From positions 1 to 34,771 of the IMG/VR virus record IMGVR_UViG_3300037225_000218: a stretch of 34,771 nt of DNA; one strand, 5' to 3'. Numbering within the stretch: position 1 is the stretch's first letter; each line of letters opens with the position of its first letter. Below, one piece after another: positions 1-34,771 of the stretch. Source of the DNA: a virus. The notes under the pieces are model-generated. The model was not told the origin of the DNA. It made no database searches and saw only the letters and a list, made by a program, of their open reading frames with translations. The translations under genes were made by a program, and so were the position numbers.

Positions 1-2
1 AC

Positions 3-968
3 ATGACGGCCTTGAAGCAGCGATTGGCCCCGGAGGACTATGATCGGGCGGGCCGGCTCATGAGGAACTTCCTGGACGTGTTTGCCGAGACGAAGAAGCA
101 TATGCCTTCGCCGCAGACTGAAGTGTTCTTGCAAGCAGGGCTCTACGAGGGCCTGATGCTCACGGGGCACATCGACTTGTTGCAAATGAAGCCGACCGAG
201 GCTTTCCTCATCGACTATAAGACAGGCAGACAGCACGAAGACCATTTTCAGCAAATGGCCGGGTACGCCTACCTTGTCTGGACTCGGGCGGGTGGCGAAG
301 GCCCTCCTCCAGAGAAGTTTACGGTGTACGCCAGCGTGGTGTACCTTGAAGACAAAGCCATCACGTCCTATGAATTCGACGTGCCTCGCTTGCGGGCATG
401 GCTGGAGGAAGTGCGGCTCCAGGTGGACGCCGTTCGTTACACCGCCGGCCGTAAGTGTGCCGGTTGCCGGCTTCAGGGCTCGTGCCCGGCTTACCGGGAC
501 TACGCGAAAGGGGCAGTGGCGGTGTTCACCGATGACTTCACGGTGGGAGATTCGGTGTGGGACGCCCTGACTCCGGACGAGCGGGGAGAGTTGATGGACC
601 GCATCTACGTGGTGGAGAAGGCGGCGGATCGGGTTAAGCTGGCCCTACGGAACCACGTAAGAAAACACGGCCCACTTGACGTGGGCGGAAATAAAGAGTA
701 CACTGTAGTCGAGGAGAAGATCGAGTTCTTGGACCCGGCGAAGGCAAGACAGGTGTTGGTTAAGGTGCTGCCCCCGTCCATCCTCAATCGTCTGTGCCGG
801 ATCAATCTGGACGAGGCGTTGACCGCGTACCAAAACAGGGCGGCGAAGGGCACGAAGACGGATGCCCGGAAGAAGTTATACGCAACGCTCGATAAGGCGG
901 GTGCGATTGTTCGCTCCGCTACTTCCCGTATGTGGCGTCGTCAAAAGGGCGACAGAAAGATGATATGA
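3..968 (+). CDS. PD-(D/E)XK nuclease, RecB/Cas4-like (5' end cut by window)
   Basis: Likely a single-strand-acting exonuclease that works with the annealing protein encoded next to it. Numbering from the first visible Met, a nuclease core shows GHIDLL (Asp58) followed by IDYKTG (Asp71, Lys73), the PD-(D/E)XK pattern. A CxxCx5C triplet (Cys152, Cys155, Cys161) matches the C-terminal part of the iron-sulfur cluster of the Cas4/AddB type. In that family a fourth Cys and a CPRxxYY-like stretch lie near the N-terminus. Both are absent here, so the gene very probably starts upstream of the window. Residues 170-321 form an extra, charged, mostly helical tail that I do not recognise. The stop overlaps the next start as ATGA, so the two genes are translationally coupled. 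Nuclease class is fairly sure; polarity and partner are inferred. Confidence 0.8.
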   Translation: MTALKQRLAPEDYDRAGRLMRNFLDVFAETKKHMPSPQTEVFLQAGLYEGLMLTGHIDLLQMKPTEAFLIDYKTGRQHEDHFQQMAGYAYLVWTRAGGEGPPPEKFTVYASVVYLEDKAITSYEFDVPRLRAWLEEVRLQVDAVRYTAGRKCAGCRLQGSCPAYRDYAKGAVAVFTDDFTVGDSVWDALTPDERGELMDRIYVVEKAADRVKLALRNHVRKHGPLDVGGNKEYTVVEEKIEFLDPAKARQVLVKVLPPSILNRLCRINLDEALTAYQNRAAKGTKTDARKKLYATLDKAGAIVRSATSRMWRRQKGDRKMI

Positions 969-1405
969 ACTTCGACAGAAGCGAAACTCTCTCTAAACTG
1001 GCCCCGGCTTTGCTCAAAGCCCAGCAGACCATTGAAGCTGCCGAAAAGAACGCCAAGAATCCGCATTTTGGCAACGCGTTCGCCAACGTATCCTCGGTAA
1101 TTGAAGCGGTGAAAGAGCCGCTGAATGCCGCCGGCATTACCTTCATCCAATTCGGGTGCCCGGCTCCAGAGGGACAGTTGGGACTAACAACCATTCTGCT
1201 CCATTCATCCGGTGAGTATCTGGCTGGGACAATCACTCTGCCGCTTCCCAAAGCGGACCCGCAAGGAACCGGCAGTGCAATGACGTACGCTCGACGGTAC
1301 TGCTTACAAGCGGCAGTTGGTCTTGTCACTGAAGACGACGACGCTAACGCGGCTGTCACCCACGATGCCAAGCCGGCCAAGAAGGGCCTGTTTCCCACGA
1401 GGTAA
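965..1405 (+). CDS. erf: ERF-family single-strand DNA annealing protein
   Basis: A 146-residue recombinase that would anneal complementary single strands during phage recombination and replication. The order of conserved parts matches the ERF superfamily: N-terminal helices, a region around NVSSVIEAVKEPLNAAGI, a beta stretch with GLTTILLHSSGEYL, then the hallmark GSAMTYARRYCLQAAVGLV followed by the acidic EDDDANAA. The start is the ATG overlapping the nuclease stop (ATGA); upstream in-frame codons lie inside the nuclease gene. It is short for the family because it lacks a long variable C-terminal tail, ending soon after the core at KPAKKGLFPTR. Pairing with a RecB-like nuclease gives the standard exonuclease plus annealase module. 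Confidence 0.9.
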   Translation: MNFDRSETLSKLAPALLKAQQTIEAAEKNAKNPHFGNAFANVSSVIEAVKEPLNAAGITFIQFGCPAPEGQLGLTTILLHSSGEYLAGTITLPLPKADPQGTGSAMTYARRYCLQAAVGLVTEDDDANAAVTHDAKPAKKGLFPTR

Positions 1406-1408
1406 TAG

Positions 1409-1609
1409 ATGAGTCTCATAAACATTCGCAACAAGTGGCTCCGTCGTTTATTGATGCTCTTGTTCCTGCCTGTCTGTGTGTCCTTCTCTGTGGCCGGAGA
1501 AGGCGTCATCGGAGCATGGGCGTGCCTCGTATCCTGGCCGCGAATCATTCGCAATTGCTGGCGTGGACGCACCCCCGACCCGTGGGCTAAGTTTGAGGGG
1601 AGGTTTTGA
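1409..1609 (+). CDS. small membrane protein, unknown
   Basis: A 66-residue protein with a basic N-terminus (NKWLRR), a long hydrophobic stretch over roughly residues 14-44 (LLMLLFLPVCVSFSVAG and beyond) that could make one or two membrane passes, and a basic tail. It starts three bases after the ERF stop with GAGG about seven bases upstream, and its stop shares one base with the next ATG (TGATG). No family recognised. Its place in the recombination operon says nothing firm about its role. Confidence 0.6.
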   Translation: MSLINIRNKWLRRLLMLLFLPVCVSFSVAGEGVIGAWACLVSWPRIIRNCWRGRTPDPWAKFEGRF

Positions 1610-1782
1610 TGACACGCGAAGAAGCAAGACGCGAAGCCCGATTCAGGGCCAGAGATGAACGTCGCCGGCGGGAAGCCGATGTACGGCCGGCTACACGCCG
1701 GGACGAACAGTTTGCCGAACGCTTGGAGCGAGGCTTCAACCTGATCGGGACTGGCTATGAAGAACCGGATGATGAAGAATGA
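1609..1782 (+). CDS. small highly charged protein, unknown
   Basis: A 57-residue protein made mostly of Arg and Glu (for example TREEARREARFRARDERR), probably one long helix with an acidic end (EEPDDEE). GGGAGG lies about six bases before the ATG, and the ATG overlaps the previous TGA by one base, so translation is well supported. Its last 26 bases overlap the start of the helicase gene in another frame. Function is unknown; a small nucleic-acid or protein-binding helix is a guess. Confidence 0.6.
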   Translation: MTREEARREARFRARDERRRREADVRPATRRDEQFAERLERGFNLIGTGYEEPDDEE

Positions 1783-2605
1783 CGGCCCCCCTGCCCCAAC
1801 CCTTCTTGGCGACACGGCGACTGACCTGTTGGGGCAAGAGCCACAGCAGTATGTGCCTACCGGGCTTCAGGCCTTGGATGATCTGCTGGTGGGCGTGGTA
1901 CACGGAGAAGTGACGCTGATCGCAGCCCGGCCATCCATGGGCAAAACAAGCTTGGCTATGACCATTCTGGAGAACGCCGCTTCGACCGGGCTCATGGTCG
2001 GCATTCTGTCGATGGAAATGGGGAAAAGAGCCCTTGCCATGCGGAGGCTGTCCGGGCTGGCCGGCGTGCCGATATCGGCTCTTCGGAAGAACGAGTTGAA
2101 TAAGCGACAGCAGGCCCAGGTAGCGGAAGCGGCCAAGACGCTCAAGGCCCTGCCCCTTTACGTGGATGATCGGGGCGGTTTGACAGGTGACCAAGCGTAT
2201 GATACACTGAAGGCATGGCATGACATGGGCATAAGCCTTGTCGCCCTGGACTACATCCAACTGATGCGAGGAACCAATGAATCGCGACAAGTCCAAGTCG
2301 GTGAATGCATCCGGGCGGTCAAGAACGCCGCAGTGGCGTTTGACATGCCGCTTCTCGTATTGTCGCAGGTCAGTCGAGCTTCGTCTATACGCGAGGACAA
2401 AGAGCCTAGGCTCTCCGATCTTCGGGACTCTGGTGAATTGGAGCAAGTGGCGGATACCGTGTTGATGCTCCACTATCCAAACGAGGACGACAAGGATGAG
2501 CCTGAACGCATTTGTGAGTGCTTCGTGCGGAAACAGCGTAATGGACCGACTGGAGTGGCGTCCCTCAAGTTTCTCCAGAGCGAGACGCGTTTTACGGATG
2601 TGTAA
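1757..2605 (+). CDS. DnaB-type replicative helicase, RecA-like domain only
   Basis: Would unwind the fork as a ring helicase driven by ATP. Visible motifs: Walker A ARPSMGKTS near residue 58, EMGKRALAMR, Walker B LVALDYIQLM near 166, the sensor stretch LVLSQVSR and RLSDLRDSGELEQVAD, and a C-terminal FVRKQRNGPTG that fits the DnaB arginine-finger region. At 282 residues it is much shorter than bacterial DnaB (about 450-470) and has no N-terminal collar domain, only the C-terminal ATPase. Several in-frame ATGs lie within the first six codons (1757, 1769, 1772), so the exact start is uncertain. No primase or loader is visible nearby. Phage family members with only the ATPase core are known. Confidence 0.88.
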   Translation: MKNRMMKNDGPPAPTLLGDTATDLLGQEPQQYVPTGLQALDDLLVGVVHGEVTLIAARPSMGKTSLAMTILENAASTGLMVGILSMEMGKRALAMRRLSGLAGVPISALRKNELNKRQQAQVAEAAKTLKALPLYVDDRGGLTGDQAYDTLKAWHDMGISLVALDYIQLMRGTNESRQVQVGECIRAVKNAAVAFDMPLLVLSQVSRASSIREDKEPRLSDLRDSGELEQVADTVLMLHYPNEDDKDEPERICECFVRKQRNGPTGVASLKFLQSETRFTDV

Positions 2606-2620
2606 ACAAGAAGGTGAACT

Positions 2621-3037
2621 GTGACAAAAAGATGCTACATAGCTGGCCCCATGAGAGGTTACGCTAAATTCAACTTCCCCGCGTTTGACGCGGCCGCAGC
2701 CCTAGGGCATCTGCTGCATTGGGACTGCATATCCCCTGCTGACTTGGATCGTAAGAGTGGGATCAACGAAGATACTTGCCCCCAAATGAATGACTGCGTT
2801 GTGCGGGCCATCGTGAAGCGGGACGTGGAGGCCATCCTGTCTCTCCGTGCGGAGGACGGTGATGCGATTGCCTTGCTTCCTGGCTGGCGTAAGTCCACCG
2901 GGGCGAATGGCGAAGTGGCACTAGGTATCTGGCTAGGACTGACATTCCTGGACGCCCAAACGTTCGAGCCAATTCAGGTGAGTATCACGGCGTTTGAAAT
3001 TAATCCCCCAACTGGAGACATTCATGGCATACACTGA
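2621..3037 (+). CDS. DUF4406 protein (nucleoside deoxyribosyltransferase-like fold)
   Basis: A 138-residue protein beginning with the family signature CYIAGPMRGY and carrying PAFDAAAA, ISPADLDR and, near the C-terminus, DAIALLPGWRKSTGANGEVALG. This is the usual order in DUF4406, which has a nucleoside 2-deoxyribosyltransferase-like fold. Family activity is not well established, so a role in handling nucleosides is inference. The start is a GTG with AGAAGGTGAA upstream. The 3' end overlaps the next gene by 14 bases. Its neighbour is a nucleotide diphosphohydrolase-like gene, which supports a nucleotide-metabolism role. Confidence 0.75.
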   Translation: MTKRCYIAGPMRGYAKFNFPAFDAAAALGHLLHWDCISPADLDRKSGINEDTCPQMNDCVVRAIVKRDVEAILSLRAEDGDAIALLPGWRKSTGANGEVALGIWLGLTFLDAQTFEPIQVSITAFEINPPTGDIHGIH

Positions 3038-3497
3038 AGTCGAAGGGTCTGAAAAGCAAGTGACGCACAGCACTGGAGCCGTTCGGAGTTCGTGCGAAGG
3101 AAGTGGTCGCTTTGATCTTCTTCCGGTTTATGCTTTGACCCGGTTGGCCCAACATTTTGAGAACGGGGCTAAGCGTTACTCCGACGAAAACTGGAGAAAG
3201 GGCCTGCCCTTACGCCGGTACTTGGACTCGGCGTTGAGGCACACGTTCAAGTTCCTGGAAGGACAGCGTAATGAGGATCACTTGGCCGCAGCCGCTTGGA
3301 ACATTCTCGCGTGCATCGAGACAGAGCATCAGATCGACGTGGGCAATTTGCCCCGAACGCTAGACAATCTGCCCGACTGGACTCCGCAGCACGAGCCGGG
3401 CTTGATTCACCCTGGCGACCAGCCCGCACGGATCAGGTCCGGAGAGTGGGTTGCATGTGATGACCATGGGACCATCATCGGAGAGTCCAATGGCTAA
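3024..3497 (+). CDS. dATP/dGTP diphosphohydrolase-like protein (DUF5664 type)
   Basis: A 157-residue protein whose core RFDLLPVYALTRLAQHF, GAKRYSDENWRKGL, RYLDSALRHTFKF and DHLAAAAWNILACIE follows the DUF5664 pattern, now described as the N-terminal domain of dATP/dGTP diphosphohydrolases. These proteins are common in phages; in 2-aminoadenine phages a member (MazZ) works with PurZ. I see no PurZ, DatZ or dedicated polymerase here. The ATG at 3024 is preferred over 2994 because GGAGA sits just upstream and the overlap with DUF4406 shrinks to 14 bases. It overlaps the resolvase gene by 8 bases. Substrate is unproven. Confidence 0.7.
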   Translation: MAYTEVEGSEKQVTHSTGAVRSSCEGSGRFDLLPVYALTRLAQHFENGAKRYSDENWRKGLPLRRYLDSALRHTFKFLEGQRNEDHLAAAAWNILACIETEHQIDVGNLPRTLDNLPDWTPQHEPGLIHPGDQPARIRSGEWVACDDHGTIIGESNG

Positions 3498-4008
3498 CGC
3501 GTTCGAGAAACAGATTGGTGACACGTTCGAGTCATACCGTGCCGCAGGCGTGGCAGAGTTGTTCTTCCTCTTTCCTCCGATGCGAGTGGTGGGAATGATC
3601 GGAAAGATGCCGGCTCATATCCCCTGCGGCAAGGCCCCATATGATGTGTCGGGGTATTTCATCGGCTCGGGCGTTGCAATCGGTGCGGAGTTGAAGCAAA
3701 CGGCGGAACACGAGAACAGCCTGTCCATCGTTGGTCCGGAGAAGAAGGGCAGCGGGTTGCACTATCACCAGCTTCAGGCCCTCCTTGAGCTGCATAGGGC
3801 CGGCGGCTCCGCTTTCCTCCTCTGGAACAACGGCGGGGAAATTGGCCTTCTGGATGGGGCTCGAATCGCCGTGGTGTCCGTGGGCTATGAGGCTTCTCTG
3901 AAGTCGAAGAACCCCGCCCGTGGCAGTCGGTCCATACCATGGGGCATGTTTGCTCCCGTGAAAGTTGGCGTAAAGGACCGTCCCCTATGGATTCCGGGTC
4001 TCGCCTGA
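3490..4008 (+). CDS. RecU-like Holliday junction resolvase
   Basis: A 172-residue PD-(D/E)XK protein that would cut four-way junctions or branched DNA before packaging. Features in order: FEKQIGDTFESY at the N-terminus, PYDVSGYFIG with Asp52, GAELKQT with Glu67 and Lys69, then HYHQLQALLELHRAGG with Gln94, and FLLWNNGGEIGLL. This order of D, ExK and HQ helix fits RecU and its phage relatives. The ATG at 3490 is preceded by GGAGAG and overlaps the previous stop by 8 bases. RecU is best known from Firmicutes but phage versions are wider, so this does not fix the host. A general VRR-like nuclease is the alternative. Confidence 0.7.
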   Translation: MANAFEKQIGDTFESYRAAGVAELFFLFPPMRVVGMIGKMPAHIPCGKAPYDVSGYFIGSGVAIGAELKQTAEHENSLSIVGPEKKGSGLHYHQLQALLELHRAGGSAFLLWNNGGEIGLLDGARIAVVSVGYEASLKSKNPARGSRSIPWGMFAPVKVGVKDRPLWIPGLA

Positions 4009-4021
4009 AAGAGAATGTCTA

Positions 4022-4723
4022 ATGATAGAAGCAAAGCGATGCGTTGTTAACGCGGCGGTTGGCCCTGCTCGATTCAAGAGAGGACAGGATAGGCTTGTTA
4101 ACTTGCTATTTGGCGTAGGATGCCGCGAGCCTATTATGCTCGTGGATGATGCGAACCAACCCGAGGGTATGCCGTCGCACCAGGAAGTACCGTATGGGTT
4201 CAAAGTATGGTCTATGGAGGCGGCTCAAAAGGCGGGGTATAACGTTTTGTTGTGGCTGGATACATCAATCATGCCCGTGCATAATCTTGATGTGTTGTGG
4301 ACAAGCTTGGAAGATACGGGGTATCTTTACGAGACCAACGATCAGGTAGTCGGCAATTGGGCTACAGATGCTTTTTTACGGAAGCATAGCCTGACGCGGG
4401 ATGCTGCCATGTACATTCCCGATGGGGCGGCTTGCATGCTCGGTCTGGATTTGCGATGGACACGTTCAGTTACGTTTTTATGGATGTGGAAACGGCTGGC
4501 CATGGACGGCGTGAGTTTCCTCGGACCTAGGAGCAGGCCGGCGACAGACACGTCAGACCCTCGCTACTTGGGGCATCGCTGGGATCAGACAGCAGCATCG
4601 TATCTAATGTACACGCTGGGCCTTCCGGTGCAACCGCGTCGTTTTCATGCGTACGACGAGCCATGGGGGACTACCCACACGCCAGGACCGGATTGTTGCC
4701 TGCGGGTACGGCATTCACTTTGA
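4022..4723 (+). CDS. glycosyltransferase-like protein (GT-A-like)
   Basis: A 233-residue protein with the stretch AGYNVLLWLDTSI, in which Asp80-Thr-Ser82 could serve as the metal/nucleotide-sugar motif of a GT-A fold. Later come MYIPDGAACMLGLDL and YLGHRWDQTAASYLMYTLG, which resembles the acceptor-side end of such enzymes. I cannot assign a numbered family. It follows the nuclease/resolvase genes by 13 bases with AGAGAA upstream of the ATG and belongs to the same operon. It could modify phage DNA, a virion protein or a host glycan; nothing here decides. Codon use looks slightly more AT-rich than in its neighbours, so it may be a recent arrival. Confidence 0.5.
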   Translation: MIEAKRCVVNAAVGPARFKRGQDRLVNLLFGVGCREPIMLVDDANQPEGMPSHQEVPYGFKVWSMEAAQKAGYNVLLWLDTSIMPVHNLDVLWTSLEDTGYLYETNDQVVGNWATDAFLRKHSLTRDAAMYIPDGAACMLGLDLRWTRSVTFLWMWKRLAMDGVSFLGPRSRPATDTSDPRYLGHRWDQTAASYLMYTLGLPVQPRRFHAYDEPWGTTHTPGPDCCLRVRHSL

Positions 4724-4730
4724 GGTTTCC

Positions 4731-5210
4731 ATGCTCGTTACTCTCAAGTGGTTTGAAATTGCCATGGCGGCGGAAGTCGGCGTGCGTCGAAAGGTGGAGA
4801 GCATGAGGAAGAGCCTCAAGCCGCTTCACGAATTCGCCGGGCACCACTCGTTTGACATAGATATCATGGGGGCCTGCGGCGAGCTTGCCGTGGCGAAGCT
4901 GATGCGTCTCTATTGGGACGGAAGCGTGGGTACGTTCAAGGCCAACGACCTGCAAGGTTGGCAAGTGCGAACCCGCATTTCAACGCACTATGAGGGACTG
5001 GTGTTACGAGACAACGACCGGGATGAGGACAACACCATTCTAGTCGTCGCCTCTCTGCCAAGCTTTGACGTATTGGGGTACGTCAACAATGCTCGCGGAA
5101 AACGAATGGGGGTGCGTAAGGTGCTACAAAAAGGAAGGCCCCCGGCGATTGTCGTCGCCGAGAGCCTGCTTGAGCCGCTTAATGCCGTCGCATTTAACGA
5201 CACGCTCTAG
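4731..5210 (+). CDS. conserved phage protein, possible nuclease fold
   Basis: A 159-residue protein. The conserved-looking part is IMGACGELAVAKLMRLYWDG, then NDLQGWQVRTRIS and LVLRDNDRDEDNTILVVAS, then VLGYVNNARGKRMG. Glu followed by Gln-Val-Arg and an Asp-rich strand resembles phage proteins of unknown function whose pattern suggests a PD-(D/E)XK-like core, though no lysine sits in the expected place, so activity is doubtful. The ATG at 4731 has TGAGG 5-10 bases upstream; an in-frame ATG at 4647 would overlap the previous gene by 77 bases and lacks a good site. Its TAG is also the reverse-strand TAG of the converging lipoprotein gene (CTAG, 5207-5210). Confidence 0.55.
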   Translation: MLVTLKWFEIAMAAEVGVRRKVESMRKSLKPLHEFAGHHSFDIDIMGACGELAVAKLMRLYWDGSVGTFKANDLQGWQVRTRISTHYEGLVLRDNDRDEDNTILVVASLPSFDVLGYVNNARGKRMGVRKVLQKGRPPAIVVAESLLEPLNAVAFNDTL

Positions 5211-5836
5211 GCGGTCTTCACCCCATCGCTGATGACTCGGGGGGGAGCTAACGCCGCTGCGACCGCAGCCGACACCGCTTGCTTCTTCTCGAAGCTGCCT
5301 GCCAACCACACAATCCATCCCACCGGATTGATTACCTTACCGAGAATGCCCGCTATCGTCGCGTAGGGGGGCGGCAGGAAGAGCCCCAGGGCCACGAGGA
5401 CAACGTGGGCAGCAACCAGCAGCACCAGTCCCCAAAAGAGCCGCGTCACCCACACCTGGAGCTTATGCCCCCACGAGGCGTTGAGCTTGTCTGCCGAAGC
5501 CTGGGCGTCCTGGGCCTCCTTGATGAGCGTATCCTTCTCACTTTGGGCCGCAGCTAACTCTCCCTTGGCTTCAGCCAGAGAGCCCTTGGCCTTCTGGTGG
5601 AACGTGCCCGCAGCATCCATCAACCCCTGCCCCTCTTTGGGAACGGAGGGCTGGACCTGCTTAACGCAGGTGTCGGCGGCGTCCACGTAAGCCCCGGCCT
5701 TGTCCACGGACGTACCAGCCGCATTGATCGAGGGAATGGGATCGGAGGAAACGGGGGCAGCGGCACACCCGCACAGGCACGCCAGGGCAATCCCGCACAC
5801 AACAGCCAACTTCAGCAGATCGTAAAAGAGGGTCAT
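5207..5836 (-). CDS. lipoprotein with C-terminal membrane segments, candidate unimolecular spanin
   Basis: A 209-residue protein with a lipoprotein-type signal (hydrophobic residues 7-23, lipobox-like LCGC with Cys24), a long helical Ala/Lys/Glu-rich middle (about 60-125), and two hydrophobic segments near the C-terminus (about 133-155 and 160-182). Outer-membrane lipid anchor plus inner-membrane C-terminus is the layout of unimolecular spanins, which fuse the membranes at lysis. Two C-terminal segments instead of one, and a short tail after them, are unusual for that class. The ATG at 5836 overlaps the holin-like stop as ATGA; an upstream GTG at 5863 is less likely. It is the last gene of the leftward operon. 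No endolysin is seen next to it. Confidence 0.55.
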   Translation of the reverse strand: MTLFYDLLKLAVVCGIALACLCGCAAAPVSSDPIPSINAAGTSVDKAGAYVDAADTCVKQVQPSVPKEGQGLMDAAGTFHQKAKGSLAEAKGELAAAQSEKDTLIKEAQDAQASADKLNASWGHKLQVWVTRLFWGLVLLVAAHVVLVALGLFLPPPYATIAGILGKVINPVGWIVWLAGSFEKKQAVSAAVAAALAPPRVISDGVKTA

Positions 5837-6105
5837 ACTCCACCAGCCTTTCGGGTAAACCACGCCTTAACTTGCATCACTATCACAGAAAGGATGATGC
5901 TGGCCCCGGACGTGAGAACGGTCCAGCCCGCCATCGCTTTCTTTTGGGTCTTCTCCAGAGCGGTCACACGACCGTCCAGCTTCTTGGCCGTCTCCACTAT
6001 GGGGGCGACTTCTTTCCGGAGGGCGTCCACCATCGGGCGGACGATATGCTCCTCCAGATACTCCACTTCCAGGATAAACGATTTCTTGTCGTTCGGTTCA
6101 CTCAT
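5833..6105 (-). CDS. holin-like small membrane protein
   Basis: A 90-residue protein: charged helical N-terminus (about 1-58, with ALRKEVAPIVETAKKLDGRV) likely to form a coiled coil, then one hydrophobic segment (about 61-80, VLTSGASIILSVIVMQV), then a short basic tail KAWFTRKAGGV. This layout is seen in hemolysin XhlA-like proteins and several phage holins. ATG at 6105 is chosen because GGGAG lies about seven bases upstream; a start at 6129 would lie further inside the giant virion gene. It overlaps that gene by 8 bases and the spanin-like gene by 4, so the two lysis candidates are coupled. The holin role is inferred from layout and position. Confidence 0.5.
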   Translation of the reverse strand: MSEPNDKKSFILEVEYLEEHIVRPMVDALRKEVAPIVETAKKLDGRVTALEKTQKKAMAGWTVLTSGASIILSVIVMQVKAWFTRKAGGV

Positions 6106-9100
6106 TGTCGGCTCCCGCCGGCTGGGCACCGGCCTTGAGTTCCTTCCAGTCGTTTTGTAGGATGTTCAGGTATCCCACCTTCTGTTCCCGCGTGATGCTC
6201 TGTGTCGCCCGAAGCTTGGCGAACATGGTTGGGCCCAGGGTCTTCTTCTCTTCAGGAGTAGCCACGGACCACACGCTCATTGCATCGTGCATATCGAGCG
6301 AGTGTACCGTTCCGGTCAGCCCGCTGAACTTGACGTGCTGCTTGATCGCCTGGAAGTCTGCCGGGAGTATCTTCCCGGAACGAAGGGCAGCCTGGATGTC
6401 TTCCCTGGCCGTTGGTGCGTTGGTGCGGAGGCCGGTCGCCAAGTCCCGAATGGTGTTGCTCTTCTCCACCTGTTCCTGGGTTCGCATGCCCTGGGGAACG
6501 CGGGCACGAATCAAGTCGCTGGCCTTTAGCTCGGCCGGGCTGTAGGTGATGTCCCGGCGGGCCGGCGTGATGCCGATGAGGGGCAGCAAGGCTTTGGGGC
6601 CTTCCTTCTCCACGTTGGGAAGTTGCTTCATGGAGAACGGAGTGAATTGCTTCGCTCCGAACTTGGCCACGTCGGCGAGTTGCTTCATGATAGGATCGTC
6701 TTCATTCCTGATCTTAGCCCCGTAGTAATCCTGGTTGCTCATCATGTCCCATAGGGAGTGAACGAGCGGGTGGACCTTGTTCTTCAGAGTCTCGCTCGGG
6801 CTCTTCGCGTAGGCGTACACGTCTTTCATGTACGTCGGCAAGGAATACCGCATGTCGTGGCCCGCATTGTCTTTCGTTCCTGTCTTCGGGAAGAACCAGT
6901 CCTTGAGTTCATCCGGGGCCTTGCCGTTGAGCATGTAATGCATCATGCCGCCCACGAGCCCGGACATCACTGGCATCGCTGCGGTGTACGCCATGCGGTG
7001 CGTGAAGGAAGCGTTCCTGCCCCTCACCAAGTTCAGGCCCGCTTTGCTGAAGTCCAGAGCCCCGCCGCCGAGTTCGCGGATGGTGCCCAGGTTCCAGCCC
7101 ACGGAGCGGGTCGAGGCCATGGCCAAGTCCTTCGCCGCTTTGTTCCAGAACAGATTGTCGTAGACAAGCTGGCCCATGCGGTTGTCCACCGAATCCCACG
7201 CCTTGCCTGCGGCAGATCGAAGCTGATCGGGCGTTGCGTTAGGACCGAGGCGTTGCATTTCAAACTTGGCGAGGTCCATGAAGACGCCCATTTTCATGCG
7301 GGGAACGATCTTTTCCATGAGCGGCTTGCCGGCGAGTTCTATCGCAGCGGCCGGGGCTCGTAGAGCGGCCCCCAGGTAGTTGCCCTTGCGGTACGCCTCC
7401 ATCATCTTGTCGGCGACTCCCGTGTGGTAGAAGTCATCCATCTTCGCCCTGCCCCCGCCCTCCTTCATGAGCTTCACAAGCTGTGCTGTCTCGGGGTCCG
7501 TGGACCCGGGATTAAACCATTCGCGAAGCATCTTGTTGCCACGCATGATGTTCTCAACGGCCGGACCCAGGACGGTTGACGCCATGCCTGCGGACTTGGC
7601 CGCTTCCTTGAACTGCCCCTCGCCGAGTTGGCGAAGCCCCAGGGCGAGCTTGGACGTGGCCGAGTCCATGCTGGTCATCGCCAGATGAAACCCGGACAGG
7701 CCGAGTTGGACGCTGTTCATCAGATTGCCGGCCCCCAGGAAACCCCGGAAAGCCCCGCCGAAATACTTGTTGCCACGCAGGCCGGGAGACAACTGGTTGT
7801 TCACCACGTTGGCCACGGCGTCAGGAGCCACTCGGTAGCCGGCTATGCTCAATGAGCCGGGCACGCCGGGGGGAGCGTACACAGTGGCGATGTTGTCGTT
7901 GATGCGGGAGTACCCATCCGGGGTCTTGCCCGTGGCCCGCACGTATTGAAGCAGTCCCTTCTGGTCCATTTCCTGGAGGGCTTGGTGGGCCGTGATGTAC
8001 TTGTCCATTTCTCTGGCTCGAAGACGCATCATGTCCACCGGGTTTTCGGTGACAGGCGTGAGCCCGGCCGCGATGCCATCAGAGAAGAAGGGCAGGGTGC
8101 GGGCCTTTAGGAACCCCTTCTTCCCCTCCAACGGAGCCTTGGCCATGGCGGAAGCATAGACCTTCTGTGCCTTCGCTGGGTCTTCCCAAAGGTGCGGGAA
8201 ATAGTCCTGAATGAAGTTGGTGAGCTTACCCGTGCCCAGTGCCTGGACCTGTTTCAGTCGGTCATCGAAGACCTGCCGAATCGCGTCAGCCGTGGGCTGA
8301 AGCTCGGGCCGGGCCTGGGGCATGCCTCTCTCAATGCGGTCGATCATGTCCCGCGTCTCGGCGACTGGAAGTGTGTCGAGAAACTTACGCCCCTTGTCGA
8401 ATGCGGCGTTGATGCGGTCGGAGCGTTGGGCCAATTCGGAGTTGCGTTGTCTCCAGATTTCAGCCGTCGCTTGCCCTTCCGGCGTACGGGTCTGCGGAGC
8501 CACCACGGACTTGATGCCTTCCCACGCCTTGCTTACAGCTTCACCTACGTCCTTGGCTTTGCTCTTCAGGTCTTCGTCCCAAAACTTGCGGACGGTTGCA
8601 CTTCCGGGGAGGGCGGCTCCAGGTTCTTCTGCCGCAGCAGCGGGAACTGCTTCACCGGCTTGGCCTGCCCCGGTTGGTTGACCGGAGACGCCACGCTCGA
8701 CCCCGCCTGCCCCATTGCTTGGTAGAGTGCTTTCAAAGACGGCATCCGGCCCTGCTGTCGGAGTTGTGCCGCCTTGCTGGCCAACTGCCGCTTGTCGTGC
8801 GGTCCAATCATATCGTACTCCTGGCTCTGAAAGCCGTTCTGCTGCTTTACTGAATGATCCTGATTCCGCCTTCGCTCCGTGGGCTTTGAAAAGTTGTTGC
8901 TCGTGGTACCAGAGAACCGCCTGTACTTCTGACGGGTCCATGTTCATTCGCTTGCCAAGCTCTACGACCGCCTTGTCCATCACTTCCCGCTCCGCATCGT
9001 TACGGGGAGCGTCCTGCATTTCCCCGTTGGCGTTGAACATCGTTCCCATCCAGCGGTTCCAGGTGCGGGAGAACCACATGTCCTTGGTGATCTTGTCTTG

Positions 9101-12100
9101 AATGCCGTGAATGTTGGCGGCGAAAGTTCCGATCTTCGGGCCGAACATATCGAGGCCACGGGCAGGGTCGGTAGGCTTCCCGGACACGTTGGGGTTGAGC
9201 CCCAGCGAAGCGGAGAAGTCATTCACGTCTTTCACGGTCTTCTTCTGGAGAAGCCAATCCGCCGCCCCGGCTTCGCCCTTCTGGTCTATCAAAGCCTGGA
9301 GTCGGCCCAGGGGCAGCTTGAAGTTCTGCCCCAGCGTTCCGGGCCAAGTCAGGCCACCGGGCTGCGTGAGCGGAATCTTCCCGGTCTTCTCCCACTGATC
9401 GTAGATGGCCTCCGCATGCTTCATGTTCACGTTGGGCTTGTTCCCCTGGGACGTAATCGCCAGCAGGCTCTTGAATATGGTCATGCGTTCCGGCTTGGCA
9501 AGCTCCGGGTGCATGGCGATCATCGTCTTTTCCATTTTCGCGAGATCGTTCTTATACCAATCCTTGCCGCTATCGGGTTGGCCTAGCTGGTACTCTGTCT
9601 CCGGGATGCCGGCGGCGATGGCCCGGTCGATTTGGGACTTCTCGCTGGACCCAGCCTTGCCCACTAGCTTCTTCGTTCGGGCGTTGAGAAGCTTGGCCAC
9701 GTCTTCGGTCTTCACGTTCTTGGCCTGCTGTGTCTCACCGAACATGCTCTTCGTGGAATTGAGCGGCTCCTCACGGAGCTTAGTGGACTCCAAGGCGGTC
9801 AAGTCTTTTTCCTTCTTCGCCTTCTTTTCCGTGGCCGGCAAAAGCGAAGGGGCTTCGCCACTCTGTACGAATGGAATGACCTTTCCAGCTTCGGTTTCCG
9901 CCGGGAGTCCGCCCGCCCCAACGCGAGATTTGAGTTCCTTGAGCCCGGCGATGACTTGGTTCGTGTATCGCCCGCCCTCCGTGTACGAGCGAAGGTGGGT
10001 CAGCAATGCATCGACGCCGCGAGAGAGAAGGCCCCGGTCGGTCTGAAACACTTCATTGAAAGCTCTGTTGGACCGCATGAGCTTCCCGACGACCATAGGC
10101 ACAACTTCACGATCAAGATACCGGGAAGTAAGGTCTTCCTTAGCCCCGCCCGACTCTGTGTAGTTCTTAGAGTATTCTCGTTGAATGGAGTCTTTGAGCC
10201 ATTGAGGAGCGGCGTCGGCCAGCCGCTGCATCAAATCGCCGCTTGTCTCTTGGGCTCCGTGAGCGGCTTCATGCAACACCGTCTCCCGCAACCCTTCCGG
10301 GGTGAAATTTTGCTTGTGGTCCACGTTGACGTACAGGCGGTCGCCCTGGTAGAATCCCCGAGTGTCCTTCTCGCCGCCGGTGAACCCGATGACGTTCGAC
10401 TGCCCCAACTTGCCCGCTGCATCTAAGGCTGGTTTCATGCGAGCCGGAATCGGAGCTTCCTTCGCACCAGGAACCGTCTCTTCGAGCGGAGTAGGGGCAG
10501 GGGCGGCTTCCTCTCGCGGGGTCACGCCGTGTTCCACCAAGAGCTTCCGCACTTCCGGAGACATGGGGGGTTGCTTGGGGGGTGAAGTCTCTAGCGTCTC
10601 CGTTGCCTTCTCCACCGCCGTCTTGTTCCTCGCGGCAAGCTCGGGAGCCACCGGGGGCAGCACGGGCTTCTGCCCCGCCGTAAGTTCCTTGGCCCTGGCC
10701 TCCATCGAACCGGGCGAGTAGTTCTTCGCCGCCGCCTCACGCTCGGCCTGGGGGACTTCCCTCCGGCTTTCCGTGTAGGGTTGCTTGTTCAAGTCGGCCG
10801 GAACATTCCCCCGCTTATGCTCGTCGTTCTTAATGAACGGCTCCAGGGCCTTGTTGTACTCTTCGGGATTGAGCCCGTCCGCTTTAACCGAATCGTTCTC
10901 CGCTGCGGTCGCGTACTGGTGAGCTTCAGCGTAGGACAGTCCTTTGTCCATCAGTCTCTTCTCTACGTCTTCGTGAAGAGCAAGGTATTTGTCCGGGTTA
11001 ACATCCTGTGGTTTCCCGTCCGCTCCCGTGAGCTTGAGCGTAGGCGGGGTATCCTTGTCGATGTATACGACGTGGCCAGTCGTGTCCGTTCCCCCAAGAT
11101 ACGGAATGTTGTGCGTCCGATCAATGGTCACGCCTTCGGCTGGAGCCCCGGCCGCTTGAGCGTCAACTTTGGCACGCACCGCCTGCCCTTGCTCCGCTGC
11201 CTGCTCCGGCGTCACGCCTTGAGCGGCCAGCCATTCCGTCGCCGCCTTCTGCCTTCGTCCGGGAGTCTGGTCCGGCCCAGGGGTGGCGATGTATAGAGCC
11301 TTGTCCATATCAGAAGCAAACTTGATCGCCACGCCACGGCTCCCAGCCGCGTCCTGGACGCGATGCTTGGGCTCGTATCCCTCCAGAGAAGGGGGCAGGG
11401 GTTCCGTCGTTTCTGGAGCGACTGGCTGGCGGGAACCGGCCTCCTGGGCGGAAGGCTGGACGATGCCGGACAAGTCTGGAGCGGCAGGCCCCGGCTTTGT
11501 GTTAACCTGGGCACCTTGTTCGCCCTGTGCCGCTTGCTCGTGGCCCGGCATGAATGGCGATCCAATGCCGCCGGCGAAGATGCCGCTGGCCAAAGATTGC
11601 ACGGTCTGTTCAAAGTTTGCGTTCTTTCCCGTGAGAGCGTAACTCGACGCTTGTCGCGTTAAGTCTTGGAGAGCCGCTACACCACCCTGGGCCGCAGCAC
11701 CATTCAGGGCGGACTCCAGCTTCGCCCGCAAGCCGACGCTGGCAGGCTGGCCCAACGCACCAAATTTCATCAGATAGGTATTCACAGCGGAAGAGACAGC
11801 GGCCCCCATGGTCGCTTTCAATTCCGCCTGCTTTGGGTCGAGGCCCTGGGCGACTCCATCGGCGTAGATTTTCTTGTACGCCCCATTGAATTCCTGGGTA
11901 GCCACTTCGCCGAATATCGCCCGGCCCGCCGTCGTGGCCCCGGCCTTGGCGGCGGCTGTCTCACTCGCCCCGGAGGCAGCGGCTTCAGCGGCGGATGCGG
12001 CCCCGAGAACCTTGCCGCCCCCGGCCAGGACGAGCAACGAAGGCACCTGGGCCAGCCCTTCTTCAACCATGCCATACGTCGGGTTCTCTTGCCCGTACGT

Positions 12101-12952
12101 GCTGCCGGGCAAGTGCTTAGCCTCCGCAGCGTCTATAGCCTGCGTGTTCAAATTGTACTGTTGCAGCCGGTCAAACTGCTGTTGAGCGATTTGGGAGTCT
12201 TTGCCGAAGACGGCGGCGGAAGCGTGGTACATGCCTTGGTTGAACGCCCGGCCGAAAAACTCGACCGGGTTCTTTCCCAAGTCGGCCACGTTGGCGGCGG
12301 AACGATACAGAAGTCCGGCCGCTGCACTTGTTCGATCCTGGGGCGTGATGACCGCCTTCGTCTGCGGATCGATGGTGAAAGCGGGAAGAACAGAACTGTC
12401 CTTTCCCGCTGCCAGCAGGTTCTTGCGAACATAGTTGTACATGTCCGCATCGGTCGCTTGAGGATGGGTCAGGTAATACTGCTTGGCGATCTGCGTCCCA
12501 AACGTATCCCGGTCGTGGACGTAGCCGTCGATATAGTAACGAAGCGTGCCGATGTGGTTCTCCTGGGCCACTGTCTCCGGGGACATGGTGGATCGCATCC
12601 ATTCAGCAGCGACATTGGGGTCGTCCTCCGCTGCCCCTTTTGCCTTGGCGTACTCTTTAGCCTGGGGGCCAAGCCCAGGACTTTGTAATACTTGGTTGCC
12701 GATGTCGGCCCAATGGTCGCGAGACAGGAATGAAGTGTCTTTGTACGCCTCGTTCCCTTCCCTCGACACTTCCGAGAGTTGATTCCCAATCTGCGGAGCG
12801 TCTCCCCGCTCGTCAAACGGGACGTAGCCCGGAGGAGGAGGAGGAGCGACATGCTGTATCGGGACATATCCTTCCGGGGGCGGTGGGGCCTGGAAAGGAA
12901 CGTAGCCGGACGGAGGAGCAGGAATGCTTGTCACGTCGTTAGCTTGCGTCAT
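6098..12952 (-). CDS. giant polyvalent virion/ejection protein with HEXXH peptidase-like motif
   Basis: A 2284-residue protein, the largest in the window, in the place held by internal ejection proteins in podoviruses. Residues 13-46 carry three Pro-rich repeats ending in GYVPF or GYVPI. An Ala-rich helical region follows (about 200-480). Near residue 894 is LHEAAHG, a zinc-peptidase HEXXH motif inside a stretch resembling domains of polyvalent phage proteins. Residues roughly 1085-1360 look like the DUF7178-type domain, with SRTWNRWMG and VQAVLWYHEQQLFKAHG. The last 800 residues are helical with mildly hydrophobic stretches, as in large polyvalent phage proteins. Most likely it is packaged and injected, with peptidase and possibly protective or cell-wall functions. 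ATG 12952 overlaps the previous stop as ATGA. Domain limits are approximate. Confidence 0.75.
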   Translation of the reverse strand: MTQANDVTSIPAPPSGYVPFQAPPPPEGYVPIQHVAPPPPPGYVPFDERGDAPQIGNQLSEVSREGNEAYKDTSFLSRDHWADIGNQVLQSPGLGPQAKEYAKAKGAAEDDPNVAAEWMRSTMSPETVAQENHIGTLRYYIDGYVHDRDTFGTQIAKQYYLTHPQATDADMYNYVRKNLLAAGKDSSVLPAFTIDPQTKAVITPQDRTSAAAGLLYRSAANVADLGKNPVEFFGRAFNQGMYHASAAVFGKDSQIAQQQFDRLQQYNLNTQAIDAAEAKHLPGSTYGQENPTYGMVEEGLAQVPSLLVLAGGGKVLGAASAAEAAASGASETAAAKAGATTAGRAIFGEVATQEFNGAYKKIYADGVAQGLDPKQAELKATMGAAVSSAVNTYLMKFGALGQPASVGLRAKLESALNGAAAQGGVAALQDLTRQASSYALTGKNANFEQTVQSLASGIFAGGIGSPFMPGHEQAAQGEQGAQVNTKPGPAAPDLSGIVQPSAQEAGSRQPVAPETTEPLPPSLEGYEPKHRVQDAAGSRGVAIKFASDMDKALYIATPGPDQTPGRRQKAATEWLAAQGVTPEQAAEQGQAVRAKVDAQAAGAPAEGVTIDRTHNIPYLGGTDTTGHVVYIDKDTPPTLKLTGADGKPQDVNPDKYLALHEDVEKRLMDKGLSYAEAHQYATAAENDSVKADGLNPEEYNKALEPFIKNDEHKRGNVPADLNKQPYTESRREVPQAEREAAAKNYSPGSMEARAKELTAGQKPVLPPVAPELAARNKTAVEKATETLETSPPKQPPMSPEVRKLLVEHGVTPREEAAPAPTPLEETVPGAKEAPIPARMKPALDAAGKLGQSNVIGFTGGEKDTRGFYQGDRLYVNVDHKQNFTPEGLRETVLHEAAHGAQETSGDLMQRLADAAPQWLKDSIQREYSKNYTESGGAKEDLTSRYLDREVVPMVVGKLMRSNRAFNEVFQTDRGLLSRGVDALLTHLRSYTEGGRYTNQVIAGLKELKSRVGAGGLPAETEAGKVIPFVQSGEAPSLLPATEKKAKKEKDLTALESTKLREEPLNSTKSMFGETQQAKNVKTEDVAKLLNARTKKLVGKAGSSEKSQIDRAIAAGIPETEYQLGQPDSGKDWYKNDLAKMEKTMIAMHPELAKPERMTIFKSLLAITSQGNKPNVNMKHAEAIYDQWEKTGKIPLTQPGGLTWPGTLGQNFKLPLGRLQALIDQKGEAGAADWLLQKKTVKDVNDFSASLGLNPNVSGKPTDPARGLDMFGPKIGTFAANIHGIQDKITKDMWFSRTWNRWMGTMFNANGEMQDAPRNDAEREVMDKAVVELGKRMNMDPSEVQAVLWYHEQQLFKAHGAKAESGSFSKAAERLSEPGVRYDWTARQAAVGQQGGTTPTAGPDAVFESTLPSNGAGGVERGVSGQPTGAGQAGEAVPAAAAEEPGAALPGSATVRKFWDEDLKSKAKDVGEAVSKAWEGIKSVVAPQTRTPEGQATAEIWRQRNSELAQRSDRINAAFDKGRKFLDTLPVAETRDMIDRIERGMPQARPELQPTADAIRQVFDDRLKQVQALGTGKLTNFIQDYFPHLWEDPAKAQKVYASAMAKAPLEGKKGFLKARTLPFFSDGIAAGLTPVTENPVDMMRLRAREMDKYITAHQALQEMDQKGLLQYVRATGKTPDGYSRINDNIATVYAPPGVPGSLSIAGYRVAPDAVANVVNNQLSPGLRGNKYFGGAFRGFLGAGNLMNSVQLGLSGFHLAMTSMDSATSKLALGLRQLGEGQFKEAAKSAGMASTVLGPAVENIMRGNKMLREWFNPGSTDPETAQLVKLMKEGGGRAKMDDFYHTGVADKMMEAYRKGNYLGAALRAPAAAIELAGKPLMEKIVPRMKMGVFMDLAKFEMQRLGPNATPDQLRSAAGKAWDSVDNRMGQLVYDNLFWNKAAKDLAMASTRSVGWNLGTIRELGGGALDFSKAGLNLVRGRNASFTHRMAYTAAMPVMSGLVGGMMHYMLNGKAPDELKDWFFPKTGTKDNAGHDMRYSLPTYMKDVYAYAKSPSETLKNKVHPLVHSLWDMMSNQDYYGAKIRNEDDPIMKQLADVAKFGAKQFTPFSMKQLPNVEKEGPKALLPLIGITPARRDITYSPAELKASDLIRARVPQGMRTQEQVEKSNTIRDLATGLRTNAPTAREDIQAALRSGKILPADFQAIKQHVKFSGLTGTVHSLDMHDAMSVWSVATPEEKKTLGPTMFAKLRATQSITREQKVGYLNILQNDWKELKAGAQPAGADNE

Positions 12953-13860
12953 TGCACGCTCTCCCATGTATTCGTGGCCGGGTTCAACTTGAGCTTATGT
13001 CCGGTTCGCGGATCAATCACGACTTGCTCGGAGACGGGGGCAGGGGTCGGCGAGCCCATGTCCGATCCGGTGTCGTGCTGGATGCCGTTACCTTGCTCTG
13101 GCGTCAGAGCGGCAGCATGAGACTTGGTGCTACGAGCGTGCCGCTTTGCATACGCGGTCTGTCGCTGATCGGCCAGCAGATTCATGGACTGAAGATGCTT
13201 ACTCAAGATGCTGTTGTACGTATCGTATTGAGTCTTCTGTTCCGGAGTCATGAAGGCCGGATCACCGAGGGCCTTCATAGCGGCTTGGGTCATCCCGACT
13301 TGCTGGTGAAGATCGTTCGCCTGCCCCGTGAACGCGTTGTCCTCCTCCTTATCCTGCATCAACGCATCGCGGGCGTCCGCCTGGGCCTGGGCGGCTGCGG
13401 CCCGCTGCTGGGCGATGGACGCCTGCGTATCCACTTGTTGCTGACGAACATCTGTTGACTTCAAGGCGTTCTGGAGCCGGCCCGTGGAGTAGGCGTCGTA
13501 GGTTCCCGCTCGTTGACTGGATGTATCGGCCCGTTGCTGGGATACGTCGAGCATCCCTTCGCGGTAATCATTGGTCGCCGCCATCTGTGCCTTGGCCAAC
13601 TCATTCTGGGCCTGATACCGGGTCTGCTCCATTCCCATTTGTTGGTGGGCGAGCCCCAGTTGGTTCTGCTGACCCTGGGCCTGGAGTGCCTCTTGAATCT
13701 GGTTGGCGTTCCTGCGGTCTAGTTCTTCCTGCGATTGATTCGTCAGATTGGCGAATTGCGTGAAATCCTGGAAGTTCTGTTGGGCCGCTTGATTCTTGCC
13801 GGCCTGTTGAGCCAGCCCAAGAGCGGAAGAAATTGGTCCGTACTGGATATTGAAAGCCAT
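12949..13860 (-). CDS. Gln/Ala-rich helical virion protein, unknown
   Basis: A 303-residue protein with very high Gln and Ala content over residues 15-170 (for example QQRADTSSQRAGTYDAYS and SIAQQRAAAAQAQAD), predicted as long helices, then a less regular C-terminus with DPRTGHKLKLNPATNTWESV, a short motif common at the end of phage proteins. No enzyme motif. GAGGAAG precedes the ATG. It sits between another Gln/Asn-rich protein and the giant ejection-type protein, so an internal or ejected virion role is likely by position and composition. Confidence 0.6.
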   Translation of the reverse strand: MAFNIQYGPISSALGLAQQAGKNQAAQQNFQDFTQFANLTNQSQEELDRRNANQIQEALQAQGQQNQLGLAHQQMGMEQTRYQAQNELAKAQMAATNDYREGMLDVSQQRADTSSQRAGTYDAYSTGRLQNALKSTDVRQQQVDTQASIAQQRAAAAQAQADARDALMQDKEEDNAFTGQANDLHQQVGMTQAAMKALGDPAFMTPEQKTQYDTYNSILSKHLQSMNLLADQRQTAYAKRHARSTKSHAAALTPEQGNGIQHDTGSDMGSPTPAPVSEQVVIDPRTGHKLKLNPATNTWESVQ

Positions 13861-13869
13861 GACTTCCTC

Positions 13870-15006
13870 TTATCGCTGACCGGCCAAGTATGCCGCATAC
13901 TTCTTGTTGGTGTCATTCGACGGAAGATTTGGGTCGTCGCCAATGCTCTTAGCAAACTGCTCCAGAGTCATCTGCTGCCCCGGAGCCGCCGAAGCCTTCG
14001 CCGCCGCCATGCTGTTTGCGATGCCATTCGGTTGAGCCGGCGTTGCCGCCGTAGCCGGAGAAGCCGCTTGAGCCGCAGGAGCGTTAGGCAAGGCGGTGAT
14101 TTGCGTATTACCCGCGTTGTTCATCCAGGTGTCGCCGGGAAGCGTGCCTTGCCCCTGACCCTGGGGCGAGACAGCCGAAGCGATGGACCCGCCGGTGCCG
14201 CCGCCGTAACCACCGCCGCCTCCAGACGCCGGGAAGTATTGCCCGCCCTGGGCGTTCGTTTGAGCCCCGCCGCCCCCGCTGCTGCTCATCCCGGAAGCCA
14301 CTGACGAGGAGCCCAGGCTTCCGCCCCCCGCCCCTCCACCGCCCGCCGGGGTCGCTCCATACCCAGCCGGAGCATTCACAGTCGTCCCGGTCATCTTGCC
14401 GGGCCCGGTCTTGGCCGCTGCATTCACGAGACTGGCGTATTCGTTCAGACTGGGAGCGTTGTTGTTCGCTGACTGGATGTAGCCAGCGACCTGCCCCGTC
14501 GTCTGATTCGCCTGATTCGCTTGGTTCAAGTTCAAGGCCGAGGCTCGGTTGGCCTGGGCTTCGGTAACGGAATTGACCGCATTCTGATAGTTGCGGGTGT
14601 TGCCGGCCTGCATCGTATCGAGGATGCTGGTGTTGTTAAGCCCGCGACTGACCGCCGATTGGGCCGTGCTGCCCTGGGCCTGCTGGTAGTTCAAGTTGGC
14701 CTGATTCATCGCGGTCTGACCGTAGCTCGCCGAGTTTGCGATGGCTTGCTTGATGTAATCCTGGGCCGTCTGACCACCGGCGGTCAGAACACCCAATCCC
14801 TGCCCATACCGCTGCTGGTTCGCTTGGTTCGCCTGATTCTGTGCGTTCTGTGCGTCTTGAATGGCTTGCTGAATCGAGTACGCGTTGCCGCTGGCTCCGC
14901 TGTTGTAAACGGGGGCAGGGGGTGGCGTGATGTTGACGCCGTTGTAGCTAAGGCCGGAAGCCCCAGGAGCGGCGGGGCGGGTTGCCCGAGTAGGTCGTGT
15001 TGCCAT
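13870..15006 (-). CDS. Gln/Asn- and Gly-rich virion protein, unknown
   Basis: A 378-residue protein. Residues 40-185 are rich in Gln, Asn and Ala with repeated AQNQANQANQQ-like runs. Residues about 215-285 are Gly/Ser-rich (GGGGAGGGSLGSSS and a second GGGGGYGGGTGG). The last 60 residues contain MTLEQFAKSIGDDPNLP. No catalytic motif. It is the first gene after a strong promoter (15019-15046); the predicted RNA start leaves a leader of only about six bases. With the next two genes it forms a three-gene module that looks like the ejection-protein set, inferred from position and composition. Confidence 0.6.
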   Translation of the reverse strand: MATRPTRATRPAAPGASGLSYNGVNITPPPAPVYNSGASGNAYSIQQAIQDAQNAQNQANQANQQRYGQGLGVLTAGGQTAQDYIKQAIANSASYGQTAMNQANLNYQQAQGSTAQSAVSRGLNNTSILDTMQAGNTRNYQNAVNSVTEAQANRASALNLNQANQANQTTGQVAGYIQSANNNAPSLNEYASLVNAAAKTGPGKMTGTTVNAPAGYGATPAGGGGAGGGSLGSSSVASGMSSSGGGGAQTNAQGGQYFPASGGGGGYGGGTGGSIASAVSPQGQGQGTLPGDTWMNNAGNTQITALPNAPAAQAASPATAATPAQPNGIANSMAAAKASAAPGQQMTLEQFAKSIGDDPNLPSNDTNKKYAAYLAGQR

Positions 15007-15018
15007 ATAAGTCCTATA

Positions 15019-15046
15019 AGTATACCACAGAAGCGTTAAAAGTCAA
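15019..15046 (-). promoter_or_regulatory. promoter, extended -10 type
   Basis: On the - strand: -35 TTGACT (15046-15041), 16-base spacer ending TGTGG, -10 TATACT (15024-15019). It lies between the fibre gene and the Gln/Asn-rich gene and reads leftward. The start codon at 15006 is 12 bases after the -10 box, so the leader is very short. It matches the pattern shared by six other promoters here. Confidence 0.85.
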
Positions 15047-15050
15047 GCCA

Positions 15051-15638
15051 TTACCGAAGGTAATCGACTAGAATCGTGCCGACCGGAGCGATAGCGTAGG
15101 TTATCACGGAGCCGGACGCCGTGTAATCCGTTGTAGGCGTCAGCCTCATTCCGGCCTTGTACGCTTGCACTGTGTTGGCCTGGGACGTATTGGCCAAGTA
15201 ATACACCGTGTTGGTCGCCGTCGCAGTCGGCACTTCGCTAAACACAAGGTTCGTAGCGGAGAACGGAGTGGTCCATCCCAGGCCCGTCGATACCCCGCTA
15301 GACGCGGTAAGCACTTGCCCGTTCGTTGCACTGACCGGCACCCGTGTTGGGACTGTGCTAAATCCCAGCAAATCGCCCTTGGTCGTTACCGGGTATTGAA
15401 AGGCAAGCCCTGCGTTGGACAACGATAGACTGGCATTGCCTGACGGGTCCAGCTTGATCGTCATGGCCCCGCTGGTGGAGGTGAGCCCTCCGGCGGGCAG
15501 GAATGTAATCTGAATTTGCGTCCCAGTATTCAGTAACGGGTTGGCGACTTTCACGTATGACGTAGAATCGCCATGCACCGCTCGCTGGGCGTTACGACGC
15601 AATCGCTGGGAGTTGGCTGAATTTCTGTCGCTTGCCAT
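15051..15638 (-). CDS. tail fibre-like protein
   Basis: A 195-residue protein carrying TTKGDLLGFSTVPTRVPV followed by NGQVLTASSGVSTGLGW, a motif pair typical of phage tail fibres and appendages. The N-terminus is basic (NSQRLRRNAQRAV) and could dock on the tail. The C-terminus (MRLTPTTDYTASGSVITYAI) resembles a short beta-structured tip. It is short for a receptor-binding fibre, so it may be an appendage base or a small spike. ATG 15638 shares one base with the nozzle stop (TAATG) and has GGAGA upstream. No chaperone or lyase domain is visible. Confidence 0.7.
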   Translation of the reverse strand: MASDRNSANSQRLRRNAQRAVHGDSTSYVKVANPLLNTGTQIQITFLPAGGLTSTSGAMTIKLDPSGNASLSLSNAGLAFQYPVTTKGDLLGFSTVPTRVPVSATNGQVLTASSGVSTGLGWTTPFSATNLVFSEVPTATATNTVYYLANTSQANTVQAYKAGMRLTPTTDYTASGSVITYAIAPVGTILVDYLR

Positions 15639-17857
15639 TACCGTCTCCGCACCGTTCCGGCCGGGGTCATAAGAGCCGTGATCTTCTCGAAACTCCAGGT
15701 CGCTCCATTGGTCACTGGAGCGTTGTTCGCCAACTTGAAGAAGAAGGCCCCGCCCCGTTGCCGGGCCAGCCATCGGACTTGCCGACGCGGCACCGTGGTC
15801 CTAGACCGGCTGTACAACGGTGACACAAACGCCTTCTCCACCGTACTGTGCGATTGAATCGTGACTACACAACTCCAGTTGGTCGCAGCGAACCCAGGGG
15901 GAGGCTCGCCCATCACCACATCTGTCCATTCCAAAAGCGTCTCGCTCGTGTCATCCGTCTTGAACGGTCCGAGATAAATGTAGCTGGCGATGGCCGTACC
16001 ATCATCATCCATATCGGTCAACTGAACCCGGCGTACGAAGCCATCCCTGCCGCCAAGAAGAAGCACGCGGTCAGTTGGTCCGTCACCGTCATATACCAGA
16101 GCCACGACAGGACCGTGGTTGTCAGGATATCGGAGAGGCCAGAGCCCGCCCGTCCTAAAATCGTACCACAAATTCGTTCCACCAGTGCCGGAAGCATTGA
16201 CGTTCTCCACGAAAATGTACATCCCCTGTTGGTCCCGGTCCCAGGCGAGAGTAACGTACTGGCTCCCGCGATTGATGGTTCGAAAGAATTCATTCCAAGC
16301 CGAGTTGGAAATGTTCTCGCACACTGTAGAACCCGGAGCGATGCGATAGAGCCCGCCCGTTCCGGCGAAGTACACCGTCCCGTCCGGAGCCTTACACCAA
16401 GCATTCTGGCCCAATATGCCGATAGCGTCTGAAATCAAGTCGATGCTGCCCCCATCCGCCGGATCACCGCGAACAACCCACACGTTGTGGTCGCCCATGA
16501 TGAACAACACGTCATCCGTGAACGGAATGAGAGAAACAATTGGCTCGCCAATGTGCCCGGCCGTGCTAGCGTTCCCTGCGAACGCAGCAGCCGAGTCCTG
16601 TTGGCTGTAGTCAAAGTCTGTTGCAACGCCAACGCGGGACATGAAGAAATTCTGTGGTGTCCCGTGAGGGGCGGCGAGAACGAGTCTATCACGCCATACG
16701 GTTGACAGGGTGCAATTCGCGGGGAGCGTTCCGGCCGTGGCTACCATGGGACTCGCCACTTGGGAAGTGAGATTAACTTGGTAGATCGTGAAGCCGTCCA
16801 CGAAGTAGGCAAGCCCTTGGCTGAAACAGCCGGACACTAGCCCGGAGGCGGTCAATACGTTTGCCCCGCCGGATACCAAAGCATTGCTCGGGCTACCGCT
16901 TACCGCCTGTCCCATGTAGATGCTGCCGCCGCATACGGACAGGACGTTAGTTTGCCGAAGACTCGCCGGCGTGACGCCAACCCACACTTGGAAACGTTGA
17001 AGGTACAAGCTGGACTGAAGAGTAGTGAACGTGAAGCCGGTGCCGGTCATGGACACGCCATTGGTCCACGTAAACTGTCCGTAGTTTATGTTGTCGATCC
17101 ATGCCGAAAACACGTTGCCCGATACTCGCAGGTCCACTTGATGGGTTCCAGAGGACAAGAGAGGAATTGTCAGATGCGACACCAAGTTTGTGTTCGCGAT
17201 AGTCTGGTCGTCCCCGTGCATCAAGTACGCCGTCGTAAGGCCAGCGGTAAGAACGAAGGCTACCTGATTCGTTGCATTCGTGGTAGATGAATCAGTCCTA
17301 GCGAATACTCCGCATTGAATCCCGCTGTTGTTCGTAGGCATGTTAAACACGCCGCGAACAATGTAGGAAGCTCCAAGAGTGACGCTTGGCTTCCACATTC
17401 CAGCATCACCTTGAATGTTTTGGCCGGACACATAGGTCGTCGTAACCGTTCCGCTGCCGGTAATGAGCGTAGTGTTCGTAGCCCCATTAATTCCCGTTAG
17501 CAATGCCCCGCTTCCCCCAACTGACTGATGCCTGTTCACCCAATTAGAAGACATGGTTTGAAGGGCACCAGCGGCATAGGGAAATGCATCGTCGATGATA
17601 TTGCTCGAAGGAACTATGGTCGCCGGGTCCAGAGCAAGCGTTGTCTGTATCATGCACTGAAGGGCCTGGGAGCCGTTGCCCATGGCGGCGGGCCAAAGCT
17701 TGTCCGTGCCGCTCCTCTGATTGACGCGAAGACGACCCGTTCGGTCCCACGGGAGAACGTTCAGGGCGTCAATGCAACTGTCCGGGGGGAAGTCCTGGAA
17801 GTTCGTAGTCTTCACCACGCCCTTCGTCGGGGTCTTAATTTCGATTGGGCTACCCAT
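15638..17857 (-). CDS. tail nozzle/stabilisation-like protein
   Basis: A 739-residue beta-rich protein. The N-terminus (PTKGVVKTTNFQDFPPDSC, then ALNVLPWDRTGRLRV) is typical of phage proteins that form the tail nozzle below the adaptor. The middle contains a jelly-roll-like insert (about 120-290). Residues 380-640 have repeated strands consistent with a propeller: DDVLFIMGDHNVWVVRGD, GTVYFAGTGGLYRI, QGMYIFVENV and RVLLLGGRDGFVRRVQL. GGGAAG lies upstream of the ATG, immediately after an intrinsic terminator. It is followed by the fibre gene, as expected for tail assembly genes. Assignment rests on pattern and order. Confidence 0.7.
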   Translation of the reverse strand: MGSPIEIKTPTKGVVKTTNFQDFPPDSCIDALNVLPWDRTGRLRVNQRSGTDKLWPAAMGNGSQALQCMIQTTLALDPATIVPSSNIIDDAFPYAAGALQTMSSNWVNRHQSVGGSGALLTGINGATNTTLITGSGTVTTTYVSGQNIQGDAGMWKPSVTLGASYIVRGVFNMPTNNSGIQCGVFARTDSSTTNATNQVAFVLTAGLTTAYLMHGDDQTIANTNLVSHLTIPLLSSGTHQVDLRVSGNVFSAWIDNINYGQFTWTNGVSMTGTGFTFTTLQSSLYLQRFQVWVGVTPASLRQTNVLSVCGGSIYMGQAVSGSPSNALVSGGANVLTASGLVSGCFSQGLAYFVDGFTIYQVNLTSQVASPMVATAGTLPANCTLSTVWRDRLVLAAPHGTPQNFFMSRVGVATDFDYSQQDSAAAFAGNASTAGHIGEPIVSLIPFTDDVLFIMGDHNVWVVRGDPADGGSIDLISDAIGILGQNAWCKAPDGTVYFAGTGGLYRIAPGSTVCENISNSAWNEFFRTINRGSQYVTLAWDRDQQGMYIFVENVNASGTGGTNLWYDFRTGGLWPLRYPDNHGPVVALVYDGDGPTDRVLLLGGRDGFVRRVQLTDMDDDGTAIASYIYLGPFKTDDTSETLLEWTDVVMGEPPPGFAATNWSCVVTIQSHSTVEKAFVSPLYSRSRTTVPRRQVRWLARQRGGAFFFKLANNAPVTNGATWSFEKITALMTPAGTVRRR

Positions 17858-17868
17858 AGCAACTTCCC

Positions 17869-17907
17869 AAAAAAGATGGCCCGGTCGAGCCGTCGCTCCA
17901 CCGGGCC
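17869..17907 (-). terminator. intrinsic terminator
   Basis: On the - strand an 8-bp GC stem (GGCCCGGT / ACCGGGCC, arms 17878-17885 and 17900-17907) is followed two bases later by CTTTTTT (U-tract 17874-17869). It ends the transcript coming from the 306-residue protein. The nozzle ribosome binding site follows the U-tract directly, so nozzle expression needs read-through or a promoter I did not find. Confidence 0.85.
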
Positions 17908-17913
17908 AGTGCC

Positions 17914-17975
17914 CGCATCCGAAAGCCCGCCGGCGGCGAGCGTCCCCGCCGCCGGCGACGTTGGGATCGGATGCG
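17914..17975. repeat. nested inverted repeats
   Basis: Outer arms CGCATCCGA (17914-17922) and TCGGATGCG (17967-17975) are perfect complements. Inside lies a perfect 10-bp stem GCCGGCGGCG / CGCCGCCGGC (17929-17938, 17947-17956). The outer arm touches the stop codon of the 306-residue gene. Together with the terminator just after it this makes a three-part structured 3' end. Confidence 0.8.
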
Positions 17976-18896
17976 TTACAAGTTGTCCTTGCTGCACCGA
18001 ATGACGTACACAGTCGCCGCTCTTGCCGCAGTCGTGGACGTTTGAACCGCCACGGCCGGAAGGTAAGTAATCGCAGCCGTCAAAGCATTGGTGCCAGTGT
18101 TCGCCACCGGAACGTCGTTGATGTAGAACGTAGCCCCGATGTTGGTGGTGCCGCCGCTTTCGTTAACGACAATCTTCAGATGATAGTGCGTGCTGGCGAC
18201 AATCGTTATGCCGGTGTCCACGACAGTATCAACGCCTGCGATGGAGTAGTAGCACTTCCAGGTGCCTGCGGTGGCGGTGGACGTAACTTCAAATCCCACC
18301 TGATCGTCGTCGGTCCCGCCGGCGAAGTCATTAGCCACGGTGAGCTTATACCCGGCCCAAATCTTCTCCAAGGTCACAGCCGCCCCGGTGGCAATGGTCG
18401 TCTCAAAGATCGGACGATTGCTGCTCAAGAAGCCTTCGTTGAACGCGTTGGCGAACGTGCCAGACGCGGGCGGGCCAAGGATTACTTGGTCGGCGGAAGC
18501 CGTGGTCGTAGTGAGAGTCACGCCGCCGCCGGTGGAGAACGCGGCACAGGACGATACGGCATTGACGCCCGAGACGACAAAGTATTTGTCGGCCGCGAGA
18601 GCCGCCGCGATGTTCGCCGACGTAGTGCCGGCCGCAGAGAACACAGTCACAAGCTGCGGCAACAGATAAAAATCGTCCCGGAAGTCTTTCCGGTTCACAA
18701 TGTCGTTGCCGAACAGGGAGCCCACAACAGGGCCGCGATTGCCCTCGTTGCGATACTTTGTGCCGGTGCCCAGGCTGGAATACGTGTGGCCGGGATCGAA
18801 CGAAGTCGAAGCCAGGGAAGTGCCGGTAAGCCCGCCGGGAATGTACCGGATGGTGTTCTTAATTTCAATGTTGTCGTCGAGGAACTTTCTTGACAA
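17976..18896 (-). CDS. beta-rich structural protein, unknown
   Basis: A 306-residue protein starting at a TTG, supported by AAGGG about eight bases upstream. Residues 45-75 include GSLFGNDIVNRKDFRDDFYLL. The C-terminal half (about 145-290) has a run of strands: DDDQVGFEVTSTATAGTWKCY, THYHLKIVVNESGG, and IGATFYINDVPVA, like a jelly-roll or lectin-type fold. No enzyme motif. It lies between adaptor and nozzle genes, so a capsid fibre, tail or adhesion role is likely by position. It ends at a strong terminator with an unusual nested hairpin. Confidence 0.6.
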   Translation of the reverse strand: MSRKFLDDNIEIKNTIRYIPGGLTGTSLASTSFDPGHTYSSLGTGTKYRNEGNRGPVVGSLFGNDIVNRKDFRDDFYLLPQLVTVFSAAGTTSANIAAALAADKYFVVSGVNAVSSCAAFSTGGGVTLTTTTASADQVILGPPASGTFANAFNEGFLSSNRPIFETTIATGAAVTLEKIWAGYKLTVANDFAGGTDDDQVGFEVTSTATAGTWKCYYSIAGVDTVVDTGITIVASTHYHLKIVVNESGGTTNIGATFYINDVPVANTGTNALTAAITYLPAVAVQTSTTAARAATVYVIRCSKDNL

Positions 18897-18953
18897 TTTC
18901 TCAGCCCTTTTCTGTGGCCAGTCCAGCCACGGAGTAAAACGGGGCAGGGGGCG

Positions 18954-19055
18954 TCACACGACGTTTACCCGCTCCGCTGATTTTGCTAGTTCATCCGGGT
19001 CGGGAAGTTCATCGTCCCAACCCCAATCCCACGGGAACAAATAAGTGACGGTCAC
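18954..19055 (-). CDS. 33-residue small protein, unknown
   Basis: GTG start overlapping the stop of the 58-residue gene as GTGA, with GGAGAG about six bases upstream. The short product begins MTVTYLFPWDWGWDDEL, rich in Trp and acidic residues. The coupling and ribosome binding site support translation, but the size makes it uncertain. The gene contains a copy of the CCCCTGCCCC decamer just after its end (18941-18950). No family recognised. Confidence 0.4.
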   Translation of the reverse strand: MTVTYLFPWDWGWDDELPDPDELAKSAERVNVV

Positions 19056-19228
19056 TTGATGCTCTCCGCAATGCTATGCTGCTGGCCCGAAGTCCTCTTC
19101 GGATGGTGTTTAAACCACTCGACTTCGGCAAGACGCTTATGAGCCCGGGCCTTCGACAGATTCGGAGCAGACAGGTTCTTGCCAGCTTCGCTCGTGACCT
19201 TGTAACCCTGACTCGTTTTGCGAATCAT
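19052..19228 (-). CDS. 58-residue basic protein, conserved-looking
   Basis: Begins at ATG 19228, which overlaps the adaptor stop as ATGA. The product starts IRKTSQGYKVTSEAGKNLS and continues with SKARAHKRLAEVEWFKH. Small phage proteins with GYKV.SE.GKNL and KAxKRLxQVE(Y/W)FKH are seen next to structural genes in many phages; function unknown. Basic and probably helical in its second half. Confidence 0.7.
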   Translation of the reverse strand: MIRKTSQGYKVTSEAGKNLSAPNLSKARAHKRLAEVEWFKHHPKRTSGQQHSIAESIK

Positions 19229-20355
19229 GTCAAGTCTCCGATGTTGGAGCCGTTGTAAGTGCTTACCCCGTAATAATTTAAGGGCCTGCGTCCGCCCACC
19301 GCCCGGTCCTCGCTTCGGTCGCCGTAGTCGCTCACCTTGTCGGCCGCAGCCGCCATGTCAATCGCCCGCGAGCGAAGCAAGGCAGCTTTGTACATTGTCT
19401 CCCGTGCCCCCACCGTATCGTTCCTCTGAAGCTCCGCAGCCGCGAGACAGGCAGCCAGGACTGTATCGTCGTGCTGGAAGGCGGCAACGCTGGAGTCCGA
19501 ATCAGCCGACATAGCGGCAGGATACCGACGATACACCGCTGTCACCCGGAACAGGCCCGTGGGGATGGGCCACACTAGCAACTCCCAACGCTTTCCAGTG
19601 CTGGCGTCGGTTGTGTTGATAGCCCGAACGGCACACACGCTAGGCGTACCCTTAGTGTTCGCTCCCACTCGAAGTTCACGAATGCGGTGTTCATCGACGG
19701 GATTGATGCCAATACGAGGCCCGCCCACATCGTAGGTGAAAGGTTGAGCCAGTGAACCCCCGAAGTCGTCTGGAAGATAGTAACGGTGATTCTGTCCATA
19801 GACGCACGCCGGGTCCGCCATTTCATAAGAATCGAGAATGGCCATTGTGACGAGGGAGCTTACCCCGCCGCCAATACTCTGCCGTGTCAGCGTGAAAATT
19901 CCCGTCGCCGTGTCGAACGCCGTCACCAAGTAGATGTCGATGCCCAGGATGTTCCCGTTCACCGCAGGAGTCCCGGCCGTCGTCGTGTTGTGGGTCATGT
20001 AGATGTTGTAGCCCACGAACGCATTCGTCCCTGCCCCGATTTTTGTCGAGTCTGTCATCGTGATGCCGGTAAGCGGCACCGTCCCGTTGTTGGTCGCCGA
20101 GTCAGACGTGGCCTCCACTATGCCCGAGTAGCCCTGCTTAAACTGAACTTGAAGCGGCACCGTCATGAACCGCCATCGGGGCTGTTCGTTAAGGAACCTC
20201 CGGTAGCCGTCGTTAACGATTCTCTTGACCGTCTCCAGGTCAATGGAATCGGTAGGCGGGGCCGTTGCGGAGCCGCTATAGTCCGCGATGCCGAGGTATT
20301 CAGCAACACGAATCTGATAGTCCTTGAATGTCAGTCCCAGGGTCGGGTCTGCCAT
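19225..20355 (-). CDS. head-tail adaptor (connector)-like protein
   Basis: A 376-residue protein likely to sit under the portal and join head to tail. Characteristic parts: LTFKDYQIRVAEYLGI at the N-terminus, TVKRIVNDGYRRFLNEQPRW, a central beta-rich insert (about 95-165), RYYLPDDFGG, PRIGINPVDEHRIREL, and an alpha-helical C-terminus with AACLAAAELQRNDTVG. The order resembles phage adaptor proteins of the tail-tubular-A kind. GGAG precedes the ATG; its stop overlaps a small gene as ATGA. It lies between capsid and nozzle genes, as expected. Confidence 0.7.
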   Translation of the reverse strand: MADPTLGLTFKDYQIRVAEYLGIADYSGSATAPPTDSIDLETVKRIVNDGYRRFLNEQPRWRFMTVPLQVQFKQGYSGIVEATSDSATNNGTVPLTGITMTDSTKIGAGTNAFVGYNIYMTHNTTTAGTPAVNGNILGIDIYLVTAFDTATGIFTLTRQSIGGGVSSLVTMAILDSYEMADPACVYGQNHRYYLPDDFGGSLAQPFTYDVGGPRIGINPVDEHRIRELRVGANTKGTPSVCAVRAINTTDASTGKRWELLVWPIPTGLFRVTAVYRRYPAAMSADSDSSVAAFQHDDTVLAACLAAAELQRNDTVGARETMYKAALLRSRAIDMAAAADKVSDYGDRSEDRAVGGRRPLNYYGVSTYNGSNIGDLT

Positions 20356-20358
20356 GAC

Positions 20359-20595
20359 TTACTCCGGAGGCAGGTACGGTTGCAAGTTCGGATTACGCTT
20401 AGCTCCCTTGGGCGTGTTGGTGGCCCTCGGAAGTTTCACGGGACGGGCAGGGGCGGCGGTCATCTGCCGGGAGAAGCCGCCGGCTCTCTCGGGCCGGTCA
20501 ACACGGTAGGGCAACTGGAGCCCGCCCGTGGCTCCCAGCCGCTTCGGGCGGAACGTGTTGGTGGCGGTATCGTACGTGAGTCCAGTGCCGGGCAT
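20359..20595 (-). CDS. small basic protein with YDTATNTFR motif
   Basis: A 78-residue Pro/Arg-rich protein. Residues 8-16 read YDTATNTFR, repeated in the next upstream gene, where it again lies next to a basic run. The rest is disordered-looking and basic (PARPVKLPRATNTPKGAKR). AGAAGG lies before the ATG. It starts 14 bases after the previous gene and ends 4 bases before the adaptor start. No family recognised; a small capsid- or DNA-binding protein is a guess. Confidence 0.5.
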   Translation of the reverse strand: MPGTGLTYDTATNTFRPKRLGATGGLQLPYRVDRPERAGGFSRQMTAAPARPVKLPRATNTPKGAKRNPNLQPYLPPE

Positions 20596-20608
20596 GTTAA
20601 GCCTTCTT

Positions 20609-21064
20609 TCACGCCTTGCGACCGGAGAGCTTCATCCCCTGCCCGATTTTCTTCCCCCGAGGAGTCATGCCCTGGACATCCGGCGAGTAGCACTCTGCGT
20701 TCTGATCCGGGCCGGTGGACTCGAAATCGCCCTGCGGAGTCGGTTCAGTGCCGCATACACGACCGTCTCGGCCGGGGCCGTTTCCTTCATTGCCTTCCCC
20801 GTCGTGGCCGGAGCCAGGGAGGCCATTAGCCTGCCCAATCTTCTTCTTCGCGGGCATCATGCGGAAGGTGTTCGTGGCGGTATCGTACCGCTTGGTCGTG
20901 CCGGGGCCTTTGGCGATGTTGGGGCGGGCCTTCGGCGGGACGGGCTTACCGGCCTTACTGCGTCCGGCTCCGAACGAACCTTCCCGTGCCGGGGGAGCTT
21001 CGCCGTCGCTGCCCGGCATGAATTGCTGTCCATTCTTCGCGTTCTTTTGCTTATCATTCCACAT
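20609..21064 (-). CDS. low-complexity Gly/Lys-rich protein with YDTATNTFR motif
   Basis: A 151-residue, Gly-, Pro- and Lys-rich, probably disordered protein. It contains RYDTATNTFRMMPAKKKIG near residue 60, sharing YDTATNTFR with its neighbour, and an internal repeat of KKIGQ (residues about 74-78 and 138-142). GGGAG lies upstream of the ATG. The gene follows directly after an intrinsic terminator, so it may be made at a lower level than the decoration protein. Function unknown. Confidence 0.5.
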   Translation of the reverse strand: MWNDKQKNAKNGQQFMPGSDGEAPPAREGSFGAGRSKAGKPVPPKARPNIAKGPGTTKRYDTATNTFRMMPAKKKIGQANGLPGSGHDGEGNEGNGPGRDGRVCGTEPTPQGDFESTGPDQNAECYSPDVQGMTPRGKKIGQGMKLSGRKA

Positions 21065-21078
21065 TGCAAACTCCCGTT

Positions 21079-21117
21079 AAAAAGCTAGGGAGCCGAGCCA
21101 GAATAGCCCGGCTCCCT
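21079..21117 (-). terminator. intrinsic terminator after decoration-like gene
   Basis: On the - strand a perfect 9-bp stem AGGGAGCCG / CGGCTCCCT (arms 21117-21109 and 21095-21087) with a 13-base loop is followed by AGC and a five-base U-tract (21083-21079). It lies about 45 bases after the 190-residue gene and would cap the capsid module, limiting transcription of the connector genes. Confidence 0.85.
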
Positions 21118-21162
21118 GCCCGGAGGACGTGGACCCACGAGCTTCGTGAGCCCACAGGAGGA

Positions 21163-21735
21163 TTACAGGAACTTGCAGAGAACGAGGCCCGCCGTGGCTC
21201 CCGTGGTCGCATTCGTCTCCACAGCGATGGCGGTCATATCGAACAGACCGTTCGTGGGGGCCAGAAGGATAGCTCCAGTGACGGTGCCGCTGGTGCCGAC
21301 CGTAGTGGACAGGACCGATGCAACGAAGTTGTTGCTAGGGGTTGCGTAGTCCGGCTGCAAGACAGTGGTTCCCGCCGTAGTGTTGACCTTACACCACAAA
21401 GTCACCACGTCGCCCTTGCGGGGCTTGACGAGCGTCACGAAAGCCGGGCCAGTCACACCACCACTGGAATCGTCCACGACGCCGGCAAACGAGCCGTAAG
21501 GCGTAGTCGCCGTGTTGCTACTGGACAGGCCCACATCATTCACGATGCGGCCGACCAGAGTCTTCCGATCATTGCTGAGATCGGGGGAAGCCGGCGTATT
21601 GGTGATGGAGACATGGGACGTGACTGTGCCCATATCGTAGCACAAGGCTTGCCCCGCCTTGAGAGTGTTCGTACCGGCGTACCACACTTGCACGAGACTC
21701 AAATCCTGGTTTGCGTTATTTTGTCCGAGACTCAC
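21163..21735 (-). CDS. capsid decoration-like protein
   Basis: A 190-residue beta-rich protein next to the major capsid gene: [46 protein letters not shown] and a C-terminal GLVLCKFL. The 'KAGQA' turn and many short strands fit phage capsid cement/decoration proteins, but no family can be named surely. The start is a GTG overlapping the stop of the truncated HNH gene (GTGA), with GGGAG inside that gene. It is followed by a strong terminator, so it probably shares a transcript with the capsid gene and is made in large amounts. Confidence 0.55.
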
Positions 21736-21926
21736 GGGGAAGCTCCCGCCAGATAATGACTGGCTGCTTGGAGTAAAACTTGGCTGTCTTTGAAATGACC
21801 TAGGCCAAGATTACAGTTTATACAAAGTAGACCACGAACTTTTCCGGTCGCGTGATCGTGATCGACGTGCATTCCACGAAGAACGTCGTCGCTTATTGGA
21901 GTGCGACAAATCGCACACTGGCCCAT
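21732..21926 (-). CDS. N-terminally truncated HNH endonuclease VII-like protein
   Basis: A 64-residue remnant of a homing-type endonuclease. It keeps the zinc and active-site core: CAIC, then [19 protein letters not shown], and [17 protein letters not shown]. The complete copy at 23107-23442 has about 50 more residues before the first Cys pair; here the ATG sits three codons before it and the bases upstream belong to the capsid gene. The core is intact, but loss of the N-terminal helices may abolish specific DNA binding. It lies 16 bases after the capsid stop, and its end carries the ribosome binding site of the decoration-like gene, which may be why it has been kept. Confidence 0.65.
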
Positions 21927-21942
21927 CTTGCCTAGTTTACCC

Positions 21943-23085
21943 TTAAGTCGCAGGCATCCTAGACAGCACAAACCCGCCTTCCCTAACGTTGGTGCAAAAA
22001 TACTGGTAACTGCCGTCGATGAACGTAGTGATGACGTTGTGCTGCTCCACGTCCATGAGAGGATCGCTCTCACGCATCCAGTCACCGTCCAGGACGATGG
22101 GGAAGAACTTGGCGTGGTTCACGCCGTAGATCACGCCGTCCGCATCATTGTCCACCTGCGGAGTATAGATCACGGGAACCCGGCGGAACACGGTGATGCC
22201 GTGGAACTTGTCCAGGTCGGAGCCCAGGTTCTCGTTCTGCTTCGTGGTCAAATCCTCGAAGTCAGTCAGGTTGTTCAGGCCCATGTAGATGCGGAACTTG
22301 CTGGTGGGACCATCTTTCAGGTCAGTCGCCAGCATGGGGCTCTTGAAGCCGGTGGCGTGGAAGGCCCGACGCATTCGCTTCACAAAGTCTTGATCAACGC
22401 TGGTGTACACGTCAGCCCAATTCCGCCACTTGGCCAGATTGGTCGGGTTCAGCCCGCCTTTGTTCGTAGTGTCGTCGGTGCCGCCCGCATATCGAACACG
22501 CCGACCCACGAAGCCGCCGCCCACTGCCTGACCGTTCGCCCCGCCGCCGTTCGCCGTAGTGGCCCCGTCCAGCGTAGCCGAATACCCGGTGCCGTTAGTC
22601 GGAATGACTTTCGACAGCCAATAGGGCAGGCCGAGGGGATTCAGGTCGTCCGTAGTGGACTGCGGGGCAGACCACGCAGTAGTTTCCAACAGGTCCGCGA
22701 GGGACACCATGCCGTCCACCCGCCGGGACTTCAGAAGTTCGATGTACATGGCGGGCTTGCGATTCCGCAGAGCCTCACGCCGTTCGATGGAGTAGCTCGT
22801 CTGAACCTGGACCCACGGAGCCGTGATTCGGCTCTGAACGTCCGCGACGTTCAGAGTAGTCTTCTGGAACAAACGAACGTGCTTCGCGTTGCCGGAGCTA
22901 TCGAGGATGATGTTACGGACGATGGACGTGCCGCTGCCGACCTGGACCTTCTCAGAACGGAACCACTCGTTGACCACGTTATATTGCTGGTACGTGAGAG
23001 CCACTTCAAAGTCGAGACTCGGAAGGTTCTCCAGCGTAGTCCTTTGCAAATCGACAAGATCGGAATTGCTGATCCCACTAGCCAT
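21943..23085 (-). CDS. major capsid protein
   Basis: A 380-residue protein, the expected size for an HK97-fold coat protein. It lies after a scaffold-like gene and portal and before a decoration-like gene. Recognisable stretches: [38 protein letters not shown], a Gly-rich loop (about 200-225), [19 protein letters not shown], and the C-terminal [20 protein letters not shown], which fits the last strands of the coat fold. An HNH endonuclease gene sits on each side, an arrangement often seen around essential phage genes. Naming rests on order and pattern. Confidence 0.8.
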
Positions 23086-23106
23086 TTTAAGCTCTTATTT
23101 CTGTCG

Positions 23107-23442
23107 TTAGGTGGGTGGCGGTTTCAGGTACTCAATGACCTTCAACATACCTTCCACGTTGTCACCGAAGTGCCCTAGGGCTGTGTTGCACAGGACGCAC
23201 AACAATCCACGGATACGTCCCGTTTCATGGTCGTGGTCAACGCACCAGTTTTTCTTCGGCGGTTTTTTACACAAGGCACACACTTGTCCTTGTGCCGCCT
23301 TAATGGCGTCTTCTTGTTCCAACGTGAGCCCGTAGGTCAGACGGATATGGTCGGCTCTGCGACAACGTGGATCGTTTGCGATCCGGTTGGCCAACCATTT
23401 CTTCTGATACGCACGACGAGCGGCTAAGTCTATTAGTGGCAT
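23107..23442 (-). CDS. HNH endonuclease VII-type homing endonuclease
   Basis: A 111-residue complete copy. Basic N-terminal helix (AARRAYQKKWLANR), LTYGLTLEQEDAIKAAQG, zinc pair CALC, active site CVDHDHETGRIRGLLC, second pair with VLCN, and the C-terminal helix GHFGDNVEGMLKVIEYL, as in the recombination endonuclease VII family. It would cut DNA lacking the gene and promote its own spread. It has its own promoter (23449-23477); the ATG is six bases after the -10 box, so the RNA should be leaderless. It sits just upstream of the capsid gene. Confidence 0.85.
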   Translation of the reverse strand: MPLIDLAARRAYQKKWLANRIANDPRCRRADHIRLTYGLTLEQEDAIKAAQGQVCALCKKPPKKNWCVDHDHETGRIRGLLCVLCNTALGHFGDNVEGMLKVIEYLKPPPT

Positions 23443-23448
23443 ACAACA

Positions 23449-23477
23449 AGTATACCACCAGAACTAGGTTCAGTCAA
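23449..23477 (-). promoter_or_regulatory. promoter with start codon at predicted +1
   Basis: On the - strand: -35 TTGACT (23477-23472), 17-base spacer ending GGTGG, -10 TATACT (23454-23449). Six bases (TGTTGT) separate the -10 box from the ATG at 23442, so the RNA should start at or within a base of the start codon. It drives the HNH gene and probably the capsid gene behind it. Confidence 0.85.
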
Positions 23478-23487
23478 ACCGAATTCG

Positions 23488-24651
23488 CTAGACTTCTATT
23501 CCCAACTCTGCGGCTCTGCGTTCGTACGCTTCAGCAGCAGAGGATTCAGTCTTCTGCCCGGTCGCCTGATTCACGCTGTTGCGTTGAGTGGGCCGAGCCG
23601 AAATCTGACGGGATCGACGTTGGACTGACTGTTGAACTTGCTTTCTCCCATCGGCCACGCGAAGTTCCGCTGTTTCGATGAGATGAGCCCGTTTGAGTGC
23701 TTCCGTCACCGAAAGCTCTCGGCCCTGCAACCTTGCTCCGCTTCGCAGTTGGTCCGCGAGTTGAGCGACATGTTGCCTGGACGCCGACTGTGCCTGATTC
23801 AGCACCGGGCCTTTGCCGTAGACGTTCGAGTAGGACTCGGACAGCTTCTCAAAGACACCGTTCGCCTCACTGGCGATAGCCTGCCGCTCTTGTGCCGCGA
23901 GAGTGGCCTTCTCGGCCATGTACTCATTTCGCATTGCACGCAACTCATGCAACTCTTGACCGAGCGGCTTCAAGAGTTTCTCAACCATGTCGTCGCCGTT
24001 GACTTCAGCGAATTGCCGAAGACCATCGGGAGTATACAAAGCGTCGAGAGCATTGGGCTGACCCTGTGCGGCGGGAGCGGCCTGCTGCTGGGCGGGCGAA
24101 TACGCCGGGCCAGAAGCAGCCGGATTCACGCGGGACAAGTTCGCGTAAGCGACAGCCACGTTCTGTAAAGTCTGTTCCAACAACTCCGGGTTGTCTTTCG
24201 CGAGAACGTTTAGCTGCTCCTCCGTCCAGCCGAATTCAATCGCGATGCCCTTGAGCGTCGGATCAATTTCAGGAGCGGCTTCCTCTTCTTCATCCGCTTG
24301 TTCGGGTTCCTCTTCAGCGGGCTCGTCTTCAACCGCCGCTTCCCCATCGCCCTCCAGGCCTTCCTCTTCCAACTCTTCCTGCTGCTGCTTGGCCTCACGC
24401 TTCAACGCTTTCGCGGAGCGGGGGGCCATCGGTTGACTGGCGGCGGGCTTCGGAGACAGAGGCGATTGCCCATCGGTAGGCTTCGCCTCCATCGGCGTGG
24501 ACGGAGTAAATTGCCCGTCATTCGCCAGGGTAGCTTCTTCGCCTTCGGCCCGGCCCATCACATCCGCGATGTTGCTAAGAACTTCGGGGGACACATCAGG
24601 CTGTGTGGCCTGGGAATCGTCGATAGACACGTCGTTGCTGGACTCGGGCAT
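23488..24651 (-). CDS. scaffold-like protein
   Basis: A 387-residue protein placed between portal and capsid genes, where phage scaffolds lie. Residues about 75-135 are a highly acidic helix-forming stretch (QQQEELEEEGLEGDGEAA and on). Then come DPTLKGIAIEFGWTEEQLNVL, a Gln/Ala linker, and a helical basic C-terminus with ADGRKQVQQSVQRRSRQ, as expected for capsid binding. The ATG at 24651 is preferred because GGAG lies seven bases upstream; the in-frame ATG at 24657 has it only one base away. It has its own promoter about 50 bases upstream. Confidence 0.7.
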   Translation of the reverse strand: MPESSNDVSIDDSQATQPDVSPEVLSNIADVMGRAEGEEATLANDGQFTPSTPMEAKPTDGQSPLSPKPAASQPMAPRSAKALKREAKQQQEELEEEGLEGDGEAAVEDEPAEEEPEQADEEEEAAPEIDPTLKGIAIEFGWTEEQLNVLAKDNPELLEQTLQNVAVAYANLSRVNPAASGPAYSPAQQQAAPAAQGQPNALDALYTPDGLRQFAEVNGDDMVEKLLKPLGQELHELRAMRNEYMAEKATLAAQERQAIASEANGVFEKLSESYSNVYGKGPVLNQAQSASRQHVAQLADQLRSGARLQGRELSVTEALKRAHLIETAELRVADGRKQVQQSVQRRSRQISARPTQRNSVNQATGQKTESSAAEAYERRAAELGIEV

Positions 24652-24702
24652 TTTCATTCTCCGTTATAGGCCCTCATTATCGGACCTTCATCTTCAGAAC
24701 TA

Positions 24703-24731
24703 AGTATACCACACAAAGTGGCGTACGTCAA
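24703..24731 (-). promoter_or_regulatory. promoter for scaffold gene
   Basis: On the - strand: -35 TTGACG (24731-24726), 17-base spacer ending TGTGG, -10 TATACT (24708-24703). It fills most of the gap between the zinc-ribbon and scaffold genes. Unlike the next promoter it leaves a normal leader with GGAG. The leader also holds one TTATCGGAC element (24677-24685), the same as the iteron-like sequence near the window end. Confidence 0.85.
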
Positions 24732-24739
24732 GTTTTTTC

Positions 24740-25105
24740 TCATAATTTCTTGACGAAGGAGGCATCAGAAGAGCGGTCGTCCCACCCTAGATCGCGGAAG
24801 ACTCTGTTTCGCTGGGCAGTGCTTCGGATAACCATACGCCCATCAGGCAAGAATTCATGATCGGGAAAGCGTCTCTTAGCCTCTGAAATCTGTGACGGGT
24901 GGACTCCCAGAGCCTCGGAATAGACCGGATGCGTAAAGTCATTGGGAGTGCTGCATATTTCGGCCTGGAAATTTCGTACCATGATGGACAGAACGTTCTT
25001 CCCAGAGCAGATGGGGCAGGGGGTGGGTTCGTTCCTGCATTCGATGGATCGAAGGACTTCGTGGACGCCTCCGCATAGCTTGCACTGAAACACGTAGATT
25101 GGCAT
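24740..25105 (-). CDS. zinc-ribbon protein (FmdB-like N-terminus)
   Basis: A 121-residue protein starting MPIYVFQCKLCGGVHEV with a second pair CPIC, the zinc-ribbon layout of FmdB-like small regulators. The C-terminal part (SEALGVHPSQISEAKRRFPD, then EFLPDGRMVIRSTAQRN) recurs in phage proteins behind portal genes; its role is unknown. The ATG at 25105 has GGAG about seven bases upstream and gives the usual MPIY start; 25117 would overlap the portal stop. A role in portal or capsid assembly is only suggested by position. Confidence 0.65.
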   Translation of the reverse strand: MPIYVFQCKLCGGVHEVLRSIECRNEPTPCPICSGKNVLSIMVRNFQAEICSTPNDFTHPVYSEALGVHPSQISEAKRRFPDHEFLPDGRMVIRSTAQRNRVFRDLGWDDRSSDASFVKKL

Positions 25106-25116
25106 TAGGTTCTCCA

Positions 25117-26931
25117 TTAAGCCGGGCCAGCCGGCTGTGGTGCCGCTTGCTGAACCGCCGAGTTACCCTCTTGCTGTGGACTGATCCCGCCATTCGGCCC
25201 CATTTGAGCGGGATTCGGCTGCCCTGGATTCATCGCCGGAGGAGCGGGGGATGGGCCAGGAGGCTGGGCCTGTTGCATGTATGGAGCGGCCTTAGACGGA
25301 TTCACGCCCATTTTCTGGCTCATCTGCATCATGGTCCACGCGGTGAATTCCGGCGTGTTCATAAATTGATCGGCGTCCTCGATCCCAACGTCCTTGGCGA
25401 TGCGTAGAAGGAACTCGCCAATCTTGAACCCGGGGCCGAGCATTTGAGCCGCCTGGGCCGCAGCGGGGATGACGTTCGTAGCGAACTCCAGCTTTCTGCG
25501 AACCGCCGTGTTGGGGTCTTGGCGGGCCATGCTGAAGGGCTCGACGTGGACGTGGAAGTCAAGCCAATCGCCTTGCCGAACGTCCGGGCTAAGGACGACT
25601 TGCTCATCTTGACCGTTGACCCGGCGAGCCAAAGGAAGCTCGATAAGCGGATCAGTATGAAGATAGAAAGCAAGGTCGCCACCGACTTCTCCGGTGAATT
25701 GATACACCAGAGCCTGCATGTCCGACAAGCGAACATTGGTGTTGGCCTGAAGCATTTCGCTCTGCGTGGCAGTAGGAGCCGAGGCCGACGTGCCCTGAAG
25801 CAAGTCCGTGTTGCCGGCCTGCTCGCTGAACTTTTTGCTGATCCACTCCATGTACGTGTAGGCATCGTTGCTGGTGCCGCCGTACTTTACTTCCTTGATG
25901 GCGTTGATGTCGTCCACCCGAACCGTCTCTCCGTCATCGGATTCCGCGATGCTGTTAGCATCTTCGACAGCCGAGCCTTGATACGCCAGCACTTGCTTAA
26001 GACGTTCAGCCTGCCGCGACAACTTTCGGGCAATACGATTCCCCAGGATGTGAAGATCATACCAGATTCCGGCGGGAGCCACTGGCAGAACGTTATCCGG
26101 AACGTACGTGAACCCAAGCATATGGTACTGTCCACGATATGGACCTTCGTAATCAACCACGCGTAGAAACGCATCCTGTTGATCGCCTCGACGATACGGG
26201 AGCGTAACCACCACTTTTTCCTGCGGAAAGTAGACTTCAACAAGGTCAACATAGCGGTTAATCTCCTGGAACCGTTGGGCCGACTTATCCCCGATGATCT
26301 TCTCCGCAGGGCCGTCGCCAGGGTCCATGGAGTCGTACCGGCTGGAAAGCTTCTGGACCACCTTCTCATCGTACAGTCCGGACGCCATAAGGTCATCCAT
26401 GCTCACACGGAAACGGTGCCCCATGAACGCCTGCTCTTCCCAATCGCGAGCCATGGGGTCCAGGACCATGTCATCAGGGTCGATGCGTTCAGCGTACGGC
26501 TGCCCAATCTGCACGTCCACGCCTTCAATCGTGATAAATTCTTCGGAGGATGCAATGCCGGTCTTCATGAAACCCGCCATGAACAGGGCGTCAGTGATAA
26601 CCTTTCGCAACGTGCTGCGTAGCCCAATGCGTTTGGACAGATGATTGATAGCCAGCCCCAGGATATCCCCATATTGGCGATAAGGAAGAACGTCGGTGCG
26701 AACAGCGAAATGCGGATCGTTGTAGACAAGGTTGGGGACGAGCGTCGTTACCGCTCCGTACAGAAGATTCAAAGGGGCAGCCTTACGATCCTCTTCCGAA
26801 CCAGGGAACATCTTGGAGTAGAACCGGCCCGTCATTTGAGAAAGAAAGCGTCCACGAGCCCTCCGGAAATGGTCGAACTTAGAGCAAGAAACATTAACTG
26901 CCCGGCTGACATTGATCGGATTGATCTTCAT
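25117..26931 (-). CDS. portal protein
   Basis: A 604-residue protein likely to form the twelve-subunit portal through which DNA enters and leaves. N-terminal helices (HFRRARGRFLSQMTGRF), LNLLYGAVTTLVPNLVYNDP, IGLRSTLRKVITDALFMAG, and DPDDMVLDPMARDWEEQAF are common in podovirus-type portals. The C-terminal 70 residues are Pro/Gln-rich and probably disordered. It follows large terminase by a few small genes, as usual. GGAG lies about eight bases upstream of the ATG. The start overlaps the end of the degraded HNH gene as ATGA, so that remnant provides the upstream context. Confidence 0.85.
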   Translation of the reverse strand: MKINPINVSRAVNVSCSKFDHFRRARGRFLSQMTGRFYSKMFPGSEEDRKAAPLNLLYGAVTTLVPNLVYNDPHFAVRTDVLPYRQYGDILGLAINHLSKRIGLRSTLRKVITDALFMAGFMKTGIASSEEFITIEGVDVQIGQPYAERIDPDDMVLDPMARDWEEQAFMGHRFRVSMDDLMASGLYDEKVVQKLSSRYDSMDPGDGPAEKIIGDKSAQRFQEINRYVDLVEVYFPQEKVVVTLPYRRGDQQDAFLRVVDYEGPYRGQYHMLGFTYVPDNVLPVAPAGIWYDLHILGNRIARKLSRQAERLKQVLAYQGSAVEDANSIAESDDGETVRVDDINAIKEVKYGGTSNDAYTYMEWISKKFSEQAGNTDLLQGTSASAPTATQSEMLQANTNVRLSDMQALVYQFTGEVGGDLAFYLHTDPLIELPLARRVNGQDEQVVLSPDVRQGDWLDFHVHVEPFSMARQDPNTAVRRKLEFATNVIPAAAQAAQMLGPGFKIGEFLLRIAKDVGIEDADQFMNTPEFTAWTMMQMSQKMGVNPSKAAPYMQQAQPPGPSPAPPAMNPGQPNPAQMGPNGGISPQQEGNSAVQQAAPQPAGPA

Positions 26932-27163
26932 AAGTATTTCTCCAGGTACTCCCTCGCCTTCATTAAGCGAGCTACAGAGTCACCAGCCATGCCGATCAAC
27001 GTATTGCAGCATTGGCAAAGCAAGCCACGGACTTTTCCAGAAACGTGGTCGTGGTCGATTCCGAGAAGTTTCGCCCCACCTCCGCTACACGCTCTGGATG
27101 CCGAAGACGGTACTTCCTTTGGGCCTCTCTCTGATAAGCCCGCATTTCTTCGACCGTTTTCAT
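26928..27163 (-). pseudogene. degraded HNH endonuclease VII-type gene
   Basis: A third endonuclease copy, broken. From ATG 27163 (GAGG upstream) the first frame encodes an intact family N-terminus: MKTVEEMRAYQREAQRKYR and then LRHPERVAEV. The C-terminal core, [19 protein letters not shown] and MAGDSVARLMKAREYLEKYL, is in a different frame ending at 26928. The part that should lie between them, with the first zinc Cys pair, is missing. So there is an internal deletion plus frameshift. The first frame ends by itself at 26996. The gene cannot make an active enzyme; its 3' end overlaps the portal start codon. Confidence 0.75.
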
Positions 27164-27183
27164 TGCATTGCCTCAAGAAAGGA

Positions 27184-27224
27184 AGCCTCGCGTGGGTGTG
27201 GTAGAAACCAGCCCACGCGAGGCT
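27184..27224 (-). terminator. strong hairpin, candidate terminator
   Basis: Perfect 13-bp inverted repeat AGCCTCGCGTGGG / CCCACGCGAGGCT (27184-27196 and 27212-27224), with a further TGGT/ACCA pairing inside the loop. On the - strand it is followed by TTCCTTTCTT, an interrupted U-rich tract, so termination may be partial. It lies between the 94-residue gene and the broken HNH gene/portal. It may instead be an RNA-stability hairpin. Confidence 0.55.
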
Positions 27225-27296
27225 CACCTAAAGCCGGGTCACACGTTGGATGCTCTCGCATCAGGGCTCCCCGGCCTCCCCCTGCCCATCCCTGGG

Positions 27297-27581
27297 CTAC
27301 TCGGCCTGGGGCTCACTGGCCAGCCCGCTGATGTACTGGCCCACCTTGTCGCTCTCTTTTAGCCAGCCGGCGAGGCGAAGAACGTGCCCATCCTCCAGCG
27401 TGATCTTGCCGGTGTAGTCCGGGCGGTTCTCGTTGCCTTCCTTGTCGTTAGCGAACAGGACAAAGCGATTCGACTCATCATACTGCTTTTCCCCGCTGCT
27501 CTTCGAGGCCGGCTTCGCCGACGCCTTGGACTTGGTGGTGGCCTTCGCCTTGCGACCGAGCTTCTTGAAATCGACAGCCAT
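27297..27581 (-). CDS. small conserved phage protein, unknown
   Basis: A 94-residue protein: basic Lys/Ala/Ser-rich N-terminus (KAKATTKSKASAKPASKSS) and a compact second half with RFVLFANDKEGNENRPDYTG, KITLEDGHVLRLAGWLKES and YISG. The DYTGK...GW(L/V)KE pattern is seen in small phage proteins of unknown function, probably a small beta fold. The ATG at 27581 has GGAG about eight bases upstream. The leader contains a 9-bp hairpin and follows promoter 27650-27678. Confidence 0.6.
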   Translation of the reverse strand: MAVDFKKLGRKAKATTKSKASAKPASKSSGEKQYDESNRFVLFANDKEGNENRPDYTGKITLEDGHVLRLAGWLKESDKVGQYISGLASEPQAE

Positions 27582-27610
27582 GAGACACTCCGGGCAAATT
27601 GTTGTTCTCT

Positions 27611-27632
27611 GTGACAGCACGCTGCTTGTCAC
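27611..27632 (-). promoter_or_regulatory. leader hairpin
   Basis: In the transcript the arms GTGAC(A)AGCA and TGCTGTCAC pair over 9 bp with one bulged A and a GCG loop. It lies about 18 bases after the -10 box of promoter 27650-27678 and about 30 bases before the start codon at 27581. It may stabilise the leader or affect translation. Confidence 0.45.
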
Positions 27633-27649
27633 TCACGTTCAGATACTCC

Positions 27650-27678
27650 AGTATACCACACGAATAACGCCAAGTCAA
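27650..27678 (-). promoter_or_regulatory. promoter, extended -10 type
   Basis: On the - strand: -35 TTGACT (27678-27673), 17-base spacer ending TGTGG, -10 TATACT (27655-27650). It lies directly after the stop of the membrane-anchored protein gene and would drive the 94-residue gene and, through the weak terminator, the portal. Confidence 0.85.
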
Positions 27679-27684
27679 ATGGAA

Positions 27685-28191
27685 TTATGGAGTTTCCACG
27701 AACTCGAACACGTTACCCACCGCTTCAGGGCAAATCATGAACGCCAAGTTCCCGGACTTATCGGGCCGCATGACCACGACATCGTTCGCATAATACACGC
27801 CCCGGACATGAATCTTCGCATGGGCCGGGTTGCACGTCACCAGGACCACCGGATGCCCCGAAAAATCGCGGGCCATCTGTTCCGCAAATGTTTGCACCGG
27901 CACCGGCTTACCTTCCGCTGGAACAATGCACCACACGCCATTGATCTGGTTCCCATGACAGAACACCATGACTGCATCCGAGAACCGCCGGCTGACTTCA
28001 GCCCGCCAAAGGAACTCACACTCCACCGTACTGTCGCTCGGTTCGATCAAGTCCACAACAGCAATCGTCGCAAAGTGGGGGCAGGGTCGGGTAACCGCGT
28101 AGAGTCGCCATCCTATGATTGCCCCTGTCAACAAGCACAGCAAAGCCGGGCCAATCCACCACGAAACCTTTTTTTCGTCAATCGTCTTCAT
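27685..28191 (-). CDS. membrane-anchored protein, candidate caspase/CHAT-like fold
   Basis: A 168-residue protein: short basic N-terminus, one membrane segment (about residues 11-30, WWIGPALLCLLTGAIIGW), then a soluble domain. In that domain SDAVMVFCHGNQ (His79-Gly80) is followed some 40 residues later by HPVVLVTCNPAH (Cys120-Asn121). A strand ending in HG and a later hydrophobic strand ending in Cys-Asn/Glu is the arrangement of caspase-fold peptidases and CHAT domains. No family can be named with certainty. The ATG at 28191 is chosen for the GGAG six bases upstream; it overlaps the previous gene by 14 bases. If active it would work at the membrane; substrate and role are unknown. Confidence 0.5.
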   Translation of the reverse strand: MKTIDEKKVSWWIGPALLCLLTGAIIGWRLYAVTRPCPHFATIAVVDLIEPSDSTVECEFLWRAEVSRRFSDAVMVFCHGNQINGVWCIVPAEGKPVPVQTFAEQMARDFSGHPVVLVTCNPAHAKIHVRGVYYANDVVVMRPDKSGNLAFMICPEAVGNVFEFVETP

Positions 28192-28447
28192 GTTCATCTC
28201 CAATGAATTGTGTATGTTCAGGTTCTTTGTCTGACTCCCGAACAAATCGGGCGTACGCAATGGGATAGATAGCGGTGAGTCCTCGGGAGCGATCTTCATC
28301 GTAGACATAGACAAGCTCGTCGATTCGGGTGTATAAGAGGACAACCTTCTCTCGGGGAGGGAAGAAGATGCGAGCCTCGGGTAAGGTGCTGACTTTTGCC
28401 AATTGTCCATCGAGTGGTCCTCCAACAAACTTCACCTGAATTTCCAT
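28178..28447 (-). CDS. small phage protein with GGPLDG motif
   Basis: An 89-residue protein starting MEIQVKFVGGPLDGQLAKV. The F(V/I)GGP.DG motif at the start marks a widespread small phage family of unknown function. The middle (EKVVLLYTRIDELVYVYDED) is beta-rich and the tail is acidic. ATG 28447 has GAGG about seven bases upstream and is 7 bases from the terminase stop. Related proteins are usually found near packaging or replication genes. Confidence 0.65.
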   Translation of the reverse strand: MEIQVKFVGGPLDGQLAKVSTLPEARIFFPPREKVVLLYTRIDELVYVYDEDRSRGLTAIYPIAYARFVRESDKEPEHTQFIGDEHEDD

Positions 28448-28454
28448 AGAAGCC

Positions 28455-30338
28455 TCACCGTGACCAAGCCCACTTCTCGGAACGTTTCTCTTGGTGCGTC
28501 CGCCGCCGGTCGGCAAACGAATTCACCGGCGGTCGATTCGGTCGTACGATTTCCGTTGTCGGTAAATCCTTACGACCGAGAACAACTAACGCATCACTTA
28601 TTACGTGGTCCCCATGAAGGGCTGCCCCGCCGCCCTCTTCTGAACCCACTGTTCCAGGCTCAATCTTACCCTTCTCCGAATACACGTAATCGAGAGCCTC
28701 ATCCAAAGACTCTTTGCACGGATTCATGATCGTGCAGAGTTTCAAGGCATCGCGATACATGCCCAGCAACATTTCCTTTCGAGACGGAGACGACTGCCAA
28801 CCCCAGCGTCCGGTCGGCGTGTCAGTCCGGGTGCTGTCCGTTTTCTGATAATAGATCGACGGGTATCCGAGGGACAGCAACTTTCGGCCAAAGATTACGC
28901 CAGGGCCATTCTTCTCGAATATGATAAGGGGGGCAGCAATGCCGCCGAACCACACGCCGGCGAAGGCGGCGACTTCCGCAAGCTCCTCGGGGGACGTGTA
29001 GGCATCCCAAAACTTCGCAACGATCAGATTCGTGCTGTTGTCCAGGACTGTTATCACCGAGTTGCTTGATCCGGACCCGGCCGATATGTCTATGCCGAAC
29101 ACGTACCGGGTAAGCTGATGCGGCCGAGACTGCCCCGTCTTTTCGTCCGGAATGAGCGGCACCCAAAACCGCCACGGGCGGCGGGCCGGATTTTCCGCCC
29201 AGGCGACCACCTTGGACTGCATCTGCCGTATGAACGAGAACTTCTCTTCCTGTGGCAAATCCGAATCGAAGGCAATGTTGCCGACCGCAAGCGGAGGCGT
29301 CTCGAACTTCTTTCGGTGCTGCTCCACTTCCTCCGCGTCAAAGAAGGCATCGCCGGCCCGGCCATGCTCCATGTCTAGGTTCTGTGCGATGTTCTTCTTC
29401 GACCGGCGGGTTTTCTGATCCTCATAGTACGGGCTCGTCCACCGCAAGCAATCGCGAACCGGGTCGTAAACTTGAGTCGCGTCCCTGCCCTTCAAGGGAT
29501 GATGCCACCAGGGGAATTCCACCAGAACGGCATCGCGAACGCCTGATTTAACCGCCTTGAAAATTCGAGTAAACTGCGTGTTTGGACCGCTCGGGGTGCT
29601 GTTGAAAATGCGACACGAGCTTGTATCCGCTGTTGCCAAGTCAATCTCTTCCCCGGTCGCCACGCGGGCGAATTCATCCAGAAGAATGGCAGTTTTGCGG
29701 GAGGCTTGACCGGCGTTCTCATTGGTGCTTTCCCCCTCAATCGACGTGCCCAGGTCTTGATTTTCAAGGTGAAGCTTCGTATCCACAATTTGCTTCGGCC
29801 GCATCCACTCGGGTTGCCATCGCAGGAGATACCTATGCTTTTCAAAGAGGGAGTCCATGTCGCCGCGACGGTCAACGAGGGATTCTTTGCGAGACAACTC
29901 TAAAAACGTCGTAGACGGAACGAATTGCCAATACCACTGGAACAACGCGACGATGAGCCAAGATGCTCCCATGTCGCGAGACTTCGATATTAGAACGTCG
30001 TGGCCGGTCTTTATCGCCTCGTGCATCTTCACTAAAGCATCGTCTTGAATCTTCCAGGTCACGAACGGTACGTGAGACGATCCGCCCGTCACGGATGTTT
30101 CGTGACCCGACCCGTCCACGGACTTCTGGAGGAAAGTCCACCCCATCAAGTTGAGCCAGTAAATCGGTGACTGACGGCAAGCGAGTTTGATGCGACGACG
30201 AGTAGAGAAGGAATTCTTAGCCGCACGCAACAGGCTACGCCGCCACTCAATGTTCTTGGGAACATGCTTAGGGATTTCCAACCCGGTATATGGGTCAGTC
30301 ATGGCGTCGGTGTATTGTAGAACGATTCCAGCGTTCAC
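28455..30338 (-). CDS. terL: terminase large subunit
   Basis: The packaging motor, 627 residues. ATPase half: Walker A-like LISKSRDMGASW (about 117-127, where Arg121 and Gly124 replace the usual GK pattern, as in many terminases), Walker B AILLDEFARV (Asp221-Glu222), and coupling motif RIFNSTPSG near 243. Nuclease half: FGIDISAGSGSSNSVI (Asp416) and a late GDHVISDALVV. The GTG at 30338 is chosen because GGAGG lies six bases upstream; ATG 30302 has no site. The three genes before it are paralogues and the small-terminase-like gene lies beyond them. Confidence 0.93.
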   Translation of the reverse strand: MNAGIVLQYTDAMTDPYTGLEIPKHVPKNIEWRRSLLRAAKNSFSTRRRIKLACRQSPIYWLNLMGWTFLQKSVDGSGHETSVTGGSSHVPFVTWKIQDDALVKMHEAIKTGHDVLISKSRDMGASWLIVALFQWYWQFVPSTTFLELSRKESLVDRRGDMDSLFEKHRYLLRWQPEWMRPKQIVDTKLHLENQDLGTSIEGESTNENAGQASRKTAILLDEFARVATGEEIDLATADTSSCRIFNSTPSGPNTQFTRIFKAVKSGVRDAVLVEFPWWHHPLKGRDATQVYDPVRDCLRWTSPYYEDQKTRRSKKNIAQNLDMEHGRAGDAFFDAEEVEQHRKKFETPPLAVGNIAFDSDLPQEEKFSFIRQMQSKVVAWAENPARRPWRFWVPLIPDEKTGQSRPHQLTRYVFGIDISAGSGSSNSVITVLDNSTNLIVAKFWDAYTSPEELAEVAAFAGVWFGGIAAPLIIFEKNGPGVIFGRKLLSLGYPSIYYQKTDSTRTDTPTGRWGWQSSPSRKEMLLGMYRDALKLCTIMNPCKESLDEALDYVYSEKGKIEPGTVGSEEGGGAALHGDHVISDALVVLGRKDLPTTEIVRPNRPPVNSFADRRRTHQEKRSEKWAWSR

Positions 30339-30755
30339 TTAGCCTCCAATGATTCTTCCAATGAAACTCCCCTGGAAAGCTATGCTAAATGAATTCAGAA
30401 TCCATACGCCACTGTAGGAGTGAGCGACATTCGCCGCAGAAGTTCGGGGTAACGCGACTACCGTCCCGCCTGATGGGTACACAACAGACGATGCGGCGTT
30501 AAGCGGCGTGTTCCAAGTGAACAAAGGCAAAGAGGAAAAATCCGGTACCGCTCCATCGGACCGAGAAACTAAAACGAGTTGCCCAGCGGGCTGATTCTGG
30601 TCAACTTCCAAACAAAGACACTCCAGTAGAAGCCGCTGTCCTGAACGAACCACAACAGGCTTCCCATCGGAATTGTTCGGGGCGAGAGCTACCGTGTATG
30701 CACTGGAAGTAGAGAATGTCCCAGTAACATAGGTTCCACCAGAAAAAGCGTCCAT
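30339..30755 (-). CDS. small beta-rich protein, paralogue 1 of 3
   Basis: A 138-residue protein of the same type as its two upstream neighbours: start MDxFxGGTYV, a middle with VVVRSGQRLLLECLCLEVDQNQ, PLFTWNTPLNAASSVVYPSG, and an end in FIGRIIGG. The pattern suggests a single beta-sandwich domain. AGGAAG lies before the ATG. Ends immediately before the terminase GTG (TAAGTG), so it is likely co-translated with packaging genes. Function unknown; a virion surface or decoration role is a guess. Confidence 0.6.
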   Translation of the reverse strand: MDAFSGGTYVTGTFSTSSAYTVALAPNNSDGKPVVVRSGQRLLLECLCLEVDQNQPAGQLVLVSRSDGAVPDFSSLPLFTWNTPLNAASSVVYPSGGTVVALPRTSAANVAHSYSGVWILNSFSIAFQGSFIGRIIGG

Positions 30756-30757
30756 AT

Positions 30758-31177
30758 TTATCTTCCTATCACACGGCCGATGATCGTAACATCTACGTAG
30801 CCGTTGTAAAGGGGAGAAAACCGAAGAAACAACCCTGCGTTACTGTGCGACACGCAGGACGCAGTAGTTTCCGGGCACGCAACTACCGCCCCAGGTGATG
30901 GATACGAAATGGATTGGACAGCGTAATCCTTTGTCGTCCAAGTGAACAGAGTCGTCTCTATTGTTGCCCCCGTTCCATTCGAGTCAAAAAACAGGGTGAT
31001 GTTTTCATACCCTTGGTTCGCATCCATCGACATGAACACATGTTCCAGAACGAGACGTTGCCCAGCCCGGACCTTAATTAGCTGAAGGTCCATATCCCGA
31101 AAAGCCAAAGGAAAGTCGGTCCGTCCGCCGCAGTTTCCGCACAAGAAAACGTAGGTTCCTCCAGCAAACGAATCCAT
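30758..31177 (-). CDS. small beta-rich protein, paralogue 2 of 3
   Basis: A 139-residue protein sharing with the next gene MDSFAGGTYV, IKVRAGQRLVLEHVFMSMD, TTLFTWTTKDYAVQSISYPSPG and the end IIGRVIGR. It differs by CGNCGGRTDFP near residue 13. Closest in alignment to the protein at 30339-30755. No enzyme motif. Confidence 0.6.
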   Translation of the reverse strand: MDSFAGGTYVFLCGNCGGRTDFPLAFRDMDLQLIKVRAGQRLVLEHVFMSMDANQGYENITLFFDSNGTGATIETTLFTWTTKDYAVQSISYPSPGAVVACPETTASCVSHSNAGLFLRFSPLYNGYVDVTIIGRVIGR

Positions 31178-31184
31178 AAGTTTC

Positions 31185-31589
31185 TCACGAGTTGATAATG
31201 CGACCGACCAGCGTAATGCGAGTGGCCGCAGAAGCCACGGACTGAACGACGTACAACGTGTTCACGTTACTAGCCGCAAACTTTCGGCTCGCCAAAGCTC
31301 CTGCCACGGGAAACACAACTTGCCCATTCGCCGGAAGCGATACGGATACCAACTCTTCGCCGGAAGCCAAGCTGCCGTTGCCGTCTGTGTCAGCGAAGAC
31401 TGTAATGACGGATGAAGTGCCCCCATTCGCCAGGAGCAAGTTGTCGATGATCATCCGCCGGGTCAAATAGTTGGCGGGAGACACAGAAATACCGTCAGCG
31501 TCGAATAGGGGAATCGGAGTAGCCGTTCGCAAATCATCGCTTGCGATGTATCCGCGAACATACATGCCGGTAGGGAATTGATTGTCCAT
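31185..31589 (-). CDS. small beta-rich protein, paralogue 3 of 3
   Basis: A 134-residue more distant relative: PTGMYVRGYIASDDLRTA at the start, LTRRMIIDNLLLANGGTS and VITVFADTDGNGSL in the middle (a Ca-binding-like DTDGNG), VVFPVAGALASRKFAASN, and the end ITLVGRIINS. Same size and same ending as its neighbours. AAGG lies before the ATG. Confidence 0.55.
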   Translation of the reverse strand: MDNQFPTGMYVRGYIASDDLRTATPIPLFDADGISVSPANYLTRRMIIDNLLLANGGTSSVITVFADTDGNGSLASGEELVSVSLPANGQVVFPVAGALASRKFAASNVNTLYVVQSVASAATRITLVGRIINS

Positions 31590-31618
31590 GAGCGAGACCT
31601 TCGTGGTAAAACCGGAGC

Positions 31619-32230
31619 CTAGGAATTAATGATCCGTCCGGTGAGGGTGACTTCTTTCTTCGCAAACGCGTTCAGCTTGTCTAAGTCCAGCCTGTCCAAC
31701 TGATCCTCCAATGTCGTGTCCGCCGGAGCCACATTAGCTGCCCGACCGGCTTTTCCTTCCACACGGTCGGCGATTACTTCCTGAAGTTGCTTGTCCCCGT
31801 CCAGTGCCTTCTGCATCATCTTGCGAGCAAGCACTTCCGCATTCGTCATCCTTCGTGCCCCGTCCTGAAACTCATCCGCTGCAATCTCGACGATAATTTT
31901 CCGTAGCCAACCCGTCAGTCCCCGGTCGTCCTCGACGACGGCAGGGTCAGGAACTCCCTGCGGCTCAACGGCTGGTTGGCTCCCCCCACCGTGCTTATCG
32001 TCAAGGGTTGCAAATAGCCGCTCCGGCTTAGCCTCCGAAGCAATTGCGTTGCATGAGCCCTGCAATACAGGTCTTTCGGATTTCCCAGCAGTCTCCCGCA
32101 CACTTTGCACTGCGTTGCCATCGGAAAGCTCAAGGCTAAGGCCGACGCTCTTTCTTGGGCGTCCAGGACCGCGAACACTTGTTTTGGAAACAGGGGCGGG
32201 ATTTTCGCCCGCAACTCGTTCGCGTTTCAT
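31619..32230 (-). CDS. small-terminase-like protein with AT-hook-like motif
   Basis: A 203-residue protein in the usual small-terminase place, the first protein gene of the packaging operon. Residues 20-28 read RGPGRPRKS, an AT-hook-like GRP core. The centre, EVLARKMMQKALDGDKQLQEV followed by ADRVEGKAG, matches phage proteins of the DUF5681/small-terminase kind. The last residues VTLTGRIINS repeat the ending of the three beta-rich proteins that follow. GAGGC lies about ten bases upstream of ATG 32230; longer in-frame readings would run into the tRNA-like sequence. Small terminase is inferred from position and the RVEGK region. Confidence 0.55.
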   Translation of the reverse strand: MKRERVAGENPAPVSKTSVRGPGRPRKSVGLSLELSDGNAVQSVRETAGKSERPVLQGSCNAIASEAKPERLFATLDDKHGGGSQPAVEPQGVPDPAVVEDDRGLTGWLRKIIVEIAADEFQDGARRMTNAEVLARKMMQKALDGDKQLQEVIADRVEGKAGRAANVAPADTTLEDQLDRLDLDKLNAFAKKEVTLTGRIINS

Positions 32231-32278
32231 TGCGATGCCTCTGAAAGTTGGGCTACCCTGCTGTCGATCTTCGTCATA

Positions 32279-32347
32279 GGGCCGAACGGGACTCGAACCC
32301 GCATCTTCGTAACTAAGGCCCGAAATGCTTCTTTGCACCATCGGCCC
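32279..32347 (-). tRNA. degenerate tRNA-like element, possible UUA anticodon
   Basis: A 69-base cloverleaf on the - strand. Perfect acceptor stem GGGCCGA / TCGGCCC, T-arm GCGGG-TTCGAGT-CCCGT, and a D-stem GTGC/GCAT with loop AAAGAA, which is short and lacks the conserved GG. The anticodon stem has a G-A mismatch and loop CCTTAGT. If G is base 37, the anticodon reads UUA (would read the UAA stop), but base 33 is then C instead of the universal U. No CCA is encoded. Likely a decayed or unusual tRNA; a functional suppressor is speculative. It lies in the leader of the late transcript before the small-terminase-like gene. Confidence 0.55.
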
Positions 32348-32363
32348 ATCAGTCTTCACCAAA

Positions 32364-32421
32364 GCATGCTGGTGGGATTCGAACCCACGACTAAAAGTTC
32401 TACCGCTGAACTACAGCATGC
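32364..32421 (-). tRNA. tRNA-like element lacking the anticodon arm
   Basis: On the - strand: acceptor stem GCATGCTG / CAGCATGC (8 bp; 7 bp in the standard layout), TA at positions 8-9, a normal D-arm GTTC-AGCGGTA-GAAC with the conserved GG, and a normal T-arm GTGGG-TTCGAAT-CCCAC. Between the D- and T-arms are only eight bases, TTTTAGTC, where about 23 are expected, so the anticodon arm is gone. The rest is well conserved, which argues against random decay. Either a recent deletion or a tRNA-shaped RNA kept for processing or another role. Confidence 0.6.
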
Positions 32422-32462
32422 GTACGGTTTTGTTATCCGAGGTTCACCGTAAACTCGTTGCC

Positions 32463-32509
32463 CACTGGCCCGCGTTTCACCTTGCGGGCATCTTAACGCA
32501 CGGCCAGTG
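32463..32509 (-). ncRNA. structured 5' end of late transcript
   Basis: Starting at about the +1 of promoter 32515-32542, the RNA can form CACTGGCC / GGCCAGTG (8 bp) or, alternatively, GCCCGC / GCGGGC (6 bp) plus the outer five pairs; the arms overlap, so they compete. The structure lies before the two tRNA-like elements. It could protect the 5' end or act as a switch. Confidence 0.5.
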
Positions 32510-32514
32510 AATAC

Positions 32515-32542
32515 ATTATACCATATCCCCCGAGAAAAGCAA
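32515..32542 (-). promoter_or_regulatory. promoter for tRNA-like/packaging operon
   Basis: On the - strand: -35 TTGCTT (32542-32537), 16-base spacer ending TATGG, -10 TATAAT (32520-32515). Transcription should start near 32508, at the foot of the leader hairpin, and run through the tRNA-like elements into the small-terminase-like gene. Confidence 0.75.
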
Positions 32543-32564
32543 ACAGAAAATCCCCCGCTAGATA

Positions 32565-32611
32565 CTCACAGGAGTCTTCCCCCTTACGGGCAGGGGAGTA
32601 GCTCACAGGAG
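32565..32611. repeat. CTCACAGGAG direct repeat between tandem promoters
   Basis: CTCACAGGAG occurs at 32565-32574 and 32602-32611, 37 bases apart, between the two leftward promoters. A CGGGCAGGGG near-match to the genome decamer (32587-32596) lies between them, and CTTCTTC/GAAGAAG arms lie further right. The stretch 32231-32841 holds no protein gene: it contains tRNA-like elements, leader, promoters and these repeats; 32705-32807 shows nothing else I can support. Confidence 0.5.
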
Positions 32612-32675
32612 ACTCAGCTTCTTCTTTGAGGAGTTCTTCCAGGAGCGAAGAAGATACTCTTATGAGTAAATCTTA

Positions 32676-32704
32676 ATTATACCACACAAATGAACAAGAA
32701 GCAA
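32676..32704 (-). promoter_or_regulatory. second leftward promoter
   Basis: On the - strand: -35 TTGCTT (32704-32699), 17-base spacer ending TGTGG, -10 TATAAT (32681-32676). A TTGACA nearby is 26 bases from the -10 and too far. It gives a longer leader passing the direct repeats and the downstream promoter. Confidence 0.7.
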
Positions 32705-32807
32705 ATTTGTCAAGAAGAAGGGGCAGGAGTAGCCCTCTCTCTTTACAGGAGCTTGTTCGGTCTGAGGCTCCCGGACGCTCATTTGGCTGCCCCTAGCTCC
32801 GCTTCCC

Positions 32808-32835
32808 TTGACTTTCCGAGAACATGTGGTACACT
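32808..32835 (+). promoter_or_regulatory. rightward promoter with start codon at predicted +1
   Basis: TTGACT (32808-32813), 16-base spacer ending TGTGG, -10 TACACT (32830-32835). ATG 32842 begins six bases after the -10, so the RNA should be leaderless. The AGAGG touching the ATG is too close to act as a ribosome binding site. It is divergent from the late promoters. Confidence 0.8.
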
Positions 32836-32841
32836 TAGAGG

Positions 32842-33138
32842 ATGCCATACATTACTCCAGATAAACGAAAATCGTTGGACCCTTTGATCGATGCGTTGTC
32901 GGATGCTTTGCTCGGGGGAATTTGCTGCGTGGACTTTAGTTTTCCCGATCCAGGAGATGTGAACTACGCAGTGACGCGGCTACTGTGTTCCGCATATGGT
33001 CTTTCGCTTCCTTGCTATCATGACCTTAATGAAGCGATGGGCGTCCTGGAATGCGTGAAGCATGAACTTTATCGTCGAATTGCGGCACCGTATGAGGACG
33101 CAAAAGCAGCGGAGAACGGGGATGTATTTGGAGACTGA
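32842..33138 (+). CDS. DUF6899-type phage protein
   Basis: A 98-residue protein with the pattern MPYITPDKRKSLDPLIDAL, PGDVNYAVTRLL, and AMGVLECVKHELYRRIAAPYED ending in NGDVFGD. This MPYI...GVLECVK.ELYRR.(A/V)APYED arrangement is a widespread phage family; molecular function unknown. It is the first gene of the rightward operon. The start codon lies at the predicted transcription start, so it is expressed from leaderless RNA. The conserved MPYI start supports this ATG. Confidence 0.75.
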   Translation: MPYITPDKRKSLDPLIDALSDALLGGICCVDFSFPDPGDVNYAVTRLLCSAYGLSLPCYHDLNEAMGVLECVKHELYRRIAAPYEDAKAAENGDVFGD

Positions 33139-33141
33139 TCC

Positions 33142-33993
33142 ATGGTTACCAGCATAGAGGACGCAGTGAAGCAAAAAGAAGCTAGGCGATTGGCAACGGC
33201 GGTTACGAAGGACACGCCATTCCCGTCTGGCGTTTCCGCTGTGGGTGCTTTTGACGGAGCAGTGTCGGGTGGAAATCCCGGAACGATGGGTGTCGGGTAT
33301 TGGATGAATTACGCCGGGTGCGGCGACCTTGTGCGGGCGGGCGGAACAGTGGGGCACGGGTCAAACAACGAGGCCGAGTATTGGGCGTTGATCCTGTGCC
33401 TTCGTCATGCTCTGCGGCTTGGCATCTGGACGCTTTCGCTTCGCACGGATTCGCAACTGATTCAACGGCAAATGATCGGCCAGTATAAGGCGAGACAGCG
33501 GCACTTGAAGATGTTACTGAAAGAGGCTAAATTTCTGTCGTCACTGTTCTCTTCTTTCTCCATCGAGTGGGTGGATCGGGAGGTAAATGCACACGCCGAC
33601 GAGCTTAGTCATCGCATCGTGTACTGGGAACCTACGCTTCCTCCGAATAAGCGGGGACTGAAGGGCCGGGTGCGTAACTTGTACGACTTCCAGGCTGCGG
33701 CCGTACGCTGGTGGTGGCTGAACGGGCATCGGGAGCTTGCCCCCATCGCTCGCATCTTCGGGGTTGACCTCCAGGTCGTGGAGCGAATTGTGAAGGGGCA
33801 GGCGTATCGTGAGGCCACGTTTGACATGCCTCCGCTCGGAGCGACTGAAGTCGTTGTGCATCTTGAACTCACGCCGGCCGAGGAGCGTCACGCGGAGAGC
33901 CTGGAGAACGAGGCGAAGCAGGTGCTGACGGGCTATGAGCATATCGGGGATGACGGGGGCCACAATACGTTGTCTGACGGAGACATGCAATGA
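33142..33993 (+). CDS. RNase HI-like protein with C-terminal helix-turn-helix
   Basis: A 283-residue protein that would cut RNA in RNA-DNA hybrids, for example primers. RNase H type I residues are in order: Asp38 in AFDGAVSGGNPG, Glu79 in SNNEAEYWAL, Asp103 in LRTDSQLIQ, and Asp153 in VNAHADELSH. After residue 160 it carries an extra domain with RELAPIARIFGVDLQVVERIVKG (shown in parts: IARIFGVDLQVV), a helix-turn-helix-like stretch, then an acidic helical tail. Plain phage RNase H proteins lack this addition. GGAG lies upstream of the ATG. The HTH could target the enzyme to sequences such as the iterons downstream; that is inference. Confidence 0.8.
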   Translation: MVTSIEDAVKQKEARRLATAVTKDTPFPSGVSAVGAFDGAVSGGNPGTMGVGYWMNYAGCGDLVRAGGTVGHGSNNEAEYWALILCLRHALRLGIWTLSLRTDSQLIQRQMIGQYKARQRHLKMLLKEAKFLSSLFSSFSIEWVDREVNAHADELSHRIVYWEPTLPPNKRGLKGRVRNLYDFQAAAVRWWWLNGHRELAPIARIFGVDLQVVERIVKGQAYREATFDMPPLGATEVVVHLELTPAEERHAESLENEAKQVLTGYEHIGDDGGHNTLSDGDMQ

Positions 33994-34292
33994 GCAGAAC
34001 TTACCGACCGCTGGAGCGGATGGTGAACGGACCGACGTACAACTCCATTGATGGCGACTCCCCTGCCCCGCTCTACACGGGGTCCATTGATGGCGACTCC
34101 CCTGCCCCGCTCTACACGGGGCAGAGCGAGACGTGTGCCTGTTGCCACGAGACAGTGCGGCCCGGGCACTTCAATTGGCACGCTCGGTACCGCTCCTGGT
34201 TGTGCAGCAAGTGCATGACCTTGCTGACCGAATCGAGCCATTCCCCTACCCTTCTCCATCTGTTGGCGTCTTACATTGAGTCTCATTCATGA
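33990..34292 (+). CDS. small zinc-ribbon protein with tandem duplication
   Basis: A 100-residue protein. The second half has CACCHETV and WLCSKCM, two Cys pairs expected to bind zinc. The first half contains SIDGDSPAPLYTG twice in a row, from an exact 39-base duplication. The start overlaps the RNase H stop as ATGA, with GGAG upstream. Its zinc half resembles the next protein, so they may be related. Function unknown. Confidence 0.65.
   Translation: MSRTYRPLERMVNGPTYNSIDGDSPAPLYTGSIDGDSPAPLYTGQSETCACCHETVRPGHFNWHARYRSWLCSKCMTLLTESSHSPTLLHLLASYIESHS
34044..34121 (+). repeat. exact 39-base tandem duplication
   Basis: Two identical adjacent 39-base copies (34044-34082, 34083-34121), in frame and encoding SIDGDSPAPLYTG. 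Each holds one CCCCTGCCCC decamer. Exact identity points to a recent event. Confidence 0.9.
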
Positions 34293-34456
34293 AGCTTCCA
34301 GAGGGGTGCGATGTTTGCGGCCGGACGGATGAGAAGCGTCACTACATCAAGAGGGACGGGCGATGGTGGTGCGAGAAATGCGAATCGTTGCGGGCCGGAG
34401 AGAACCGACCCCTGCCCAATAAGCTTCGCTGGTGGAATCGCCCAAGTTCACATTGA
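34289..34456 (+). CDS. 55-residue zinc-ribbon protein
   Basis: ATG 34289 overlaps the previous stop as ATGA. The protein has CDVCGRTDEKRHYI, then DGRWWCEKCESLRAG: two Cys pairs about 20 residues apart, the same spacing type as in the preceding gene. Basic, Trp-rich C-terminus (LRWWNRPSSH). Last gene before a 315-base stretch without protein genes. Function unknown; a small nucleic-acid-binding protein is possible. Confidence 0.65.
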   Translation: MKLPEGCDVCGRTDEKRHYIKRDGRWWCEKCESLRAGENRPLPNKLRWWNRPSSH

Positions 34457-34531
34457 ATAACCAAATCGGTGGAATGGCTATATGAGACTCCCCTGGGGGC
34501 GGGATTGTCGTCGGGTACCACGCCGGGGTAG

Positions 34532-34684
34532 TTATCGGACTGTAACCTTATTGGACGCCTGATAATAGCTGCCTGCACGCTAGCGAGAAGCCTGCTCTTA
34601 TCAGACCATTCCTTATCGGACGCTAAGACCTGAAGCATGCTGGCGTTAGCGACACCGAGCTTAACATAACAACTATTATCGGAC
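34532..34684. repeat. iteron-like cluster of TTATCGGAC elements
   Basis: Five same-direction copies: TTATCGGAC at 34532-34540, 34613-34621 and 34676-34684, TTATTGGAC at 34548-34556, and TTATCAGAC at 34598-34606. They lie in the protein-free stretch 34457-34771. Spacing is 16, 50, 15 and 63 bases. Short same-direction repeats of this sort mark replication origins or operator arrays. A sixth copy is at 24677-24685. Confidence 0.7.
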
Positions 34685-34741
34685 TCTTGCATTCCAAAGA
34701 TAGCCGTATCGTAGAATTGCTTCTGTTTGGGACAAGCTATA

Positions 34742-34771
34742 GAGCCTCTGTTGGAGCCTCTGTTGGAGCCT
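34742..34771. repeat. 12-base tandem repeat at window end
   Basis: GAGCCTCTGTTG is repeated two and a half times, running to the last base of the window. Its full length cannot be seen. Confidence 0.85.

Follow-up and report, generated by a model that had tools for sequence, protein, structure and literature searches.

An anticodon-arm-less tRNA-like element upstream of phage terminase genes and the recurring class of phage RNA genes to which it belongs

The 58-nt element and the front of the late operon

The window analyzed here is a viral DNA stretch of 34,771 nt (IMG/VR record IMGVR_UViG_3300037225_000218, positions 1 to 34,771). Two tRNA-like elements lie on its minus strand, ahead of the terminase genes (Table 1). 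The first is 58 nt long and reads, from 32421 to 32364, GCATGCTG TA GTTC AGCGGTA GAAC TTTTAGTC GTGGG TTCGAAT CCCAC CAGCATGC. All 17 of its stem pairs are formed (eight in the acceptor stem, four in the D stem and five in the T stem), and the conserved tRNA core is present (TA at positions 8-9, the GG of the D loop at 18-19, the TTCGA of the T loop and C48). The acceptor can be read as 8 bp or as 7 bp plus a G-1:C73 pair, and no CCA is encoded. Although the stems and core bases are those of a canonical tRNA, the anticodon arm with its 7-nt loop is missing: only 8 nt lie between the D and T arms. This linker ends in GTC, as a normal variable loop does.

The element is matched by the Rfam tRNA model (46.7 bits, E-value: 4.5e-07, gathering score 29) and by class model R1, described below (67 bits, the window element being one of the 59 training sequences of R1). 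Its minimum free energy structure (-22.8 kcal/mol) is the fold described here, and none of 200 shuffled sequences was equally stable (z-score -3.4). In the window, ARAGORN does not call the 58-nt element and reports no tmRNA. Decoding by this RNA is impossible by anatomy; apart from that, the element behaves as phage tRNA genes do.

The second element has a 7-bp acceptor stem, a normal T arm and a D loop that lacks GG. Judged by eye, its most plausible anticodon arm has a stem of 4-5 bp and a loop of probably 11 nt, and this element is possibly non-decoding as well. Both elements sit between the candidate promoter element TGGTATAAT and the first late gene. Going downstream from the putative promoter, one meets the 58-nt element as the first large structure, followed by the second tRNA-like fold and then by the first gene. 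These features bear out a first-pass annotation of the same DNA, which had described well-formed acceptor, D and T arms with conserved bases, only eight bases joining the D and T arms, a second odd tRNA-like element beside them and a place at the front of the late operon; the last of these is supported by gene order and by the putative extended -10-like TGGTATAAT, a site (32523-32515) that a consensus promoter scanner run on the window did not list.

Among the structural genes of the window are three small genes (21732-22085, 23107-23442 and 26928-27227, minus strand) that have the look of endonuclease VII/HNH paralogues. They are likely to be homing enzymes; the profile search covered the first of the three only (21732-22085).

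Table 1. Features of the element and of the late operon in the window
Feature	Position	Strand	Basis
Anticodon-arm-less tRNA-like element, 58 nt	32364..32421	-	Rfam tRNA, class model R1, MFE fold
Acceptor stem 5' strand, GCATGCTG	32414..32421	-	8/8 pairs with 32364-32371
D arm, GTTC AGCGGTA GAAC	32397..32411	-	4/4 pairs, GG present
Linker TTTTAGTC, 8 nt	32389..32396	-	Replaces position 26, anticodon arm and variable loop
T arm, GTGGG TTCGAAT CCCAC	32372..32388	-	5/5 pairs
Acceptor stem 3' strand, CAGCATGC	32364..32371	-	Followed by TTTGG, so without CCA
Second odd tRNA-like element	32278..32347	-	Rfam tRNA 42.9 bits; ARAGORN tRNA-Stop(tta)
TGGTATAAT, candidate extended -10 promoter element	32515..32523	-	Read from sequence; ~94 nt upstream of the 58-nt element
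First gene after the RNA elements (start 32230), putative small terminase subunit	31619..32230	-	Position; weak DUF5681 match
Terminase large subunit, later in the same operon	28455..30338	-	phrog_2 E-value 1.9e-12; 35% identical to L025 terminase

Recurrence of the arm-less form

A set of 2.9 million viral contigs was scanned for D and T arms that only a short gap separates. With a gap of 6-19 nt, six further viral contigs were found, all carrying arm-less elements and several of them within tRNA clusters. A looser pattern, in which a linker of 1-13 nt was allowed, matched at least 119 stretches, compared to 36 matches for a control pattern in which the order of the motif blocks was swapped. 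Acceptors with at least 6/7 pairs were found in 86 of 122 matches, versus 4.7 with permuted partners; of the matches whose D and T arms are good, approximately a quarter have a weak acceptor. Filtering for a complete D stem (4/4), a T stem of at least 4/5 and an acceptor of at least 6/7 leaves 72 distinct arm-less elements, including that of the window and one bacterial-genome match. These elements, spread over dozens of phages that are not related to one another, form a recurring class of phage RNA genes in which the acceptor stem, D arm, T arm and elbow are kept and the anticodon arm is lost.

All members are approximately 55-64 nt in size. Although linkers of 1-13 nt were permitted, 52 of the 72 have a linker of 8-9 nt, and its end is nearly always C48 (GTC in 43 members; GTC, TGC or CGC in 63). 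The window element, with its intact arms and 8-nt linker ending in C48, fits this description. The acceptors comprise many different paired sequences with no shared identity element, while the elbow is constant. In the 59-sequence alignment, 96.4% of the cells are paired and the covariation score is 0.763 (shuffles give 0.166, and sliding the partners gives at most 0.164). Covariation in the acceptor does not by itself prove that the arm-less form is kept, because different parent tRNAs could bring different paired acceptors; what bears on this question is the peak in linker length, conservation above that of the flanks and the low identity (at most 81%) to tRNAs of the same stretch. The 8-bp acceptor was considered as a sign of a selenocysteine or histidine tRNA and rejected for the class, as the eighth pair is present in 37 of 72 members where 29 are expected.

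One class member is found in a cultured phage, Polaribacter phage Danklef, where the 58-nt element is annotated as "tRNA-OTHER, Undet (NNN)" and lies approximately 1.8 kb before the small terminase gene. Because ARAGORN calls none of the 72 elements, and tRNA finders otherwise label such sequences "undetermined", a whole group of phage RNAs may be overlooked. No description of anticodon-arm-less phage tRNA-like genes was found in a full-text search that covered mainly the open-access journal literature. Elements of the Lactococcus P335 group (such as that of bIL309, located between endolysin and integrase) retain a 3-bp mini-arm and count only as near members. The matches in Caulobacter phage CcrPW, Salmonella phage SA002 and Streptomyces phage Ibantik were partial or made poor models and do not clearly belong to the class. 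Another tRNA-OTHER feature, near 88802-88830 in Streptomyces phage Enygma (PP358745.1), resembles a stretch between two tRNAs in Ibantik.

Anticodon loss takes at least two forms, whole arm or three loop bases, because a mode with a 4-nt loop exists beside the arm-less mode. A scan for gaps of 18-24 nt (loci L127-L244) gave a 20-nt linker in 50 of 74 good-stem matches, among the matches listed. Within those listed, the 20-nt linker mostly folds into a 5-bp anticodon stem whose loop has 4 nt, three fewer than in a normal tRNA. At one locus (L190, 6327-6610, minus strand), a 59-nt arm-less element whose linker, CTTGGCGC, is outside the search pattern lies adjacent to a 70-nt shortened-loop form and a 76-nt tRNA-like sequence.

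Conservation, neighborhood and the site upstream of the terminase

In related phage pairs, the elements are 90-100% identical, and the identity of the flanks falls to 51-79% in several pairs. For example, the element is 100% identical in L003/L005 (flanks 53 and 76%), 97% in L052/L100 (51 and 54%) and 100% in L028/L087 (78 and 52%). The first-pass annotation had proposed that compensatory stem changes would support function, and these occur in two pairs: C-G to G-C in the acceptor of L012/L089 and A-T to C-G in the T stem of L011/L031. Comparison of these sequences suggests that the arm-less elements are likely under purifying selection. This is likely rather than proven because element and flanks are equally similar in a few pairs, and because horizontal transfer of the element would also raise identity.

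CCA is encoded by 5 of the 72 elements, as opposed to 71 of 126 neighboring tRNAs (Fisher p 4e-13), so the translational end is not maintained in the class. It is rarely encoded even where the tRNAs of a cluster have it (21 of 22 in L062 and 7 of 7 in L121), and CCA may be specifically disfavored. Position 73 is A in 50% of the class. Positions 73-76 of the 72 members retain a residual ACNA (C74 in 53%, A76 in 56% and C75 in only 21%), with ACGA alone occurring ten times.

Forty-two of the 72 elements have no other tRNA on their stretch; many members are in tRNA clusters or away from operon fronts. The nearest genes are on the strand of the element in 46 of 64 cases upstream and 52 of 65 downstream, an arrangement that is common in phages. 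The neighbors are diverse, the commonest being terminase, HNH nuclease and ArpU-like activator genes, and no associated protein family was found among them. Intrinsic terminators are present within 150 nt downstream of 7 of 69 elements, with 0.8 expected. A promoter search around all class elements gave a result near background (11 versus 7.7 expected).

A narrower pattern that fits all seven TAGTTCAG-type viral elements matches only twice in 257 billion bases of bacterial and archaeal genome sequence, and the looser pattern, searched in 392 bacterial genomes of one phylum, matched the seed genome only. The window element was not found in plasmids, where the class consensus matches only two Parabacteroides records (with a longer gap), and the consensus was not found in E. 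coli genomes. Among bacterial genome records, a well-formed arm-less element was found only in an uncultured Bacilli MAG (L122, CANRPF010000004.1). A weak PNKP-phosphatase-like gene lies approximately 1 kb upstream of this element.

A distant relative of the window phage, L025 (the same as L270), was found via the RNA pattern alone, yet its terminase is 35% identical to that of the window and its genes follow the order seen there (arm-less element, then small genes, terminase and portal). The L025 element has a different acceptor from that of the window and a 12-nt linker. Just after it, in the place of the second tRNA-like element of the window, L025 has a stable fold (AGCCTGTG...CACAGGCT, 4255-4341, minus strand, z-score -2.6).

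A single-protein search with the window terminase gave no close contig, and a search with an alignment of the window and L025 terminases gave 80 relatives. Among these, the class model finds the arm-less form in the window and L025 only, both of which are training sequences of the model. The four closest relatives (terminases 49-61% identical) have no tRNA-like element at that place, and relatives with terminases approximately 35-38% identical have complete tRNA genes (for His, Ile, Gly or Trp) on the upstream side of the terminase. Because relatives variously carry an arm-less element, full tRNAs or nothing there, the site upstream of the terminase is a general tRNA-bearing site with gain and loss, of which the arm-less element is one occupant. 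The first-pass annotation had held that related phages with a full, armed tRNA at this place would count against a functional arm-less form. Full tRNAs do occur at the site in these more distant relatives, but no full-armed version of the window element itself was found among the relatives.

Possible functions and relation to known systems

The 58-nt element is probably a kept, non-translating phage RNA rather than an accident, judging from its sequence and that of its class. Tentatively, we prefer the reading that it is a substrate of host RNase P and RNase Z in the late-operon leader, with processing as what is selected. RNase P, RNase Z and the CCA enzyme rely on the acceptor, T arm and elbow of a tRNA, and the lost arm is the decoding part. 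The anatomy of the 58-nt element is compatible with such a substrate. RNase P cleaves acceptor-T-arm hairpins efficiently, the M3 and C4 RNAs of phages are among its natural substrates, and a missing CCA lowers its efficiency on some substrates (reviewed in PMC11143913).

Under the processing model, host tRNA-maturation enzymes would recognize the putative late-operon transcript. RNase P would cut at the 5' end of the element (32421/32422), and the 3' end would be formed near 32363 through RNase Z or through trimming by exonucleases. A stable RNA of 57-58 nt would be freed and the late-operon mRNA would be given a defined new 5' end; in the window, these cuts would part the leader from the mRNA. 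Selection would presumably act on the processing rather than on the freed RNA. This reading is favored because the kept parts are those that RNase P uses, and the placement ahead of the terminase is shared by the window, L025 and Danklef (in the last approximately 1.8 kb before the gene). The recurrence of the class with intact stems, its defined linker, its conservation above that of the flanks, the rarity of CCA and the excess of downstream terminators also count in its favor. It is weakened because the element is patchy, as its absence from the four closest terminase relatives demonstrates, and because many members are in tRNA clusters, some before terminators, which fits a free small RNA equally.

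The main rival is such a free RNA, which, from the sequence evidence, would fit nearly as well: a stable tRNA mimic acting in trans as a decoy or sponge for host enzymes that grip the tRNA body, and uncleavable by anticodon nucleases as it has no anticodon loop. Its targets could be defense nucleases, toxins that modify the acceptor end, or processing or modification enzymes. The anticodon is consistently what is removed, even in the second mode that keeps the arm but has a 4-nt loop (among the matches listed); the very variable acceptors and constant elbow argue against an amino-acid-specific role; and a terminator closes some members, as expected of a free RNA. However, no defense or tRNA-repair gene was found to adjoin the elements consistently, and competition for anticodon nucleases is doubtful as these normally need the anticodon arm for binding. 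A decoy role is considered unlikely, though still a serious contender. If the elements were instead relics, that is, phage tRNA genes on their way out after deletion of the anticodon arm, their coming and going, the ordinary tRNAs held at the same site in other members of the clade and the weak acceptors in a quarter of matches would be expected. Stem decay and neutral-like evolution are not what the class displays, as the linkers cluster tightly at 8-9 nt, 96% of the stem cells in the curated alignment are paired and the form is kept, with compensatory changes, at 90-100% identity in pairs whose flanks have diverged down to 51-54%. In addition, only the seed genome matched among the 392 bacterial genomes, and the highest identity between an element and a tRNA of the same stretch is 81%, on which ground a recent deletion from a co-resident tRNA was rejected. 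The relic reading is quite unlikely for the class. Accordingly, the earlier view that random decay does not account for the element gains support from the narrow linker length of the recurring form and from homologues that keep it as flanks diverge, and the recent deletion offered there as an alternative has become less likely for the class; the window copy, which is without a close homologue, could on its own be young.

The tRNA fold could also act without being cut, as a structural domain that forms co-transcriptionally in the late-operon leader and protects the mRNA or sets its timing through stability, termination or translation control. The order of putative promoter, two tRNA-like folds and first gene in the window would suit this role, and for the tRNAOther of Bacillus cereus a role as a tRNA-like part of a larger RNA has been proposed (PMC3399842). 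A leader domain is nevertheless improbable for a class with many members in tRNA clusters or away from operon fronts. It is highly improbable that the elements are aminoacylated non-decoding tRNAs, charged by an acceptor-reading synthetase and used in a non-ribosomal or ribosome-rescue reaction like the tRNA-like domain of tmRNA. That some synthetases can charge minihelices consisting of acceptor and T arm counts for this reading, as does the A at position 73 in half of the class. Against it are the lack of an identity element common to the acceptors, the rarity of CCA even in the L062 and L121 clusters and the normal D stem, which is unlike that of tmRNA.

Beyond the choice among these roles, it seems on balance somewhat probable that phages repeatedly evolve and keep a class of small non-decoding RNAs from tRNAs stripped of the anticodon (by loss of the arm or of three loop bases) and use them outside translation, for example as an uncuttable counter-defense mimic or as an RNase P/RNase Z cassette. 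If functional, the elements would mean that phages exploit the tRNA shape apart from decoding, whether for steering the RNA-processing enzymes of the host or for blunting defenses that target tRNAs. Why phages carry tRNAs is a long-standing question, and it can be probed with a non-decoding element because at least one cultured phage, Danklef, carries one.

Like phage-encoded tRNA genes (Rfam RF00005), the arm-less elements have acceptor, D and T arms and an elbow, are mostly intergenic, are often in clusters and are gained and lost in a patchy manner. They differ from them in having no anticodon arm and no decoding, in rarely encoding CCA and in being uncalled by ARAGORN. The tRNA-like domain of tmRNA resembles them in its tRNA-like fold, with acceptor and T arm and without an anticodon, but tmRNA has no normal D stem and carries an mRNA-like domain, while the arm-less elements have a 4-bp D stem and end within their 55-64 nt. 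Phage M3 and C4 RNAs are cut by host RNase P (PMC11143913), as is proposed for the 58-nt element, and are not known to share its arm-less architecture. The Bacillus cereus pseudo-tRNA tRNAOther is likewise a tRNA-shaped RNA outside translation and is linked to a mobile island, but it has a Trp anticodon and is chromosomal (PMC3399842). The minimal mitochondrial tRNAs of nematodes and mites are also shortened by loss of an arm; those tRNAs drop the D or T arm and keep the anticodon, and the arm-less phage elements do the reverse (PMC2797822).
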